Positions 1 to 64,000 of a DNA stretch of 64,000 nt are shown piece after piece. The stretch comes from Streptomyces sp. NRRL F-6676. GTDB taxonomy: Bacteria; Actinomycetota; Actinomycetes; Streptomycetales; Streptomycetaceae. The first letter of the stretch is position 1. Each line of letters begins with the position of its first letter. Made by a program: the position numbers and the translations under genes. The DNA lies in the NCBI RefSeq assembly GCF_000725625.1, contig NZ_JOHS01000016.1:62001-126000 (forward strand), given 5' to 3'. The notes beneath the pieces were generated by a model that searched no databases, was not told where the DNA came from, and worked only from the letters and a program-made list of their open reading frames with translations.

Positions 1-1360
1 TCTCGAGCCCGACCGACCGGGACGCCTTCACGAGTACGACGTCTCCCGGGCGCAACTCGCTGCGCAACAGGTCGACCGCCGCCTGTGCGTCGGACACGTG
101 CACCGACTCCTCACCCCACGAACCCTCGTTATATGCGCCCAGTTGCAGCCAGGACGCTTCCCTGCCCCCGACCGCGACGAGCTTGCTGACGTTGAGCCGG
201 ACGGCCAGCCGCCCGACCGCGTCGTGCTCGGCGAGCGCCTCGTCCCCGAGCTCGGCCATCCTGCCGAGCACCGCCCAGGTCCGCCGCCCCCGTCCCATGG
301 CCGCCAGCGCGCGCAGCGCGGCCTTCATGGACTCGGGGTTCGCGTTGTAGGCGTCGTTGACGATGGTCACGCCGTCAGGGCGCTCGGTGACCTCCATGCG
401 CCAGCGGGAGAGGGAGCCCGCCTCCGAGAGCGCGGTGGCGATCTCTTTCGCGGACATGCCCAGCTCATGGGCGACGGCGGCCGCGGCGAGCGCGTTCGAC
501 ACGTGGTGCTCACCGTACAGGCGCATCGTCACATCGCTGCACCCGGAGGGTGTGTGAAGGCTGAACGAGGGCTGTCCGGTGGCCGTGAGCGTCACGTTCT
601 CGGCGCGTACGTCCGCTTCGTCGCTCTCCCCGAACAGCAGTACCCGTGCCTTCGTGCGGGAGGCCATGGCCTTCACGTAGGGGTCGTCGGCGTTGAGGAC
701 GGCGACGCCGCCCTCCTCGGCCGGCGGGAGGCTCTCGACGAGTTCGCCCTTCGCCTGTGCGATCTGCTCGCGCCCGCCGAACTCGCCGATGTGGGCGGAG
801 CCGACGTTCAGGACGAGGCCGATCCGCGGCGGGGTCAGCTCGGTGAGGTACCGGATGTGGCCGATGCCGCGGGCGCCCATCTCCAGGACGAGGAACCGGG
901 TCTCGGCGGTGGCGCTGAGCGCGGTGAGCGGCAGCCCGATCTCGTTGTTGAGCGAGCCGGGCGTGAACACCGTGGGCGCCTTGGTGCGCAGCACCTGGGC
1001 GATGAGGTCCTTGGTGCTGGTCTTGCCGGCCGAGCCGGTGAGCGCGACGAGGGTGGCGCCGAGCCGTTCCACCACGTGCCGGGCGAGGGCGCCCAGCGCC
1101 CGCGGCACGTCGTCCACGACGATGGCGGGCACGCCGACGGGCCGGGAGCCCAGTACGGCCACCGCACCGGCCTCGACGACGGCCCGCGCGTAGTCGTGGC
1201 CGTCCACGCGCTCGCCGACGAAGGCGGCGAACAGGCTGCCGGGCACCGCCTCGCGGGAGTCCCGGACGACGGGTCCGGTGACCATGACCGACGGATCCGG
1301 TATGTCGTGCGTCTGCCCGCCGACAGCTTCTGCGATCTCGGCGAGGGAGAGGGCGATCAC
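1..1360 (-). CDS. murF: UDP-N-acetylmuramoyl-tripeptide--D-alanyl-D-alanine ligase MurF (3' end outside window)
   Basis: MurF adds D-Ala-D-Ala to UDP-MurNAc-tripeptide, the last cytoplasmic step of the peptidoglycan stem peptide. The visible 453 residues cover most of the protein; only a short C-terminus is missing off the left edge, where the reading frame is still open in the conserved VLVKASRSVGLE segment. The Mur ligase P-loop (LTGSAGKTSTK) lies near residues 108-118 and a YNANP motif follows in the central domain. The GTG start was chosen because it sits 4 bases after the murE stop, as expected in this operon; a longer start would overlap murE. It is the fifth gene of the rsmH-ftsL-ftsI-murE-murF run and probably shares that transcript. 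Confidence 0.96.
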   Translation of the reverse strand, partial: MIALSLAEIAEAVGGQTHDIPDPSVMVTGPVVRDSREAVPGSLFAAFVGERVDGHDYARAVVEAGAVAVLGSRPVGVPAIVVDDVPRALGALARHVVERLGATLVALTGSAGKTSTKDLIAQVLRTKAPTVFTPGSLNNEIGLPLTALSATAETRFLVLEMGARGIGHIRYLTELTPPRIGLVLNVGSAHIGEFGGREQIAQAKGELVESLPPAEEGGVAVLNADDPYVKAMASRTKARVLLFGESDEADVRAENVTLTATGQPSFSLHTPSGCSDVTMRLYGEHHVSNALAAAAVAHELGMSAKEIATALSEAGSLSRWRMEVTERPDGVTIVNDAYNANPESMKAALRALAAMGRGRRTWAVLGRMAELGDEALAEHDAVGRLAVRLNVSKLVAVGGREASWLQLGAYNEGSWGEESVHVSDAQAAVDLLRSELRPGDVVLVKASRSVGLE

Positions 1361-1364
1361 AAGT

Positions 1365-2885
1365 TCATCCCTGGGTCTGCTGGATAGCTTCGCGGAGCAC
1401 CTGGCGGTCGTCGAAGGGACGTACCACCCCGGCGATGTCCTGGCCCTGCTCGTGGCCCTTGCCGGCCACCAGCACGGTGTCGCCGGGCCGGGCCCGGGCG
1501 ACGGCGGCGGCGATCGCGGCGGCCCGGTCCTCGAAGACCTGCACCTCGCCCCGTTCGTGCGCGGGCACCGAGGCGGCGCCCTGGAGCATGGCGGCGAGGA
1601 TGGCGAGGGGGTCCTCGGAGCGGGGGTTGTCGGAGGTGAGGACGGCGGTGTCGGCGAGCCGCGCCGCCGCCGCGCCCATCGGGCCGCGTTTGGTCGTGTC
1701 CCGGTCGCCGCCGCAGCCGAGGACGATGTGCACCCGGCCCTTGGTGACCTTGCGCAGCGCCTTGAGGACCGACTCGACGGCGTCCGTCTTGTGCGCGTAG
1801 TCGACGACGGCGAGGTAGGGCTGTCCGGCGTCGACGCGCTCCAGCCGGCCGGGGACGCCGGGCACGGCGGCGACGCCGTCGGCGGCCGTCTGCGGGTCGA
1901 GCCCGGCGGCGGCCAGCGCGACGATCGCGGCGAGGGTGTTGGCCACGTTGAACGGGCCGGCCAGCGGCGAACGGGCGGTGAGGCGGACGCCGTCCGGGCC
2001 GCACACGGTGAACGTCGAGTCCAGCGGGCCGACCCGGACGTCCTCGGCCCGCCAGTCGGCGTCCGGATGGCCCTCGGCGGAGTACGTCACGACCGGCACC
2101 GTGGCCTGCTCGGCGAGCCGGCGGCCGTACTCGTCGTCGGTGTTGACCACGCCGAGCCGGCTGCGGGCCGGGGTGAACAGCTGCGCCTTGGCCTGGAAGT
2201 AGTCCTCCATCCCGGAGTGGAACTCCATGTGCTCCGGGCTGAGGTTGGTGAAGACGGCGATGTCGAAGACGCAGCCGTCGACCCGGCCCAGCACCAGGGC
2301 GTGACTGGAGACCTCCATGGCGACCGCCTCGACGCCGCGCTCGCGCATGACCGCGAACAGGGCCTGGAGGTCGGTGGCTTCGGGGGTGGTGCGCTCGGAC
2401 TTGATGCGCTCGTCGCCGATGCGCATCTCGACCGTGCCGATCAGCCCGGTGGACTTCGCGGTGCGCAGCCCGCCCTCGACCAGGTAGGCGGTGGTGGTCT
2501 TGCCGGAGGTGCCGGTGATGCCGATCTGGAGCAGGTCGCGGCCGGGCCGGCCGTAGATCGTGGCGGCCAGCTCGCCCATCCGCGCGCGCGGGTCCTCCAC
2601 GACGAGGACCGGCAGCCCGGTGGCGGCGGCGCGTTCGGCACCGCTCGGGTCGGTCAGCACGGCGGCGGCGCCCAGGCCGGCCGCCTGGGTGACGAAGTCG
2701 GCGCCGTGCAGACGGGCGCCGGGCAGGGCGGCGTACAGGTCACCGGGGCGGACGGCGCGCGAGTCGTGGGTGATGCCCGTGACGTCGGCGGTGGCCCCGG
2801 GGGCGGCGGCACCCAGCTGACCGGCCAGTTCCGCGAGGGGTGTGGCGGCGAGGCGCTCCGGTCGGGGCGGCCCGGGATAGGTCAC
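1365..2885 (-). CDS. murE: UDP-N-acetylmuramoyl-L-alanyl-D-glutamate--2,6-diaminopimelate ligase MurE
   Basis: MurE adds meso- or LL-diaminopimelate to UDP-MurNAc-L-Ala-D-Glu in the cytoplasm. The ATP-binding loop GTSGKTT is near residues 124-130, and the DNPR signature of diaminopimelate-adding enzymes lies in the C-terminal domain (TSDNPRSEDP). The start chosen is the GTG giving VTYPGPPRP, 506 residues, which matches known Streptomyces MurE N-termini and has an AGAAGGG ribosome site just upstream. An in-frame GTG at 3026 would add 47 residues rich in Pro and Gly; that longer form is possible but less likely. It lies about 250 bases after ftsI, the widest gap in the operon, so an internal promoter is possible. 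Confidence 0.95.
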   Translation of the reverse strand: MTYPGPPRPERLAATPLAELAGQLGAAAPGATADVTGITHDSRAVRPGDLYAALPGARLHGADFVTQAAGLGAAAVLTDPSGAERAAATGLPVLVVEDPRARMGELAATIYGRPGRDLLQIGITGTSGKTTTAYLVEGGLRTAKSTGLIGTVEMRIGDERIKSERTTPEATDLQALFAVMRERGVEAVAMEVSSHALVLGRVDGCVFDIAVFTNLSPEHMEFHSGMEDYFQAKAQLFTPARSRLGVVNTDDEYGRRLAEQATVPVVTYSAEGHPDADWRAEDVRVGPLDSTFTVCGPDGVRLTARSPLAGPFNVANTLAAIVALAAAGLDPQTAADGVAAVPGVPGRLERVDAGQPYLAVVDYAHKTDAVESVLKALRKVTKGRVHIVLGCGGDRDTTKRGPMGAAAARLADTAVLTSDNPRSEDPLAILAAMLQGAASVPAHERGEVQVFEDRAAAIAAAVARARPGDTVLVAGKGHEQGQDIAGVVRPFDDRQVLREAIQQTQG

Positions 2886-3136
2886 GGATGCGCCCTTCTG
2901 GGTGGTTTGGGACTGATCGGCGTGTGGCACGGCGGTGAGCGTACCGGGCTCCCCGGGCGCGGGGCGAAGCGGAGGGCTGGGCGGTCCTTGGTTCCCGGAG
3001 CCGGGAGTGATCGTCGTCACGGGCACGTTCCTGATCGGTCTTGCGGGGGTGTACGGCGGGGGCGCGCGTACGGCGGTCTGCGGGGTCCCGGCCGCGGCCG
3101 TGGGGGTCGCGGCCGGGGGGCCTCACGGGGTGCGGG

Positions 3137-5119
3137 TCATGGCTTGAACTCGACGGGCAGGTCGGCGGGGGCCGCGCCGGTGGGCGGGACCTGGAGGGTC
3201 TTCAGGGCGAACTCCATCACCTGCTTGTAGATCGGCCCGCAGATCTGGCCGCCGAAGTAGCTGCCCGAGGTGGCGTTCTGGATCGCGCAGTAGACGGTGA
3301 TCCGGGGCTTGTCCGCGGGGGCGAACCCGGCGAAGGACGAGGTGTAGCCGTGGTATCTGCCGGTGGCCGGATCCACGCGGTTGGCCGTGCCCGTCTTCCC
3401 CGCCACCCGGTACCCCGGAATGCGTGCCTTGAGTCCCGTGCCCTGCTCGTCGTCGACCACCGACTCCAGCATCCTGGCGAGGGTCTTGGCGGTCTTGGCG
3501 CTCACCACCCGGCTGTGCTCCGGCTTGGCGGCCGGCGTGAACTGCCCGTCGGCGCCCTTGGTGCCGCGCACGAGGGTGGGTTCGACGCGGACGCCGCCGT
3601 TGGCGATGGTGGAGTAGATGGAGGCCGCCTGGACGGCGTTGAGGGAGAAACCCTGGCCGAAGGGGATCGTGTACTGCTGCGAGGTGGACCACTTGCCGGC
3701 GGGCGCGAGGATGCCCTTGGTCTCGCCGGGGAGGTCGAGCCCGGTGGGCTTGCCCATGCCGAACTTGCGCAGATAGGAGTAGAGGACCTCGTTGGCCTCC
3801 TTCTGCGTCTTGCCGAGTTCGCCGGTGGCCAGGATGGTGCCGATGTTGCTGGACTTGGCGAGCACGCCGTTGAGCGTCAGGTGCCAGGTCTCGTGGTCGA
3901 TGTCGTCCGAGAACAGCCGGTCGCCGCGGTGCAGCCGGTTGGGCACGACGACATGGGTGGCGGGGGTGGCCACGTTCTCCTCCAGGACCGCCGCCATCGA
4001 CATCACCTTGGCGGTGGAGCCGGGTTCGTAGGCGTCCTGGACGGCCGCGTCGCCCAGCGCCGAGGGGTCGGCGTGGGCGAGGTCGCCGGGGTCGAAGCCG
4101 GGGGCGTTGGCCATGGCGAGGATCTGTCCGGTGCGGGTGTCCTGGACGATCACGTAGCCGCGGTCGGCCTTGGACTTCTTCACCTGCTCGCTGATGGCGT
4201 TCTGCGCGGCGAACTGGATGTCGCGGTCGATGGTGAGTTCGACGTCGCTGCCGGGGACGGCCGGGGTCTCGGTGGAGCTCGCGGTGGGCACCAGCCGGCC
4301 GCCGGACTGGGTGTAGCGGATCTTGCCGTCCGTGCCGGAGAGCTGCTTGTCCAGCATCTGTTCGATGCCGCCGCCGCCCTCCCCGGCGGCGTTGACCCAG
4401 CCCAGTATCCCGGCGGCCAGATCGCCGTTGGGGTACACCCGCTTGCTGCTGGGGTCGTGCAGGACGCCGGCCAGGACGTCGACGACACCGCTGTCGGTCT
4501 GTGCCTTCTCCACGAGCGTGGACCGTACGTCCTGGATCTGCTTCCAGACCTCGGGGGTCTGCCGGCGGGCGAGCAGTACGTATCGGGTGTTGCGGTGCAG
4601 CTTCTTGGCGAGGGTCTCCTCGTCCTGGTTCAGGATCGGGGCGAGCAGGGCGGCGGCCTGCTCGGGACCGTCGTCGATCTTGAGCTGCTCCTTGGTGAAC
4701 ATCATCGGGTCGGCGGTGATGTCGCTCGCGTCCACGCTGGTGGCGAGGGTGACGCCGTTGCGGTCGGTGATCCCGCCGCGCTCGGCGGCCAGCACGTGGG
4801 CGACGTACCGGTTCACGTCCGCCTTGGCGGTGTACGTGGCGGAGTCGACGGCCTGCACCTGGAGCAGCCGTACGACGAAGACGGAGAGCACCAGGGCGAG
4901 CGCGACGCCGACCATGCGCAGCCGGGGGCGGGGCCCGGCGAGCCGGATGGTGCGCGGCATGGCGCGGGAGGGGGCCGGGCGGCGCACGGGGCGGGCGCCG
5001 GGCCCCGGCCGCCGGGGGCCGCCGGAGCGCTCGGGCCGGGCCGGCCGGGCGGACCGGGCGGGGCCCGGCACACGGCGGCGCGGCGGCTGCCTTCCGGGGT
5101 CGTCAACCACTTCCGTCAC
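3137..5119 (-). CDS. ftsI: Septal peptidoglycan transpeptidase FtsI (class B penicillin-binding protein, PBP3)
   Basis: A membrane-anchored transpeptidase that cross-links septal peptidoglycan, which in streptomycetes is needed mainly for sporulation septa. The 660-residue protein has a basic, Pro-rich cytoplasmic tail, one membrane segment at about 69-87, a PBP dimerisation domain, then the transpeptidase with S368-T-A-K (active serine), S423-S-N and K575-T-G. No PASTA domains follow, unlike many low-GC and mycobacterial homologues. The GTG start overlaps the ftsL stop in a GTGA arrangement, so the two are translationally coupled. The partner FtsL is encoded immediately upstream and FtsW would be expected further along the operon, outside the window. 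Confidence 0.96.
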   Translation of the reverse strand: MTEVVDDPGRQPPRRRVPGPARSARPARPERSGGPRRPGPGARPVRRPAPSRAMPRTIRLAGPRPRLRMVGVALALVLSVFVVRLLQVQAVDSATYTAKADVNRYVAHVLAAERGGITDRNGVTLATSVDASDITADPMMFTKEQLKIDDGPEQAAALLAPILNQDEETLAKKLHRNTRYVLLARRQTPEVWKQIQDVRSTLVEKAQTDSGVVDVLAGVLHDPSSKRVYPNGDLAAGILGWVNAAGEGGGGIEQMLDKQLSGTDGKIRYTQSGGRLVPTASSTETPAVPGSDVELTIDRDIQFAAQNAISEQVKKSKADRGYVIVQDTRTGQILAMANAPGFDPGDLAHADPSALGDAAVQDAYEPGSTAKVMSMAAVLEENVATPATHVVVPNRLHRGDRLFSDDIDHETWHLTLNGVLAKSSNIGTILATGELGKTQKEANEVLYSYLRKFGMGKPTGLDLPGETKGILAPAGKWSTSQQYTIPFGQGFSLNAVQAASIYSTIANGGVRVEPTLVRGTKGADGQFTPAAKPEHSRVVSAKTAKTLARMLESVVDDEQGTGLKARIPGYRVAGKTGTANRVDPATGRYHGYTSSFAGFAPADKPRITVYCAIQNATSGSYFGGQICGPIYKQVMEFALKTLQVPPTGAAPADLPVEFKP

Positions 5120-5703
5120 CTGCCGGGGATCGTCGCGGGCATTGCGGGGGCGGTGGGGCCGGGGGTGGCACCGGGCGCGGGGGCGGTGCCGGGCGCGGGG
5201 GCGGTGCCGGCCGGGGTGCCGGGGGCGCTCAGGGGCTGGGCGGCGGCCGTGCCGGTGCTCGGGGCCGCGCTCACGCCGGGGCTTTCTCCGGCGGTGCCGC
5301 CGGCGCTCTCGAGAGCGGACTGTTCGAGGGTCTCGTCGGACGCGGCCGGGGAGGGGTCGCCCTTGACCGTGCCGTCGGGGCCGAGGAAGGCGGGGGTGCC
5401 GCCGGCGACCATGCCGAGTGCGCGGGCGCGGCGCTGGAGGGCGTCGGGGGCCGAGTAGGCGTCCACGTCGCGCTGGAGCGCCTGTTCCTCGTCGGTGAGG
5501 TCCTTGGTCCGCTGTTCGAGGTCGTCGAGCCGGAACGACCCGGCGCTGAGGGCGGAGTTCAGCATCAGCAGGCCGATCAGTCCGCCGCCGAGCAGCAGCA
5601 CGACCAGCAGCACGAACGGGGTGCGGGCGGCCCGCCCCCGCGCCGCCGGGAACAGCCGGGCGAGCCGCGCGGCCCGCCCCTTGAGCTGCGGTCTCCTACT
5701 CAC
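5116..5703 (-). CDS. ftsL: Cell division protein FtsL-like septum formation initiator
   Basis: A small bitopic membrane protein of the divisome that in the family pairs with FtsB/DivIC and activates FtsI/FtsW. The protein is 195 residues with a basic N-terminus, one membrane helix (about 29-49), a short coiled coil (about 57-85, DLEQRTKDLTDEEQALQRDV) and a long low-complexity Ala/Pro/Gly/Thr tail ending in alternating APAPGTAPAPGA. The GTG start was chosen for the GGGAGG site 5 bases upstream; an in-frame start 13 codons earlier is less well supported. Its stop overlaps the ftsI start. Assignment rests on size, topology and position between rsmH and ftsI more than on residue motifs. Confidence 0.88.
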   Translation of the reverse strand: MSRRPQLKGRAARLARLFPAARGRAARTPFVLLVVLLLGGGLIGLLMLNSALSAGSFRLDDLEQRTKDLTDEEQALQRDVDAYSAPDALQRRARALGMVAGGTPAFLGPDGTVKGDPSPAASDETLEQSALESAGGTAGESPGVSAAPSTGTAAAQPLSAPGTPAGTAPAPGTAPAPGATPGPTAPAMPATIPGR

Positions 5704-5748
5704 GTGCCCTCCCGGTCCGGGTCGGTCCGGTGCGCCGCCCACGGTGCC

Positions 5749-6786
5749 TCACTCGGCGTCCTCCCGGATGCGCTCGGCCCCGCGCAGCCGGGCCGGAGCG
5801 GCCCTGCGGTTCTCGGCGATCTCCTCCTCGGTGGGGAGTTCGGCACCGCGGGTCAGGAGCTTGAGCCGGGGCTGGTAGCGCTCGGGGACGACGGGCAGCC
5901 CGGGCGGCGCGGTGGTGGCGGCACCGGCCGCGAACACCTGTTTGACGAGCCGGTCCTCCAGCGAGTGGTACGACAGCACCGCGATCCGCCCGCCGACGCC
6001 GAGCGCCCCGACCGCCGCCGGGACCGCCCGTTCGAGGACGGCGAGTTCGCCGTTGACCTCGATGCGCAGCGCCTGGAAGGTGCGCTTGGCGGGGTTGCCG
6101 CCGGTGCGCTTGGCGGCCTGCGGCAGCGCGTCCCGGATCACCTCCACCAGGCGGGCGCTGTGGGTGAACGGCTCCTTCTCGCGCTCGCGCACGACGGCGG
6201 ACACGATCCGCTTGGCCTGCTTCTCCTCGCCGTAGGCCCGCAGGATGCGCACCAGTTCGCCCGGCAGATAGGTGTTGAGCACCTCGGCGGCGCTCGTCCC
6301 GGCCGACTGGTCCATGCGCATGTCGAGCGGGGCGTCCTGGGCGTAGGCGAACCCGCGGTCCGCCTCGTCGAGTTGCATGGAGGAGACGCCGAGGTCGAAC
6401 AGCACGCCCTGCACCCGGGCCAGGCCCAGCCGGGCGAGGACGGCCGGGAGTTCGTCGTAGACCGCGTGCACCAGGGTGGCGCGGTCGCCGTACGGGGCGA
6501 GGCGCTCGGCGGACAGCCGCAGTGCCTCCTTGTCGCGGTCCAGGGCGACGAGGCGGGCCTCGGGGAAGCGGGCGAGCAGGGCCTCGCTGTGGCCGCCGAG
6601 ACCGAGGGTGCAGTCGACGACGACGGCGCCGGGCCGCTCCAGCGCCGGGGCCAGCAGGTCCAGGCAGCGGTGGAGCATCACCGGGACGTGCCTGCCGGGG
6701 GCCGGGCGGTGCCCGCCCTCACCCTGCTGCCCGTGTGCGGCCGGTCCCTGCCGGTCCTGCGGCTCCTGCGCCTCGCGCGCTTCCAA
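5749..6786 (-). CDS. rsmH: 16S rRNA (cytosine(1402)-N(4))-methyltransferase RsmH (MraW)
   Basis: An S-adenosylmethionine-dependent enzyme that methylates N4 of C1402 in 16S rRNA. It shows the RHVPVML opening, the SAM motif [14 protein letters not shown], the [19 protein letters not shown] block and the [11 protein letters not shown] motif. No ATG or GTG is available in frame before RHVPVM, so I chose a TTG (6784-6786) preceded by GGAAGGG at 7-base spacing; this gives about 30 extra residues rich in Gln and Gly before the conserved core. The open frame extends back to a TTG at 7050, but the promoter at 7019-7046 lies inside that stretch, which rules it out. It is the first gene of the dcw operon here; no mraZ is seen upstream. 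Confidence 0.93.
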
Positions 6787-7018
6787 TCCCGGGCCCTTCC
6801 AAGTCGGGCGCGCCGCGCGCGCACCGCCGGGTCCCCGCCCGCTCGCCGGGGAGGTGAGGGACCGGCCGGCGCCGGAAGCGTCGGCCGACCGGGGCGGGAG
6901 GGGCCGGGCCGTACGTACGCGCCGCGCACGCGGGGAAGCCCCGGCACCGAGCCGGAACTTCCCGTGGTGAATGCTGAGCTGAGGAGCAGGGAGGACGTCT
7001 CGCCTGCCGCTTCGCGCC

Positions 7019-7046
7019 ACTTTAGTCCACGGTGTCTTGCCGTCAA
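7019..7046 (-). promoter_or_regulatory. Probable principal-sigma promoter of the dcw operon, with long 5' leader
   Basis: On the minus strand TTGACG (7041-7046) is followed after 16 bases by TAAAGT (7019-7024), a good match to the HrdB-type consensus. Transcription would start near 7012, leaving a leader of about 225 bases before the rsmH TTG. The -10 region sits in GTGGACTAAAGTGG, two GTGG words 10 bases apart. The rest of the leader, 6787-7011, holds no gene that I can support. Confidence 0.6.
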
Positions 7047-7221
7047 TCAACCGGCCTGCGCGTCGCGCCGGTACCGCGGACGGACCCCGGAGAACCCGGA
7101 ATCACCCGCACGGCGGCGGGCTCACCGTTCGTGTGGAGTGGCTCACAACACGCCGCGATGGCGCTCTTTGTCCGTTTCGCACAGCAGGACGGGGCCGCCC
7201 CCGACCAGTAACGTCATGAGT

Positions 7222-7764
7222 ATGACGACATCCGCATCCTCTTCCGCCGCCCCCGGGGCCGCCACCGACGGCCCCGTCATCGACAGCCTCGTCGAGGCCA
7301 ACGAGCGGTACGCCGAGGCCTTCACCGACCCCGGGATGGATGCCCGGCCGGTGCGGCAGGTGGCCGTGGTGGCGTGCATGGACGCCCGCCTCGACCTGCA
7401 CAAGGCGCTCGGTCTGCGGCTCGGCGACTGCCACACCATCCGCAACGCCGGCGGCGTGGTCACGGACGACGTGATCCGGTCCCTGACCATCAGCCAGCGC
7501 GCGCTCGGCACGCGCAGCGTGGTCCTCATCCACCACAGCGGCTGCGGCATGGAGTCGGTCACCGAGGACTTCCGGCACGAGCTGGAGATGGAGGTCGGCC
7601 AGCGCCCGTCCTGGGCCGTCGAGGCGTTCCGCGACGTCGACCAGGACGTGCGGCAGTCGATGCAGCGGGTACGCACCTCGCCGTTCCTGCTCCACACCGA
7701 CGACGTGCGCGGCTTCGTCTTCGACGTGAAGACCGGCAAGCTGCGCGAGATCACCCCGGCCTGA
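7222..7764 (+). CDS. Beta-class carbonic anhydrase
   Basis: Interconverts carbon dioxide and bicarbonate in the cytoplasm; bicarbonate feeds carboxylases such as acetyl-CoA carboxylase. Zinc ligands and partner residues of the beta class are all visible in the 180-residue product: C52-M-D-A-R (Cys ligand plus the Asp-Arg dyad) and H105-S-G-C108. I chose the second of two nearby ATGs (7216 and 7222) because TAACGT at 7209-7214 lies exactly 7 bases before 7222, the geometry of a leaderless transcript, and there is no ribosome site for either ATG. It is transcribed away from the dcw operon. Confidence 0.93.
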   Translation: MTTSASSSAAPGAATDGPVIDSLVEANERYAEAFTDPGMDARPVRQVAVVACMDARLDLHKALGLRLGDCHTIRNAGGVVTDDVIRSLTISQRALGTRSVVLIHHSGCGMESVTEDFRHELEMEVGQRPSWAVEAFRDVDQDVRQSMQRVRTSPFLLHTDDVRGFVFDVKTGKLREITPA

Positions 7765-7958
7765 GCGGGGCGCAAAGCCGCGTAAGCATGACAAAACGCT
7801 GTCAGTTGTCCACAGGCGAGTGACACGAACCGGTAACGGCAACAAGAATGCGGGTGTGACGCCTCGCGGTTTTCCACCGCGCGGCGTCCTGCATCGGGGT
7901 GGGCCGGTCCGCGTCACGACGCGTCGGCCCGAGAAAAGTACGGGCCGAGGAGGGCCGG

Positions 7959-8999
7959 GTGACGACCTATGACGATCGAGCGAGCCTCACAGATCTGACC
8001 GCCACCGTGGAGCGCGTCCGCAGCGCGGTGGAAGGGGTGATCGAGGGCAAGCCCGAGGTCGTACGGCTTTCGCTGACCGTGTTGCTCGCCGAGGGGCATC
8101 TCCTCATCGAGGACGTGCCCGGCGTGGGCAAGACGATGCTCGCCAAGGCGCTGGCACGGTCCATCGACTGTTCGGTGCGGCGCATCCAGTTCACGCCCGA
8201 CCTGCTGCCGTCGGACATCACGGGCGTGTCCATCTGGGACCAGCAGCGCCGGGACTTCGAGTTCAAGCCGGGCGCGGTCTTCGCGCAGATCGTGATCGGC
8301 GACGAGATCAACCGCGCCTCGCCGAAGACCCAGTCGGCGCTGCTCGAGTCGATGGAGGAGCGCCAGGTCACCATCGACGGCCAGACCTACGAACTCCCCC
8401 ACCCCTTCATGGTGGTGGCGACGCAGAACCCGGTCGAGATGGAGGGCACCTACCCGCTCCCGGAGGCGCAGCGCGACCGCTTCATGGCCCGGGTCTCGGT
8501 GGGCTACCCGAGCATCGAGGCCGAACTTCGGATGCTGGACGTGCACGGCGGGATCTCCCCGCTGGAGGACCTCCAGCCGGTGGCGCACGCGCACGAGATC
8601 GGCAAGTTGATCGAGGCCGTGCGGGGCGTCCACGTGGCCGAGCCGGTGCGGCGGTACGCGGTGGAGCTGGTCGCCGCCACCCGCACCCACCCCGAGCTCA
8701 GACTCGGCGCCTCGCCGCGCGCCACGCTGCACCTGCTGCGCGCGGCGAAGGCGTCCGCGGCCCTGAACGGCCGGGAGTACGCGCTCCCCGACGACATCCA
8801 GGCGCTCGCCGTGGCGGTCCTCGCCCACCGGCTGCTGCCCACCGCCCAGGCCCAGCTCAACCGCCGCACCTCGGAGCAGGTGGTCGAGGAGATCCTCCAG
8901 ACGACGCCCGTGCCCGCCGCGGCGCCCCCGCAGGGCCCCGGGCTCGCGATGGGCCGCGGGGCCCCCGCGTACGGCCAGCAGCCGCCGCGGAGGCTGTGA
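7959..8999 (+). CDS. MoxR-family AAA+ ATPase
   Basis: A chaperone-like AAA+ ATPase of the MoxR type, a family that typically works with DUF58/VWA proteins encoded next to it. The 346 residues contain Walker A (EDVPGVGKTML, about 51-61), Walker B (IVIGDEIN, about 111-118), and the family block ATQNPVEMEGTYPLPEAQRDRF. The C-terminus is a short Pro/Gly-rich tail. The GTG start is preceded by GAGGAGGGCC; a GTG 20 codons upstream lacks such a site. Its stop overlaps the start of the DUF58 gene by one base, so the pair is translationally coupled. Substrate unknown. Confidence 0.94.
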   Translation: MTTYDDRASLTDLTATVERVRSAVEGVIEGKPEVVRLSLTVLLAEGHLLIEDVPGVGKTMLAKALARSIDCSVRRIQFTPDLLPSDITGVSIWDQQRRDFEFKPGAVFAQIVIGDEINRASPKTQSALLESMEERQVTIDGQTYELPHPFMVVATQNPVEMEGTYPLPEAQRDRFMARVSVGYPSIEAELRMLDVHGGISPLEDLQPVAHAHEIGKLIEAVRGVHVAEPVRRYAVELVAATRTHPELRLGASPRATLHLLRAAKASAALNGREYALPDDIQALAVAVLAHRLLPTAQAQLNRRTSEQVVEEILQTTPVPAAAPPQGPGLAMGRGAPAYGQQPPRRL

Positions 9000-10369
9000 T
9001 GCCGCGGGGGGCGCCGGGGTCCGCGGCCACGGAGGAGCAGGAACGGGGCGGGCTGCGCACGGCGCTCGCCGGGCTCACCACCCGCGGGCGGTCCTTCCTG
9101 GCCGCCGGGGTCGCGGCCGCGATCTGCGCCTACGTCCTCGGCCAGGGCGAGCTGCTCCGGGTCGGGCTGCTGCTCGCCGTGCTGCCGCTGATCTGCGCCA
9201 CCGTGCTGTACCGCACCCGCTACCGGGTCGCGGGCAGCCGCCGGCTCTCCCCCGCGCGCGTGCCCGCCGGCAGCGAGGCCCGGGTCCATCTGCGGATGGA
9301 CAACGTCTCCCGGCTGCCCACGGGCATGTTGATGCTCCAGGACCGGGTGCCCTACGTGCTCGGGCCCCGGCCCCGGTTCGTGCTCGACCGGGTGGAGGCG
9401 GGCGGGCGGCGCGAGGTGTCCTACCGGGTCCGCTCGGATCTGCGCGGCCGCTATCCGCTGGGGCCGCTCCAGCTGCGGCTCACCGATCCGTTCGGCATGT
9501 GCGAGCTGACCCGGTCCTTCTCGACGTACGACACCCTGACCGTCGTCCCGCGCGTGGAGCCGCTGCCGCCGGTGCGGCTGGCCGGCGAGGCCACCGGGTA
9601 CGGCGACGGGCGGCAGCGCTCGCTGGCCCTGGCCGGTGACGACGATGTCATCCCGCGCGGCTACCGGCACGGCGACGATCTGCGCCGGGTGCACTGGCGT
9701 TCGACGGCCAGGTACGGCGAGCTGATGGTCCGCCGCGAGGAGCAGCCGCAGCGCGCCCGCTGCACGGTACTGCTCGACACCCGGGGCGGCGCCTACGACG
9801 GCGCCGGGCCCGACTCGGCCTTCGAGTGGGCGGTGGCGGGCGCGGCGTCCGTGCTGGTGCACATGCTGGAGCGGGGCTACTCGGTGCGGCTGCTGACCGA
9901 CACCGGCAGCTCGGTGCCGGGCGAGGGCTCCGACGGGTTCGCGGGCGCGAGCCAGGAGTCCGCGGACGCGGCCGGGCTGATGATGGACACCCTCGCGGTG
10001 ATCGACCACTCCGACGCCACGGGGCTGTCGGGCGCGTACGACGTGCTGCGGGGCGGGAACGAGGGGCTGCTGGTGGCGTTCTTCGGGGACCTCGACGAGG
10101 AGCAGGCGGCGATGGCCGCGCGGATGAGCCGGCGCGGTGGCGCGCTCGCCTTCGTCCTGGAGCCGGCCGGCTGGCTGCGGGAGGAGACCGACGTGCCCCC
10201 CGCCGGCCGGGGGAACGGCACCCGCGCGCTGCGGCTGCTGCGCGAGGCGGGCTGGACGGCGGTGCCGGTGCCGCGCGGCGCCGCGCTGGACGTGATGTGG
10301 CGCGAGGCGGACCGGCAACGCACGGGCCCGGGCGCGCTGAGCGGCGGCTACCCGGGAGGACGGCCGTGA
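8999..10369 (+). CDS. DUF58 domain membrane protein
   Basis: A 456-residue protein with two N-terminal membrane helices (roughly residues 25-75, SFLAAGVAAAICAYVLGQ and LLLAVLPLICATVLY) and a cytoplasmic DUF58 domain carrying the hallmark RGYRHGDDLRRVHWRSTARYGELMVR region. DUF58 proteins often contain a VWA-like metal site and accompany MoxR ATPases; the molecular function is unknown. The start ATG overlaps the MoxR stop. Its own stop TGA overlaps a GTG that opens the repeat ORF at 10366; in related streptomycetes I would expect the transglutaminase gene to follow directly. Confidence 0.92.
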   Translation: MPRGAPGSAATEEQERGGLRTALAGLTTRGRSFLAAGVAAAICAYVLGQGELLRVGLLLAVLPLICATVLYRTRYRVAGSRRLSPARVPAGSEARVHLRMDNVSRLPTGMLMLQDRVPYVLGPRPRFVLDRVEAGGRREVSYRVRSDLRGRYPLGPLQLRLTDPFGMCELTRSFSTYDTLTVVPRVEPLPPVRLAGEATGYGDGRQRSLALAGDDDVIPRGYRHGDDLRRVHWRSTARYGELMVRREEQPQRARCTVLLDTRGGAYDGAGPDSAFEWAVAGAASVLVHMLERGYSVRLLTDTGSSVPGEGSDGFAGASQESADAAGLMMDTLAVIDHSDATGLSGAYDVLRGGNEGLLVAFFGDLDEEQAAMAARMSRRGGALAFVLEPAGWLREETDVPPAGRGNGTRALRLLREAGWTAVPVPRGAALDVMWREADRQRTGPGALSGGYPGGRP

Positions 10370-11109
10370 GCGGCGGTGCGTCGGGAGAGGCGAGTGCGGG
10401 CGGCGGTCCGTCCGGAGCGGCGGACGTGAGCGGTGATCCGTCCGCAGGGACGGGTACGCGCGGCGGCCCGACCGGTAGGGCGGGTATGGGCGGCGGTCCG
10501 TCCGGAAGGACGGGTTTGCGCGGCGGTTGTCCGGGAGGGGCGGTCATGGACGGCGGCCCGACCGGAGGGGCGGGGAGGCGCGGCGGTCCGCCCGGAGGCG
10601 CGGGGAGGCGCGGCGGCCCGACCGGAGGCGCGGGAAGGCCCGGCGGCCCGACCGCAGCGACAGGCACGAACGGCGGTCCGTCCGGAAGGACGGGCATGCG
10701 CGGCGGCCCGACCGGAGGCGCGGGAAGGCGCGGCGGCCCGACCGGAGGCGCGGGGATGTGCGGCGGTCCGACCGCAGTGACAGGCACGAACGGCGGTCCG
10801 TCCGGAAGGACGGGTACGCGCGGCGGCCCGACCGGAAGGACGGGCACGCGCGGCGGTTGTCCGGGAGGGGCGGTCATGGACGGCGGCCCGCCCGGAGGCG
10901 CGGGGAGGCGCGGCGGCCCGACCGGTAGGGCGGGTTTGCGCGGCGGTTGTCCGGGAGGGGCGGTCGTAGACGGCGGCCCGGCTGGAGGCGCGGGAAGGCG
11001 CGGCGACCCGACCGGAGGGCGCGGCGGTCCGACCGCAGTGACAGGCACGAACGGCGGTCCGTCCGGAAGGGCGGGCATGCGCGGCGGGGTTTCGGAGGGG
11101 CGGGCATGA
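10366..11109 (+). CDS. Glycine-rich decapeptide-repeat ORF encoded by a minisatellite (coding status uncertain)
   Basis: A 247-codon frame that starts at a GTG overlapping the DUF58 stop (GTGA) and ends at a TGA overlapping the transglutaminase ATG (ATGA). The predicted product is almost entirely tandem ten-residue units close to RGGPTGGAGR, with variants NGGPSGRTGM, RGGCPGGAVM and DGGPPGGAGR; about half of all residues are Gly. It is the only plus-strand frame open from end to end: the transglutaminase frame carries in-frame TAGs and the third frame stops at 10780. Against coding: no recognisable domain, many GGA and AGG codons, and one minus-strand frame is also fully open. Collagen-like in spirit but without a strict Gly-X-Y period. 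It may be translated merely to keep ribosomes running into the next gene. Confidence 0.45.
   Translation: MSGGASGEASAGGGPSGAADVSGDPSAGTGTRGGPTGRAGMGGGPSGRTGLRGGCPGGAVMDGGPTGGAGRRGGPPGGAGRRGGPTGGAGRPGGPTAATGTNGGPSGRTGMRGGPTGGAGRRGGPTGGAGMCGGPTAVTGTNGGPSGRTGTRGGPTGRTGTRGGCPGGAVMDGGPPGGAGRRGGPTGRAGLRGGCPGGAVVDGGPAGGAGRRGDPTGGRGGPTAVTGTNGGPSGRAGMRGGVSEGRA
10397..11092 (+). repeat. Tandem array of about 23 imperfect 30-bp units
   Basis: Direct inspection shows a 30-bp unit close to CGCGGCGGCCCGACCGGAGG plus CGCGGGAAGG repeated with point changes, and higher-order blocks of several units that recur (for example GGTTGTCCGGGAGGGGCGGT at about 10525, 10855 and 10945). One unit near 11010 is shortened. 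Because 30 is a multiple of three, all frames repeat too. Confidence 0.9.
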
Positions 11110-13496
11110 GCGGGCGGGCACGGCTGGCGTTGTGCGCGGCGGTGGCGACGCTGATGGCGGCGTGCGCGCTGCTGCCGCTGGTGTCGCCGGCGACCTGGTT
11201 CTTCCAGGCGGTGTTCCTGGTGGTCGTGCAGACCGGGGTGGGCGCGCTGACCCGGCGGGTGCCGCTGGCCCGGTCGCTGACCCTGGCCTGTCAGCTCCTG
11301 GTCTCCCTGCTGCTGCTCACCCTGATCTTCGCCCGGGAGTACGCCGTCGCCGGGTTCGTGCCGGGGCCCGAGGCCTTCCGGTACTTCGGCGAGCTGCTGG
11401 ACACCGGCTCCGACCAGGTCGCCCAGTACGCCATCCCCGCGCCGCTCACCCCCGGCATCCGGCTGATGCTGGTCGGCGGCGTGGTGCTGATCGGCCTCGC
11501 GGTGGACACCCTCGCGGTCACCTTCCGCAGCGCGGCCCCGGCCGGGCTGCCGCTCCTCGCGCTGTACTCGGTGGCGGCGGGGCTGGCCGACGGCGGTGCC
11601 GCCTGGCTGTGGTTCCTGCTGGCGTCGGCCGGCTATCTGATGCTGCTGCTCGCCGAGGGCCGCGACCGGCTCTCGCAGTGGGGGCGCGTCTTCGGCGGCG
11701 GCACCCGCACCCCGGGCGGCGGCGCTCCCGGCGGCGGCACGGTGGCGCCCGTGCGCACCGGACGGCGGATCGGGGTGCTCGCCCTCGGCGTGGCCCTCGT
11801 CGTACCGCTCGCGCTGCCCGCGCTCGACGGCGGGCTGCTGGACGCCACCGGCGCCGGGGTCGGCTCCGGAACGGGCGGCGGCGGCACGATCTCGGCGGTC
11901 AACCCGCTGGTGTCGCTGCGGGACAGCCTGAACACGGACGACGACCGCCAGGTGCTGTCCTACCGCACCGACACCGAGGACACGCAGGACATGTACCTGC
12001 GGATCGTGGCCCTCGATGACTTCGACGGCACCACCTGGAAGCCGGCCCAGCGGCACATCGAGGACGTGCCCGGCACCTTCCCGAACCCCCTCGGGCTGAA
12101 GCAGGACGTCCGGCGCAGCGAGATCCGCACCCGGATAGCCGCTGCCGACGACTACGCCCAGGACTGGCTGCCGATGCCGTACCCGGCCAGCGGGGTCGAC
12201 GTCGACGGCAAGTGGCGGTTCGAGCCGGTGGGCCGCACGCTCGTCGGCGACCACGGGCAGACCACCCGGGGCGCGCGGTACACGGTGCGCAGCCTGATCG
12301 TGCAGCCGACCGCGCGGCAGCTGGCCACGGCGCCCGAGCCGCCGTCAGATCTGAAGCGCGAGTTCACCGCGGTCCCCGGCTCGCTGCCGGACGTGGTGGC
12401 GGAGAAGGCCCGCGAGGTGACCAAGGGCGCGGACAACCACTACGAGCAGGCGGTGAAGCTACAGGACTGGTTCGCGGTCAACGGCGGCTTCACCTACGAC
12501 ACCCAGGTGGAGGTCGGCAGCGGCTCCGGGGCGATCGCCCGCTTCCTCAGGGACAAGCGCGGCTTCTGCGTCCACTTCTCCTTCGCGATGGCGTCGATGG
12601 CGCGGACGCTGGGCATACCGGCCCGGGTCGCGGTCGGCTTCACGCCGGGGACGCCGCAGGCCGACGGGTCGATGTCGGTGGGGCTGCGGGACGCGCACGC
12701 GTGGCCGGAGCTGTACTTCGAGGGCGTGGGCTGGACCCGCTTCGAGCCGACCCCGAACCGGGGTTCGACGCCGGAGTACACGCAGACGCAGACCCCGACG
12801 GGTGAGAACCCCGAGGCGCCGCAGCCGTCGGCGTCCTCGTCCGCGGCCACGTCGGCCGAGCCGTCGGCGGACGAGAGCTGCTCGGCCGAGCAGAAGCGGC
12901 TACAGGCATGCCCGACCGAGTCGGCCCTGGCCGGCACCGCCGCCCACGACGACGGACCGCCCTGGTGGCAGCTTCTGGGCCTCGCGGCGCTGGCGTTGCT
13001 GGTGCTGGTCGTGCCGTTGCTGCCGATGCTGTGGCGGGTGCGGCAGCGGGCGGTGCGGCTCGGAGGGCACGGGCGGGGCGAGCGGGAGGCGGCCGGGCAC
13101 GTCCTGGCGGTGTGGCGGGAGGTCGTGGACTCCGCGTGGGACCTCGGGATCGTGCCCGACGACTCGCTGACTCCGCGGAAGGCGGCCGAGCGGATCGTGC
13201 GGCTGGGAAATCTCGAGGGGGCGGCGGCGGAGGCGATGCACCGGCTGGCCTCGGCGGTGGAGGAGATCCTGTACGCGCCGCACCCGCGGGCCGCGGGTGG
13301 GGTCGCCCAGGATGCGCGGGTCGTCGTCGGGGCGTTGCGGGAGGGTGTGGGACGGGTGGCCCGGGTGCGGGCGGGGCTCGCGCCGCGGTCGGCCCGGCGG
13401 GTGGTGTGGGCGGTGGCGGAACGGTGGGCGGCCCTGCGGGCGGCTGTTCGGAGCCGGGTGCCGTCGGTGCGGTGGCCGCGGCGGGCACAGGGCTGA
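11106..13496 (+). CDS. Transglutaminase-like membrane protein (DUF3488/TgpA type)
   Basis: A 796-residue inner-membrane protein: several N-terminal helices (about residues 8-240), an extracytoplasmic transglutaminase-like domain, a single C-terminal helix (about 620-640, QLLGLAALALLVLVVPLLPM) and a basic cytoplasmic tail (DUF4129-like). Catalytic Cys488 (RGFCVHFSFAM) and His531 (RDAHAWPELYFEG) are present, so the fold is probably active; partners and substrates in this family are not established. The ATG has GGAGGGG just upstream and overlaps the stop of the repeat ORF. The gene forms a conserved trio with MoxR and DUF58. Confidence 0.93.
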   Translation: MSGRARLALCAAVATLMAACALLPLVSPATWFFQAVFLVVVQTGVGALTRRVPLARSLTLACQLLVSLLLLTLIFAREYAVAGFVPGPEAFRYFGELLDTGSDQVAQYAIPAPLTPGIRLMLVGGVVLIGLAVDTLAVTFRSAAPAGLPLLALYSVAAGLADGGAAWLWFLLASAGYLMLLLAEGRDRLSQWGRVFGGGTRTPGGGAPGGGTVAPVRTGRRIGVLALGVALVVPLALPALDGGLLDATGAGVGSGTGGGGTISAVNPLVSLRDSLNTDDDRQVLSYRTDTEDTQDMYLRIVALDDFDGTTWKPAQRHIEDVPGTFPNPLGLKQDVRRSEIRTRIAAADDYAQDWLPMPYPASGVDVDGKWRFEPVGRTLVGDHGQTTRGARYTVRSLIVQPTARQLATAPEPPSDLKREFTAVPGSLPDVVAEKAREVTKGADNHYEQAVKLQDWFAVNGGFTYDTQVEVGSGSGAIARFLRDKRGFCVHFSFAMASMARTLGIPARVAVGFTPGTPQADGSMSVGLRDAHAWPELYFEGVGWTRFEPTPNRGSTPEYTQTQTPTGENPEAPQPSASSSAATSAEPSADESCSAEQKRLQACPTESALAGTAAHDDGPPWWQLLGLAALALLVLVVPLLPMLWRVRQRAVRLGGHGRGEREAAGHVLAVWREVVDSAWDLGIVPDDSLTPRKAAERIVRLGNLEGAAAEAMHRLASAVEEILYAPHPRAAGGVAQDARVVVGALREGVGRVARVRAGLAPRSARRVVWAVAERWAALRAAVRSRVPSVRWPRRAQG

Positions 13497-13504
13497 GGGG
13501 CGCG

Positions 13505-13675
13505 TCCGAGAGGGGTTCTCGCCCCCGCCGCCCCTACCCATTCCCGTCCCCCGGGGGCTGCGCCCCCGGACCCCCGCAAGATCGCGCCCACGCGGCGGAG
13601 CCGCAAACCAACACAGCCCCGCGCCCCTGAATCAGGGGCGCGGGGAACTGCGCGTTTGGTGTCTGTGGTGTGGTG
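13505..13675. repeat. Dispersed G+C-rich intergenic repeat with two hairpins (convergent terminator region)
   Basis: Between two convergent genes. It holds CCGGGGGC-TGC-GCCCCCGG (13551-13569) and a longer stem CCCCGCGCCCCTGA / TCAGGGGCGCGGGG (13617-13645), and the words CGGCGGAGCCGC and ACAGCCCCGCGCCCCTGA that recur at 18.7, 36.2, 47.8 and 54.0 kb. Most likely a bidirectional terminator. Confidence 0.75.
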
Positions 13676-13676
13676 C

Positions 13677-14060
13677 CTACTGGCCCTGTTCGTCGCGCCG
13701 GCGCTGCCAGCGTTGTTCGATGCGGTCCATCATGGAGCGTCGCTGCCGGATCTGGCGGCCCGGCGGGGACGCCGGCTGTTCGCCCGGCTTGGGGGCCTTC
13801 CGCCAGCCCGTCACGGCGAGCACCGCACACCCCAGCATGACCAGGAACCCGACCACACTGACCCAGATCTGCTGTGCGACCATTCCGGCCATGAGGAGCG
13901 CGATACCTACGAGGAAGCCCGCCACCGCCTGGTAGACCCGTCGCCGGGTGTACGTACGCAGCGCGCTTCCCTCGAGCGCTGTCGCGAACTTGGGATCTTC
14001 GGCGTACAGCGCTCGCTCCATCTGCTCGAGCATGCGCTGCTCGTGCTCCGAGAGCGGCAC
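13677..14060 (-). CDS. DUF3040 domain membrane protein
   Basis: A 127-residue protein beginning MPLSEHEQRMLEQMERALYA, the typical DUF3040 opening, followed by AEDPKFA, two adjacent membrane helices (about 45-90) and a basic C-terminal tail (RRSMMDRIEQRWQRRRDEQG). The homologue Rv2169c lies near the mycobacterial dcw cluster. Function unknown; a small membrane protein linked by position to envelope genes. The GTG start has GAGGAGGA seven bases upstream; the longer frame back to 14204 lacks conserved sequence. Confidence 0.9.
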   Translation of the reverse strand: MPLSEHEQRMLEQMERALYAEDPKFATALEGSALRTYTRRRVYQAVAGFLVGIALLMAGMVAQQIWVSVVGFLVMLGCAVLAVTGWRKAPKPGEQPASPPGRQIRQRRSMMDRIEQRWQRRRDEQGQ

Positions 14061-14335
14061 GGAGTCCTCCTCATCGTGCAGTCGCCGGGGCGACCGGGGG
14101 TCCCCTTCAGGATAGGCAGGGAATCGCCCCCGTGAAACCCGCCCCTCTGCGCCAATCGACCAACCGGAATCCGCCATGGCCGTCCGGCTCACTGAGGCTT
14201 CCATTCCCCAGCGGCCGCTCCGTCATGCCGGGCGGTCTCCCCCGATCATACGGCGCCGGGCACCCGTTCGGGGGGCCTGTGGCGTACTCCATCCGCCGCC
14301 GCGTCCCTGATCAGCGGCGCGTCACGGGAGGCGGC

Positions 14336-15106
14336 TCAGGCCTCGTCCGCCCCTCGCGTCTCACCGAGAACGTGGAGCTGCGTGGCCACGGAGTGGAAGG
14401 CGGCGTGCTCGGCCGCCGCGGCCTCCAGTTTGAGCAGCGCCTCCAGCGCCCCGGGCTCGGTGTCGACCAGTACCCCGGGCACGAGATCGGCGAAGACGCG
14501 CACGCCGTGCACGGCGGCCACGCGCAGCCCCGCGCCCTCGACCAGCGCGGTGAGCTGGTCGGCGGTGAAACGGTGCGGCACGGGGTCGGCCTCGCCCCAG
14601 CGGCCGTTCGGGTCGTCGAGGGCCTGCCGGGCCTCCTTGAAGTGCCCGGCGAGGGCGCGCGCGAGCACGGCACCGCCGAGACCGGCGGCGAGCAGGCTGA
14701 GCACCCCGTCGGGGCGCAGCGCGGCCACCGCGTTGCGGACGCCCTCGGCCGGATCGTCCACGTACTCCAGGACCCCGTGGCACAGCACGACGTCGTGACC
14801 GCCGCGCTCGACCACGTCGAACAGTCCGTGGGCGTCACCCTGCACGCCCCGCACCCGGTCGGCGACGCCTGCCTCGGCGGCCCGCCGCTCCAGGGCGAAC
14901 AGCGCGTTCGGGCTGGGGTCGACGACGGTGACGCGGTGGCCGAGTCGGGCGACGGGCACGGCGAAGTTGCCGCTGCCGCCCCCGGTGTCGAGCACGTCGA
15001 GCACGTCCCGGCCCGTGGCCTTCACCCGGCGGTCGAGGGCGTCCTTGAGGACCTCCCAGACCACGGCGGTACGGAGGGAGGCGCGGGGGCGCATCGGGTC
15101 CGACAC
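14336..15106 (-). CDS. Class I SAM-dependent methyltransferase
   Basis: A 256-residue Rossmann-fold methyltransferase. The SAM-binding motif LDVLDTGGGSGNFAVPVARL sits near residues 36-55, followed by VTVVDPSPNAL (acidic ribose-binding residue) and the post-motif CHGVLEYVDDPAEGVR. This looks like the SmtA/BioC-type small-molecule group, but no substrate can be assigned. The GTG start has GAGGAG ten bases upstream. It is preceded by a strong hairpin and the HEPN gene on the same strand. Confidence 0.88.
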   Translation of the reverse strand: MSDPMRPRASLRTAVVWEVLKDALDRRVKATGRDVLDVLDTGGGSGNFAVPVARLGHRVTVVDPSPNALFALERRAAEAGVADRVRGVQGDAHGLFDVVERGGHDVVLCHGVLEYVDDPAEGVRNAVAALRPDGVLSLLAAGLGGAVLARALAGHFKEARQALDDPNGRWGEADPVPHRFTADQLTALVEGAGLRVAAVHGVRVFADLVPGVLVDTEPGALEALLKLEAAAAEHAAFHSVATQLHVLGETRGADEA

Positions 15107-15204
15107 GGCAGTTGACTCCTCGGCGCGGCACCGCCGGGGGTACGGCGGAACGGGTGGGGCTGCCCTCCGCTCCCCGTGTCACCGGAACTCACCGGCTGTC
15201 ACCA

Positions 15205-15233
15205 GGGTGGAAGGCCTCAGGCGCCTTCCACCC
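15205..15233 (-). terminator. Hairpin downstream of the HEPN gene
   Basis: Perfect 11-bp inverted repeat GGGTGGAAGGC / GCCTTCCACCC with a 7-base loop, about 85 bases after the HEPN gene stop. There is no U-tract, which is common for streptomycete terminators. Confidence 0.6.
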
Positions 15234-15314
15234 TATTGCCTCCGGCGGCGTCCGAAGAGTCCCGTCCGCCCGGTGGGCACCGCCCCGCTCACCCCGCGTG
15301 GGACGCCGCCTCCC

Positions 15315-15881
15315 TCACCCCGCGTCGGGCACCTCCCGGTCGCCGCGGCCGCCGCGGTCCGTCCGGCCCGCGTCGCCGCGGGGTGCGGGCAGTACCGGCT
15401 GGAGCACCAGCATGCGTTCCACCAGCCGGACGAACATGGCCACGTCGCGTATCAGGTCGTCCGCGTCGCGGTTGCTCGCGGCGCCCCGGATGCCGGCCTC
15501 CGCACGGGCGCGCCGCTCCGCGCCGGAGGCGAACAGGGCGCTCCACTCGTCGAGTTCGGGCGCTATCTCGGGCAGCACGTCCCAGGCGCTGCGAATCCGG
15601 GCGCGGCGCCGGGGCGTCGGCTCCGGGCGGCCGCGGGCGGCGAGCACCGCGGCGGCGGTGCGCAGGGCGGCCAGATGGGCGGCGGCGTACCGCTCGTTGG
15701 ACGTCTCCAGCACGGTCGCCTCGTCGAGACCGGCGCGGGCCTGGGCGAGCAGGTCGAGCGCGGCGGGCGGGGCGGTGGTCCGGCGGAGCACGGGGTGCAC
15801 GTCGGCGGCCGGGCCGGTCGGTGAGGGGGCAGGGCCGGCCGTGCGGCGCCGCCGGGCGGCGCCCGCCTCGTGGTGGGCCAT
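15315..15881 (-). CDS. SAV_6107-family HEPN domain protein
   Basis: A 188-residue, mostly helical protein resembling the SAV_6107 HEPN family conserved in streptomycetes. The core runs from about residue 35 (ALDLLAQARAGLDEATVL) to 165, with the helix-rich NERYAAAHLAALRTAAAVLA segment and DVAMFVRLVERMLVLQPVL; the ends are basic and Pro-rich. I do not see the R-x4-6-H ribonuclease motif of toxic HEPN proteins, nor a neighbouring nucleotidyltransferase, so a toxin role is not supported. ATG start with AGGAGG seven bases upstream. Divergent from the tetR-like gene. Confidence 0.82.
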   Translation of the reverse strand: MAHHEAGAARRRRTAGPAPSPTGPAADVHPVLRRTTAPPAALDLLAQARAGLDEATVLETSNERYAAAHLAALRTAAAVLAARGRPEPTPRRRARIRSAWDVLPEIAPELDEWSALFASGAERRARAEAGIRGAASNRDADDLIRDVAMFVRLVERMLVLQPVLPAPRGDAGRTDRGGRGDREVPDAG

Positions 15882-16026
15882 GACGAACCTCCTGTCGTCT
15901 TCTCGACGGCACTGTGGCCGTATGCGCCCATAGTGGGGTATGGCACTGACAATCCGTTCCGACCTGCGCTTTTGCCTCGCTCACACGTTCGGGGAGAGGT
16001 CCGGGCGGGGGTTTCGCAAGGTTGCT

Positions 16027-16674
16027 GTGAGAATCAGGGGCATGGTCGAAACCAGCAGCGTCACGCGGGGCGTCACGAGCCGCCGTGAGGCCACCCGGCA
16101 GAAGCTCTACGAGGCGGCCGTCACCCTCATCGCGGAGCAGGGGTTCTCCGCCACCACGGTGGACGAGATCGCCGAGCGCGCCGGGGTCGCCAAGGGCACG
16201 GTGTACTACAACTTCGCGAGCAAGTCGGTGCTCTTCGAGGAGCTGCTGCGGCACGGCGTGGGACTGCTGACCGTCTCGCTGCGGGAGGCGGCCGAGCGCA
16301 CCGGCCGCGCAGGCGGCTGCACGGTGGACGCGCTGGACGCGATGGTCCGCGCCGGACTGGAGTTCATCGCCCGCTACCCGGCCTTCACCCAGCTGTACGT
16401 GGCCGAGCTGTGGCGCACCAACCGGGCCTGGCAGCCGACCCTGACGGTGGTGCGGCAGCAGGTCGTCGCGGTCATCGAGGACGTGCTGCGGGCGGGGGTG
16501 GCGCGGGGCGAGCTGAGCGGTGAGATCGACGTGTCGCTGACGGCGGCGGCCCTGGTCGGCATGGTGCTGGTGGCGGCGCTCGACTGGCAGTCCTTCCAGC
16601 CGGAGCGCTCCCTGGACGACGTCCACGCGGCGTTGTCACGGCTGTTGCAGGGCCGGGTGGGCGGACGCGGCTGA
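16027..16674 (+). CDS. TetR/AcrR-family transcriptional regulator
   Basis: A 215-residue repressor. The N-terminal TetR helix-turn-helix is clear: RREATRQKLYEAAVTLIAEQ, then FSATTVDEIAERAGVAKGTVYYNFASKSVLFEELL, at about residues 22-75. The ligand-binding half is helical (AMVRAGLEFIARYPAFTQLYVAELWR) and probably dimerises. The GTG start is preferred for AAGG five bases upstream; an ATG at 16042 would remove five residues and is also plausible, while one at 15940 would add a poorly conserved 29. Targets are unknown; the divergent HEPN gene is a candidate because they share the 145-bp promoter region. Confidence 0.9.
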   Translation: MRIRGMVETSSVTRGVTSRREATRQKLYEAAVTLIAEQGFSATTVDEIAERAGVAKGTVYYNFASKSVLFEELLRHGVGLLTVSLREAAERTGRAGGCTVDALDAMVRAGLEFIARYPAFTQLYVAELWRTNRAWQPTLTVVRQQVVAVIEDVLRAGVARGELSGEIDVSLTAAALVGMVLVAALDWQSFQPERSLDDVHAALSRLLQGRVGGRG

Positions 16675-16709
16675 CGCGTGTGCGGCACGCGTGTGCCCCA
16701 CGCGCGCGT

Positions 16710-16783
16710 GGGGCGCGTCAAGCGCCGGTCCGGGCCGGCCGCGTCCCCCGCGGGCCGGTCCGGACCGGCGCTTGACGCGCCCC
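16710..16783 (+). terminator. Long inverted repeat after the TetR gene
   Basis: Two 30-base arms (16710-16739 and 16754-16783) pair at 29 of 30 positions around a 14-base loop. Each arm contains GCGTCAAGCGCCGGTCC or its complement, a word resembling a repeat common in streptomycete intergenic regions. It starts 36 bases after the tetR stop, so it probably acts as a terminator. Confidence 0.7.
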
Positions 16784-17080
16784 CCGTTTTCCCCGTGATC
16801 CCCGTACTCCCCCGAGCCCCGGGATCCCCCGTGCCTCGCTCCCGCCGACGGATCGGCGGAAGGAGCGGCCGGGGCCGGGCTCCGTTCCGCCGCCCCGTGT
16901 CGGCGGTACCGGAGCCGCGCCCCCTTCCGTGCCTCCACTCTCCCGTCCGCGCCCGTCGGAGCCCATCCGTGCGGCTACTCATCTCCGTGGCTGGGTACGG
17001 GTACTCAGTGCTGCGCATCCGTCCCCAGGGCCGGTGGCCCCCGGGACGGATTGTCGGTGGTGGCCGATACAGTCCCTGAC
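16784..17080 (+). other. Intergenic region with a candidate MacR box (16992-17007) and leaderless promoter
   Basis: No gene seen. It contains TGGGTACGGGTACTCA at 16992-17007, one mismatch from the inverted repeat TGAGTACnnGTACTCA that I recall as the MacR operator, 74 bases before the next start codon. TACAGT at 17068-17073 lies 7 bases before that ATG and would be its -10 element. Confidence 0.55.
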
Positions 17081-18601
17081 ATGGCACGGATTGCGGTGAT
17101 CGGCGCCGGGATGGGCGCGATGGCGGCCGCCGCCCGGCTGGCCGTCGCGGGCCACCGGGTGACGGTGTACGAGCGTACGGAGACGTACGGCGGCGGGGTG
17201 CGCCGCTTCACGCGCGAGGGGTTCTCCTTCGACACCGGGCCGGGTCTGCTGCCGCTGCCGGCGGTCTGGCGGGATCTGTTCGTCAAGACGGGCAAGGAGC
17301 CGCTGGAGGAGTGCGTCGAGCTGGTGCAGGTGGACCCCGCCTCACGGCACGTCTTCGCGGACGGCACGGAGGTCGCGCTGCCCAACGCCTCGCGGGCGGG
17401 CGTCGTCGCGGCGCTGGACGCGGCGCTCGGCGCCGGGGCGGGGACGCGGTGGGGCGACTTCCTGGTGCGCGCCCGGGAGGCGTGGGACCGTACGCGGCGG
17501 CCGCTGCTGGAGGAGCCCCTGTGGGCCGACTGGCGGGTCCTCGGCGAGCGGGAGCCGTACCCGGCGGTGCCGCGCCGCCGGCTGCTGCGCACCCGTACGG
17601 CCGCGACGCTGGCCGAGGTCGGCGAGCTGGAGCTGGCCGATCCCCGGCTGGCCGCGCTGCTGGAGAGCCACGCCCTGGCCTGGGGGCTCGATCCGCGTAC
17701 GACGCCGGCGAGCGCGGCGGTGCTGCCGTACATGGAGCACGCGTTCGGGCTGTGGTACGTGCGCGGGGGGCTGCGGGAGCTGGCCCGCGCGGTGTACGAG
17801 CGGTGTCTGGCCCGCCGGGTGGAGTTCGCCTTCGGTGCGGAGGTCACCGGGGTGGTGGAGAAGGACGGCCGGGCGGTGGGCGTGGAGCTCGGTGACGGCA
17901 CGGTGGCCGAGGCGGAGCATGTGGTGGCCGGCGTCGATCCGGGGCGGCTGGCCGGGCTCGTGGGGCGTCCGCCGTGGCCGGACGGCGAGGTGGGGGCCGA
18001 CGTCGGGGCCGCCGGGGCCTCGGGGGCCGGGCGGTTCACGGTGCTCCTCGCGCTGCGCGGGGCGCGGGAGGGGGCGGTGGCGCACCGCACGGTCGTGCAC
18101 TCCCCCGACCGTGTCGCCGAGCTGGACTTCCTCGCCGGGCGTCTTCCGGCGGCGGCCGTGCGGCCGACGGTGAGTGTGCTGCGGCCGGACGACGCGGCGT
18201 TGCGGCCGGACGGTGCGCACGAGGCGGTGGTGGTGTCGGCGGCCGTGCCGGTGGGGGCCGACTGGAGCGCTCCCGAGGTTCGGGAGCGGTTCGCCGAGCG
18301 GATGGTCGAGGCGGCGGGCGCTGCCGTGCCGGGGCTGCGGACCCGGGAGTTGTGGCGGGAGGTGCGGTCGCCGGGAGAGACGGCGGTGGAGACGGGGGTG
18401 AGGTCGGGGGCGGTGCCGTGGCCCGCGTTCGCGGCGGGGGACGGCCGCTTCTTGCGGCCGTCCAATGTGACGGGGGTGGCGGGGGTCTTCGCGGTGGGGG
18501 GATGGGCCCAGCCGGGTGGGGGGTTGGCGCACGCGGGGATGTCCGGTGCGCTGGTCGCCGGGCTGGTGGTGGAGGGGCCCGGGTTCCGGGGCTCCCAGTA
18601 G
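17081..18601 (+). CDS. FAD-dependent phytoene-desaturase-like oxidoreductase
   Basis: A 506-residue flavoprotein of the phytoene dehydrogenase/NAD(P)-FAD oxidoreductase family. The N-terminus has the dinucleotide-binding fold (MARIAVIGAGMGAMAAAARL, then VTVYERTETYGGGVR), followed by the family motif FSFDTGPGLLPLP and, near the C-terminus, the FAD-closing GVFAVGGWAQPGGGLAHAGMSG. Although carotenoid desaturases share this architecture, no crt genes are nearby, so the substrate is unknown. The ATG at 17081 is preferred over one ten codons earlier because it starts the conserved fold and has a -10-like TACAGT 7 bases upstream, implying a leaderless mRNA. A candidate MacR operator lies upstream. 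Confidence 0.88.
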   Translation: MARIAVIGAGMGAMAAAARLAVAGHRVTVYERTETYGGGVRRFTREGFSFDTGPGLLPLPAVWRDLFVKTGKEPLEECVELVQVDPASRHVFADGTEVALPNASRAGVVAALDAALGAGAGTRWGDFLVRAREAWDRTRRPLLEEPLWADWRVLGEREPYPAVPRRRLLRTRTAATLAEVGELELADPRLAALLESHALAWGLDPRTTPASAAVLPYMEHAFGLWYVRGGLRELARAVYERCLARRVEFAFGAEVTGVVEKDGRAVGVELGDGTVAEAEHVVAGVDPGRLAGLVGRPPWPDGEVGADVGAAGASGAGRFTVLLALRGAREGAVAHRTVVHSPDRVAELDFLAGRLPAAAVRPTVSVLRPDDAALRPDGAHEAVVVSAAVPVGADWSAPEVRERFAERMVEAAGAAVPGLRTRELWREVRSPGETAVETGVRSGAVPWPAFAAGDGRFLRPSNVTGVAGVFAVGGWAQPGGGLAHAGMSGALVAGLVVEGPGFRGSQ

Positions 18602-18837
18602 CCCTCCCGGACGGGGGTTGTCGGGGGCGCGCGAGAGCTCGGGTGGGGCGGGTTCGTGGGCGGGGCGGGTTCGTGGGCGGGTGCGGGCGTGTCGCGGCTG
18701 GTCGCGCCCCCGCGGCGGAGCCGCGCGAGGACACAGCCCCCGCGCCCCTTCAGGGGGCGGCCGGTCCGTACGACGGAACAGCCCCGCTCCGTTGGAAGCG
18801 GGGCGCAGCCCCACGCCCCTGACGGGGCGCGGTGCCG
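18602..18837. repeat. Dispersed G+C-rich repeat, degenerate copy, between convergent genes
   Basis: Contains GCGCCCCCGCGGCGGAGCCGC, ACACAGCCCCCGCGCCCCTTCAGGGGGC and GGGGCGCAGCCCCACGCCCCTGACGGGGCG, the same modules as at 13.5 kb but with small insertions, plus a duplicated GGGCGGGTTCGTGGGCGGG at about 18645-18680. Probably a bidirectional terminator. Confidence 0.65.
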
Positions 18838-19761
18838 TCAGTAGCGGTACTGGTCGTCGTAGCCCTGGCCGTTGGGGTTGTTCTGGTAGGGGTAGGACTG
18901 CTCGGGGGGGAGTTCGCCGCCGTAGGTGTCTTCCGTGTTGCGCTGCTGGGGGACCCAGACGCCGCCGGGCGGGGTCTCTCCGTAGCCGCCGGGGGCTCCC
19001 GCCGCCGTGCCGTACTGGTCCTGCTCCTGGCCGTAGCCCTGCTGGCCGTACTGCTGTTCCCCGTAGCCGGCGCCGGTGTCGTAGGCGCCGCCCTCCGGGT
19101 ACGCCGAGGCGCCGATGTACGGGTCGGAGTAGGCCCCGTACTGCTGCTGCCCGGCGTCGTAGCCGTAGCCCTGCTGGTCGTAGGAGTAGCCGTCGTAGCC
19201 GTACCCCTGCTGCTGGGCGCCGGCCGCGTTCGAGGCGGCGGCGTAGGCGGCGTCGGTGTAGACGCCGTACGTGCCGGTCTCGTCGGGCATCGGCTGCGGC
19301 TCGTAGACCGCCGTCGCCTCGGCCGGGCTCTCCGCGCCCGCGGGCCGCGCCGGGGTGAAGACGTCGTCGCGGTCGTCGTCGAAGGACTCGGCCTGCTGCT
19401 CGTACGTTCCGGAGACGGCATCGTCCTCCGGCCCGAACTCGGTGGGGTCCGGCTCCGGCGGGGGGTTCTCGCCGCGCCGCCGCTTGCTGCCGCCAGGCTC
19501 CCGCTTGGGGTGCCCGACGGCCCAGCCCGCCGCGAAGCCGCGGCGGAACGACAGCGTCACATACGTCTGTCCGACGGCGAACGCCGCGGCGCCCAGACCG
19601 ATCACCAGGACGGACGGCACCAGCACGCCGAGGACGACGAGGAGGAAGCCGCCGAAGGCGAGCAGCCGCCAGCGCAGCCGTGCCTTGTACTGCAACAGCA
19701 CCTCGCCGAGCAGCCACAGCGCGACGATGCCGAACGCGATGTAGAGGACCGTCCAGCCCAT
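18838..19761 (-). CDS. Membrane protein with long Tyr/Gln/Gly-rich tail
   Basis: A 307-residue protein of unknown function. The first ~85 residues hold two or three hydrophobic helices (MGWTVLYIAFGIVALWLLGE, LLAFGGFLLVVLGVLVPSVL) and a short basic stretch. From about residue 110 the rest is low complexity, acidic then rich in Tyr, Gln and Gly, with repeated QQGYGYD and QQYG words. Such tails are usually disordered and can self-associate. The ATG has GGGAGAGGGG six bases upstream. It is the next gene after metF on the same strand and could be cotranscribed with it. Confidence 0.85.
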   Translation of the reverse strand: MGWTVLYIAFGIVALWLLGEVLLQYKARLRWRLLAFGGFLLVVLGVLVPSVLVIGLGAAAFAVGQTYVTLSFRRGFAAGWAVGHPKREPGGSKRRRGENPPPEPDPTEFGPEDDAVSGTYEQQAESFDDDRDDVFTPARPAGAESPAEATAVYEPQPMPDETGTYGVYTDAAYAAASNAAGAQQQGYGYDGYSYDQQGYGYDAGQQQYGAYSDPYIGASAYPEGGAYDTGAGYGEQQYGQQGYGQEQDQYGTAAGAPGGYGETPPGGVWVPQQRNTEDTYGGELPPEQSYPYQNNPNGQGYDDQYRY

Positions 19762-19817
19762 GTACGCCCCTCTCCCTGTGGTCGCTACGCAGTGTGTCGT
19801 ACGACGATGCGACCGGT

Positions 19818-20750
<933 letters not shown>

Positions 20751-20870
20751 TTAGCCAGGGGTGTGCGGTCCCCCAACCGGACGGCGGACATTTGTCTTGT
20801 TTGCCGGGTTGTTGTCCACCCCTCGGACACTCTCGGACACTCCCGGGCACCGGATCCGGCCGACCCGTCG

Positions 20871-21521
20871 TCACCGGGCGTGGCGGAGCCGTTCCGCGAA
20901 CTCGGCCGCGGCCGCCCCGGGATCGTCGGCCTCCGTGAGGGCACGGACGACGACGACCCGGCGGGCGCCGGCCTCCAGCACCTCGTCGAGGTTGCCGAGG
21001 TCGATGCCTCCGATCGCGAACCAGGGGCGGTCGGTGCCGAGCGCGGCGGTGTGCCGGACCAGGTCGAGGCCGGGGGCCGGGCGGCCGGGCTTGGTGGGGG
21101 TGGGCCAGCAGGGGCCGGTGCAGAAGTAGTCCACGCCGTCCTGGACGGCGGCGGCCTCGGCCTCCGCGGCCGAGTGCGTGGAGCGGCCGACGAGGGTGCC
21201 GTCGCCGAGGATCGCGCGGGCGGCGGGCACCGGGAGGTCGCCCTGGCCCAGGTGCAGGACGTCGGCGCCGGCGGCGTGGGCGACGTCCGCGCGGTCGTTC
21301 ACCGCGAGCAGGCGCCCGTGGCGGGCGCAGGCCTCGGCGAAGACCTCCAGGTGCGCCAGTTCCTCGGCCGCCTCCATGCCCTTGTCGCGGAGCTGCACGA
21401 TGTCCACGCCGGCGGCGAGGACCGCGTCCAGGAACTCGGGGAGGTCCCCCTGGCGCGTGCGGGCGTCCGTGCACAGGTAGAGCAGGGCGTCGTCGAGGCG
21501 GGCGCGGACGGTGTCGGGCAC
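20871..21521 (-). CDS. thiE: Thiamine-phosphate synthase
   Basis: Couples HMP-pyrophosphate with thiazole phosphate to give thiamine monophosphate. The 216-residue TIM barrel has [40 protein letters not shown], the loop [33 protein letters not shown] and the closing [23 protein letters not shown] start preceded by GGGGGAGC at 8 bases is well supported. It is separate from, and opposite to, the thiOSG operon at 24 kb, and I see no TPP riboswitch before it. Confidence 0.95.
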
Positions 21522-21588
21522 GGTGGGGCTCCCCCGGGTGGTTCTCGTTGTTCTCCGGGCCGCCCTCCGTGCGGGCGGCGCGGTCGGC

Positions 21589-21625
21589 GGCGTACGGGCC
21601 GTCCGCGGTGGGCGGCCCGTACGCC
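21589..21625 (-). terminator. Perfect 13-bp hairpin after the Rv2175c-like gene
   Basis: GGCGTACGGGCCG (21589-21601) and its exact complement (21613-21625) flank an 11-base loop, 20 bases after the stop of the gene on the minus strand. Confidence 0.7.
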
Positions 21626-21644
21626 GGAGGTTACGTCCCCGGGG

Positions 21645-22010
21645 TCAGACGGCGAGCGCCTGGGCCCGGCGCTTCACCTCCGTGCCGCGGTTCTCGCCGA
21701 GCGCCTGCGCGGGGGTGCCGGGCAGGCTCGGGTCCGTCGTGAAGAGCCACTCCAGCATCTCTTCGTCCGTGAAGCCGTCGTCCCGCAGGAGCGTCAGGGT
21801 GCCGGACAGGCCCTTGACGACCTTGTCCCCGTCGATGAAGGCGGCGGGGACGTGCAGTGCGCGGTTCTCACCCCGGCGTACGGCGATGAGCTGGCCCTCC
21901 TTGACCAGCTGGCGAACGCGGGTCACCTCGACGCCGAGCTGCTCGGCGATGTCGGGGAGGGTGAGCCAGGCGGGGACGAGAGCATCGATCTTTGCGTCAA
22001 TCTCGGTCAC
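21645..22010 (-). CDS. Rv2175c-family DNA-binding protein
   Basis: A 121-residue protein with an N-terminal winged helix-turn-helix (WLTLPDIAEQLGVEVTRVRQLVKEGQL, about 15-41) and the C-terminal domain typical of Rv2175c (RDDGFTDEEMLEWLFTTDPSLPGTPAQAL). In mycobacteria Rv2175c is adjacent to, and phosphorylated by, the kinase PknL; here a PASTA kinase of the same kind lies 4.4 kb away, so the relationship may be preserved. The GTG start begins conserved sequence but has no clear ribosome site. Confidence 0.9.
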   Translation of the reverse strand: MTEIDAKIDALVPAWLTLPDIAEQLGVEVTRVRQLVKEGQLIAVRRGENRALHVPAAFIDGDKVVKGLSGTLTLLRDDGFTDEEMLEWLFTTDPSLPGTPAQALGENRGTEVKRRAQALAV

Positions 22011-22099
22011 GGAACCAAGCGTGCCATTGTCGACTGACAGCCGGAAGCGGGACCGGCCAGTCGTGGGACACGGTGGCCGCCCGGGGGCGCCTCACAGCT

Positions 22100-22175
22100 C
22101 GGGTTCCGGGTGCCCGGGGTCCGAGGGGCGGAGCCCTTGAAGGGACGGGAAGAGCAGGGGCGGCGGGGCCGAGGA
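22100..22175. repeat. Dispersed repeat, short copy
   Basis: Contains GAGGGGCGGAGCCCTTGAAGG followed by GACGGGAAGAGCAGGGGCGGCGGGGCCGA, the same block seen at 36.3, 47.9 and 54.1 kb. It lies just after the stop of the minus-strand flavoprotein gene. Confidence 0.7.
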
Positions 22176-22183
22176 AAGAACGC

Positions 22184-23404
22184 CTACGCCACCGCCCGCT
22201 TCAAAGGGCGCGCCGGGTCCGTGAGGAGCCCCGGGTCCATCACCGCCCCCGCCTCGATCAGCCGGCGCCCCTGCGCCAGGTCACGCGGCCGGCCCACCGC
22301 CAGCAACGCCACCAGCCGCCCGTCCCGCAACCAGCACACCGACCACGCCGCCCCGGCGGAATCCCCCCGCCACACCAGCTCGTCCGCCCCCACGTGATGC
22401 CCCGCGTACTGCACGAACCGTCCGAACTGCTCCGACCAGAAGTACGGCACCGGGTCGTACGCCACCCCCGCGTCCCCCACGACGTTCGCCGCCACCGTCC
22501 GCGGCCCCTGCAACGCGTTGTCCCAGTGGTGCACGAGCAACCGCTCCCCGTACCGCGCCGAGGGGAAGGACGCGCAGTCGCCGACCGCGTACACGTCCGC
22601 CACGGACGTGCGCAGCCGGTCGTCGGCGAGCACCTCCCCGTGCGCACCGAGCGCGATCCCGGACCCGGCCAGCCACCCGGTCGCGGGCCGCGCACCGATG
22701 CCGACGACGACCGCCCCGGCCGGCACCCGCGAGCCGTCGTCGAGGACGACCGCCCCGGGCTCGACACGCGCCACGCGCGCGTGCGTGCGCAGCACGGCCC
22801 CGCTGTCGGCGTACCAGCGGGCCATCGGCGCCGCGACCTCGGCCGGCAGCGCCTCCGCGAGCGGCCGGCCGGCGGCCTCCACGACGGTCACCGCGCACCC
22901 CGCCTCCCGGGCGGCCGTGGCGAACTCGGCGCCGATCCACCCCGCCCCGACGACCACGACGTCGTGCTGGTCCGCGAGCACCGGGCGCAGCCGTTCGGCA
23001 TCGTCCAGGGTGCGCAGCAGATGCACCCCCGGCACGCCCTCGGTGCCCGGGAGCCGGACCGGTTCGGCGCCGGTCGCGAGGACGAGCACGTCGTAGGGGA
23101 CGGGCCCGTCGGCGGTGTCCAGTTCGTGGTCGCCGGGGCGCACCCCGAGGACCTCGCGGCCGAGCCGCAGTCCGATGCCGAGCGCCTCGAAGTCGATGTC
23201 GAAGGCGGAGCCCTCCGCCTTGCCGAGCAGGACCGCCTTGGACAGCGGCGGCCGGTCGTAGGGCTGGTGCGGTTCCGCGCCGATCACGGTCACGGGGCCG
23301 GTGAACCCCTGTTCGCGCAGGGCGACCGCGGTCTGTACGCCCGCCATGCCCGCGCCCGCGACCACGATCCGCCGCTCCGCCCGTTCCCTCGCCTGCTCGC
23401 TCAC
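22184..23404 (-). CDS. Ferredoxin-reductase-type NAD(P)/FAD-dependent oxidoreductase
   Basis: A 406-residue two-dinucleotide-fold flavoprotein. The FAD site is IVVAGAGMAGVQTAVALREQ (about 13-32) with PYDRPPLSKAVLLGK; the NAD(P) site is DVVVVGAGWIGAEFATAARE (about 147-166); YAVGDCAS near residue 275 closes FAD. The C-terminal reductase domain ends with the short ARPLKRAVA. Such enzymes pass electrons from NAD(P)H to a ferredoxin or rubredoxin partner that often serves a P450; none is adjacent, so the physiological partner is unknown. GTG start with GAGGTG at 8 bases. In the same direction as the small barrel gene upstream. Confidence 0.9.
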   Translation of the reverse strand: MSEQARERAERRIVVAGAGMAGVQTAVALREQGFTGPVTVIGAEPHQPYDRPPLSKAVLLGKAEGSAFDIDFEALGIGLRLGREVLGVRPGDHELDTADGPVPYDVLVLATGAEPVRLPGTEGVPGVHLLRTLDDAERLRPVLADQHDVVVVGAGWIGAEFATAAREAGCAVTVVEAAGRPLAEALPAEVAAPMARWYADSGAVLRTHARVARVEPGAVVLDDGSRVPAGAVVVGIGARPATGWLAGSGIALGAHGEVLADDRLRTSVADVYAVGDCASFPSARYGERLLVHHWDNALQGPRTVAANVVGDAGVAYDPVPYFWSEQFGRFVQYAGHHVGADELVWRGDSAGAAWSVCWLRDGRLVALLAVGRPRDLAQGRRLIEAGAVMDPGLLTDPARPLKRAVA

Positions 23405-23490
23405 CTGTTCACCTCAGTGTTTCCCACGGCTGCCCGCCGTGGACCTCGTGCCCGGACACCACCGTCGGATACCGCCTTCGGATACCCGTC

Positions 23491-23832
23491 TCAGCCGGGT
23501 ATCTGCTCCACCACGCTCGTCCCGCTGCCCTCCTGGGACTCCCATTCCCATGTCTCCTCCAGGCGCACGCGCCCGTCGGGCAGGGCGACGACGCGGGAGA
23601 CGCAGTGTCCCGAGGAGGTGCTGCCGTCGTGCTTGAGCTGCACGTAACGGAAGTCGAGCCGGTCGCCCGCGCGGGTGCCCACGAGGTGGCCGCGGACCAC
23701 GTCGCCGCCCGCGTACTCGGCCCAGATCTCGCCGTCCTTCTCGTGGTACGAGAAGCGGGTACGGGTGCCCACCTGGCCCGGTGCCTGGTCGGCGACCGGG
23801 GCGAGGACGAGTCCGTCGAGCGAGGGCGTCAT
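23491..23832 (-). CDS. Small lipocalin-like conserved hypothetical protein
   Basis: A 113-residue protein with no membrane or signal segment, predicted as mostly beta strands: TRTRFSYHEKDGEIWAEYAG, GHLVGTRAGDRLDFRYVQLK, SSGHCVSRVVALPDGRVRLEETWEWESQEG. Similar proteins are sometimes labelled N-acetylglutamate synthase in databases, but this one has no acetyltransferase motif, and the pattern is more like a small ligand-binding barrel. Divergent from the thiazole operon, with which it shares an upstream region. Function unknown. Confidence 0.75.
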   Translation of the reverse strand: MTPSLDGLVLAPVADQAPGQVGTRTRFSYHEKDGEIWAEYAGGDVVRGHLVGTRAGDRLDFRYVQLKHDGSTSSGHCVSRVVALPDGRVRLEETWEWESQEGSGTSVVEQIPG

Positions 23833-23869
23833 GGTGCGGGGCTCCCTGTGGGGGTCGAGCGGGAAGGGC

Positions 23870-23978
23870 TAGGCTGGCCACCGTAAAGCACCCGCGGGAG
23901 CCCGGACGTACCGGGCTGAGAGGGAGGCTGCGGCCTCCGACCGTACGAACCTGATCCGGGTCATGCCGGCGAAGGGAG
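23870..23978 (+). promoter_or_regulatory. TPP riboswitch (THI element) with upstream -10 TAGGCT
   Basis: The conserved THI-box words are all present: GCGGGAGC at 23894, CTGAGAGGG at 23936-ward side of the first helix (CCGGGCTGAGAGGGAGG, about 23911-23927), then ACCGTACGAACCTGATCCGG and GTCATGCCGGCGAAGGGAG, ending about 23978. The GGGAGGAG that serves as the thiO ribosome site (23974-23981) overlaps the 3' helix, so thiamine pyrophosphate probably blocks translation. No separate terminator hairpin is seen. TAGGCT at 23870-23875 is a plausible -10 element. Confidence 0.93.
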
Positions 23979-23991
23979 GAGCTGGACGCCC

Positions 23992-26212
<2,221 letters not shown>

Positions 26213-26412
26213 GGGGCGGGGTCGCCCGGTGAGGGGCGCCGGGCACCGCGCGGGAATCCGCGCGGGCGGCCGCACACCGCCCGCACTCGCCCGCGCACCG
26301 GACTCCCGGGTTTCCCCGGGTTCCTCCGTGCACGTCACAGGTGTGCTGCGGTCCCGTACCGGGTTCTGCGGGGCCGTAAGGAGTGTCGGTGGGGGCTCGT
26401 AGACTCGCTCGC

Positions 26413-28380
26413 GTGGATACGACCCTTCAGGACCCCCTCGTCGGGCAGGTGCTCGACGGCCGCTATCGCGTGGACGCGCGGATCGCCGCCGGCGGGATGG
26501 CCACGGTGTACCGGGCCCTGGACACCCGCCTGGACCGGGTGCTCGCGCTCAAGGTGATGCACCCCTCGCTCGCCGCCGACGGCTCCTTCGTGGAGCGGTT
26601 CATCCGCGAGGCGAAGTCCGTGGCGCGCCTGGACCACCCGAACGTCGTCCAGGTGTTCGACCAGGGCACCGACGGGTCGTATGTGTACCTGGCCATGGAG
26701 TACATCGCCGGCTGCACCCTGCGTGACGTGCTGCGCGAGCGCGGGGCGCTGCGACCGCGCGCCGCCCTCGACATCCTGGAGCCCGTGCTGGCCGCGCTCG
26801 GCGCCGCGCACCGGGCCGGGTTCGTGCACCGGGACATGAAGCCGGAGAACGTCCTCATAGGGGACGACGGCCGGGTCAAGGTGGCCGACTTCGGCCTGGT
26901 CCGGGCCGTGGACACGGTGACCAGCACCACCGATGCCGTCCTCGGCACGGTCTCCTATCTCGCCCCCGAGCAGATCGAGCACGGCACGGCCGACCCCCGG
27001 GTCGACGTCTACGCGTGCGGGGTACTGCTCCACGAGATGCTCACCGGCGCCAAGCCGCACTCCGGGGACACCCCCGCACAGGTGCTCTACCGGCACCTCC
27101 ACGAGGACGTGCCGCCGCCCTCGGCCGTCGTCCCGGGGATGGCGTACGAGCTGGACGAGCTGGTCCTCTCCGCCACCGCCCGCAACCCCGAGCTGCGCCC
27201 GGCCGACGCGGCCGCGCTGCTCGGCGAGGTGCTGCGGGTGCGCTCCGCGCTCGACCCCGCCCGGCTGGACGCGGTACCGCCGGGGGCGCTGGCGGCAGGG
27301 TCCGGCGGGCACGACAACGCCGAGGACCGTACGAGCGTGATCCCGCGCGCGCTGACGGTCGTGCGGCCGCTGCTGGTGAACGAGGCCGGCGAGGTGGGGA
27401 GCGGCTTCGACGGCGGCGGGGAGAACCGGACCAGCCGGCTGGAGAGTCCGCCGGTGCCGCCCGCGCCCGGCCGCCGCGGCGGGAGACCGCGGTCGCGGCG
27501 GGGGCTCGTCGCGGTCGTGGCCGTCGTACTGCTGGTGCTCGGCGTCGGCACGGGCGTCTGGTACATCAACTCGGGGCAGTTCACCAAGGTGCCGCCGGTG
27601 CTCGCCAAGACGGAGGCCCAGGCCAGGGACCAGCTCGACGACGCCGGGCTCGACGTCGGGAAGATCGAACACGCGTACAGCGACACGGTCGCCAAGGGCA
27701 GGGTCATCAGCAGCGACCCCGCGCCGGCGGCGCGGATCCGCAGCCACGACTCGGTGTCGCTGACGGTGTCCGACGGGCCGGAGACGGTGAAGGTGCCGGA
27801 CCTCAAGGGGCAGACCCTGGCGGACGCGCGGGCGAAGCTGAAGGAGGAGGGGCTGGCCGCGGGCATGGTGACGCGTGCCTTCAGCGAGGACGTGCCGAAG
27901 GGCCGGGTCGTCGGGACCGACCCGGACGCCGGGACCGAGCGGCACGGGGGGTCCGCGATCGCGCTCACCGTCAGCCGGGGGCGTGCGGTGGAGGTGCCGG
28001 ACGTGGCGGGGTCCTCGCTCCAGGACGCACGGGAGGAGCTGACGGACGCCGGGCTGAAGGTGAAGGTCGCCGAGCGGCGGGTGGCGTCCGAGTTCGATGC
28101 GGGGCAGGTGGCGGCGGTGTCGCCCGGCGCGGGGAAGAAGGTCGCCGAGGGCGACACGGTGACGGTGACCGTGTCCAAGGGGCGTAAGCGGGTGGAGGTG
28201 CCGGATGTCGTCGGTTCGAGTGCGGGGGACGCGCGGGACGCGCTCGAGGCGGCGGGGTTCGAGGTCGACGAGGACCGGGGGTTCCTGGATCTGTTCGGCG
28301 GGGACACGGTGAAGAGCCAGTCGGTGAAGGGCGGCGAGAAGGCGCCGTACGGCTCGAAAATTACGATCAAGCTGGGCTGA
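26413..28380 (+). CDS. PASTA-domain Ser/Thr protein kinase (PknB/PknL type)
   Basis: A membrane receptor kinase. The 655 residues contain an N-terminal kinase domain with IAAGGMATVYRA (glycine loop), LALKVM (lysine), VHRDMKPENVLI (catalytic loop) and KVADFGLVRA; a charged linker; one membrane helix (about 360-380, LVAVVAVVLLVLGVGTGVWY); and four PASTA units outside the cell, starting at VPPVLAKTEAQARDQL, VPDLKGQTLADAR, VPDVAGSSLQDAR and VPDVVGSSAGDAR. PASTA units bind peptidoglycan fragments, linking the kinase to wall growth. The GTG start has no ribosome site, but TAGACT lies 7 bases upstream, so the message is probably leaderless. By synteny it matches PknL, whose substrate Rv2175c has a homologue at 21.6 kb. 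Confidence 0.95.
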   Translation: MDTTLQDPLVGQVLDGRYRVDARIAAGGMATVYRALDTRLDRVLALKVMHPSLAADGSFVERFIREAKSVARLDHPNVVQVFDQGTDGSYVYLAMEYIAGCTLRDVLRERGALRPRAALDILEPVLAALGAAHRAGFVHRDMKPENVLIGDDGRVKVADFGLVRAVDTVTSTTDAVLGTVSYLAPEQIEHGTADPRVDVYACGVLLHEMLTGAKPHSGDTPAQVLYRHLHEDVPPPSAVVPGMAYELDELVLSATARNPELRPADAAALLGEVLRVRSALDPARLDAVPPGALAAGSGGHDNAEDRTSVIPRALTVVRPLLVNEAGEVGSGFDGGGENRTSRLESPPVPPAPGRRGGRPRSRRGLVAVVAVVLLVLGVGTGVWYINSGQFTKVPPVLAKTEAQARDQLDDAGLDVGKIEHAYSDTVAKGRVISSDPAPAARIRSHDSVSLTVSDGPETVKVPDLKGQTLADARAKLKEEGLAAGMVTRAFSEDVPKGRVVGTDPDAGTERHGGSAIALTVSRGRAVEVPDVAGSSLQDAREELTDAGLKVKVAERRVASEFDAGQVAAVSPGAGKKVAEGDTVTVTVSKGRKRVEVPDVVGSSAGDARDALEAAGFEVDEDRGFLDLFGGDTVKSQSVKGGEKAPYGSKITIKLG

Positions 28381-28452
28381 CCCTGGCCGGAGGTGCGCGG
28401 AGGATTCCTCGCCCCGGCGGGGGCGGGGAAAAGCGCGTGCGACCCTTGAGGC

Positions 28453-29325
28453 GTGGTCGCATCCCCCTCACCCCGTAACCCCATCGGCGCGCACATCCCC
28501 GTCGCCGGCGGTCTCCACCGCGTAGGGCTGCCCTACGCCCACGACCTCGCCGCCGAGGCCGTCCAGGTGTTCGTCGCCAACCCCCGCGGCTGGGCCACCC
28601 CCACCGGCAGCCCCCGCGAGGACGAGGCCTTCCGCGAGGCGTGCGCCACGCACGGCATCCCCGCGTACGTCCACGCCCCGTACCTGATCAACTTCGGCTC
28701 CCACACCGAGGCCACCGTCGAACGCTCCGTCGAGTCACTGCGCCACTCCCTCCGCCGCGCCCGCGCCCTCGGCGCCCTCGGCGTCGTCGTCCACACCGGC
28801 AGCGCCACCGGCGGCCGCGATCGCGCCGTCGCCCTCAAGCAGGTCCGCGAGCGGCTGCTCCCGCTCCTGGAGGAGCTGGACCACGACGACGACCCGTATC
28901 TGCTGCTGGAGTCCACCGCGGGCCAGGGCGCCTCGCTCTGCTCCCGCACCTGGGACTTCGGCCCGTACTTCGACGCCCTGGACGCCCACCCCCGCCTCGG
29001 CGTCTGCCTGGACACCTGCCACGTCTTCGCCGCCGGCCACGACCTGACCGGCCCGCACGGCGCCCACCAGACCCTCGACCTGCTGGTGGAGACCGTCGGC
29101 CCCGGCCGGCTCAAGCTCATCCACGCCAACGACTCCAAGGACGTCGTCGGCGCCCACAAGGACCGGCACGCGGGCATCGGGGACGGGCACATCGGCGAGG
29201 ACCCGTTCCGCGCGCTGATGACCCACCCCGCCACCGAGGGCGTCCCGCTGGTCATCGAGACGCCCGGCGGCAAGGAGGGCCACACGGCGGACGTCGCCCG
29301 GCTCAAGAAGCTCCGCGAGGGCTGA
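28453..29325 (+). CDS. nfo: Deoxyribonuclease IV (endonuclease IV)
   Basis: An AP endonuclease of base-excision repair with a tri-zinc TIM barrel. The 290 residues show IGAHIPVAGGLHRV, VQVFVANPRGW, YVHAPYLINFGS, the metal-binding LLLESTAGQGASLCSR, GVCLDTCHVFAAGHDL, LIHANDSKDVVGAHKDRHAGIGDGHIG and PLVIETPGG, i.e. all the family metal-ligand blocks. The GTG start gives a 10-residue lead; only a weak GAGG precedes it. It follows the kinase gene by 72 bases and may be cotranscribed. Confidence 0.95.
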   Translation: MVASPSPRNPIGAHIPVAGGLHRVGLPYAHDLAAEAVQVFVANPRGWATPTGSPREDEAFREACATHGIPAYVHAPYLINFGSHTEATVERSVESLRHSLRRARALGALGVVVHTGSATGGRDRAVALKQVRERLLPLLEELDHDDDPYLLLESTAGQGASLCSRTWDFGPYFDALDAHPRLGVCLDTCHVFAAGHDLTGPHGAHQTLDLLVETVGPGRLKLIHANDSKDVVGAHKDRHAGIGDGHIGEDPFRALMTHPATEGVPLVIETPGGKEGHTADVARLKKLREG

Positions 29326-29347
29326 GAATCCCGGAACCCGGAGCGGC

Positions 29348-29983
29348 TCAGAGCTCCGGGCCCTCCCCCGGCTGCTCCTGGTAGGAGTAGCGCTGCTCCT
29401 TCCAGGGGTCGCCGACGTTGTGGTAGCCGCGCTCCTCCCAGAAGCCGCGACGGTCGGCGGTCATGTACTCCACCCCCCGCACCCACTTCGGGCCCTTCCA
29501 CGCGTACAGGTGCGGCACGATCAGCCGCAGCGGGAAGCCGTGCTCCGCGGTGAGCAGCTCACCGTCCTTGTGCGTGGCGAAGAGCGCGCGCTCGGAGGCG
29601 AAGTCGGACAGCCGCATGTTCGAGCTGAAGCCGTACTCCGCCCAGACCATCACATGGGTGACGGCGGGCGCGGGCGGCGCGCACTCCAGGACCGTGCGCG
29701 CCGGGATCCCGCCCCACTCCGCGCCGAGCATGCTGAACTTCGTCACGCAGTGCAGATCGGCGACGACCGTGGAGTACGGCAGGGCCGTGAACTCCTCGTG
29801 GTTCCAGCAGTGCTTGTCGCCGTCGGCGGTGGCGCCGAAGACGCGGAACTCCCAGCGCTCGGGGCGGAACCTGGGGACCGGACCGTAGTGGGTCACCGGC
29901 CAGCCGCGCTGGAGACGCTGCCCCGGCGGAAGCGGGGGCTGCTGTGCCGCTTCTCCTGTGTCCCTTTCCACCGGCTGACCCAT
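29348..29983 (-). CDS. Sulfite-oxidase-like molybdopterin-dependent oxidoreductase
   Basis: A 211-residue protein with the SUOX molybdopterin-binding fold: WPVTHYGPVPRFRPERWEFRVFG, the Mo-ligand cysteine in DLHCVTKFSMLGAEWGG, VMVWAEYGFSSNMRLSD, and the family ending HGFPLRLIVPHLYAWKGPKWVRGVEYM. It lacks a signal peptide and the dimerisation domain of true sulfite oxidases, so it is a cytoplasmic YedY/SUOX relative of unknown substrate. ATG start with AGGATGGAGG just upstream. Convergent with the nfo gene (22-base gap) and divergent from bfr. Confidence 0.9.
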   Translation of the reverse strand: MGQPVERDTGEAAQQPPLPPGQRLQRGWPVTHYGPVPRFRPERWEFRVFGATADGDKHCWNHEEFTALPYSTVVADLHCVTKFSMLGAEWGGIPARTVLECAPPAPAVTHVMVWAEYGFSSNMRLSDFASERALFATHKDGELLTAEHGFPLRLIVPHLYAWKGPKWVRGVEYMTADRRGFWEERGYHNVGDPWKEQRYSYQEQPGEGPEL

Positions 29984-30050
29984 GCCTCCATCCTGACAGA
30001 CCGGGCACGGTACCCATGACCCGGGAGACCGAATCAGGGCACATCACCTT

Positions 30051-30125
30051 CAATCGCCACCAATCGCCATCAAACGCCATTCATCATCCCCAAGTATGGC
30101 CAGGCTTACTAAGTGCCTACTTACT
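30051..30125 (+). promoter_or_regulatory. Candidate operator region before bfr: three 10-bp direct repeats plus a CTTACT pair
   Basis: CAATCGCCAC, CAATCGCCAT and CAAACGCCAT follow each other exactly (30051-30080), one helical turn apart. CTTACT then occurs at 30105-30110 and 30120-30125. This lies in the 213-bp region between divergent genes. The binding protein is unknown; a clear iron box was not found. Confidence 0.4.
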
Positions 30126-30196
30126 GGATGATCTTCGCGATCGGTGCAATCATGCGGCGCAACCTGCCCGAACGCCTTTCCGGAAGGAGCCCGCCG

Positions 30197-30700
30197 ATGC
30201 AGGGCGACCCCGAGGTCATCGAATTCCTCAACGAGCAGCTCACCGCCGAGCTCACCGCGATCAACCAGTACTTCCTGCACGCCAAGCTCCAGGACCACAA
30301 GGGGTGGACGAAGCTCGCGCGGTACACCCGGTCGGAGTCCTTCGACGAGATGCGGCACGCGGAGCTGCTCACCGACCGCATCCTGCTCCTGGACGGACTG
30401 CCCAACTACCAGCGGCTGTTCCACGTCCGGGTCGGCCAGAGCGTGACCGAGATGTTCGAGGCCGACAAGCAGATCGAGGTCGAGGCGATCGACCGGCTGC
30501 GCCGCGGCATCGAGCTGATGCGCTCCAAGGGGGACGTCACGTCCGCCAACGTGTTCGAGGCGATCCTCGCGGACGAGGAGCACCACATCGACTACCTGGA
30601 GACCCAGCTCGACCTGATCGAGAAGCTGGGCGAGTCGCTCTACCTGTCGACGGTCATCGAGCAGGTCCAACCGGACGCGTCGGACCCGAGCGCGCACTGA
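30197..30700 (+). CDS. bfr: Bacterioferritin
   Basis: Heme-containing ferritin that stores iron in a 24-subunit shell. The 167-residue length is typical. The haem ligand Met52 (SESFDEMRHAELL) and ferroxidase residues (LTAELTAINQYFLHA, DEMRHAE, DEEHHIDYLETQLDLI) are present. ATG start with GGAAGGAG nine bases upstream. It is convergent with the gene for its ferredoxin partner; the two stops are 58 bases apart. Confidence 0.96.
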   Translation: MQGDPEVIEFLNEQLTAELTAINQYFLHAKLQDHKGWTKLARYTRSESFDEMRHAELLTDRILLLDGLPNYQRLFHVRVGQSVTEMFEADKQIEVEAIDRLRRGIELMRSKGDVTSANVFEAILADEEHHIDYLETQLDLIEKLGESLYLSTVIEQVQPDASDPSAH

Positions 30701-30758
30701 GGCCTGCCGGAACGGTTCCGCGGCGCCCCGCCCCGCTCGGGCCGCACCCGGCAGCCGC

Positions 30759-31022
30759 TCAGGCCGCGTCCGGGAGCCGCGCGGGACCGTCGTCCGTCAC
30801 CGGTCGCGGCGGGAGGTCGCCGAGGGCCGCGCGGCCCTGGTCGAGGAGTTCGCGGCGGGGGCAGCCGCCCCGGCCCAGCAGCGCCTGAATGCGCCGTACG
30901 CAGCCGCCGCAGTCCGTGCCCGCCTTGCACTGCGAGGCGATCTGGCGCGGGGTGCAGGCCCCGCTCTCCGCGTGCCGCTTGATCTGCTCTTCGGTCACGC
31001 CGAAACAGCTGCATACGTACAC
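30759..31022 (-). CDS. bfd: Bacterioferritin-associated ferredoxin (BFD-like [2Fe-2S] protein)
   Basis: Small [2Fe-2S] protein that in the family reduces ferric iron in bacterioferritin so that it can be released. The four cluster cysteines are C4, C6, C38 and C41 (MYVCSCFGVT and AGTDCGGCVRR). I chose the GTG giving MYVCSCF, with GGGAGG at 8 bases, over a GTG three codons earlier that overlaps this site. An unusual C-terminal extension of about 35 residues (DQGRAALGDLPPRPVTDDGP) follows the domain. Next to bfr, supporting the role. Confidence 0.93.
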   Translation of the reverse strand: MYVCSCFGVTEEQIKRHAESGACTPRQIASQCKAGTDCGGCVRRIQALLGRGGCPRRELLDQGRAALGDLPPRPVTDDGPARLPDAA

Positions 31023-31134
31023 GCGGGTCACCTCCCGGCCGGGTTCGGTTTCATGCCGTACCGGTTGCCGGGATGCCCGGTCGTTCGGTGAGGCAAACTA
31101 CCTTAACCGTCACCCCGGGGACGCAAAAGCGGAA

Positions 31135-31164
31135 GGGGCGCGGATCCTGTGTGATCCGCGCCCC
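31135..31164 (-). terminator. Rho-independent-like terminator of the DAHP synthase gene
   Basis: Perfect 12-bp stem GGGGCGCGGATC / GATCCGCGCCCC with a 6-base loop, 44 bases past the stop. Read on the minus strand it is followed by TTCCGCTTTTGCG, a partly T-rich tail. Confidence 0.8.
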
Positions 31165-31207
31165 ACCGCCGCGAGAAACGCTCACCGACCGGTAAGCGGA
31201 ATCCGGC

Positions 31208-32563
31208 TCACTGGTCCCGGTACATCTCCGCGACCAGGAACGCCAGGTCCAGCGACTGGCTGCGGTTGAGCCGGGGGTCGCACGCCGTCTCGTAGCGCTG
31301 GTGCAGATCGTCGACGAAGATCTCGTCGCCGCCGCCCACGCATTCGGTGACGTCGTCGCCGGTCAGCTCCACATGGATGCCGCCCGGGTGGGTGCCGAGA
31401 CCCTTGTGGACCTCGAAGAAGCCCTTGACCTCGTCGAGCACGTCGTCGAAGCGCCGGGTCTTGTGGCCGGAGGCCGCCTCGTAGGTGTTGCCGTGCATCG
31501 GGTCGGTGATCCAGGCGACGGTCGCGCCGGAGGCGGTGACCTTCTCCACCAGTTCGGGCAGCTTGTCGCGCACCTTGTCGGCGCCCATGCGGACGATGAA
31601 CGTCAGCCGGCCGGGCTCCCGCTCGGGGTCCAGGCGCTCGATGTACTGGAGCGCCTCCTCGGCCGTCGTGGACGGGCCGAGCTTGATGCCGATCGGGTTG
31701 CGGATCTTCGACGCGAACTCGATGTGTGCGTGGTCCAGCTGCCGGGTGCGCTCGCCGACCCACACCATGTGCGCCGAGACGTCGTACAGCCGGCCGGTGC
31801 GGGAGTCGACGCGGGTGAGCGCGGACTCGTAGTCGAGCAGCAGCGCCTCGTGCGAGGAGTAGAACTCGACGGTCTTGAACTCCTCCGGGTCCGTGCCGCA
31901 GGCCCGCATGAAGTTCAGCGCGCTGTCGATCTCGCGGGCCAGCTGCTCGTAGCGCTGCCCGGAGGGCGAGGAGCGCACGAAGTCCTGGTTCCAGGCGTGC
32001 ACCTGGCGCAGGTCGGCGTAGCCGCCGGTAGTGAAGGCGCGCACCAGGTTCAGTGTGGAGGCCGAGGCGTGGTACATCCGCTTCAGCCGCTCGGGGTCGG
32101 GGACGCGGGCGGCCTCGGTGAAGTCGAAGCCGTTGACGGAGTCGCCGCGGTAGGTCGGCAGCGTGACGCCGTCGCGGGTCTCGGTGGGCTTGGAGCGCGG
32201 CTTGGAGTACTGGCCGGCGATCCGGCCGACCTTCACGACCGGCACGGAGGCCGCGTACGTGAGCACGGCGCCCATCTGGAGGAGGGTCTTCAGCTTGGCC
32301 CGGATGTGATCGGCGGACACCGCGTCGAAGGACTCCGCGCAGTCGCCGCCCTGGAGGAGGAACGCCTCTCCCCTGGCAACAGCCGCCATCCGGGCGCGCA
32401 ACTGGTCGCACTCGCCCGCGAAAACGAGCGGGGGATACGACTCGAGGTCCGCGATCACTGCGCGCAGAGCCTCGGTGTCGGGGTACTCGGGCTGCTGCGC
32501 CGCGGGCAGGTCTCGCCATGTCGCCTGAGCGGCGACGCTTCGGGAATCAGCGTTCACGGTCAC
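31208..32563 (-). CDS. aroH: Class II 3-deoxy-7-phosphoheptulonate (DAHP) synthase
   Basis: First step of the shikimate pathway, joining PEP and erythrose-4-phosphate. The 451-residue product is the plant-like class II form: TWRDLPAAQQPEYPD opening, FAGECDQLR, LLQGGDCAESF, KVGRIAGQYSKPRS, LPTYRGDSVNGF, VEFYSSHEALLLDYE, ITDPMHGNTYEA, and HVELTGDDVTECVGGG. The GTG at 32563 (MTVNAD) matches known Streptomyces starts; TAAAGT lies exactly 7 bases upstream, suggesting a leaderless message, although GCAGGGG could also serve a GTG two codons later. It stands near trpEG, so the start of the shikimate route and the tryptophan branch are close together. Confidence 0.96.
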   Translation of the reverse strand: MTVNADSRSVAAQATWRDLPAAQQPEYPDTEALRAVIADLESYPPLVFAGECDQLRARMAAVARGEAFLLQGGDCAESFDAVSADHIRAKLKTLLQMGAVLTYAASVPVVKVGRIAGQYSKPRSKPTETRDGVTLPTYRGDSVNGFDFTEAARVPDPERLKRMYHASASTLNLVRAFTTGGYADLRQVHAWNQDFVRSSPSGQRYEQLAREIDSALNFMRACGTDPEEFKTVEFYSSHEALLLDYESALTRVDSRTGRLYDVSAHMVWVGERTRQLDHAHIEFASKIRNPIGIKLGPSTTAEEALQYIERLDPEREPGRLTFIVRMGADKVRDKLPELVEKVTASGATVAWITDPMHGNTYEAASGHKTRRFDDVLDEVKGFFEVHKGLGTHPGGIHVELTGDDVTECVGGGDEIFVDDLHQRYETACDPRLNRSQSLDLAFLVAEMYRDQ

Positions 32564-32734
32564 CCCCTGCACTTTACGGGGTCGTGCGCGGGTGTCCGTC
32601 ACTCGCCCATCACGTGAGACGGGCCGCGCTCGATCGATGGCCGAAAGCGCCATGGCGACCGAACGCGGCGGCCCGGTGGGGACCGTGGGCACCGTTCTAC
32701 GGCTCCACCCGGCTCCACCCGGCTCCACGCGGCT

Positions 32735-33961
32735 CTACGGCTCGTCGGTGAACGGTCCGACATCGAGCTGGTTGCGGTCGATGTTGATCGTGACGCCGCC
32801 GTGGGTCTCGGTGCGGTTGCCGGCGTATTGGTGGACGCGCTGGTGGGCGGACCACAGCTGGGCGGGGAGAGCGGCGTCGGTGGTGACCGCCTCGTCGTTC
32901 CAGTGGGCGAAGTGCACCACGTCGGGCAGCGTCGTCCGGGTGGCGTGCGCGACCAGGTCGGTGACGAGCGAGGCGGTGCTGCCGTAGGCGCCGGAGCGGT
33001 AGCCGAGCGTGTGCAGCCGTTCGGTCCAGGCCTTGAGATAGGTGAGGACCTGGTCGGTGACGGCGGTGGAGCGCGGGTAGGCCTCGATGTCGTTGTAGAG
33101 GACCGTGCCCTTGCCGAGGCCGAGCGCGGCGGCCTGGCGGACGGCGTCGTCGGCGGCGGCGGTGCCCTGCGCGGTGGGGCTGGTCAGGGCGGTGCAGGCG
33201 CTGCCGCAGCTGCCGCCGGCCGGCTGGGGGCCGACGTAGAACGGCAGGAACCGCCAGCCGGCCGCGTACTGGCTGCTCACCCACTTGGCGGTGAGCCGGG
33301 CCTGCGAGCAGCCGCGGTTGACGCCGCCGATGTAGATGCCGACGGCGCTGTACGGGGAGTCGTCCTTCCAGGCGTCCATCGAGGACTGGCTGGGCGCGGT
33401 GCAGGCGTCGAAGCCCCGGCCGCGGTGGGCGGTGGCGTCGGCGGGCAGCGCGGCCGGGACCCCGGCGGAGGGTTCGGCGCGGGCGGCGCTCGCGGAGAGA
33501 CCGGCTCCGTCGAGGATGCGGCGGATCGCCGCGCGGTCCTGCCCGTAGGCGGCGGTCACCGAGATCCGCTCGGCGGTGGCGCGGTAGGTGCGGGAGGTGG
33601 AGTTCTCGGTGATCGAGCGCTCGGACGCCGTCGCCTCCACGGGCTGGACGAGCAGGGCCTCGGTGCGGCCGAGGACGCGGGCCGGGCAGTCCTGGTGCTC
33701 GCCGGGGGTGCCGAGATAGACGGCGTGCCGGTCGAAGCGGACGCAGGCGGTCGGTTCCTCCTCCAGGTCCACGACCCGCCAGTCGGCGGGGACGGTGAAG
33801 GTGTGGCCGCGGTAGCTGATGCGGGTGCTGCCGTCGTCGGCCCCGGCGGGGGCGGCCGTGGCGGCGCCGAGGGCGGCGACCGCCGCGGTGAGCGCGGCGA
33901 GCGTGCGGACGGTGCGGCGCGCCGCACTCCGCGGGAAGGGGGAGCTGGGAATGGTGCGCAC
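32735..33961 (-). CDS. Secreted DUF1906 (Rv2525c glycoside-hydrolase-like) protein
   Basis: A 408-residue exported protein. The N-terminus has a twin-arginine-like/Sec signal (FPRSAARRTVRTLAALTAAV, cleavage after PAGA, about residue 45). An N-terminal domain of about 130 residues is unassigned. From about 175 comes the DUF1906 barrel: GRGFDACTAPSQSSMDAW, VGIYIGGVNRGC, GWRFLPFYVGPQ, GKGTVLYNDIEAY (acidic strand end), YGSTASLV and HQYAGNRTETHGGVTINIDRNQLD. Such proteins are thought to act on cell-wall sugars. The GTG has GGAGG at 9 bases. The 10-bp repeat GGCTCCACCC runs across its stop. Confidence 0.87.
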   Translation of the reverse strand: MRTIPSSPFPRSAARRTVRTLAALTAAVAALGAATAAPAGADDGSTRISYRGHTFTVPADWRVVDLEEEPTACVRFDRHAVYLGTPGEHQDCPARVLGRTEALLVQPVEATASERSITENSTSRTYRATAERISVTAAYGQDRAAIRRILDGAGLSASAARAEPSAGVPAALPADATAHRGRGFDACTAPSQSSMDAWKDDSPYSAVGIYIGGVNRGCSQARLTAKWVSSQYAAGWRFLPFYVGPQPAGGSCGSACTALTSPTAQGTAAADDAVRQAAALGLGKGTVLYNDIEAYPRSTAVTDQVLTYLKAWTERLHTLGYRSGAYGSTASLVTDLVAHATRTTLPDVVHFAHWNDEAVTTDAALPAQLWSAHQRVHQYAGNRTETHGGVTINIDRNQLDVGPFTDEP

Positions 33962-34122
33962 GGGGACGGACCTCCGGTGAGCAGGTGTGCTCGCCGTCCT
34001 TCCAACAACCGGCGTGCCGCGAAACCGCGGTGACCGCCCGCCTGGGCCGTCCGGGGCGGCGCGCCGCCGCGCCGGACGAGCGCCGCTGCCGCGACGGGCC
34101 GGTATCGGGTAGGGTGCACGCC

Positions 34123-34179
34123 ATGTTCGCGCACGTACACCGCATGTGGTGGTGGACCGCTCCCTCGGCGGCCCACTGA
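34123..34179 (+). CDS. trpL: trp leader peptide
   Basis: An 18-residue ORF, MFAHVHRMWWWTAPSAAH, with three consecutive tryptophan codons, placed between a promoter-like TAGGGT (34110-34115, exactly 7 bases upstream, so probably leaderless) and an attenuator. Slow translation at the Trp codons when tryptophan is scarce should prevent the terminator from forming and allow trpEG transcription. Confidence 0.88.
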   Translation: MFAHVHRMWWWTAPSAAH

Positions 34180-34205
34180 TCGCGCGTACGCAACTGAACT
34201 CCGCG

Positions 34206-34228
34206 AAGGCCGCCCGAGGGGCGGCCTT
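34206..34228 (+). terminator. Transcription attenuator of trpEG
   Basis: AAGGCCGCCC-GAG-GGGCGGCCTT, a perfect 10-bp stem with a 3-base loop, followed by CGGCGTTTCG. It lies 26 bases after the leader peptide stop and 52 before trpEG. Confidence 0.85.
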
Positions 34229-34280
34229 CGGCGTTTCGCGACCGCCGGGCCGTTCCTCCCACTGAAGAGGAACCGACCCC

Positions 34281-36185
34281 ATGGACCTGCCCGACCTGCC
34301 CGGCTCGTACGACCCGACCGGCTCGTACGACCTGTCCGCCCTGCTGACCGACGACCGGCCGTTCGCGCTGCTGCGCCGGCGCACCCCCGGTCACGACCAC
34401 GACACCGTCGAGGTGCTGCGCGGCCCGGTCACCGCCCGCGAGCGCCTGGCCGGGCTGCCCGAGGAGGGTCTGGCCCTCGTCCCGTTCCGGCAGATCCGCG
34501 AACGTGGGTTCGACGTACGGGACGACGGCACCCCGCTGCTGGTCCTCGTCCCCGAGGAGAGGCATGTACTCCCCCTGGAGACGGCGCTGGCGCGGCTGCC
34601 GCGGCACGAGGTGCGGGTGGCGGGCGGCGGCTTCGACGTCGGTGACGAGGAGTACGCCGGGATCGTCGGGCGGGTGCTCCGGGACGAGATCGGCCGGGGC
34701 GAGGGCGCCAACTTCGTGATCCGGCGGACGTACGAGGGCGTGATCGAGGGCTTCGGGCGGGCGGACGCGTTGGCGCTGTTCCGCCGGCTCCTGGTGGGCG
34801 AGCGGGGCGCCTACTGGACGTTCGTCGTGCACACGGGCGAGCGCACGCTGGTGGGCGCGAGCCCCGAGGTGCACGTCCGGATGTCCGGCGGGACGGTGGT
34901 GATGAACCCGATCAGCGGCACCTACCGCTATCCGGCCGGCGGTCCCACCCCGGAGCATCTGCTGGACTTCCTCGCCGACGGCAAGGAGATCGAGGAGCTC
35001 TCCATGGTCGTCGACGAGGAACTGAAGATGATGTGCACGGTCGGCGACATGGGCGGGGTGGTGATCGGGCCGCGACTGAAGGAGATGGCTCATCTCGCCC
35101 ACACCGAGTACGAGTTGCGCGGGCGCTCCTCGCTGGACGTGCGCGAGGTGCTGAGGGAGACCATGTTCGCGGCGACCGTCACCGGTTCGCCGGTGCAGAA
35201 CGCCTGCCGGGTCATCGAGCGGTACGAGGCCGGCGGCCGCGGTTACTACGCGGGGGCGCTGGCGCTGCTCGGGCGGGACGCCGGGGGTGCGCAGACGCTG
35301 GACTCCCCCATCCTGATCCGCACCGCCGACATCGCGGCGGACGGGCGGCTGCGGGTGCCGGTCGGGGCCACGCTGGTGCGCGGCTCGGACCCGGCGGGCG
35401 AGGTGGCCGAGACGCATGCGAAGGCGGCGGGGGTGCTGGCGGCGCTGGGGGTGCGCCCCGGGCGGCCGCGCGAGGAGTCCGTACGGCCGCGGCTGGCCGA
35501 CGATCCGCGGGTGCGGGCGGCGCTGGACGGGCGGCGGGGGGCGCTGGCGCCGTTCTGGCTGCGGATGCGGGAGCCGGTGGCGGCGTCGCGGGGGCAGGCG
35601 CTGGTCGTCGACGGGGAGGACACGTTCACCTCGATGCTGGCGCATCTGCTGCGGTCGTCGGGGTTCGGGGTGACGGTGCGGCGCTACGACGAGGCGGGGC
35701 TGCGGGGGGCGGTGCTCGCGCACGAGGGGGTGGTGGTGCTGGGCCCCGGCCCGGGGGACCCCTCCGACCCGGCCGATCCGAAGATGCGGTTCCTGCGGGG
35801 GCTGACGCGGGAGGTGCTGCGGGGGCATCGGCGGGGGGTGCTGGGGGTGTGTCTCGGGCATGAGCTGATCGCGGCGGAGCTGGGGCTTCCGGTGGGGCGG
35901 AAGCGGGTGCCGTATCAGGGGGCGCAGGTGGGGATCGAGCTGTTCGGGCGGGAGGAGACGGTGGGGTTCTACAACAGTTTCGTGGCGCGGGGCGACGAGG
36001 GAGCGGTGCGGGAGCTGGCGGGGCGGGGGGGGGAGGTGAGCCGGTCCGCGGACGGGGAGGTGCACGCGGTGCGGGGGCCGGGGTTCGCGGGGGTGCAGTT
36101 CCATCCGGAGTCGGTGCTGACGGTGAACGGGGCGGCGGTCGTGCGCGAGCTGCTGGCGGGGGTGGCGGAGGGGGTCCGGCCCTGA
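34281..36185 (+). CDS. trpEG: Anthranilate synthase, fused TrpE-TrpG
   Basis: Makes anthranilate from chorismate and glutamine, the first committed step of tryptophan synthesis (or of an anthranilate-derived product). The 634 residues combine the chorismate-binding domain (about 1-400; VGASPEVHVRMSGGTVVMNPISGTYR, EIEELSMVVDEELKMMCTV, GGRGYYAGALALLGRD, DSPILIRTADI) with a glutamine amidotransferase (about 435-634; LGPGPGDPSDPADP, nucleophile Cys in GVCLGHELIAAELG, and FHPES). This fused form is known from streptomycetes and phenazine-type enzymes. ATG start with AGAGGAA. Expression is controlled by the leader peptide and attenuator just upstream. The codons of the last third are strongly G-rich. 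Confidence 0.95.
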   Translation: MDLPDLPGSYDPTGSYDLSALLTDDRPFALLRRRTPGHDHDTVEVLRGPVTARERLAGLPEEGLALVPFRQIRERGFDVRDDGTPLLVLVPEERHVLPLETALARLPRHEVRVAGGGFDVGDEEYAGIVGRVLRDEIGRGEGANFVIRRTYEGVIEGFGRADALALFRRLLVGERGAYWTFVVHTGERTLVGASPEVHVRMSGGTVVMNPISGTYRYPAGGPTPEHLLDFLADGKEIEELSMVVDEELKMMCTVGDMGGVVIGPRLKEMAHLAHTEYELRGRSSLDVREVLRETMFAATVTGSPVQNACRVIERYEAGGRGYYAGALALLGRDAGGAQTLDSPILIRTADIAADGRLRVPVGATLVRGSDPAGEVAETHAKAAGVLAALGVRPGRPREESVRPRLADDPRVRAALDGRRGALAPFWLRMREPVAASRGQALVVDGEDTFTSMLAHLLRSSGFGVTVRRYDEAGLRGAVLAHEGVVVLGPGPGDPSDPADPKMRFLRGLTREVLRGHRRGVLGVCLGHELIAAELGLPVGRKRVPYQGAQVGIELFGREETVGFYNSFVARGDEGAVRELAGRGGEVSRSADGEVHAVRGPGFAGVQFHPESVLTVNGAAVVRELLAGVAEGVRP

Positions 36186-36360
36186 GTTCTTCCGCCCCCG
36201 CCGCCCCTTCCCGTCCCAACCCGGGGGCAAGCCCCCGGACCCCCAAAAGATGCGCAGTTCCCCGCGCCCCTGTCAGGGGCGCGGGGAACTGCGCAATGGG
36301 GTCAAAGGGGCGGAGCCCCTTGAGGACGGGAAGGGTAGGGGCGGCGGGGGCGAAAACACC
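36186..36360. repeat. Dispersed G+C-rich repeat with long hairpin, between convergent genes
   Basis: Contains GCCCCCGCCGCCCCTTCCCGTCC, CCCGGGGGCAAGCCCCCGG, a near-perfect 20-bp inverted repeat TGCGCAGTTCCCCGCGCCCC / GGGGCGCGGGGAACTGCGCA (about 36250-36296), then AAGGGGCGGAGCCCCTTGAGG and GGGTAGGGGCGGCGGGGGCGA. The first and last blocks are inverted copies, so the whole element is roughly palindromic, fitting a bidirectional terminator. Confidence 0.8.
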
Positions 36361-36363
36361 CCC

Positions 36364-37392
36364 TCAGCCGAAGAAGACCGACGCCTCCTCATAAAGCGCC
36401 GCGTCGACCGTCTTGAGGCGGGACGTCGCGTCCGCGATGGGGACGCGGACGATGTCCGTGCCCCGCAGCGCGACCATCTTCCCGAACTCCCCGTCCCGCA
36501 CGCACTCGATCGCGTGCAGACCGAACCGCGTGGCGAGCCACCGGTCGAACGCGCTGGGCGTCCCCCCGCGCTGCACATGCCCCAGCACCGTCGTCCGCGC
36601 CTCCTTCCCCGTCCGCCGTTCGATCTGCTTCGCCAGCCACTCCCCCACCCCGGACAGCCGCACATGCCCGAAGGAGTCCAGCGAGTCGTCCTTGAGCACC
36701 ATGTCGCCGTCCCGCGGCTGCGCCCCCTCCGCGACGACCACGATCGGCGCGTACGACGCCTTGAACCGCGAGGTCACCCACGCGCACACCTGCTCGACGT
36801 CGAATCTCCGCTCGGGGATGAGGATGACGTTGGCGCCGCCGGCGAGTCCCGAGTGCAGGGCGATCCAGCCCGCGTGCCGGCCCATCACCTCCACCACCAG
36901 CACCCGCATGTGGGACTCGGCGGTGGTGTGCAGCCGGTCGATGGCCTCGGTGGCGATGTTGACGGCGGTGTCGAAGCCGAAGGTGTAGTCCGTGGCGGAC
37001 AGGTCGTTGTCGATGGTCTTCGGGACGCCGACGACCTGGATGCCGTACTCGTCGGCCAGGCGCGCGGCGACGCCGAGGGTGTCCTCGCCGCCGATCGCGA
37101 CGAGCGCGTCGATCTCCTCCTTGGCGAGGTTGTCCTTGATACGGCGGATGCCGTTCTCCTGCTTGAGCGGGTTGGTGCGGGAGGAACCGAGGATCGTGCC
37201 GCCGCGGGGCAGGATGCCGCGCACGGCGGGGATGTCGAGGTGGACGGTGTCGCCCTCGAGGGGACCGCGCCAGCCGTCCCGGAAGCCGACGAAGTCGTAG
37301 CCGTACTCCTGCACGCCCTTGCGGACGATGCCCCGGATGACGGCGTTGAGCCCGGGGCAGTCGCCGCCCCCGGTCAGTACTCCTACCCGCAT
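36364..37392 (-). CDS. pfkA: 6-phosphofructokinase (group III; residues suggest PPi use)
   Basis: Phosphorylates fructose-6-phosphate in glycolysis. The 342-residue protein has GVLTGGGDCPGLNAVIRG, ILGSSRTNP, GVPKTIDNDLSATDYTFGFDTA, VEVMGRHAGWIALHSGLAGGA, VLGHVQRGGTPSAFDR. At the sites equivalent to E. coli Gly104 and Gly124, which favour ATP, it has Asp (AIGGEDTLG) and Lys (PKTIDND), the combination associated with pyrophosphate-dependent enzymes. Streptomycetes carry several pfk paralogues; this one is in the position of the copy next to macRS. ATG start with AAGGGA seven bases upstream. Convergent with trpEG. Confidence 0.93.
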   Translation of the reverse strand: MRVGVLTGGGDCPGLNAVIRGIVRKGVQEYGYDFVGFRDGWRGPLEGDTVHLDIPAVRGILPRGGTILGSSRTNPLKQENGIRRIKDNLAKEEIDALVAIGGEDTLGVAARLADEYGIQVVGVPKTIDNDLSATDYTFGFDTAVNIATEAIDRLHTTAESHMRVLVVEVMGRHAGWIALHSGLAGGANVILIPERRFDVEQVCAWVTSRFKASYAPIVVVAEGAQPRDGDMVLKDDSLDSFGHVRLSGVGEWLAKQIERRTGKEARTTVLGHVQRGGTPSAFDRWLATRFGLHAIECVRDGEFGKMVALRGTDIVRVPIADATSRLKTVDAALYEEASVFFG

Positions 37393-37532
37393 GACAGTGT
37401 CCCTTCGCCGCGGTTGCCTGATGCGGGTCACGCTAATGGTGACCCACGTCACTTCGGCATGCACGGGACGGTCAATTCCGGTGAATCACTCGGAAGCAGC
37501 CGCGAAGTGGTCGAGAGGCGGCCGAAAGGCGG

Positions 37533-38333
37533 TCAGGAACCGTCCAGACCTCGCTCGATGGCGTACCGGACCAGCTCGACCCTGTTGTGCAGTTGCAGTT
37601 TGCCCAGGGTGTTCTGCACATGGTTCTGGACAGTGCGGTGCGAGATGACGAGGCGTTCGGCGATCTGCTTGTAGCTCAGCCCCTTGGCGACGAGCCGCAG
37701 CACCTCGGTCTCGCGTTCGGTCAGCCGGGGCGCCCGGGCGGCGTCGCCGGCGTCCGGGGCGGGGGCGGGCTCGGCGGCCAGGCGCCGGTACTCGCCGAGG
37801 ACGAGCCCGGCGAGCCCGGGGGTGAAGACGGGGTCGCCGGCCGCCGTGCGGCGCACCGCGTCGACGAGTTCCTCGGTGGACGCGGACTTGACCAGGTAGC
37901 CGGTGGCGCCGGACTTCACCGCCTCCAGCACATCCGCGTGCTCGCCGCTGGCCGAGAGCACCAGGACCCGCAGGGCGGGGCGGGCGCCGACCAGTTCCTT
38001 GCACACCTGGACGCCGGGCTTGGCGGGCAGGTTGAGGTCGAGGACGAGGACGTCGGGCGCGGCGGCCCGGGCCCGGCGCACGGCCTGCTCGCCGTCGCCC
38101 GCGGTGGCGACGACGTCGAAGCCGGACTCGGCGAGGTCGCGGGCGACGGCGTCGCGCCACATCGGGTGGTCGTCGACCACCATGACCCGGATCGGTCCGC
38201 CGCCCTCGCCCGCACCACCCCCGGCCGGTCCCCCGCCGGCCGGCTCCCCGGTCGTGCCGGTGTCCCGCGCGTCCTGGGTGTCCCCTGTGTCCTGCGTGTC
38301 CCGCGTGCCTTGCGTGTCCCGCTGCTCGTTCAT
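37533..38333 (-). CDS. macR: NarL/LuxR-family response regulator MacR
   Basis: Response regulator of the MacRS two-component system, known in S. coelicolor to affect development and antibiotic production. The 266 residues begin with about 45 unstructured residues rich in DTQDT repeats, Gly and Ala, then the receiver (IRVMVVDDHPMWRDAVARDL; phospho-Asp in DVLVLDLNLPAKPG; Lys in GYLVKSAS) and a C-terminal LuxR helix-turn-helix (LTERETEVLRLVAKGLSYKQIAERLVISHRTVQNHV). The ATG overlaps the kinase stop (ATGA). A matching operator candidate is at 16992. Confidence 0.92.
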   Translation of the reverse strand: MNEQRDTQGTRDTQDTGDTQDARDTGTTGEPAGGGPAGGGAGEGGGPIRVMVVDDHPMWRDAVARDLAESGFDVVATAGDGEQAVRRARAAAPDVLVLDLNLPAKPGVQVCKELVGARPALRVLVLSASGEHADVLEAVKSGATGYLVKSASTEELVDAVRRTAAGDPVFTPGLAGLVLGEYRRLAAEPAPAPDAGDAARAPRLTERETEVLRLVAKGLSYKQIAERLVISHRTVQNHVQNTLGKLQLHNRVELVRYAIERGLDGS

Positions 38334-39607
38334 CGCTGTTCCGCCTTCCCCCGTACGTCCTGTGCGCGTGCGCCGGCCGCTGTGCCCGGTGCGCGTTTCG
38401 GTACCTTCATCTCGACTTCGGTGCCCTGTCCGGGAACCGAGAGCAGTTCGGCCGTGCCGCCGAGGTCGCGCAGCCGGCCCCGGATCGACTGGGCGACGCC
38501 GAGCCGGCCCTCCCCCTCGGCCTGGGCGAGCCGGCCCTCGGGGATGCCGGGGCCGTCGTCCCGTACGGTCACGACGATCTCGTCCGGCTCGTCCTCGACC
38601 AGGATCCAGGCTCTGGCCCCCTCCCCCGCGTGCCGCCGTACGTTGTCCAGGGCGGCGCCGACCGCGGCGGCCACCTCGCGCGCGGCGGCCGGGGCGAGCG
38701 GCACGGGCGCGCCCGGCTCGGAGAGGGTGACGCGGGCACCGGCGTACGGGGTGAGGAGGGGGCGCAGGTCGACCGGTTCGCGCGGGCCGTCGGCTCCGTC
38801 GCCCGGGCCCTCGTCCGGTTCCTGCACCAGCCGTACGAGCGCGCCCTCGGCGGCGTCCTCGGAGAGCCGGGAGACGGGGCTGGGGCCACCGGTGACCAGG
38901 GAGCGCAGCGCCACCTCCTGCTCGCCGGCCAGCCGGCCGAGCTCGGCCGCCTCGCCGCCGAGCGCGGTGCCGCGCCGCTGCACCATGGCGAGGACCTGGA
39001 GCACGCCGTCGTGGATGTCCCGGGCGAGCCGCTCCCGTTCGCGGGTCGCGGCCTCGATCTCCAGGGCGCGGGCGAGGGTGCGCTCGGAGGCGCGGGCGAC
39101 CTCGACGACATAGCCGATGGCGATGGAGGCGACCCAGACGAGGACGACGTTGTGCACGGTGTCCCGGGTCGGGGCGCCGCGTTCGACCAGGTTGGCGGCG
39201 GCCACCAGCGTGGAGGCGAAGGCCGCCCAGCGCCAGCCGCCCTTGATGGCGTACGCCAGGACGGAGCCCGCGGTCCATATCGAGGGCAGCGTCGGGCCGC
39301 CCTCGACGACGCGGTGGTGAGCGTCGGCGAGGGGGGTGAGCAGGATGCCGCCGAGCGCGACGGCCAGATCGGCGGCGAGGAACCGTTTGGTGCAGTGCAC
39401 CGCGCCCGCGACCCTGGGCAGGGTGGCCAGGGTCCACACGACCAGGACGGCGAAGTAGCCGATCGCCAGACCGGGCCGCCGGAACTGGCCGTACGCGGTG
39501 AGGAAGAGCCCCACGGCGTACAGCATCGTCAGGACGCGGTAACCGGTGAGCGCGCGCCACAGCGGCTGCTCGACCGACATCCTCATGACCTTCACGCGCT
39601 TCGGCAT
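38330..39607 (-). CDS. macS: MacS-family sensor histidine kinase
   Basis: Membrane sensor kinase that should phosphorylate MacR. The 425 residues have about five N-terminal membrane helices (roughly 25-175, including LTMLYAVGLFLTAYG and YFAVLVVWTLATLPRV), a HisKA_3 dimerisation helix with the phospho-histidine in ERLARDIHDGVLQVLAMV, and an ATPase domain with NVRRHA and VRDDGPGIPEGR. No separate extracellular domain is seen, so the signal may be sensed in the membrane. The start is uncertain: ATG 39607 was taken, but ATG 39580 has a better-spaced AAGG. Coupled to macR by a 4-base overlap. Confidence 0.92.
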   Translation of the reverse strand: MPKRVKVMRMSVEQPLWRALTGYRVLTMLYAVGLFLTAYGQFRRPGLAIGYFAVLVVWTLATLPRVAGAVHCTKRFLAADLAVALGGILLTPLADAHHRVVEGGPTLPSIWTAGSVLAYAIKGGWRWAAFASTLVAAANLVERGAPTRDTVHNVVLVWVASIAIGYVVEVARASERTLARALEIEAATRERERLARDIHDGVLQVLAMVQRRGTALGGEAAELGRLAGEQEVALRSLVTGGPSPVSRLSEDAAEGALVRLVQEPDEGPGDGADGPREPVDLRPLLTPYAGARVTLSEPGAPVPLAPAAAREVAAAVGAALDNVRRHAGEGARAWILVEDEPDEIVVTVRDDGPGIPEGRLAQAEGEGRLGVAQSIRGRLRDLGGTAELLSVPGQGTEVEMKVPKRAPGTAAGARAQDVRGKAEQR

Positions 39608-39641
39608 GCTCCCCCACCCCTTGCCCTGCCGCGGCCCGCGG

Positions 39642-40421
39642 CTACGACCCGGGGCGCGCCCCGTCGTCGGTCCCCCGCCCCTGCTGCTCCGTCTTCTCCG
39701 ACTGCTTCTGCGCCTGCGCCTGCTTCTCCGCCTTGGCGGCCTCCGCGAGCTGCCGTTTGGCGGCGGTCGCGTAGATGTCGACGTACTCCTGGCCGGAGAG
39801 CCGCATGATCTCGTACATGACCTCGTCGGTCACCGCCCGCAGGACGAAGCGGTCGTGCTCCATGCCCTGGTAGCGGCGGAAGTCCAGCGGCCTGCCGATG
39901 CGGATGCCCGGGCGCATCAGCTTGGGCATCACCTTCCCCGGCGGCTGGATCTTCTCCGTGTCGATCATCGCGACCGGCAGCACGGGCGCGCCGGTGGCCA
40001 GTGCCACACGGGCCAGGCCGCCGGGCTTGCCCCGGTAGAGCCGGCCGTCGGGCGAGCGGGTGCCCTCCGGGTAGATGCCGAACAGTTCGCCGCGGCGCAG
40101 CACCTCGATGCCGCTGCGCACGGCGGCCTCGCCCGCGCCGCGCGCGCCCGAGCGGTCGACGGGGAGCTGGCCGACGCCCTTGAAGAAGGCGGCGGTCATC
40201 CGTCCCTTGACGCCGGGGGTGGTGAAGTACTCGGCCTTGGCGATGAAGGTGACCTTGCGGTCGAGGACCGCGGGGAGGAAGAAGGAGTCCGAGAAGGACA
40301 GGTGGTTGCTGGCCAGGATCGCCGGACCCGCGGCGGGCACGTGCTCCAGGCCCTCCACCCAGGGCCGGAAGGCGAGCTTCAGCGTGCCCCCGACGGTGAC
40401 CTTCATCGCGCCGTACAACAA
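39642..40421 (-). CDS. 1-acyl-sn-glycerol-3-phosphate acyltransferase (PlsC type)
   Basis: Adds the second acyl chain in phosphatidic acid synthesis, at the membrane. The 259 residues have the PlsC blocks: NHLSFSDSFFLP (catalytic His-x4-Asp), DRKVTFIAKAEYF, GIYPEGTRSPDGRLYRGK and APVLPVAMIDTEKI. A charged Gln/Lys/Ala-rich tail of about 40 residues follows (EKQAQAQKQSEK). The start is the first of two tandem TTGs (40421), placed 7 bases after GGGAGG; no ATG fits the conserved LYGAMK opening. Equivalent in position to mycobacterial Rv2182c. Confidence 0.92.
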   Translation of the reverse strand: MLYGAMKVTVGGTLKLAFRPWVEGLEHVPAAGPAILASNHLSFSDSFFLPAVLDRKVTFIAKAEYFTTPGVKGRMTAAFFKGVGQLPVDRSGARGAGEAAVRSGIEVLRRGELFGIYPEGTRSPDGRLYRGKPGGLARVALATGAPVLPVAMIDTEKIQPPGKVMPKLMRPGIRIGRPLDFRRYQGMEHDRFVLRAVTDEVMYEIMRLSGQEYVDIYATAAKRQLAEAAKAEKQAQAQKQSEKTEQQGRGTDDGARPGS

Positions 40422-40472
40422 CCGAGTGCCTCCCGTGTCCTCGAACAGACCTTAAACGATGTGCCCGGACAT

Positions 40473-40505
40473 GACGGTGGGGCGGCACCCGGCCGCCCCA
40501 CCGTC
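40473..40505 (-). terminator. Terminator hairpin of the FG-GAP gene
   Basis: Perfect 14-bp stem GACGGTGGGGCGGC / GCCGCCCCACCGTC around a 5-base loop, 15 bases past the stop on the minus strand; no T-run. Confidence 0.8.
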
Positions 40506-40519
40506 GACTGCTGGTCCGC

Positions 40520-42013
40520 TCAGCGCAGGAACGCCCCGAAGTGGGCCTTGGTGGCGGGCGCCGAGAGGTCGCCGGCGCCGAAGGCGACGGACGAGGTGGC
40601 GGTGAGGCCGTTCGCCGTGCCGGGCAGCACCCAGACGGCGCCGTTCTCGCCGTTCTCGGCGGTGGAGCCGGCGGCGAGGTCGAGGTGGCCGTCGCCGTTC
40701 ACGTCCAGGAGGGCGCTGCTCACGCCGAACCGGTCGCCGGCCTCGGCGACTCCGGGGACGCCCTTGGTGTTCTGGTGGAAGGTCTGGGCGCCGGTGCCGG
40801 TGACGCCGGAGGCGCTGCCCGGCAGCAGGGCGACCGAACCGGCGTCCTCGACGTCGCCGACGTCCTCGCCGGGCAGGCCGAGCGCGATGTCGGCGAATCC
40901 GTCACCGGTGACGTCGCCGACCGAGACGGTGGCGCCGAGGGCGTCACCCTCCTCCTCGGCGCCCGGGAAGCCGGGCAGGCTCTGGTCGAAGGACTGCACG
41001 TTGTCCTCGGACAGGCCGGAGGCCGAGCCGAAGGCGACGCGGACCTTGTCGTTCCAGCCGTCGCGGCCGACGACCACGTCGTCGTAGCCGTCGTTGTTGA
41101 CGTCGCCGATGCCGGTGCCGGTGTCGCGGCCGGTGTCCTCCCCGGGCACCCAGCCACGGGTGAAGCCGTTGCCGCCGCCGAGGAGCAGCCGGTTGCCCCA
41201 GACGCCGTCGCCGCCGTAGACCCACTGGACGATGTCGTCCTTGCCGTCGCCGTTGACGTCGCCGACCTCGCCGGAGGCGACGGGTCCCGTGATGGAGGAC
41301 GGGCCGTCCTCGCAGCCGCCGCCGGTCTCGCAGGAGGCGTCGTCCTCCTCGTAGCCCCACCACAGGGACTTGTCGAGGAGGGGCAGGACGGCGGTGGGCT
41401 TGCCGGCCCGGGAGACGGGGCCCTTCCACAGGGCGGCGGGGGCGCCCTCGGGGTCGTCGCCGCCGAGGGACTGGGCGGAGAAGAGGGCGAGGTCGGTGGT
41501 GCCGTCGCCGTCGAAGTCGCCGGTCTGCGGGGAGGCACCGTACCCGGCGAGGGCCGTGCCGCCGGTGAGCCCGGAGGCGGAGCCCCACAGGACGACGGAG
41601 CCGGCCTTGCCGCCGGCTATCACCAGGTCGCTGAAGCCGTCGCCGTCCAGGTCGCCCTTGGCGAAGGAGGCGCCGAAGCGCTGGCTCGCGGTGGCGGAGC
41701 CGGGGACGCCGGCGGTGGAGCGGCTGATCACCTGCTTGTGGGCGGTGGAGACGCCGTCGGCGGAGCCGTAGGTGACGGCCACGTAGCCGGCCTTGGCCGC
41801 GCTGGAGACCGTGGCGTCCGGGGCGCCCACGACCAGGTCGGCGTAGCCGTCGCCGTTGAAGTCGTCCTGCGCGGCGGCGGACGCGGCGGCGGGGGCCGCC
41901 AGCGCGGAGCCGGCGGACAGGGCGACGGCGCCGAGTCCCCCGGCGAGCAGCGCGGCGGCTGCCAGGGGTGCGGTGAGACGCGTGGTACGGGTCCGGCGCT
42001 GTGCTCGGGTCAT
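40520..42013 (-). CDS. Secreted FG-GAP/integrin-alpha-like repeat protein
   Basis: A 497-residue exported beta-propeller. A Sec signal occupies about residues 1-40 (LTAPLAAAALLAGGLGAVAL, cleavage near SALA). The mature part has about seven FG-GAP repeats, most with a calcium-binding loop: DFNGDGYADLVVG, DLDGDGFSDLVIA, DFDGDGTTDLALF, DVNGDGKDDIVQW, DVNNDGYDDVVVG, DVTGDGFADIALG, DVNGDGHLDLAAG. One inserted loop is acidic with two cysteines (DDASCETGGGCEDGPS) that may form a disulfide. Such proteins bind surfaces or ligands; no catalytic domain is seen. ATG start with AAGG. Confidence 0.92.
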   Translation of the reverse strand: MTRAQRRTRTTRLTAPLAAAALLAGGLGAVALSAGSALAAPAAASAAAQDDFNGDGYADLVVGAPDATVSSAAKAGYVAVTYGSADGVSTAHKQVISRSTAGVPGSATASQRFGASFAKGDLDGDGFSDLVIAGGKAGSVVLWGSASGLTGGTALAGYGASPQTGDFDGDGTTDLALFSAQSLGGDDPEGAPAALWKGPVSRAGKPTAVLPLLDKSLWWGYEEDDASCETGGGCEDGPSSITGPVASGEVGDVNGDGKDDIVQWVYGGDGVWGNRLLLGGGNGFTRGWVPGEDTGRDTGTGIGDVNNDGYDDVVVGRDGWNDKVRVAFGSASGLSEDNVQSFDQSLPGFPGAEEEGDALGATVSVGDVTGDGFADIALGLPGEDVGDVEDAGSVALLPGSASGVTGTGAQTFHQNTKGVPGVAEAGDRFGVSSALLDVNGDGHLDLAAGSTAENGENGAVWVLPGTANGLTATSSVAFGAGDLSAPATKAHFGAFLR

Positions 42014-42363
42014 GTGGGGGAACCTTTCGGATCGGTCGGGTCCGGGACGCGGAATCCCGCGTTCAGTGAGTTCGACGCGGTCCGGGCGCCTCCCGTTGTA
42101 CGTCCGGATGTCATGGCTTCGTAACCGTGGCGGGCGCGGGGCGCGGGCCGAAGTGCCTCCGCCCGGTGCGGAGTTCGCCGTGGTGGGGGGACGCGTCCGC
42201 GGTGGGGGGTCCGACGGCCCTGGTCGGTGTCAGTGCGGTCGCGTACGGTGAAGTACGCCACCCGGCCGCCGATCTCCGAACGGCCGGCCGGCGGCCCTCG
42301 TACTGCCGAACACAGTGTTCCTCGCCGCAACGACACCGCCGTACCGACCGCTCCCCACCTGCC
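42014..42363. other. Divergent intergenic region, no gene seen
   Basis: Upstream of both the FG-GAP and hydrolase genes. TACGGT at about 42243 could be a -10 element for the rightward gene. Nothing else is convincing before the 14-bp repeat array. Confidence 0.4.
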
Positions 42364-42460
42364 ACCGCCGTACCTACCACCGCCGTACCGACCACTGTCG
42401 TCCGACTACTTCCGTCCGCCTACTGCCGTCCAACTACTGCCGTCCGCCTACTGACGAACA
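42364..42460 (+). repeat. Tandem 14-bp repeat in the hydrolase leader
   Basis: Units GACCACTGTCGTCC (42391), GACTACTTCCGTCC (42405), GCCTACTGCCGTCC (42419), AACTACTGCCGTCC (42433) and GCCTACTGACGAAC (42447) follow without gaps, with two more degenerate units to the left. The array ends 6 bases before the AGGAG ribosome site region of the next gene. Confidence 0.85.
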
Positions 42461-42471
42461 GGAGACCGAAC

Positions 42472-43272
42472 GTGCCGGTCCTCCCTGGAGCCGAGCCGTA
42501 CCGCCACGAGGGCGGTCCGGTCGGTGTGCTGCTCTGCCATGGCTTCACCGGTTCCCCGCAGTCGCTGCGCCCCTGGGCGGAGTACCTCGCGCGGCGTCAT
42601 CTGACCGTCTCCCTGCCACTGCTGCCCGGGCACGGCACGCGCTGGCAGGACATGCAGCTCACCGGCTGGCCCGACTGGTACGCCGAGGTCGACCGCGAGC
42701 TGCGCGTCCTGAGCGAGCGCTGCGCGCACGTCTTCGTGTTCGGCCTCTCCATGGGCGGGGCGCTGGCGCTGCGGCTGGCCGCGAAGCACGGGGACACGGT
42801 GCGCGGGGTCGTGGTCGTCAATCCCGCGAACAAGGTCCACGGGCTCGCCGCGCACGCCCTGCCGGTGGCCCGGTACCTCGTGCCGAGCACGAAGGGGATC
42901 GTCAGCGACATCGCGAAGGAGGGCGGCGAGGAGGTCGGGTACGACAGGATGCCGCTGCACGCGGCGCACTCCCTGCGGTCCTTCCTGCGCCGGGTGGACG
43001 GCGAGCTGCCGCAGGTCACGCAGCCGCTGCTGCTGTTGCGCAGCACGCGGGACCACGTGGTGCCGGCCGCGGACTCCGCGCGCGTGCTGAGCCGGGTGTC
43101 GTCGACGGACGTCACCGAGGTCCTGCTGGAACAGAGCTACCACGTGGCGACGTTGGACCATGACGCGGACCGGATCTTCGAAGAGAGCCACGCGTTCGTC
43201 GCCCGTCTCACGCCCGAGTCCGCGCCCGGGGAGGGGCACGACCACGAGGAAGGGACGGCCGTAGGTGGCTGA
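42472..43272 (+). CDS. Alpha/beta hydrolase, monoacylglycerol lipase/carboxylesterase-like
   Basis: A 266-residue cytoplasmic serine hydrolase. Motifs: VGVLLCHGFTGSPQSLRPW (oxyanion HGF), LPGHGTRWQDM, the nucleophile elbow VFGLSMGGALAL, the acid in LLLRSTRDHVVPAADS, and the catalytic His in EQSYHVATLDHDADRI. This layout matches the thermophilic Est30/monoacylglycerol lipase group (YvaK-like). GTG start with AGGAGACC upstream. Its 3' end overlaps the next gene by 8 bases, so the two are cotranscribed. Confidence 0.9.
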   Translation: MPVLPGAEPYRHEGGPVGVLLCHGFTGSPQSLRPWAEYLARRHLTVSLPLLPGHGTRWQDMQLTGWPDWYAEVDRELRVLSERCAHVFVFGLSMGGALALRLAAKHGDTVRGVVVVNPANKVHGLAAHALPVARYLVPSTKGIVSDIAKEGGEEVGYDRMPLHAAHSLRSFLRRVDGELPQVTQPLLLLRSTRDHVVPAADSARVLSRVSSTDVTEVLLEQSYHVATLDHDADRIFEESHAFVARLTPESAPGEGHDHEEGTAVGG

Positions 43273-44044
43273 GCACGACTCCGACCACGAGCCCGAGGAG
43301 CGAGGGCTCCCCCTCGACGAGGACGCCGCGTGGGCGGCGATCGTCGCGGGCTACGGCGAGGAACCGCCGGACCCGCCCGGCACGAAACCATTCAAACCGT
43401 TCCGCCCGGTACGCCCGCTCCGCCCGGTGGAGGAGGTCCCCCTCCCGGAGCCACCGGACGCGCCGGAGGAGTCCGGCGGAGCCGGCACGTCCGGCGGGGC
43501 CGGGGGTACGGGTTCGCCCGGCGGAGCGGGCGCGACCGGCGGGGCCGGTACGTCCGGGGGAGCCGGGGAGCCGGGCAGGGCCGGCACGTCCGGCGGAGCC
43601 GGGGGTACGGGACTGCCCGGTGGGGCCGAGGGGCCCGGCGGGTCCGGGGAGACCGGTGCGCCGGGGGCTTCCGGCCGGGCCGGTGGTGCCGGCGGAGCCG
43701 GGGCCGGGACGCCGTTGGGCGGGTCCGTTTCGTTCGCGCCCGGGGTGGGGCCGCGGGACTACTCGCCGCCGGGTGGTTCCGACCGGGACGACGACGAGGG
43801 GCACTTCGTGCCGCCGGAGCCGCCGCCGTTGCCCGCCTCCGACACCACCGCCCGGTTCGCCTGGCTCGGCGCGGTCGGCGGCCCGATCCTGCTCCTGCTC
43901 GCCGTCCTGCTCGGCTGGGACATGACCTGGTGGCTCACCACCGCCTGCATCGGCGGTTTCCTCGGCGGCTGCGCCACCCTCGTCGTACGCATGCACCCCG
44001 GCGACGAGGACGACGACGACCCCGGCCGGGGCGCGGTGGTCTGA
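43265..44044 (+). CDS. Membrane protein with collagen-like Gly-X-Y linker
   Basis: A 259-residue protein of unknown function. The first 70 residues are acidic and Pro-rich (LPLDEDAAWAAIVAGYGEEP is the conserved-looking part). Residues about 71-148 form an almost unbroken series of 25 or so Gly-led triplets (for example GTSGGAGGTGSPGGAGATGG), low in Pro. Then an acidic stretch, two adjacent membrane helices (about 197-240, AWLGAVGGPILLLLAVLLGW and WWLTTACIGGFLGGCATLVV) and a short acidic tail. GTG start inside the hydrolase gene's end. The linker is probably variable between species; it resembles, in composition, the repeat ORF at 10.4 kb. Confidence 0.82.
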   Translation: MAEHDSDHEPEERGLPLDEDAAWAAIVAGYGEEPPDPPGTKPFKPFRPVRPLRPVEEVPLPEPPDAPEESGGAGTSGGAGGTGSPGGAGATGGAGTSGGAGEPGRAGTSGGAGGTGLPGGAEGPGGSGETGAPGASGRAGGAGGAGAGTPLGGSVSFAPGVGPRDYSPPGGSDRDDDEGHFVPPEPPPLPASDTTARFAWLGAVGGPILLLLAVLLGWDMTWWLTTACIGGFLGGCATLVVRMHPGDEDDDDPGRGAVV

Positions 44045-44059
44045 CGAGCGCCCCGCCGC

Positions 44060-44818
44060 TCAGCCCGCGGCCGGAACCTTGAGGGCGGCCAGTACCGGAA
44101 GGTGGTCACTGGCCGCCCTCAGGTCGCTCTCGCGGACCCCCGGGTGACCGAGCGGAACCCCGCAGCCGAGGATCTCGACGCCCTTCGTGGCGAAGAGCGC
44201 GTCGATGCGGCGGTGCGGCTCCGTACGGGTCCAGGTCTCCTCCGCGCCCCAGGGCGCCGTCTCCCGGCAGTCCCGCAGCTCGGCGGCGAGCCGGCGGAAG
44301 GTGCGGCCGGTGGGGGGCTCGTTGAGGTCGCCGCCGGCGAGGACGTGCGGCGTGCCCAGGGCGGCGACCCGGTCGAGGAGCAGCCCGCCCTGCTCGTACC
44401 GCTCCCGCTCCTGGAGCGAGAGATGGCAGCTCAGTACGCCGAGACGGGCGCCGCCGAAGCGGACGACCGCGGTGGCGAAGCCGCGGCGGTGCTGTCCGGG
44501 GGTGAGCGGCAGCAGGACGTCCTCCGTGCGTTCGACGGTGGCGCGCAGGGAGCACAGCAGGGCGGGGCCCGCGGCGGTGCCGCCACCGGAGAGCACGACG
44601 AGGCCGGAGGCGGCGGCGAGGCGGGCGATCTTCTTGCGCCAGCGGAAGAAGCGGGGGGCTTCCTGGAGGAGGACGAGGTCCGGGGCGCAGGCGGTGAGGA
44701 CGCGGGCGAGGGCGTCGGTGTCGTCCTTGAGGGAGCGGACGTTGTAGGTGAGGGCGCGGAGGACGGCGGAGCCGTCGGGGTCCGTGCCGGAGGAAGGCAA
44801 CGGGGGTGTGGTGGGCAT
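44060..44818 (-). CDS. Endonuclease/exonuclease/phosphatase-family protein
   Basis: A 252-residue protein of the Mg-dependent EEP fold. Diagnostic blocks are LRALTYNVRSL, DLVLLQEAPRF (metal-binding Glu), LGVLSCHLS, GGDLNEPPTGRTF (Asn-Asp pair reversed as D-L-N), RRIDALFAT and the terminal SDHLPVLAALKV. Substrate may be nucleic acid or a phosphoester. The ATG at 44818 has no ribosome site; TATCTT sits exactly 7 bases upstream, so a leaderless message is likely. Convergent with the Gly-rich membrane protein gene. Confidence 0.88.
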   Translation of the reverse strand: MPTTPPLPSSGTDPDGSAVLRALTYNVRSLKDDTDALARVLTACAPDLVLLQEAPRFFRWRKKIARLAAASGLVVLSGGGTAAGPALLCSLRATVERTEDVLLPLTPGQHRRGFATAVVRFGGARLGVLSCHLSLQERERYEQGGLLLDRVAALGTPHVLAGGDLNEPPTGRTFRRLAAELRDCRETAPWGAEETWTRTEPHRRIDALFATKGVEILGCGVPLGHPGVRESDLRAASDHLPVLAALKVPAAG

Positions 44819-44871
44819 GGTGATCAAGATACGCCGCGCGGGGTCGGCGCCGGAGGGGTTCCTCACCCCCG

Positions 44872-44929
44872 CCGACGCCCCCACGAGCCTCTCCCGCGCC
44901 CCTCTGGGTCCAAGGGGCGGAGCCCCTTG
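44872..44929. repeat. Dispersed repeat, short copy after glkA
   Basis: Contains CTCCCGCGCCCCTCTGGG and CCAAGGGGCGGAGCCCCTTG, a stem that ends at the glkA stop. It belongs to the same repeat family as the element at 36.3 kb. Confidence 0.65.
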
Positions 44930-45883
44930 TCACATGATCGGGTCGGGCTCCCGGGCCAGGTCGGCCGCGCCGACGAGGCCCGCCTTGTTGCCGAGCTGCG
45001 CGGCGATGACGTCGGCCACCGGCCGCCAGTTGCCGCCGACCAGCCACCGCTTGTACGACTTGCGGATCGGGTCCAGGACGAGGTCGCCCTCGTCCGACAG
45101 TCCGCCGCCGACGATGAACGCGGACGGATCGAACAGCGACGCCAGGTCGGCGAGGCCCGCGCCCGCCCAGCGGGCCAGCTCCCGGTAGGAGTCGACCGCC
45201 ACCGGGCACCCCTGCCGCGCGGCGACGGAGATGTGCTTGCCCTCGATGCCGTCGGGCGTCCCGTCCCCGAGCGCGAGCAGGATGTCCGCGCGCTCCGGCG
45301 TCGCGTTCGCCCGCTGCTTCGCGTACCGCACGAGCGCCCGCCCGGAGGCGTACTGCTCCCAGCAGCCCTGGCTGCCGCACCCGCACAGCAGCCCGTCCGG
45401 CACCATGCGGATGTGGCCGAACTCGGCGGCCACCCCGAAGTGCCCGCGGCGCAGCTTGTTGCCGATGATGATGCCGCCGCCGAGCCCCGTGCCGAGCGTG
45501 ATGCAGATGACGTTGCGGTGGCCCTGGCCCGCACCGAACTTGTACTCGCCCCACGCCGCCGCGTTCGCGTCGTTCTCCACGACGACCGGCAGCCCGACCC
45601 GGGCCTCGACCTTCTCCTTCAGCGGCTCCTGCCGCCAGTCGATGTTCGGCGCGAAGTAGACCGTGGACCGCTGCCGGTTGACGTAGCCGGCGGCACCGAT
45701 GCCCACACCGACGATCTCGTGCCCGGCCCGCGCGCCCTCCACCGAGGCGGCGATGGCGTCCACGATGGCCTCGGGTGTGGTGGGGGTCGGCACCTTGAAG
45801 GTGGAAAGGATGTTGCCTTTCTCATCGACCACGCCGGCCGCGATCTTCGTGCCGCCGATGTCGACGCCGATGGTGAGTCCCAT
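44930..45883 (-). CDS. glkA: ROK-family glucokinase
   Basis: Phosphorylates glucose with ATP and, in S. coelicolor, is central to carbon catabolite repression. The length of 317 residues equals GlkA. Motifs: MGLTIGVDIGGTKIAAGVV (ATP loop), VVVENDANAAAWGEY (catalytic Asp), TLGTGLGGGIIIGNKL, and the zinc-binding GHIRMVPDGLLCGCGSQGCWEQYASG with C-x-C-x4-C. ATG start with GAGGGA. The DUF5304 and ArsA-like genes lie upstream on the same strand. Its product would act on sugars entering through the bxl-type and other transporters. Confidence 0.96.
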   Translation of the reverse strand: MGLTIGVDIGGTKIAAGVVDEKGNILSTFKVPTPTTPEAIVDAIAASVEGARAGHEIVGVGIGAAGYVNRQRSTVYFAPNIDWRQEPLKEKVEARVGLPVVVENDANAAAWGEYKFGAGQGHRNVICITLGTGLGGGIIIGNKLRRGHFGVAAEFGHIRMVPDGLLCGCGSQGCWEQYASGRALVRYAKQRANATPERADILLALGDGTPDGIEGKHISVAARQGCPVAVDSYRELARWAGAGLADLASLFDPSAFIVGGGLSDEGDLVLDPIRKSYKRWLVGGNWRPVADVIAAQLGNKAGLVGAADLAREPDPIM

Positions 45884-45938
45884 GAATCCCTCAGTTCCGG
45901 TCGAGCCCCGCTGTGGTCAACCGTACCCGAGGGCGCTG

Positions 45939-46460
45939 TCAGTCCACGTCGATGTGCTCGCCGGGGCCCGGCCCCTCGTCGTCCTCGCGGGGGTCCCTGC
46001 CCTGGTCACGGGCGGTCCAGCGGCCCTCCTGGGCCTGCACGGCGCTGCGGTAGGCGGCGAGCAGCTCGGTGCCGGCGGCGGCGAGGTGGTCGAAGACGTC
46101 GGGGTTCCGTTCGATGACCGGCTCCACGACCGCCCTGGCCTGGCGCACCACCTGGCTGACCATCTGCTGGGCCGCACCGGAGGCGGCGGCGCCGAGCAGC
46201 GGCGACTGGAGCCCCGTGAGCCGGTCGGCGACGCTGTCGACGAACCGGCGCAGCTCCTCGGCGGCCGATCCGGGCGGCGCACCGTACCGGGCCTTGCGGC
46301 GGGCCTGCTCCTCGGCGAGGTCCTCGGCGGTGGCGGTGGCCCAGGCGTCGGCGTCGGTGGCCTTGGGCAGGTCCGGCCCTTGGTCCGTCTCCGCCGCTTC
46401 CCGAGCGGCGTCGAAGACGGCATCGTCGGCTTCGCCGGAGTGACGGCGCTCTTCGCTCAT
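45939..46460 (-). CDS. DUF5304 family protein
   Basis: A 173-residue acidic, soluble protein conserved in streptomycetes. The first 55 residues are low complexity and acidic (EADDAVFDAAREAAETDQGP); the conserved part begins DADAWATATAEDLAEEQARRK and continues as amphipathic helices (ELRRFVDSVADRLTGLQSPL, MVSQVVRQARAVVEPVIERN) before an acidic tail. No catalytic motif is visible. ATG with AGGAG six bases upstream. It starts 34 bases after the ArsA-like gene and is followed by glkA, so the three probably form one transcript. Confidence 0.85.
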   Translation of the reverse strand: MSEERRHSGEADDAVFDAAREAAETDQGPDLPKATDADAWATATAEDLAEEQARRKARYGAPPGSAAEELRRFVDSVADRLTGLQSPLLGAAASGAAQQMVSQVVRQARAVVEPVIERNPDVFDHLAAAGTELLAAYRSAVQAQEGRWTARDQGRDPREDDEGPGPGEHIDVD

Positions 46461-46494
46461 GGCGGACTCCTGACTGCGTATCGTCCTTTCGACG

Positions 46495-47697
46495 TTACCC
46501 GAACCGCCCCGGCCACAACGCCGGATCGGGGGCGAACCGGACGCGCAGCTCGCCCTCGCGCAGCGCCGCGCCCACCACGGTGCAGCGGCGCAGCGCGGAG
46601 GGGAGCGGGACGATGCGGTGGAACCGGCCGGCGGTGACGACGAGTTCGTCGCCGCGCCGGACCAGGTCCAGCTCGTCCCGTGTCGTGCCGGGCAGCGGGA
46701 GGTGCCAGACGAGGAGGCCGTCGCCGTCCTCGGCCGGCCCGTCGGTGACCGGCCACTCGACCGGGGCGGGCACCGGGTCACCGGGGGCGGGCACCGGGAG
46801 CGGCAGCGCGGCCAGGTCGTCGGTGCCGCGCGGGTCGTGCCCGAGGTGCGGGACGGGGTGGACGGCGGCGGTGCCGTACGTCTCCCGCCACTCCTCCAGC
46901 GTCTTGCGCTGCTGCGCGGCCGGGCCGGCGAGCCAGGTGTCGGCGCCGGGGTCGGGCAGCACCCGGTGGGCGATCACGGCGTCCAGGCGCAGGGCGCGCA
47001 GGGCGAGCCCGGTGGTGGCGGTGCGCACGGCGTCGGCGCCGGCCGGGCCGGGTTCGGCGACCAGCCAGGCGGTGGTGGCCGGGTCGGCGAGGACGGCCTC
47101 GGTCGCGCCGAGTGCCGTGTCCCAGCGGGCGGCGGCCTCGTAGAGCCGCTCGGTGGGGACGGGGACGCCCGCGAGCCGGCCGAGCACCGGCCGCAGCGCG
47201 CGGGCGGCCTGCCGCTCCCGCGGCAGCAGCCGGCGCAGATAGCGGCGCAGTTGCTCGGGCAGGGCGAGCAGTGCCAGGGCCTGCGGGGCGGGCGGCAGGT
47301 CGACGACGATCAGGTCGTAGGCGTCCGAGAGCGCGGCGTCGCGGAGGGCGCCGAGCAGGGCGAGTTCGGCGGCGCCGGGCAGCGGGGTCAGCTCCTCGGC
47401 GTCCAGCCGGGCGGCACCGAGGAGTTCGAGTGCGGAGGCGGCACGGTTCTGGAGGGCGAGGAGATCGTCCCGGAACCGGGTGCCGGCGTCCGGACGCCAC
47501 GTGGTGAGGCCCGGGACGTCTCCGACGGCGGTGGGGGTGGCGTGGGTCGGGGTGCCGAGGGCGGCGCCGGGGGTGTCGGTGGGGTCGCCGGAGAGGAGCA
47601 GCGTGCGGCTGCCGCGCCGGGCCGCGTGGAGCGCGGCGGCGGCAGCGACGGTGGTACGGCCGGAGCCGCCGGGGCCGGTGAGGAGAAGGGTGCGCAT
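46495..47697 (-). CDS. ArsA/GET3-like anion-transporting ATPase
   Basis: A 400-residue P-loop ATPase of the ArsA/SIMIBI group. It begins MRTLLLTGPGGSGRTTVAAA (deviant Walker A, GGSGRTT), has DLIVVDLPPAPQALALLAL as the switch II/Walker B-like strand, and a C-terminal all-beta domain (LVWHLPLPGTTRDELDLVRR, then GDELVVTAGRFHRIVPLP) resembling a small heat-shock-like fold. No arsenic genes are nearby, so arsenite export is unlikely. The gene matches mycobacterial Rv2184c, next to an SRPBCC gene as here. The ATG begins conserved sequence but lacks a clear ribosome site. Confidence 0.88.
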   Translation of the reverse strand: MRTLLLTGPGGSGRTTVAAAAALHAARRGSRTLLLSGDPTDTPGAALGTPTHATPTAVGDVPGLTTWRPDAGTRFRDDLLALQNRAASALELLGAARLDAEELTPLPGAAELALLGALRDAALSDAYDLIVVDLPPAPQALALLALPEQLRRYLRRLLPRERQAARALRPVLGRLAGVPVPTERLYEAAARWDTALGATEAVLADPATTAWLVAEPGPAGADAVRTATTGLALRALRLDAVIAHRVLPDPGADTWLAGPAAQQRKTLEEWRETYGTAAVHPVPHLGHDPRGTDDLAALPLPVPAPGDPVPAPVEWPVTDGPAEDGDGLLVWHLPLPGTTRDELDLVRRGDELVVTAGRFHRIVPLPSALRRCTVVGAALREGELRVRFAPDPALWPGRFG

Positions 47698-47739
47698 GGT
47701 GGGGCGCCTAAGAGCTCGGGGGTGCGGGCGGGTGGGCGA

Positions 47740-47975
47740 GTGCGGCTGCGTCGTGGCTGATCGCGCAGTTCCCCGCGCCCCTGAAAGCAAAGGCGCGGGG
47801 CTGTGTTGTCTGCGCGGCTCCGCCGCGGTGGGCGCGAGCAGCCACCGTGCCCCGAAAGGGGCGCGGGGAACTGCGCGAGAAGTCCCCACCGGCCGCAAGC
47901 CGAATACGCACCCCGGGGTCCACGGGGCAGCGCCCCTTGAAGGGACGGGAAGGGCAGGGGCGGCGGGGGCGGGAA
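47740..47975. repeat. Dispersed G+C-rich repeat, composite copy
   Basis: Contains TGATCGCGCAGTTCCCCGCGCC, ACAAAGGCGCGGGGCTGTG-like blocks, GCGGCTCCGCCGCGGTGGGCGCGA, GAAAGGGGCGCGGGGAACTGCGCG, then GGGGCAGCGCCCCTTGAAGG and GACGGGAAGGGCAGGGGCGGCGGGGGCGG. Between the SRPBCC gene stop and the ArsA-like gene start on the same strand, so it probably ends one transcript. Confidence 0.75.
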
Positions 47976-47977
47976 AA

Positions 47978-48418
47978 CTACCGCCCCGACTCCACCCGCT
48001 TCTTCAGCCCCGCGAGCGCCCGGTCGATGATGACCTTCTCCGCCTTGCGCTTGATCATCCCGAGCATCGGAATCTTGACGTCCACCGTCAGCTGGTACGT
48101 CACCTCCGTCGCCCCCGTCCCCTCCGGCCTCAGCAGATACGACCCGTCCAACGACCGCAGCATCTGCGACTTCACCAGCGTCCAGGACACCTCGTGCCCG
48201 GACCCCCATGTGTACGCCAGCACCTGGTCGTCCTTGATCGCCCCCGCGTCCATCACGAGGCGCACCTGCTCCGCGCGCCCCTGCCCGTCCGTCGCGAGGA
48301 CCTCCGCCTCCTTGACCTCGCCCGTCCAGTCCGGGTAGCGGGCGAAGTCGGCGATCACCCCCATGACATCGGCCGGTGCCGCCTCGATCGTGATGCTCGA
48401 GCTGGTGTGTTCCGCCAT
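47978..48418 (-). CDS. SRPBCC-family protein (polyketide cyclase/dehydrase-like)
   Basis: A 146-residue START-like barrel: MAEHTSSSITIEAAPADVMG, VIADFARYPDWTGEVKEAEV, then strands VTYQLTVDVKIPMLGM and a C-terminal helix RKAEKVIIDRALAGLKKRVE. Proteins of this fold bind hydrophobic ligands. The conserved pairing with the ArsA-like ATPase (Rv2184c-Rv2185c in mycobacteria) suggests a shared, still unknown, role. ATG with GGAGGAG eight bases upstream. Confidence 0.88.
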   Translation of the reverse strand: MAEHTSSSITIEAAPADVMGVIADFARYPDWTGEVKEAEVLATDGQGRAEQVRLVMDAGAIKDDQVLAYTWGSGHEVSWTLVKSQMLRSLDGSYLLRPEGTGATEVTYQLTVDVKIPMLGMIKRKAEKVIIDRALAGLKKRVESGR

Positions 48419-48558
48419 CGCCGTGGCTCCTCCAGATGCGGTCCGGTCAGGGAGGGTGTGCGCAGATGCGCACGTATGTGCAGCGGAAGGCTACCGCGCA
48501 GCGGCGACCCCGTGGTCACCGCGCCTCTCCACCACCGCGTCACGGTGGGGCCACGGCC

Positions 48559-49365
48559 TCACCACTCCAGCACCCACGGCCGCCCGGTCCGCGCGAAGTG
48601 CCCCACGTTCACGCACTCCGTGCCGCCGATCCGCATCCGCCGGACCAGCGGCTGGTGGACGTGGCCGAACAGCGCGTACCGGGGCCGGGTGCGGCGGATG
48701 GCGTCGAGGAGGGCCCGGCTGCCGCGTTCGAAGCGGCGCGCGACCGTGTCGTAGACGAGTTCGGGTACCTCGGGCGGGATGTGGGTGCACAGTACGTCCA
48801 CCTCCCCCAGCGCCTCGATCTTCGCCGCGTACTCCTCGTCGCCGATCTCGAAGGGTGTCCGCATCGGGGTGCGCAGTCCGCCGCCCACGAACCCGAAGAC
48901 GCGGCCGCCGATCTCGGCCCGCTCGCCGTCGAGGACGCGGGTGCCCGGACCGGCGTACTCCGGCCACAGCGTGGGCATGTCGACATTGCCGTAGGTGGCG
49001 TACGTGGGGGTGGGGAAGGCGGCGAACAGTTCGGCGTACTGCTTCCGTACCGCCGTCTCGATGGCGGTGGTCCGGTCGACGTCGAGCGCGCGCCACAGCC
49101 GGGCGCCGAGCTCGCGGGCCTCCTCGAAGCGGCGGGCGGTGCGCAGCGCGACGACGCGGTCGGCGTTCTCGACTCCGAAGAGGTCGGGGAAGATGCCGCG
49201 CGAGCGGTCGGCGTAGTCCTGGAAGAGGATGAGGTCGCCGAGACAGACCAGGGCGTCCGCGCCGTCCCCCGCGCGGGCCAGGTCGCGCGCGTTGCCGTGC
49301 ACGTCGCTGACCACGTGGATCCTGGTCGTCGGAGTTCTGCCGTCACCGCCGGGAGTCCGTGCCAT
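48559..49365 (-). CDS. Metallophosphoesterase
   Basis: A 268-residue calcineurin-like phosphoesterase. The metal-binding set is complete: VVSDVHGNARD (D-x-H), LVCLGDLILF (GD), TYATYGNVDMP (GN-D in place of GNHD), DVLCTHIPPE (TH) and YALFGHVHQP (GHxH). Substrate unknown. The ATG has no ribosome site; its upstream GATCACC is identical to that of the phosphatase gene at 44.8 kb, and TACCCT lies 8 bases away, again suggesting a leaderless message. Confidence 0.9.
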   Translation of the reverse strand: MARTPGGDGRTPTTRIHVVSDVHGNARDLARAGDGADALVCLGDLILFQDYADRSRGIFPDLFGVENADRVVALRTARRFEEARELGARLWRALDVDRTTAIETAVRKQYAELFAAFPTPTYATYGNVDMPTLWPEYAGPGTRVLDGERAEIGGRVFGFVGGGLRTPMRTPFEIGDEEYAAKIEALGEVDVLCTHIPPEVPELVYDTVARRFERGSRALLDAIRRTRPRYALFGHVHQPLVRRMRIGGTECVNVGHFARTGRPWVLEW

Positions 49366-49668
49366 GGTGATCAAGGGTAGGGGGCGCGGAGCCATGGTGA
49401 ACAGTGCGGACCGAACCGTCGGTTACTGGCCGGTTATCGCCTGTCTGCACTACCGTGATCCCGGTGACGCCACGGCGTGTGACACACCGAACATCTCCCC
49501 GGGACCCCCTGTCCCGGAACCATACCGACGGGTAACGTCCGGGCAGTCCAGTCGTGCCCAGGGTTCCGGCCACCGCGTTCGCCGGGCTCCCCCGCACCCG
49601 CCCCAGCCTTGGACCGCACCGTCGCAGCACGACGTCGTGGCGTCGGCGCCCTATGAGGAGCAGCAGTC
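49366..49668. other. Divergent promoter region, no gene seen
   Basis: Separates the phosphoesterase gene from the acyl-CoA ligase gene. TACCGT near 49449 and TAACGT near 49530 are possible -10 elements for the rightward gene. No structured element or ORF with support was recognised. Confidence 0.4.
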
Positions 49669-51465
49669 TTGCGCGAGTTCAGCCTTCCGGCTCTGTACGA
49701 GGTCCCCGCGGACGGCAATCTGACCGACATCGTCCGCAGAAACGCCGCGCAGCATCCCGACGTGGCGGTCATCGCCCGCAGGACGGACAGCGGCTGGCAG
49801 GACGTCACGGCGGCCGTGTTCCTCGCCGAGGTGCGGGCGGCGGCCAAGGGTCTGATCGCCTCGGGCGTGCAGCCGGGCGACCGGGTGGGACTGATGTCCC
49901 GTACGCGCTACGAGTGGACGCTGCTGGACTTCGCGATCTGGAGCGCGGGCGCGATCACCGTGCCGGTGTACGAGACCAGTTCGGCGGAGCAGGTGCAGTG
50001 GATCCTCGGCGACTCGGGCGCCACCGCCGCTCTGGTGGAGAGCGACGCGCACGCGGCGGCCGTGGAGTCGGTGCGTGAGGCGCTGCCCGCGCTCAAGCAC
50101 GTGTGGGGCATCGACGCGGGCGGCGTGGCGGAGCTGGGGCGGCTCGGCCGGGACGTCAGCGACGCGACGGTGGAGGAGCGCTCCTCGCTGGCCAGGGCGG
50201 ACGATCCGGCCACCATCGTCTACACCAGCGGCACCACGGGCCGTCCCAAGGGCTGTGTGCTCACCCACCGCGCCTTCTTCGCCGAGTGCGGCAACGTGGT
50301 GGAACGGCTGCGTCCGCTCTTCCGCACCGGCGAGTGCTCGGTGCTGCTCTTCCTGCCCCTGGCCCACGTCTTCGGGCGGCTGGTGCAGGTGGCGCCGATG
50401 ATGGCGCCGATCAAGCTGGGCTGCCTCCCCGACATCAAGAACCTCACCGACGAACTGGCCTCCTTCCGGCCCACGCTCATCCTCGGCGTGCCGCGCGTCT
50501 TCGAGAAGGTCTACAACACGGCGCGCGCCAAGGCGCAGGCCGACGGCAAGGGGAAGATCTTCGACCGGGCGGCCGACACCGCGATCGCGTACAGCCGGGC
50601 CCTGGACACCGACTCCGGCCCCTCCCTCGGGCTGCGGATCCGGCACAAGGTCTTCGACCGGCTCGTCTACGGCAAGCTGCGGGCGGTGCTCGGCGGGCGC
50701 GGCGAGTACGCCATCTCCGGCGGTGCCCCGCTCGGCGAGCGGCTCGGCCACTTCTTCCGCGGCATCGGCTTCACGGTCCTGGAGGGCTACGGCCTGACCG
50801 AGTCCTGCGCGGCGACGGCGTTCAACCCCTGGGACCGGCAGAAGATCGGCACGGTCGGACAGCCGCTCCCCGGCTCCGTCATCCGCATAGCGGACGACGG
50901 CGAGGTGCTGCTCCACGGCGAGCACCTGTTCAAGGAGTACTGGAACAACGAGGCGGCCACCGCGGAGGCGCTGGCCGACGGCTGGTTCCACACGGGGGAC
51001 GTCGGCACGCTCGACGAGGACGGCTACCTCCGGATCACCGGCCGCAAGAAGGAGATCATCGTCACCGCGGGCGGCAAGAACGTCGCCCCCGCGGTCATCG
51101 AGGACCGCATCCGCGCGCACGCGCTGGTCGCGGAGTGCATGGTGGTCGGCGACGGACGCCCGTTCGTGGGCGCGCTGGTCACCCTCGACGAGGAGTTCCT
51201 GGGCCGGTGGGCCGCGGACCACGGCAAGCCCGCGGGGTCCACGGCCGCGTCGCTGCGGGACGATCCCGATCTGCTCGCGGCCGTGCAGAGCGCGGTGGAC
51301 GACGGGAACGCGGCGGTGTCGAAGGCGGAGTCGGTGCGGAAGTTCCGTGTCCTGGCGGGGCAGTTCACGGAGGAGTCGGGGCATCTGACGCCGTCGCTGA
51401 AGCTGAAGCGGGGGGTGGTCGCGAAGGATTTCGCGACCGAGATCGAGGGGATCTACGCGCGGTAG
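49669..51465 (+). CDS. Long-chain fatty-acid--CoA ligase (AMP-forming)
   Basis: Activates fatty acids to acyl-CoA through an acyl-adenylate. The 598 residues carry the AMP-binding signature TIVYTSGTTGRPKGCVLTH, LLFLPLAHVFGR, the A5 block EGYGLTESCAATAFN, GWFHTGDVGTLDEDGYLRITGRKKEIIVTAGGKNV and the C-terminal LKLKRGVVAKDF. It is the FadD15 type of the mycobacterial Rv2187-Rv2188c pair, and here too it adjoins a PimB-like gene. The start is a TTG with GAGGAG eight bases upstream; no ATG or GTG fits the conserved REFSLPALYEVP opening. Convergent with the glycosyltransferase gene (13-base gap). Confidence 0.94.
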   Translation: MREFSLPALYEVPADGNLTDIVRRNAAQHPDVAVIARRTDSGWQDVTAAVFLAEVRAAAKGLIASGVQPGDRVGLMSRTRYEWTLLDFAIWSAGAITVPVYETSSAEQVQWILGDSGATAALVESDAHAAAVESVREALPALKHVWGIDAGGVAELGRLGRDVSDATVEERSSLARADDPATIVYTSGTTGRPKGCVLTHRAFFAECGNVVERLRPLFRTGECSVLLFLPLAHVFGRLVQVAPMMAPIKLGCLPDIKNLTDELASFRPTLILGVPRVFEKVYNTARAKAQADGKGKIFDRAADTAIAYSRALDTDSGPSLGLRIRHKVFDRLVYGKLRAVLGGRGEYAISGGAPLGERLGHFFRGIGFTVLEGYGLTESCAATAFNPWDRQKIGTVGQPLPGSVIRIADDGEVLLHGEHLFKEYWNNEAATAEALADGWFHTGDVGTLDEDGYLRITGRKKEIIVTAGGKNVAPAVIEDRIRAHALVAECMVVGDGRPFVGALVTLDEEFLGRWAADHGKPAGSTAASLRDDPDLLAAVQSAVDDGNAAVSKAESVRKFRVLAGQFTEESGHLTPSLKLKRGVVAKDFATEIEGIYAR

Positions 51466-51478
51466 GGAGCGCCCCCTC

Positions 51479-52621
51479 CTACAACAACGCCTTCAAGCGC
51501 TCCGCCAGGAGATCCCAGCGCCACTTCTCCTCGATCCACTGACGGCCCCGCTCCCCCATGCGGCGCCGTAGGGCCTCGTCGGAGAGCAGCGCGTTGATGC
51601 GGTCGGCCGCCTCCGCCGGCGCTCCGCCTCGTACCACCCAGCCGGTTTCGCCGTCGAGTACGGCGTCGGGGGCGCCGCCGGAGTCGCCGGCGACGACGGG
51701 CAGGCCCGTCGCGGAGGCCTCCAGGTAGACGATGCCGAGGCCCTCGACGTCCAGGCCGCCGCGGCGGGTGCGGCAGGGCATGGCGAAGACGTCGCCGGCG
51801 CCGTAGTGGGCGGGGAGGTCCGCCCACGGTACGGAGCCGGTGAAGCGGACGGAGTCCGCGACGCCCGTCTCGCGGGCGAGGCGGCGCAGGTCGCCCTCGT
51901 AGGGGCCGCCGCCCACGATCAGCAGCACGGTGTCGGGGTGCGCGGCGAGGATGCGGGGCAGGGCGAGGATCAGTGTGTCCTGGCCCTTGCGCGGCACCAG
52001 GCGGGAGACGCAGACCACCACGGGACGGTCGGTCAGTCCGAGCCGGGCGCGGACCTCGGCGCCGCCGGAGCCGGGGTGGAAGGTCTTCTCGTCGACGCCG
52101 GGCGGCAGTTGGGTCATGCGTCCGGCGGCGGCCGGGGTGAGGGCGGGGGCGATGCGGGAGCGGGTGTACTCACCGAGATGCGTGACCGTGTCCACCGAGT
52201 CGCCGATCCGCCGCAACAACTGGCGGGAGACCGGGAGTTGGGCCCAGCCGGCCTCGTGGCCGTGGGTGGTGGCGACCAGCCGCCCGGCACCGGCCCGGCG
52301 CAGTGCGGGGGCCATCAGGCCGAGCGGTGCCGCCGCGCCGAACCAGACCGACGTACAGCCGTGCTCGCGCAGCAGTCCGACGGCCCGGCGGGTGGCGGCG
52401 GGCGTCGGCAGCAGCATCGTCGTGCGGTCGCGCACGACGGTGAAGGGCTGCTCGGCGTCGAACGCGGCCGTCGCGGCCACGCCCTCCCGGCTCCGCTTCC
52501 AGGTGGAGGCGTAGACGACCAGCCGCTCCGGGTCGAGCCGCAGCGCCATGTTGTGCAGGAAGGCCTGGATGCCGCCGGGCCGGGGCGGGAAGTCGTTGGT
52601 CACGATCAGCGTCTTGTGCAT
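51479..52621 (-). CDS. GT4-family glycosyltransferase, PimB-like mannosyltransferase
   Basis: A 380-residue GT-B enzyme. Features: IVTNDFPPRPGGIQAFLHNM (glycine-rich acceptor loop), TTHGHEAGWAQLPVSRQLL, VVVCVSRLVPRKGQDTLI (nucleotide-sugar Arg and Lys), and FAMPCRTRRGGLDVEGLGIVYLEASATGLPVV (E-x7-E). This closely follows PimB (Rv2188c type), which adds the second mannose to phosphatidylinositol mannosides. The ATG has no ribosome site; TACTGT is 8 bases upstream. Position next to fadD and a GT87 gene fits lipid mannosylation. Confidence 0.93.
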   Translation of the reverse strand: MHKTLIVTNDFPPRPGGIQAFLHNMALRLDPERLVVYASTWKRSREGVAATAAFDAEQPFTVVRDRTTMLLPTPAATRRAVGLLREHGCTSVWFGAAAPLGLMAPALRRAGAGRLVATTHGHEAGWAQLPVSRQLLRRIGDSVDTVTHLGEYTRSRIAPALTPAAAGRMTQLPPGVDEKTFHPGSGGAEVRARLGLTDRPVVVCVSRLVPRKGQDTLILALPRILAAHPDTVLLIVGGGPYEGDLRRLARETGVADSVRFTGSVPWADLPAHYGAGDVFAMPCRTRRGGLDVEGLGIVYLEASATGLPVVAGDSGGAPDAVLDGETGWVVRGGAPAEAADRINALLSDEALRRRMGERGRQWIEEKWRWDLLAERLKALL

Positions 52622-52767
52622 CGCCGACGACAGTACCGAACGGGACGTACGGGACCCGCCGCCCGGTCGTATTCACCGTGCGGCACGGCCCCGCCTCACG
52701 GCTGCCGCACAGCCACTCACGCGATCATGTCCCGGCACGGCGGCGGTGACGGACGGACGGGGCTCTC

Positions 52768-54051
52768 GTGGGCATGGCGGGTACGCGACGGATTCCTCTC
52801 GGGCTGCTCGCCGTCTGGGCCGCGACCCGGCTGACGCTGCTGCTGTTCGTCCTCAAGGTGTGGGTGTTCCCGGGGCCGGACGTCACGAGCGACGTGTCGG
52901 TGATCTACCGGGGCTGGTACGACGTCCTGCGCACCGGTGTGTTCCCGAGCGGCGACGTCTCCTGGCAGTACCCGCCCGGGGCGGCGCTCGCGATCCTCTC
53001 CCCCGCGCTGCTGCCGTTCCTGGACTACGCGCACGCCTTCTTCGTCCTCGCGTTCCTCACCGATCTGGCGGTGCTGGGCCTGCTGCTGTACGCCGGGGCG
53101 CGGGACGGGGACGGTGGGCGCCCCGTGCGCGGGGCGTGGCTGTGGACGGTGGGGGTCGCGCTGCTGGGGCCGACGGTGTACGCGCGGTACGACGTGATGG
53201 TGACGGCGGTGGCGGTGGGCGCGCTGGTGGCGGGGGCGCGGCGGCCGCGGGTGCTGGGGGCGCTCGCGGGGGTGGGCGCACTGGTGAAGGGGTGGCCGGT
53301 GCTGTTGCTGGTGGGGGTGGTGCGGCGGAGGGCGTGGGGGGCGGCGGCGGTGGTCGCGGGCGGGCTCGCGCTGGTGTTCGCGGTGGCGATGCCGGGGGCG
53401 TTCTCGTTCCTGGGCTACCAGAGCCGGCGGGGGACGGAGGTGGAGTCGCTGGGTGCGCTCGTCTTCCATGTGGCGCGGCATGCCGGGTGGTGGCGGGGGG
53501 AGGTGCTGCTCAACTACGGCTCGGTGGAGTTCCTCGGGCCGTGGGTGGGGGTGGTGAGTTCGGGGGCGATGTTCCTGAGCGTGGTGGGGGTGGGGTGGCT
53601 GGTGCTGTGGCGGTTGAGCGTGCGGAGGGTTTCGCCGCACACGTTCGCGGATGCGGCGTTCGTGGCGGTGCTGGTGTTCACGGTGACGAGCCGGGTGATC
53701 AGTCCGCAGTATCTGGTGTGGCTGGTGGGGCTCGGGGCGGTGTGTCTGTGCTGCCGGGGCAGCCGGATGGCGGTTCCGGCCGTGCTGGTGCTGGTGGCGT
53801 GTCCGGTGACGGTGCTGGAGTTTCCGCTGTACTTCGCGGAGGTGGTGGCGAGTGACGGGGTGGGGGTCGCGCTGCTGGTGGTGCGGAACGGGTTGCTGGT
53901 GTGCGCGACGGTGATCGGGGCGCGGGCGCTGTGGCGCGACGCGGTGTCGTCGCGCGAGGAGCTGTTCTCGCCCCCGCCGCCCCTGCCCGTCCCGACCCCG
54001 GGGGCGAGCCCCCGGACCCCCGAAGGATTGCGCAGTTCCCCGCGCCCCTGA
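52768..54051 (+). CDS. GT87-family membrane mannosyltransferase-like protein
   Basis: A polyprenol-phosphate-mannose-type GT-C protein of about 427 residues with some ten membrane helices starting LGLLAVWAATRLTLLLFVL. The acidic loop after the first helix (FPGPDVTSDVSVIYRGWYDVL) and DVSWQYPPGAALAILSPALL are typical of GT87 alpha-mannosyltransferases such as Rv2181. The last 29 residues (from about EELFSPPPPLPVPTPGA) are encoded by the dispersed repeat, so the natural stop seems to have been replaced. GTG 52768 is used; ATG two codons later is possible. Confidence 0.88.
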   Translation: MGMAGTRRIPLGLLAVWAATRLTLLLFVLKVWVFPGPDVTSDVSVIYRGWYDVLRTGVFPSGDVSWQYPPGAALAILSPALLPFLDYAHAFFVLAFLTDLAVLGLLLYAGARDGDGGRPVRGAWLWTVGVALLGPTVYARYDVMVTAVAVGALVAGARRPRVLGALAGVGALVKGWPVLLLVGVVRRRAWGAAAVVAGGLALVFAVAMPGAFSFLGYQSRRGTEVESLGALVFHVARHAGWWRGEVLLNYGSVEFLGPWVGVVSSGAMFLSVVGVGWLVLWRLSVRRVSPHTFADAAFVAVLVFTVTSRVISPQYLVWLVGLGAVCLCCRGSRMAVPAVLVLVACPVTVLEFPLYFAEVVASDGVGVALLVVRNGLLVCATVIGARALWRDAVSSREELFSPPPPLPVPTPGASPRTPEGLRSSPRP

Positions 54052-54175
54052 TCAGGGGCGCGGGGAACTGCGCGAGAAGTCCCCACCCACCCGCACGTCC
54101 GGGGTCGAAGGGGCGGAGCCCCTTGAGGGACGGGACGGGTAGGGGCGGCGGGGGCGAGGAAACTCCCCCGCCGAA
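53965..54175. repeat. Dispersed G+C-rich repeat, full copy, overlapping the GT87 3' end
   Basis: Contains TCGCCCCCGCCGCCCCTGCCC, CCCGGGGGCGAGCCCCCGG, GCGCAGTTCCCCGCGCCCCTGA paired with TCAGGGGCGCGGGGAACTGCGC (about 54028-54074), GAAGGGGCGGAGCCCCTTGAGG and GGGTAGGGGCGGCGGGGGCGA. Same order and orientation as at 36.2 kb, again between convergent genes. Confidence 0.85.
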
Positions 54176-54179
54176 CCCC

Positions 54180-56391
54180 CTATGCCTCCTCGATCACCGC
54201 GTGCAGGCGGCGCCTGTGGTCCACCCTTCGGGCGGGGCCCGTCAGGCGGACCGTCGCCGTCAGGCGCGGGTCCGCCGACGACGCGGACAGGCGGAGTTCC
54301 AGCGCACCCGGCTCCACGACCCGGTACCCGTCCCGCCCCGTGAAGGACGCCACGTCCGCCGGAACCACGACGGCCAGCCGCCGCGACTCCCCCGCCGCGA
54401 GCCCCACCCGCGCATACCCCACCAACCGCTGCACCGGCTGCACCACCGAGGCCACCGGATCGTGCAGATACAGCTGCACGACCTCCGTCCCCTCCCGGTC
54501 CCCGGTGTTCCGCACCGTGAAGGCGAGCCGGAACTCCCCGTCGGTACCGGCCTCCTCCCCCTCCACCACCAGCTCGCTCCACTCGAAGCTCGTGTACGAC
54601 AGCCCGTGGCCGAAGGCGAACGCCGGCCCGGGGTCGATCCCGGAGACGTCGCTGGCCTGGGCCAGCTTGGCGACGAGGTAGGTGGTCGGCTGGACGCCCG
54701 GCCCGGCCGGCACGCTGACCGGGAGCCGCCCCGAGGGGTTCGTACGGCCGCTGAGGACACGGGCGATGGCCGCCGTGCCCTCCTCGCCGGGGAAGAAGGA
54801 CTGCACGATCGCGTCGGCCTCCGCCGCCCCCCGCCCGAGCGCGTACGGCCGCCCCGCGAGCAGCGTCAGCACCAGCGGCGTCCCCACGTCGAGCAGCCGG
54901 TCGAGCAGGGCCTGCTGCACACCGGGCAGGGCGAGCGACTCGGCGTCGCAGCCCTCGCCGCTGGTGCCGCGCCCGAACAGCCCGGCCCGGTCGCCGAGCG
55001 CGAGGACCACCACGTCGGCGTCGCGCGCCGCCCGCACGGCCGCGGCGAACCCGGAGGTGTCCTCGCCGTCGACGTCCGCGCCGCGCACGGTGACGATCTC
55101 GGCGTTCGGGAACTCCCGCACCAACGCCTCGCGCAGCGTGGGCAGTTCGATGCCGGCGGGGACGGCGGGGTGGTGCACGCCGACGTGCGCCGGGAAGGAG
55201 TAGCAGCCGAGCACGGCGTTCGGCTGGTCGGCCTGGGGGCCGATCAGGGCGATCCGGCGGGGCGCGGAGAGCGGCAGGACGCCGTTGTTGCCGAGCAGGA
55301 TCACGGCCCGGTCGGCGAGGTCCGCGGCCAGTACGTGGTTGCCGGGCGGGTCGAGGTCGACCGTGCCGCGCAGGGCGGAGGTGTCGTCCAGCGCGGCCCC
55401 GCGCAGGACCGGCGGCACCGGGTCCCAGTCGGCGTCGAGCAGGCCGAGTTCACCCTTCTGGGTGAGCACCCGGCGCAGGGCGCGGTCGAGGAGTGCCTCG
55501 GGGACGCGGCCGTCGGCGACGGCCGTGCGCAGCGGCTCGCCGAACGTCTTGATGCTGGGCAGTTCGACGTCGACGCCGGCCCGCAGCGCGGTGCCCGCGG
55601 CCTCGGCCCAGTCGGCGGCCACGCCGTGCAGGGTCTTGAGGAAGGCGATGCCGAAGTAGTCGGCGACGACGGTGCCGTCGAAGCCCCAGGTGTCCCGCAG
55701 CAGCCCGGTGAGCAGATCCTCGTCGGCCGCCGAGGGGACGCCGTCGGTGTCGGTGTAGGCGTGCATGACGGAGCGGGCGCCGCCCTCGCGGACCGCCATC
55801 TCGAAGGGCGGCAGCAGGACGTCGGCGCGTTCGCGCGGGCCCATGGAGACGGGGGCGAGGTTGCGTCCGGCGCGGGAGGCGGAGTACCCGGCGAAGTGCT
55901 TGAGGGTGGCGACGATGCCGGCGGACTCCAGGCCCTGGACGTAGGCGGTGGCGACGGTGCCGACGAGGTAGGGGTCCTCGCCGATGGAAGCCGGCGAGGC
56001 ACTCCTCGTGGGCGAGGGCGGGGATGCCGAAGCGGTTGGCGGCGGTGATGCGCTGCTGGCTGCGGAGCAGGGAGAGCGCGCCGAGCGCCGGGTCGACGGG
56101 GGCGGTGCCGAAGGGGCGGGTGAGCTGCCCGAGGCCCGAGGGGAGCAGCGCGTCGAGGTCGACGGGCTCCTCCATGTCGTGCTGGTGCGGGGCGACTTCG
56201 CCGCCCTCGTCGGAGGCGCCGACCCAGACGCCGACGAGCTGGGCGATCTTCTCCTCGACGGTCATGGCCTCGATCAGGGCGGTGACCCGGGTGTCGAGAT
56301 CCTGACCGCTGTCCTGCCAGACCGGCGGGGTGGGGGTGGTGGGAGTGGTCGGGGTGACGGGGGTTGTCTCAACAGCCACGTTGGCGGTCAC
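54180..56391 (-). pseudogene. bxlA: GH3 beta-xylosidase/beta-glucosidase BxlA, disrupted by internal deletion and frameshift
   Basis: The first 135 codons (GTG 56391, overlapping the permease stop) encode a normal GH3 start: ALIEAMTVEEKIAQLVGVWV to IPALAHEECLAGF. At about 55986 the frame changes: homology resumes in another frame as IGEDPYLVGTVATAYVQGLE, GIVATLKHFAGYSASRAGRN, GTVVADYFGIAFLK (catalytic Asp), and the GH3 C-terminal and fibronectin-like domains to 54180. The stretch normally between CLAGF and IGEDPY (around 60 residues, including the xxPLGLAATWDPE and GPVLDVxRDPRWGRxEET blocks) is absent. So about 180 bases are missing, with a net frame change. The C-terminal 601-codon part is intact. 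Either a true pseudogene or a sequence error. Fourth gene of a bxlEFGA-type operon. Confidence 0.85.
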
Positions 56392-57206
56392 TTTCCTCCG
56401 ACGCCCATCAGGCCCTGGACCAGGGCACGGCGGGCGAACAGGTAGACGAGCAGGATCGGCACCATGGACATGAACACCGCGGCGAGCGTGCCGGGGACGT
56501 TGATGCCGTGCTCGGTTTGGAAGTTGTACAGACCCAGCGTGATGACCTTGGTGGAGTCGGACTGGGTCAGGACGAGCGGGAAGAGGAAGCCGTTCCAGGC
56601 CTGGAGCGCGGAGAACACCACGATGGTGGAGATGCCGCCCTTGGAGAGCGGGAGCACCAGTTGCAGGAACATCCGGCGCGGCGAGGCGCCGTCCACGGCC
56701 ATGGCCTCGAAGAGTTCGTGCCCGATGTCCCGCATCGCCCCGCTGAGGATCAGCGTGGAGATGGGCAGGCAGAAGGCGGCCGTGGGCAGAATGACACCGA
56801 TCAGGTTGTCGTACAGCCCGGCCTCGCTGATCAGGTAGAACATCGGCACGATCACGGCCTGGGCGGGGATGGCGAGACCCAGCAGGAACAGCCGGAAGAC
56901 GCCCGAGGCGACGCGGGAGCGGCTGCGCACGACGGCGTACGCGAGCGGCGGCACCAGGACGACGACGATGCCGACCACGGCCACGGTGACGATCAGGGTG
57001 TTGACGAAGAACTGTCCGAAGCCCTCGTCGAAGGCGCCCGAGTAGTTCTCGAAGGTGAAGTGCTCGGGCCAGGAGAGCGGGCTGCCCTTGGCGTAGTCGC
57101 CCTTGGACTGCACGGTCGCGGACAGCATGACGTACAGCGGCAGGGCGACGATGATCAGCCAGGCGACGGAGGCCACGCCGGCCAGGTAGTTGGGGCGTCG
57201 CCTCAT
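56388..57206 (-). CDS. bxlG: Carbohydrate ABC transporter permease (MalG type)
   Basis: A 272-residue inner-membrane permease with six helices (first WLIIVALPLYVMLSATVQ). The ATPase-docking EAA loop is ELFEAMAVDGASPRRMFLQL, about residues 170-189. It pairs with the upstream permease; no ATPase gene is in the operon, so a shared MsiK-type ATPase must drive uptake, as known for streptomycete sugar importers. ATG overlapping the preceding stop (ATGA), and its own stop overlaps the bxlA GTG. Confidence 0.93.
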   Translation of the reverse strand: MRRRPNYLAGVASVAWLIIVALPLYVMLSATVQSKGDYAKGSPLSWPEHFTFENYSGAFDEGFGQFFVNTLIVTVAVVGIVVVLVPPLAYAVVRSRSRVASGVFRLFLLGLAIPAQAVIVPMFYLISEAGLYDNLIGVILPTAAFCLPISTLILSGAMRDIGHELFEAMAVDGASPRRMFLQLVLPLSKGGISTIVVFSALQAWNGFLFPLVLTQSDSTKVITLGLYNFQTEHGINVPGTLAAVFMSMVPILLVYLFARRALVQGLMGVGGK

Positions 57207-58159
57207 GACACACCCTCCATGGTGGAGCGCATCTTGTCGTAGCCGGAGAGGCGTACGACGATCAGCGAGATGATCGTGGCCGCGACGACCAGGAGCAGCG
57301 CGATGACGGCGCCCGCACCGAAGTCGAAGCTCTTGAAGGCCTTTTGGTACATGTAGTAGGCGCTGATGGTGGTGTCGGTGCCGGGTCCGCCCTGGGTCAG
57401 GATGAGGACCGTCTCGAAGGTGGTGAGACCGCCGACGACCATCAGGATCATCGAGGTGATGATCGAGTTGCGCAGCTGGGGCAGGGTGATGTGGAAGAAC
57501 TGCCGCACCCGTCCGGCGCCGTCGATCTGCGCGGCCTGGTAGAGCACCTGCGGGATGGCCCGGGCGGCGCCCTGGTAGATCAGGCTGTGCAGCGGGGTGA
57601 ACTGCCAGGTGGAGACGAAGGCGAGGACACCGATGGCGGTGGACTGCTCACCGAACAGGTTGCCGTCGCCGAACAGCCAGGTCGCCTCGGAGGGGATGCC
57701 GAAGTTCGGGTCGAGCAGCGCCCGCCACAGCACCGAGACGGCGGTGGAGGACAGCAGCAGCGGCACGAAGTAGACGGCGGAGATCACGGCGCGGTTGCGC
57801 TGGGTGCCGGCCGCCCAGACGCCGATCAGGATGCTCAGCGGGGTCTGGAGGACGACGCCGAGCACGGTGAGCAGCAGGGTCAGCCAGATGCTCTTGATCA
57901 TGACCGGGTCGTCGAAGACCCGGCTCCAGTTGTCGAGGCCGACCCACTCGGGGTCGCCGATGCCGCCCCAGCTCATGAAGGACAGGGCCGCGACGGCGAG
58001 CAGCGGGAGAATGGCGAAGAGGACGAAGAAGATCGTGGCGGGGACCGCCCAGGCGAAGCCCGGGCGGCCCACGTCGGCGGCCTGCGCGCCCCGCGCCCGG
58101 CCGCTTCTGCGGCCGGAGGTCTTCACGGGGGCGGCCGCGCGTGTCAGTTCTGTGGTCAT
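57203..58159 (-). CDS. bxlF: Carbohydrate ABC transporter permease (MalF type)
   Basis: A 318-residue permease with a basic cytoplasmic N-terminus (RRSGRARGAQ) and six membrane helices beginning AVPATIFFVLFAILPLLAVA. The EAA loop is LYQAAQIDGAGRVRQFFHIT, about residues 210-229. It forms the channel with the MalG-type protein. The start is 7 bases after the binding-protein stop; the operon is compact with overlapping genes. Confidence 0.93.
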   Translation of the reverse strand: MTTELTRAAAPVKTSGRRSGRARGAQAADVGRPGFAWAVPATIFFVLFAILPLLAVAALSFMSWGGIGDPEWVGLDNWSRVFDDPVMIKSIWLTLLLTVLGVVLQTPLSILIGVWAAGTQRNRAVISAVYFVPLLLSSTAVSVLWRALLDPNFGIPSEATWLFGDGNLFGEQSTAIGVLAFVSTWQFTPLHSLIYQGAARAIPQVLYQAAQIDGAGRVRQFFHITLPQLRNSIITSMILMVVGGLTTFETVLILTQGGPGTDTTISAYYMYQKAFKSFDFGAGAVIALLLVVAATIISLIVVRLSGYDKMRSTMEGVS

Positions 58160-58166
58160 GGTGTGC

Positions 58167-59468
58167 TCAGGCGGTCGGCAGGGCCTGCATGGCCTTGATG
58201 AATCCGTCGACGTCCAGCGAGCCGTTGAAGAACTGCTGCACGGCCTGGTGCATCTGCTCGCTCGCGGACTGCGGGTAGGCCTGGTCCCAGGAGAGCTGGA
58301 AGGACGGGGCCTTCTTCACCAGGTCGAACTGGTACTGGGCGTAGTCCGGGTCGGCCGCGGTGTTCAGGAACTTCTCGGTGTTGGTCGTGGTCGGCAGGTT
58401 GCCGATGGCGAGCTGCCGCTTGATGAACTTGTCGCTGTACATCAGCTTGAGGAACTTCGCGACGGCCTCGGGATGCTTGGTCTTCTTCATCACCGAGTAG
58501 TAGTTGTTGGTGTTGCCGACGATGTCGTTCGGGTCGCCCTTGCCGCCGTCGACGGTCGGGAAGGAGTGGTACCCGAGGTCCTTCTCGGCGAACTCCTTGG
58601 CGTTCTCCTGCTGCTGGGAGTAGTACCAGGAGCCCATCAGCTCGAAGCCGGCCTTGCCGCGCGCGACGAGTGCGGGCGAGCCGCCGTCGGTGTACTTCAC
58701 CGAGTCGTAGTTGGTGCCGAAGGCGCCGGTGTCGACGAGCTCCTTGAGCTTGTTCAGGGCCTTCTTGCTGTCCTCGCTCGCCCAGGCGTCCTTGTCGCCG
58801 CCGACGGCCTTCTTCAGCAGGTCGGGGCCGGCGATGCGGTCGTAGAGGTACTCGAACCACATCAGGGTCGGCCACTGGTCGCCGCCGCCGAGTGCGATCG
58901 GGGTGACGCCGTCCTTCTTCAGCGCCTTCACCGCGCCCAGCAGGTCGTCCCAGGTCTTGGGCGCCTCCACGCCGGCGTCCTTGAGCACCTTGTCGTTGCT
59001 GAAGAGCAGCACCGGCTGGGTGCCGCGCATCGGGATGCCGTAGGCCTTGCCGTCGACCTTCGCGGCGTCGAAGACGCTCGGCAGGAACGCCGACTTCAGC
59101 TTGGGGTCGTCCTTGATGAAGTCGTCCAGCGGCATCAGCAGGTCCGCCTTGACGAAGGGCTGGATGCTGCCGGCGCCCCAGTTGTAGAAGACGTCCGGGG
59201 CCTGCGGGGTGTTGATGATCGTCTGGAGCTTCTGCTGATAGGTCGCGCCGGGGATGGTGTCGAGGACCACCTTGACCTTGGAGGTCTTGTTGAACTCGGC
59301 GACGACTGCCTTCTCGACCTTGTTGGTGGCGTCCCCGTAGACCAGTACGTGGATCTTCCCGTCGCCCGAGCCCGACCCGCTGTCGTCCCCGCACGCGGAG
59401 AGTGACAGCGCCATGCCCAGGGTCACACCGCCGACGAGCATGCGGGAGAACCGAGTACGTGTCCGCAT
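58167..59468 (-). CDS. bxlE: Extracellular sugar-binding lipoprotein (xylobiose type, BxlE-like)
   Basis: A 433-residue ABC binding protein. A lipoprotein signal (MLVGGVTLGMALSLSACGDD) puts the lipidated Cys near residue 27. The SBP_bac_1 fold follows: VVAEFNKTSKVKVVLDTIPG, APDVFYNWGAGSIQPFVKAD, AYGIPMRGTQPVLLFSNDKV, and WPTLMWFEYLYDRIAG. Gene order (binding protein, two permeases, GH3 enzyme, divergent LacI) and the CGAAxTTCG-type operators point to xylo-oligosaccharides as in the bxl systems of Streptomyces; the sugar itself is inferred. ATG with AAGGGG upstream. Promoter and operators are at 59483-59552. Confidence 0.92.
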   Translation of the reverse strand: MRTRTRFSRMLVGGVTLGMALSLSACGDDSGSGSGDGKIHVLVYGDATNKVEKAVVAEFNKTSKVKVVLDTIPGATYQQKLQTIINTPQAPDVFYNWGAGSIQPFVKADLLMPLDDFIKDDPKLKSAFLPSVFDAAKVDGKAYGIPMRGTQPVLLFSNDKVLKDAGVEAPKTWDDLLGAVKALKKDGVTPIALGGGDQWPTLMWFEYLYDRIAGPDLLKKAVGGDKDAWASEDSKKALNKLKELVDTGAFGTNYDSVKYTDGGSPALVARGKAGFELMGSWYYSQQQENAKEFAEKDLGYHSFPTVDGGKGDPNDIVGNTNNYYSVMKKTKHPEAVAKFLKLMYSDKFIKRQLAIGNLPTTTNTEKFLNTAADPDYAQYQFDLVKKAPSFQLSWDQAYPQSASEQMHQAVQQFFNGSLDVDGFIKAMQALPTA

Positions 59469-59482
59469 CACCCACCCCTTTT

Positions 59483-59552
59483 CGAAAGTTTCGATGCAGC
59501 TTACGAAATTCGCTGTTGCCGGGACATTAGGCGAGTGTTTCCGCTCGGTCAA
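59483..59552 (-). promoter_or_regulatory. bxl operon promoter with two LacI-type operators
   Basis: TTGACC (59547-59552), 17-base spacer, TAATGT (59524-59529): a strong promoter directed at the binding-protein gene, start near 59517. Just downstream lie CGAAATTCG (59504-59512) and the palindrome CGAAAGTTTCG (59483-59493). The first equals the CGAA-N-TTCG site I recall for BxlR, so repression by blocking transcription is likely. Confidence 0.8.
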
Positions 59553-59610
59553 CGGGGGTGTGCGGCCGCGACCGAACCGTTACCGGGCGGCGTGCCCTAT
59601 GCTGCTGCCC

Positions 59611-60603
59611 ATGAGCCTGACTGACGAGGAGAACGCGACCGGCAGGGTGACCCTCGCGGAGGTGGCCACACAGGCCGGTGTGTCCCTTTCGACGGTTTCG
59701 AAAGTCCTCAACGGACGGTCGGACGTCTCGGCCGCCACCCGCACCCGGGTGGAGCAGTTGCTGGAGAACCACGGCTACCGGCGCCGGGCCGCGACGTCCT
59801 CGCACGCGCCGCTGATCGAGCTGGTCTTCCCGGAGCTGGAGAGCGTCTGGGCGATGGAGCTGATCCGCGGCGTGGAGAACGTGGCGAAGCAGCACAAGGC
59901 CAGCGTCGTACTGAGCGAGAGCGGCGACCGGCACGCGCCCGGGCGCGAGTGGGTCGAGGGTGTGCTGCAACGCCGGCCGCTGGGCGTCGTGCTGGTCTTC
60001 TCCTCGCTGCCCGACAAGGTCAAGCGCCAACTGCGGTCCCGTGCCGTGCCGTTCGTCATCATCGACCCGGCCGGTGACCCGGAGGCGGACGTGCCCTCGG
60101 TGGGCTCGGCCAACTGGGCGGGCGGCATGGCCGCGACCCGGCATCTGACCGAACTCGGCCACCGGCGCATCGCCATCATCACCGGGCCCGTCGACATGAT
60201 GTGCTCACTGGCCCGGCTGGACGGCTTCCGCTCCGCGATGACGATGGCGGGGCTGGAGACCGACGAACGTCTGGTGCGGTACGGGGACTTCCACGTCCAG
60301 GGCGGTTTCGAGCAGGCCATGGAGCTGCTCGCGCTCCCCGACCGGCCCACCGCGGTCTTCGCGGGCAGCGATCTACAGGCGCTGGGCGTCCTGGAGGCGG
60401 CGCGCCGGCAGGGGTTGAGCGTGCCGGAGGACCTCTCGGTCGTGGGCTACGACGACGTGCCGCTCGCCGAGTGGTCGAGCCCGCCGCTGACGACGGTGCA
60501 CCAGCCATTGCGGCAGATGGCGGAGGAGGCGGCGCGCATGCTCCTCCAGCCGGCCGAGGCCGACCGCCCCGCGCTGCGGAGCAGCGCGGCGCCGAACGCC
60601 TGA
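59611..60603 (+). CDS. bxlR: LacI-family repressor (BxlR-like), altered C-terminus
   Basis: A 330-residue repressor divergent from the bxl-type operon. The helix-turn-helix is VTLAEVATQAGVSLSTVSKVLNGRSDVSAATR (about 11-42). The sugar-binding core includes LIELVFPELESVWAMELIRG, GVVLVFSSLPD, FVIIDPAGDPEADVPSVGSANWAGGMAAT and DLSVVGYDDVPLAEWSSPPLTTVHQPLRQM. After ARMLLQPAEADRPALRS the usual final strand (LVVRxST-like) is missing and the protein ends SSAAPNA; a 100-bp part of this 3' end is duplicated downstream. The ATG at 59611 is preceded at 7 bases by TATGCT, so leaderless; ATG 59599 is an alternative. Confidence 0.9.
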   Translation: MSLTDEENATGRVTLAEVATQAGVSLSTVSKVLNGRSDVSAATRTRVEQLLENHGYRRRAATSSHAPLIELVFPELESVWAMELIRGVENVAKQHKASVVLSESGDRHAPGREWVEGVLQRRPLGVVLVFSSLPDKVKRQLRSRAVPFVIIDPAGDPEADVPSVGSANWAGGMAATRHLTELGHRRIAIITGPVDMMCSLARLDGFRSAMTMAGLETDERLVRYGDFHVQGGFEQAMELLALPDRPTAVFAGSDLQALGVLEAARRQGLSVPEDLSVVGYDDVPLAEWSSPPLTTVHQPLRQMAEEAARMLLQPAEADRPALRSSAAPNA

Positions 60604-60821
60604 CCGGCGGGGCGGCGGGGCGGCGGGGGCGCCCTGTAGCTCGGGGGTGCGCGTTTCGTCGGCGGCTGCGGGCGGGTGGGGCTTCTCGCGCAGTCCCCGC
60701 GCCCCTCGCCGGGGGTCGGACCCCGCCGCTGACGACGGTGCACCAGCCATTGCGGCAGATGGCGGAGGAGGCGGCGCGCATGCTCCTCCAGCCGGCCGAG
60801 GCCGACCGCCCCGCGCTGCGG
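60480..60821 (+). repeat. Perfect 100-bp direct repeat (lacI 3' end and downstream copy)
   Basis: Bases 60480-60579, inside the repressor gene, are identical to 60722-60821. The 142 bases between them include the end of the gene and part of the dispersed repeat (CGCGCAGTCCCCGCGCCCCTCGCCGGGGG). The downstream copy has no start and is a gene fragment. Confidence 0.95.
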
Positions 60822-60861
60822 TCGGCTCCCCCCGGCCGGAGGCCGATGCCACGGTGTCCCC

Positions 60862-61800
60862 ATGACGCACCCCCACCCCCTGGACCCCGAACTCGCCGCC
60901 GCGCTCGCGATGATGCCCCCCGTCGACATCTCCGACCTCGCCGCCGCCCGCGCCGCGCAGAAGGCCGAGACCTTCCTCCGCGTCACCGACACGGACACCA
61001 CCGGCGTGACGGTCATGGACGTGCAGCAGGCCGGCGTCTCGCTGCGCGTCTACCGCCCGGAGGGCGCCACCCACCCCCTCCCCGCCGTCTTCCGCATCCA
61101 CGGCGGCGGCTTCGTCCTCGGCAGCCCCGACGTCGACCACGAGACCAACCTCCGCCTGTGCCGCGAACTCCCCGGCGTCGTCGTCTCCCCCGGCTACCGG
61201 CTCGCCCCGGAGCACCCGTACCCCACCGGACTGGAGGACTGCTACGCCGCCCTGTGCTGGACCGCGGCGAACGCGGCCGGCCTCGGTATCCGGGCCGACC
61301 GCCTGGCCGTGGCCGGCGACAGCGCCGGCGCCTGCCTGGCGACGGCCACCGCGATGCTGGCCCGGGACCGCGGCGGCCCGGAGCTCCGGTTGCAGTACCT
61401 GGACAGCCCCGCGCTCGACGACCGGCTGGCCACCGTCAGCGCCCGCCGCTTCACCGACACCCCGGTCTGGAACCGCCGCAACGCCCGGCTGAGCTGGACC
61501 GCCTACCTCGGCGAGGGCGTCCCCGGCTCGGCCGGCGTGCCGGTCACCGCCGCCCCCGCCCGGGCCGGCACCACCGACCTCGCGGGACTGCCCCCGGCAC
61601 ACCTCGCCGTGATGGCGTACGACCCGCTGCGCGACGAGGGCGTCGACTACGCCCGCGCGCTGCTGGACGCCGGGGTCGCCGCGGAACTGCACCTGTTCCC
61701 GGGCACGTTCCACGGCGCCGGGATGGTGCGGCACGCCGCCGTGGCGCAGCGGATGGCCGCGGAGGAGCTCACGGCGCTGCGCCGCGCCCTGGCGTGGTGA
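60862..61800 (+). CDS. Alpha/beta hydrolase, hormone-sensitive-lipase (HSL) family esterase
   Basis: A 312-residue esterase. HSL features: FRIHGGGFVLGSPDVDHE (HGGG oxyanion hole), SPGYRLAPEHPYPTGLEDCY, nucleophile GDSAGACLA, acid in MAYDPLRDEGVDYA and His in PGTFHGAGM. Probably acts on short-chain esters, perhaps acetyl groups on xylo-oligosaccharides given the neighbours, but this is inference. No ribosome site precedes the ATG. Its last 32 bases overlap the 3' end of the convergent regulator gene. Confidence 0.9.
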   Translation: MTHPHPLDPELAAALAMMPPVDISDLAAARAAQKAETFLRVTDTDTTGVTVMDVQQAGVSLRVYRPEGATHPLPAVFRIHGGGFVLGSPDVDHETNLRLCRELPGVVVSPGYRLAPEHPYPTGLEDCYAALCWTAANAAGLGIRADRLAVAGDSAGACLATATAMLARDRGGPELRLQYLDSPALDDRLATVSARRFTDTPVWNRRNARLSWTAYLGEGVPGSAGVPVTAAPARAGTTDLAGLPPAHLAVMAYDPLRDEGVDYARALLDAGVAAELHLFPGTFHGAGMVRHAAVAQRMAAEELTALRRALAW

Positions 61801-62929
61801 GCGGACCGGCGTCCGGCGTGGTGAGCGGATCGTCCGGGCCCCGCGCCAGCCGCCAGGCGTAGAGCGCGAGCCGGGCCCGGAACCGGTCGCCGGGCTCGCG
61901 CAGCCGCCAGCCGGTGACCGCCTCGACGCGTTCGAGGCGGCTCGCCACCGAGCTGTGGTGGAGGTGCAGTTCGGCGGCGGCCTGGCGCAGCGACCCGGTG
62001 CGGCAGAACGCGGAGAGCGCGTCCAGGCCGGCCGCGCCGCCGTCGCGCGCGGCCACCGCCGTCAGGAGCGTCACGTCGGGCAGGGTGCGCAGCCGGTCCG
62101 CCGGGAGGTCGGCCAGCACGGCGACCGTGCCCAGCTCGTCGTGGTCGGCCACCGCCTCGGCCGGCACCCCGGGCACCGCGAACCGCAGGGCCACCACCGC
62201 CTGCTGCCAGGACTCCGCCGCCCGCAGCGCCTCGACGCCACCGCCGACCCCGACCCGTACGGCACCGCGCAGCACCTGGCGCAGCTCACCGGCGGGCGAG
62301 GGCGCGTCACCGGCGGGGGCGCCGGGCGCCGCCGTCCGCTGCACGAGCGCGACCCCGTGGCCGCCGATCCGGGCGGCGCGTACGGTGCCGGGCGGGCGGC
62401 CCCGGTCCAGCAGGGCCAGGGCGAGCGACTCGGGCTCGCCGGGCGCGGCGACGACGACGGCACGCAGCGGCGCCTGCGGGACGAACCCGAGCAGCCGCAG
62501 CGCCCTGGACCGGTCGGCGACGGTCTCGCGGCCGGAGAGGACCACCTCCACCAGCGCCGGATCGGCGGCGCGCGGCGGCTGCGCGAGGGTGCGGGCGGCG
62601 ACGGCCAGCCACTCCAGGACCAGGTCGTCGAAGGGCCCGGCGGGGCCCGGCCGCTCCAGCCAGACCCGCCCCGCCGCGCCCAGCTCGGCGGCGCCGGACA
62701 CGGGTCCAGGGCGGCCGGTCAGCGCGGTGCCGTCCGGTCCCGCGCGCAGCACGCGTCCGTCGGCGAGTTCCATCCCGGCGGGGCACTCGGCCAGCGCGGC
62801 GGTGGACCGCAGCAGGGCCGCCGGGTCGATCCGGTCGGCGGCGAGCAGCGCCTGGAAGTGCGCGATCACCCGTACCGCGGCGGTCGCGTCGGCGTCGAGC
62901 GACGACAGCCGCAGCAGCAAACCCTTCAC
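61769..62929 (-). CDS. PucR/CdaR-type helix-turn-helix transcriptional regulator
   Basis: A 386-residue regulator. The C-terminal PucR helix-turn-helix is clear: LSAFCRTGSLRQAAAELHLHHSSVASRLERVEAVTGW (about 325-361). The centre has a GGDEF-like/CdaR region (VRVGVGGGVEALRAAESWQQ). No N-terminal sensor domain is recognised. The GTG at 62929 is placed at the start of conserved sequence; TAAACT lies exactly 7 bases upstream, so a leaderless message is likely, while the open frame further left has no start support. Convergent with the esterase gene, which it may regulate. Confidence 0.87.
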   Translation of the reverse strand: MKGLLLRLSSLDADATAAVRVIAHFQALLAADRIDPAALLRSTAALAECPAGMELADGRVLRAGPDGTALTGRPGPVSGAAELGAAGRVWLERPGPAGPFDDLVLEWLAVAARTLAQPPRAADPALVEVVLSGRETVADRSRALRLLGFVPQAPLRAVVVAAPGEPESLALALLDRGRPPGTVRAARIGGHGVALVQRTAAPGAPAGDAPSPAGELRQVLRGAVRVGVGGGVEALRAAESWQQAVVALRFAVPGVPAEAVADHDELGTVAVLADLPADRLRTLPDVTLLTAVAARDGGAAGLDALSAFCRTGSLRQAAAELHLHHSSVASRLERVEAVTGWRLREPGDRFRARLALYAWRLARGPDDPLTTPDAGPLTTPGRGAAP

Positions 62930-63019
62930 AACCGCAAGTTTAGGAAAGTTGCCCGAAAGGAACATCCCCCCGGCGCTCCGGGCCGGCACGAAACCCTCGA
63001 TTCGCGCCACCGCGGCCGC

Positions 63020-64000
63020 TCAGCCCAGCTGGTCGCGCAGATACGCCCGCCAGTCCCGGGTGAACGCGGCCGCATCGGTGTCCAGGACGGTCCTCAGCGC
63101 GTCCTCGACCGCGCCCGCCCGTTTCCCGTGGCCGCCGACCGCCCGGTAGAAGGCACGCAGCCGCTTCTCGCCCCACCGCTCGGCGATCATCCGGCAGGCC
63201 AGCCAGCCGCCCTCGTACGCCCGTGCCAGCCGCCCGGCCTCCTGCCCGAAGCCGAAGTCCGCGTCGGTGGGCAGCGCGGCCGGCACCCGCCCCGCGGCCA
63301 CCTCGTCCCGCAGCTCGGGCGCCACCTGTGCCGCCGTACGGTCCGACTCGCGGTAGCCGACGAAGTCCGCGTACCCCTCGGACAGCCACAGCGGGGTGGC
63401 GGCGGTGGTGTGGGCGCGGGTGGCGACATGCGTGGTCTCGTGGGTGAGCACCACCTGCCGGCCGAAGTCGCCGAGCACGTCGTAGGCGTCCGGGTTGACG
63501 ATGACCCGGTCCGCAGGCGCCGACGCCGAGCCGCCCGCCTCACCGGTGGTGACCGCCGCGATCCCCCGGTACCCGCCGGCCGCCCCGCCCAGCAGCCCCG
63601 CCATCCCCTTCACCGACCGCGGCACGTACACCACGACCCGCCCCGCCCAGCCGCTCCCCCAGGCCCGGGAGACGGCGGGTACGGCGTCGTCGGCGAGCCG
63701 GGCGTACCTCGTGAGGTCCGACTCCGGCTGCCCCACGCCGAGCACGAGGCTGTGCCTGCCCTCGACGGCCCGCACCGCGCCCTGCTCCCACAGCTGCTGC
63801 CCCGACTTCCTCGCGGGCTCGTCGGAGGCCACGTACCAGCGCCGTCCGCTGTGCACCAGGCGCAGCACCCGGCCGGAGGTGACCGGCGCGCGGTCGTAGC
63901 CGCGTACCTGATAGCGCAGGTCGGCGTCGGCGGTGGCGTGCTCGCCGGTGCGGTGGAAGGAGGTGATCCGGTACGACCAGGAGGCCAGCGGAACGTTTCT
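63020..64000 (-). CDS. Zinc metallopeptidase-like protein (peptidase MA/gluzincin type), 5' end outside window
   Basis: A partial protein of 326 visible residues; the N-terminus is beyond the right edge and the frame is open to base 64000. The zinc motif HETTH is in VVLTHETTHVATRAHT, with LWLSEGYADFVGYRES about 20 residues on supplying the third ligand Glu. Upstream lies SGRRWYVASDEPARKSGQQL, and the C-terminal DTDAAAFTRDWRAYLRDQL is helical. Homologues in actinobacteria are mostly secreted or membrane-anchored with unknown substrates. The visible N-terminal part (WSYRITSFHRTGEHATADAD) is an NTF2-like or SnoaL-like segment at best. Confidence 0.82.
   Translation of the reverse strand, partial: RNVPLASWSYRITSFHRTGEHATADADLRYQVRGYDRAPVTSGRVLRLVHSGRRWYVASDEPARKSGQQLWEQGAVRAVEGRHSLVLGVGQPESDLTRYARLADDAVPAVSRAWGSGWAGRVVVYVPRSVKGMAGLLGGAAGGYRGIAAVTTGEAGGSASAPADRVIVNPDAYDVLGDFGRQVVLTHETTHVATRAHTTAATPLWLSEGYADFVGYRESDRTAAQVAPELRDEVAAGRVPAALPTDADFGFGQEAGRLARAYEGGWLACRMIAERWGEKRLRAFYRAVGGHGKRAGAVEDALRTVLDTDAAAFTRDWRAYLRDQLG

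What the first reader, a model, noticed from the sequence alone, without database searches (positions are those of the whole stretch)
10366..11109. A 30-bp minisatellite forms a fully open ORF exactly wedged between two coupled genes
The MoxR-DUF58-transglutaminase genes are normally tightly coupled. Here about 740 bases of tandem 30-bp units separate the last two. One frame starts at GTG overlapping the DUF58 stop (GTGA) and stops at TGA overlapping the transglutaminase start (ATGA), giving a 247-residue protein of RGGPTGGAGR-like decapeptides. It is the only plus-strand frame without a stop. Either this is a new, fast-evolving Gly-rich protein, or a repeat selected to stay open so that ribosomes reach the next gene. 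Against coding: the 30-bp unit shows more G/C at third positions in the transglutaminase frame than in this one, and one minus frame is also open.
Basis: partly seen in the sequence, partly recalled or inferred. Interest (0 to 1): 0.72.

Follow-up and report, generated by a model that had tools for sequence, protein, structure and literature searches.

The report
Relay reading frame between coupled genes
In this Streptomyces a repeat array grew between two genes that normally overlap end to start, and it stayed one open reading frame touching both genes, as did the other insertions found at this spot, which suggests that such frames survive because they carry ribosomes to the next gene.

Summary
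Confirmed: 30-bp units fill 10370-11105, and one frame runs from GTG (overlapping the DUF58 stop) to TGA (overlapping the TgpA start), 247 codons. Openness alone is weak evidence: two minus frames are open too, and three kinds of shuffle leave the frame open in 14-98% of trials.

Comparison decides. Of 246 distinct DUF58-TgpA junctions, 32 carry spacers of 10-736 nt. All 32 are spanned by ORFs from the DUF58 stop to the TgpA start: 30 end in ATGA, one in TGATG, one is a chain of two. The peptides are mostly unrelated (4 of 496 pairs alike). Twenty further genomes gave one spacer, also a relay. A same-species one-contig genome has 46 codons instead of 247, a difference of 603 nt (3 x 201), in the same frame; relay changes there are mostly amino-acid-changing, those in the flanking genes are not.

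Best reading: tandem duplication of the stop-start overlap made a relay ORF that later expanded as a minisatellite. Selection keeps frame and overlaps, so ribosomes can pass from gene to gene; the peptide is probably a by-product. Translation itself was not measured.

The parts
7899..8999 (+). MoxR-type AAA ATPase gene (mechanical ORF; true start may lie further in)
   Evidence: Pfam AAA_3 E 2.7e-65, AAA_lid_2; ORF list
8996..10369 (+). DUF58 gene, stop TGA 10367-10369
   Evidence: Pfam DUF58 E 2.5e-9; ORF list
10340..10368 (+). 29-base DUF58 tail ending in the overlapping GTG: the likely proto-unit of the array
   Evidence: TRF extends the period-30 array to 10338; gapped score to the unit 17, reached by 3 of 593 control RTGA sites; the homologous 29 bases of the array-free relative L035 score 21, reached by 0 of 593
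10366..10369 (+). GTGA: relay start codon overlapping the DUF58 stop
   Evidence: sequence
10366..11109 (+). relay ORF, 247 codons, GTG to TGA
   Evidence: translation without a stop; same arrangement in 32 of 32 spacers
10370..11105 (+). minisatellite: 23 full 30-base units, one 21-base unit (10999-11019), one 29-base last unit (11080-11108)
   Evidence: TRF; unit table
11106..11109 (+). ATGA: TgpA start codon overlapping the relay stop
   Evidence: sequence
11106..13496 (+). TgpA-type transglutaminase gene
   Evidence: Pfam TgpA_N E 5.5e-62, Transglut_core E 1.4e-23, DUF4129

Best explanation
The array is a lineage-specific relay ORF. In most streptomycetes the DUF58 stop and the TgpA start overlap (NTGA or TGATG), an arrangement known for coupled translation by termination-reinitiation. 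In this lineage the junction was tandemly duplicated in the phase that makes an ORF start on the DUF58 stop and end on the TgpA start; 30-base copies then accumulated inside it. Ribosomes finishing DUF58 would restart at the GTG, translate the array and restart again at the tgpA ATG. Selection acts on the frame and on the two overlaps, not on the peptide. Shown: the anatomy, the phase of the spacers found, the multiple-of-3 length difference within a species, the lack of visible constraint on the peptide. Inferred: the duplication origin, that ribosomes really do this, and that loss of TgpA coupling is what removes other insertions.
For: 32 of 32 spacers among 246 distinct junctions are relays: 31 have length 1 mod 3 and are open, the other (L140) is a chain of two ORFs joined by its own ATGA. 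Stops over 1310 codons: 1 in the relay frame (the joint of L140), 17 and 15 in the other two frames. The 32 form 24 spacer-only clades with 21 parsimony changes on 241 tips. Hold-out: 20 further genomes, 1 spacer, a relay. Same-species genome G590: 133-nt spacer, 46 codons, GTGA and ATGA ends, 603 nt shorter. Nonsynonymous to synonymous codon changes 15:3 and 6:2 in the relay ends, 13:25 in DUF58, 9:20 in the first 400 TgpA codons. Nearest named relative has the plain ATGA. In E. coli pairs +14 nt cost 40-80% of reinitiation and +38 nt nearly all, and 15 nt of upstream gene suffice (PMC10666635).
Against: No expression data. A loosely defined G-rich motif stands before tgpA in 32 of 32 spacers, a strict Shine-Dalgarno-like motif in 17 of 32 (153 of 205 without spacer), so independent initiation is possible. 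Openness is not rare in such GC-rich DNA: joint shuffle probability only about 1e-4 for all 32 spacers together. Spacers are clustered on the tree (21 changes against a mean of 30 for shuffled labels; 9 of the 32 lie in one clade of 16), so they are not 32 independent events. The distance dependence of coupling, and whether it is reinitiation at all, is disputed. No spacers were seen at the moxR-DUF58 junction, so the rule could not be tested there.
Confidence: 0.75

Rival explanations
1. Functional protein: the Gly-rich repeat peptide itself has a function and is selected as a protein.
For: Open frame with start and stop in coupling positions; a second strain keeps related Gly-rich decapeptides.
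Against: pN/pS 0.95 among units; 15:3 and 6:2 nonsynonymous to synonymous changes between strains; 247 against 46 codons within a species; array absent in the nearest named relative; peptides of other lineages mostly unrelated (4 of 496 pairs alike); no relative found in one search; GC at third positions not highest in this frame.
Confidence: 0.08
2. Relay as a tuner: relay ORFs are adaptive because each extra restart lowers TgpA relative to DUF58, and length or unit number sets the dose.
For: Same anatomy as the best explanation; 5 to 247 relay codons and strong variation within a species; 12 in-frame start codons in the window's relay, counting the first GTG.
Against: No dose data; most junctions have no spacer; no sign that length tracks anything was looked for.
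Confidence: 0.1
3. Frameshift extension: ribosomes slip by -1 near the DUF58 stop and make a DUF58 protein with a Gly-rich tail; the relay start codon is incidental.
For: The relay lies in the -1 frame of DUF58; three in-frame heptamers of the X XXY YYZ shape lie in the last 90 nt of DUF58; two relatives carry long Gly-rich DUF58 tails in frame (L052, L053).
Against: The three heptamers are GGGCCCG, CCCGGGC and CCCGGGA, which are not the efficient A/T-rich kind (recalled). A frameshift needs no start codon at the stop, yet all 32 spacers have one, though this is inherited from the ancestral overlap. It does not explain why the relay must end on the TgpA start.
Confidence: 0.04
4. Neutral repeat: a GC-rich minisatellite that is open by composition and sits in phase by chance.
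For: Column-shuffled units stay open in 98% of trials; two minus frames are open as well.
Against: It does not explain why 31 of 32 spacers share one length phase and the 32nd is a two-step chain, nor the intact ends and the 603-nt difference within the species. If only 15 events were independent, the phase alone would have probability 3^-15, about 7e-8.
Confidence: 0.02

Closest known systems
Translationally coupled gene pairs with -4 or -1 overlap (termination-reinitiation; Huber 2019 PMC6728339, Huber 2023 PMC10666635)
   Same: NTGA overlaps, same strand, one operon; both ends of the relay have this form
   Different: Here a third, lineage-specific ORF with no conserved product stands between the two genes and re-creates the overlap at both of its ends
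Bicistronic design: a short leader cistron whose stop overlaps the start of the target gene (PMC5995908 seen as search listing and start of abstract)
   Same: A short ORF whose translation leads into the next gene
   Different: Natural, inside an operon, coupled upstream as well, and up to 247 codons long
Bacterial minisatellite / VNTR
   Same: Tandem units and strain-specific length
   Different: The one strain difference seen is a multiple of 3, not of 30, and leaves the gene overlaps intact

Membership tests
Translationally coupled overlapping gene pair | stop and start codons overlap (NTGA or TGATG) on one strand | tested here: met
   GTGA 10366-10369 and ATGA 11106-11109; 32 of 32 spacers in relatives
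Translationally coupled overlapping gene pair | translation of the downstream gene depends on translation of the upstream one | not testable with these tools
   needs reporters or ribosome profiling
Protein-coding gene under purifying selection | fewer nonsynonymous than synonymous changes, conserved homologues | tested here: not met
   pN/pS 0.95 among units; 15:3 and 6:2 nonsynonymous to synonymous between strains; no homologue in one search
Minisatellite / VNTR | tandem units of 10-100 bp | tested here: met
   period 30 and 90
Minisatellite / VNTR | length polymorphism between strains | tested here: met
   736 nt in the window, 133 nt in same-species G590; two strains only
Bicistronic-design-like leader cistron | leader stop overlaps the next start | tested here: met
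   ATGA at 11106-11109
Bicistronic-design-like leader cistron | Shine-Dalgarno motif for the next gene inside the leader | tested here: inconclusive
   before tgpA: strict motif in 17 of 32 spacers, loose G-rich motif in 32 of 32
Programmed -1 frameshift | slippery heptamer in frame plus stimulatory structure | tested here: inconclusive
   three G/C-type X XXY YYZ heptamers in frame in the last 90 nt of DUF58; structure not examined

The most novel reading that the evidence does not exclude
Streptomyces contains a natural class of product-free relay ORFs. Duplication of a stop-start overlap, in the one phase that survives, at once creates a new ORF coupled at both ends and translated from birth. 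It can grow to hundreds of codons while its peptide drifts freely: a ratchet that makes new translated ORFs inside operons.
Probability: 0.55. Interest if true: 0.75.

Novelty: new variant of a known kind. Interest (0 to 1): 0.62.

Why it matters
How far coupled translation depends on immediate stop-start overlap, and whether post-termination ribosomes scan, is debated. This junction is a natural experiment: each of the 32 insertions of 10-736 nt found in the survey re-closes the gap with an ORF. It offers a ready set of natural constructs, including two strains of one species (46 and 247 codons), for measuring single and double restarts. It also shows a route by which operons can gain new translated ORFs with no visible selection on the product.

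Tried and rejected
Openness as evidence by itself: rejected, composition explains most of it. Codon-position diversity among units as a coding signature: 0.292, 0.236, 0.271 for positions 1, 2, 3, no third-position excess. An ungapped weight matrix for the unit failed on the DUF58 tail, because that tail unit is 29 bases long; the gapped comparison gave moderate support. Protein search with the relay: none of the 7991 scored candidates passed. Control junction moxR-DUF58: 86 of 88 overlap by 4 or 1 nt and two were not resolved (L030, L039), so there was no spacer whose phase could be compared. Other genera: the 30 best matches to a Kitasatospora TgpA in a family-wide sample (29 of one genus, 1 of another) had 0 spacers; this is not an even sample. 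The 20 hold-out genomes were also taken from the high-scoring rows, not at random.

Rows set aside. 284 loci were given to the survey; L191 and L286 had no TgpA in the locus; 282 were scored; 246 remained after removing repeats by identity of the last 60 letters of the junction. Of the 246: 182 overlap by 4, 23 by 1, 32 spacers, 9 other computed values. The 9: L079, L222, L274 are ATGA and L175 is GTGATGA by eye; L087 and L263 are GTGATCAGC; L155 is GTGATGTTG, in frame; L069 has a true 1-nt gap; L220 is unresolved, TgpA aligned only from residue 76. Five loci were left out of the second tree (L087, L263, L220, L222, L175). Nearly all junctions are Streptomyces; L039 is Kitasatospora. The window itself is one of the 32 spacers. 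The joint shuffle probability includes L140, which has the chain stop.

Papers: PMC10666635, abstract, section 7, and part 1 of section 11; PMC12548453, passages; PMC6728339, PMC5995908 and the others, search listings and starts of abstracts only. I saw no listed paper describing such relay ORFs; searches were made, and most listed papers were not opened.

Full report
WHAT IS THERE. The window lies on contig C14 of an 8.1-Mb assembly; the nearest named match is Streptomyces griseoaurantiacus JCM 4763. The operon is moxR (7899-8999), DUF58 (8996-10369) and a TgpA-type transglutaminase gene (11106-13496), named by Pfam. Between the last two lie 736 bases of tandem units: in register, 23 full 30-base units, one 21-base unit (10999-11019) and a 29-base last unit (11080-11108). 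The GTG that overlaps the DUF58 stop opens a frame that ends in the TGA overlapping the TgpA ATG: 247 codons. The other plus frames hold 5 and 3 stops, the 5 including the DUF58 stop; two minus frames are open. In the own genome the array DNA has three further weak matches of 58-80 bases and the peptide has none.

OPENNESS ALONE SAYS LITTLE. Shuffling each unit column leaves the frame open in 98% of trials and random substitution from the consensus in 17%; dinucleotide shuffling leaves it open in about 14%. pN/pS among units is 0.95 in this frame. GC at third positions is 0.77 in the relay frame and 0.89 in the TgpA frame. One protein search found no relative.

RELATIVES. I gave 284 loci to the survey; 282 could be scored and 246 junctions were distinct. 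In 182 the DUF58 stop and TgpA start overlap by 4 nt, in 23 by 1 nt; 32 have spacers of at least 10 nt; 9 had other computed values, of which seven are overlaps or in-frame starts on inspection, one is a true 1-nt gap and one is unresolved. S. griseoaurantiacus (L035; DUF58 93% identical) has the plain ATGA, so the array is by parsimony a gain in this lineage.

THE KEY RESULT. The 32 spacers are 10 to 736 nt long. In each the DUF58 stop carries an overlapping start codon (24 ATG, 6 GTG, 2 TTG). In 31 of 32 the spacer length is 1 mod 3, exactly the phase that makes that frame end at the TgpA start, and these 31 are open: 30 end in the TGA of ATGA and one (L038) in TGATG. The remaining one (L140, 354 nt) is a chain of two ORFs of 59 and 61 codons joined by an internal ATGA. 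Over 1310 codons the relay frame has one stop, the joint of that chain; the other frames have 17 and 15. No spacer gives TgpA an in-frame N-terminal extension. The relay peptides are mostly unrelated: 4 of 496 pairs reach E 0.01, two of them within one spacer-only clade and two between neighbouring clades; with masking of simple sequence only the two within clades remain.

INDEPENDENCE. On a tree of 241 tips the 32 spacers form 24 spacer-only clades with 21 parsimony changes; shuffled labels give 30 on average, so spacers cluster, and 9 of them lie in one clade of 16. If only 15 events were independent, the phase alone would have probability 3^-15, about 7e-8; the joint probability of openness under shuffling is only about 1e-4. 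After the idea was fixed I fetched 20 further genomes of the genus: one had a spacer (40 nt) and it is a 15-codon relay. A last search gave one more unseen junction, without a spacer (L368).

SAME SPECIES. A one-contig genome that the tool labels the same species (G590) has a 133-nt spacer of related sequence: 46 codons, GTGA at one end and ATGA at the other. The difference from 736 is 603 nt, a multiple of 3 but not of 30. DUF58 and the first 1200 bases of tgpA are 97.1% and 97.5% identical; the first 78 and last 54 bases of the spacer are 69% and 80% identical. Codon changes, nonsynonymous to synonymous, are 15:3 and 6:2 at the relay ends, 13:25 in DUF58 and 9:20 in the first 400 codons of TgpA. 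Homology of units inside an array is by position and so uncertain. Frame and ends are kept; the peptide is not.

ORIGIN. TRF extends the array into the DUF58 tail, to 10338. The 29 bases that end in the overlapping start resemble the unit: in the array-free relative no control reaches the score (0 of 593 RTGA sites of the window), in the window itself 3 of 593 do. Duplicating 29 bases across such a junction would by itself create a mini-ORF overlapping both genes, and added 30-base copies keep the frame (inference). In other lineages the spacer opens with a copy of the TgpA 5' end: 12 of 12 bases in L083, L160 and L168, 11 of 12 in four more. Spacers were not seen at 86 resolved of 88 moxR-DUF58 junctions, nor at 30 junctions of other genera of the family, 29 of them from one genus.

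MECHANISM. In E. coli pairs a gap of +14 nt costs 40-80% of reinitiation and +38 nt nearly all of it, and the last 15 nt of the upstream gene suffice (PMC10666635). The same paper reports that others favour de novo initiation over reinitiation, and a review describes a weaker distance effect (PMC12548453, passages). A relay ORF restores the overlap at both ends whatever its length. Insertions in the two other phases would either extend TgpA or leave it uncoupled, and neither kind was found. The pattern fits purifying selection on coupling, with the peptide a by-product. Not shown: translation of the relay, dependence of TgpA on it, or any effect on dose. A strict Shine-Dalgarno-like motif stands before tgpA in 17 of 32 spacers and in 153 of 205 junctions without one; a loose G-rich motif stands before all of them, so independent initiation is not excluded. 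A -1 frameshift from DUF58 into the relay is not excluded either: three in-frame heptamers of slippery shape, made of G and C but for one base, lie in the last 90 nt of DUF58.

VERDICT. A real and unusual feature: a minisatellite that serves, or at least survives, as a relay ORF. Its components (NTGA coupling, minisatellites) are known. A recurrent, strictly phased relay ORF at a natural junction was not seen in the papers listed, most of which I did not open. On checking I kept the odds as they were, since no corrected fact bears on them.

Noticed in passing
window 43265-44044 (repeats 43453-43703): A second Gly-rich repeat region (TRF periods 18, 36, 45 and 99, score up to 249), here inside a 259-aa ORF, in frame with it; no Pfam match for the repeat stretch in any of the three plus frames.
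   Followed up: no
L052 and L053, end of DUF58: In two relatives the DUF58 protein itself carries a long Gly-rich repeat-like tail (237 and 174 nt beyond the alignment) and still overlaps tgpA by ATGA, so the same spot expands in the DUF58 frame too.
   Followed up: partly
G012 (C1:8334626 and C1:6329758): The best DUF58 match and the TgpA match lie about 2 Mb apart, so the operon may be split in this species.
   Followed up: no
L222: The DUF58 alignment stops at residue 339 and the frame then runs on into tgpA, although the ATGA junction is intact in the DNA: a frameshift in DUF58 or an assembly error.
   Followed up: no
clade of L238, L239, L056, L237, L236, L060, L227, L232, L233: A spacer-rich clade: 9 of 16 tips carry relays of 13 to 31 codons, a good place to watch relay turnover.
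   Followed up: partly
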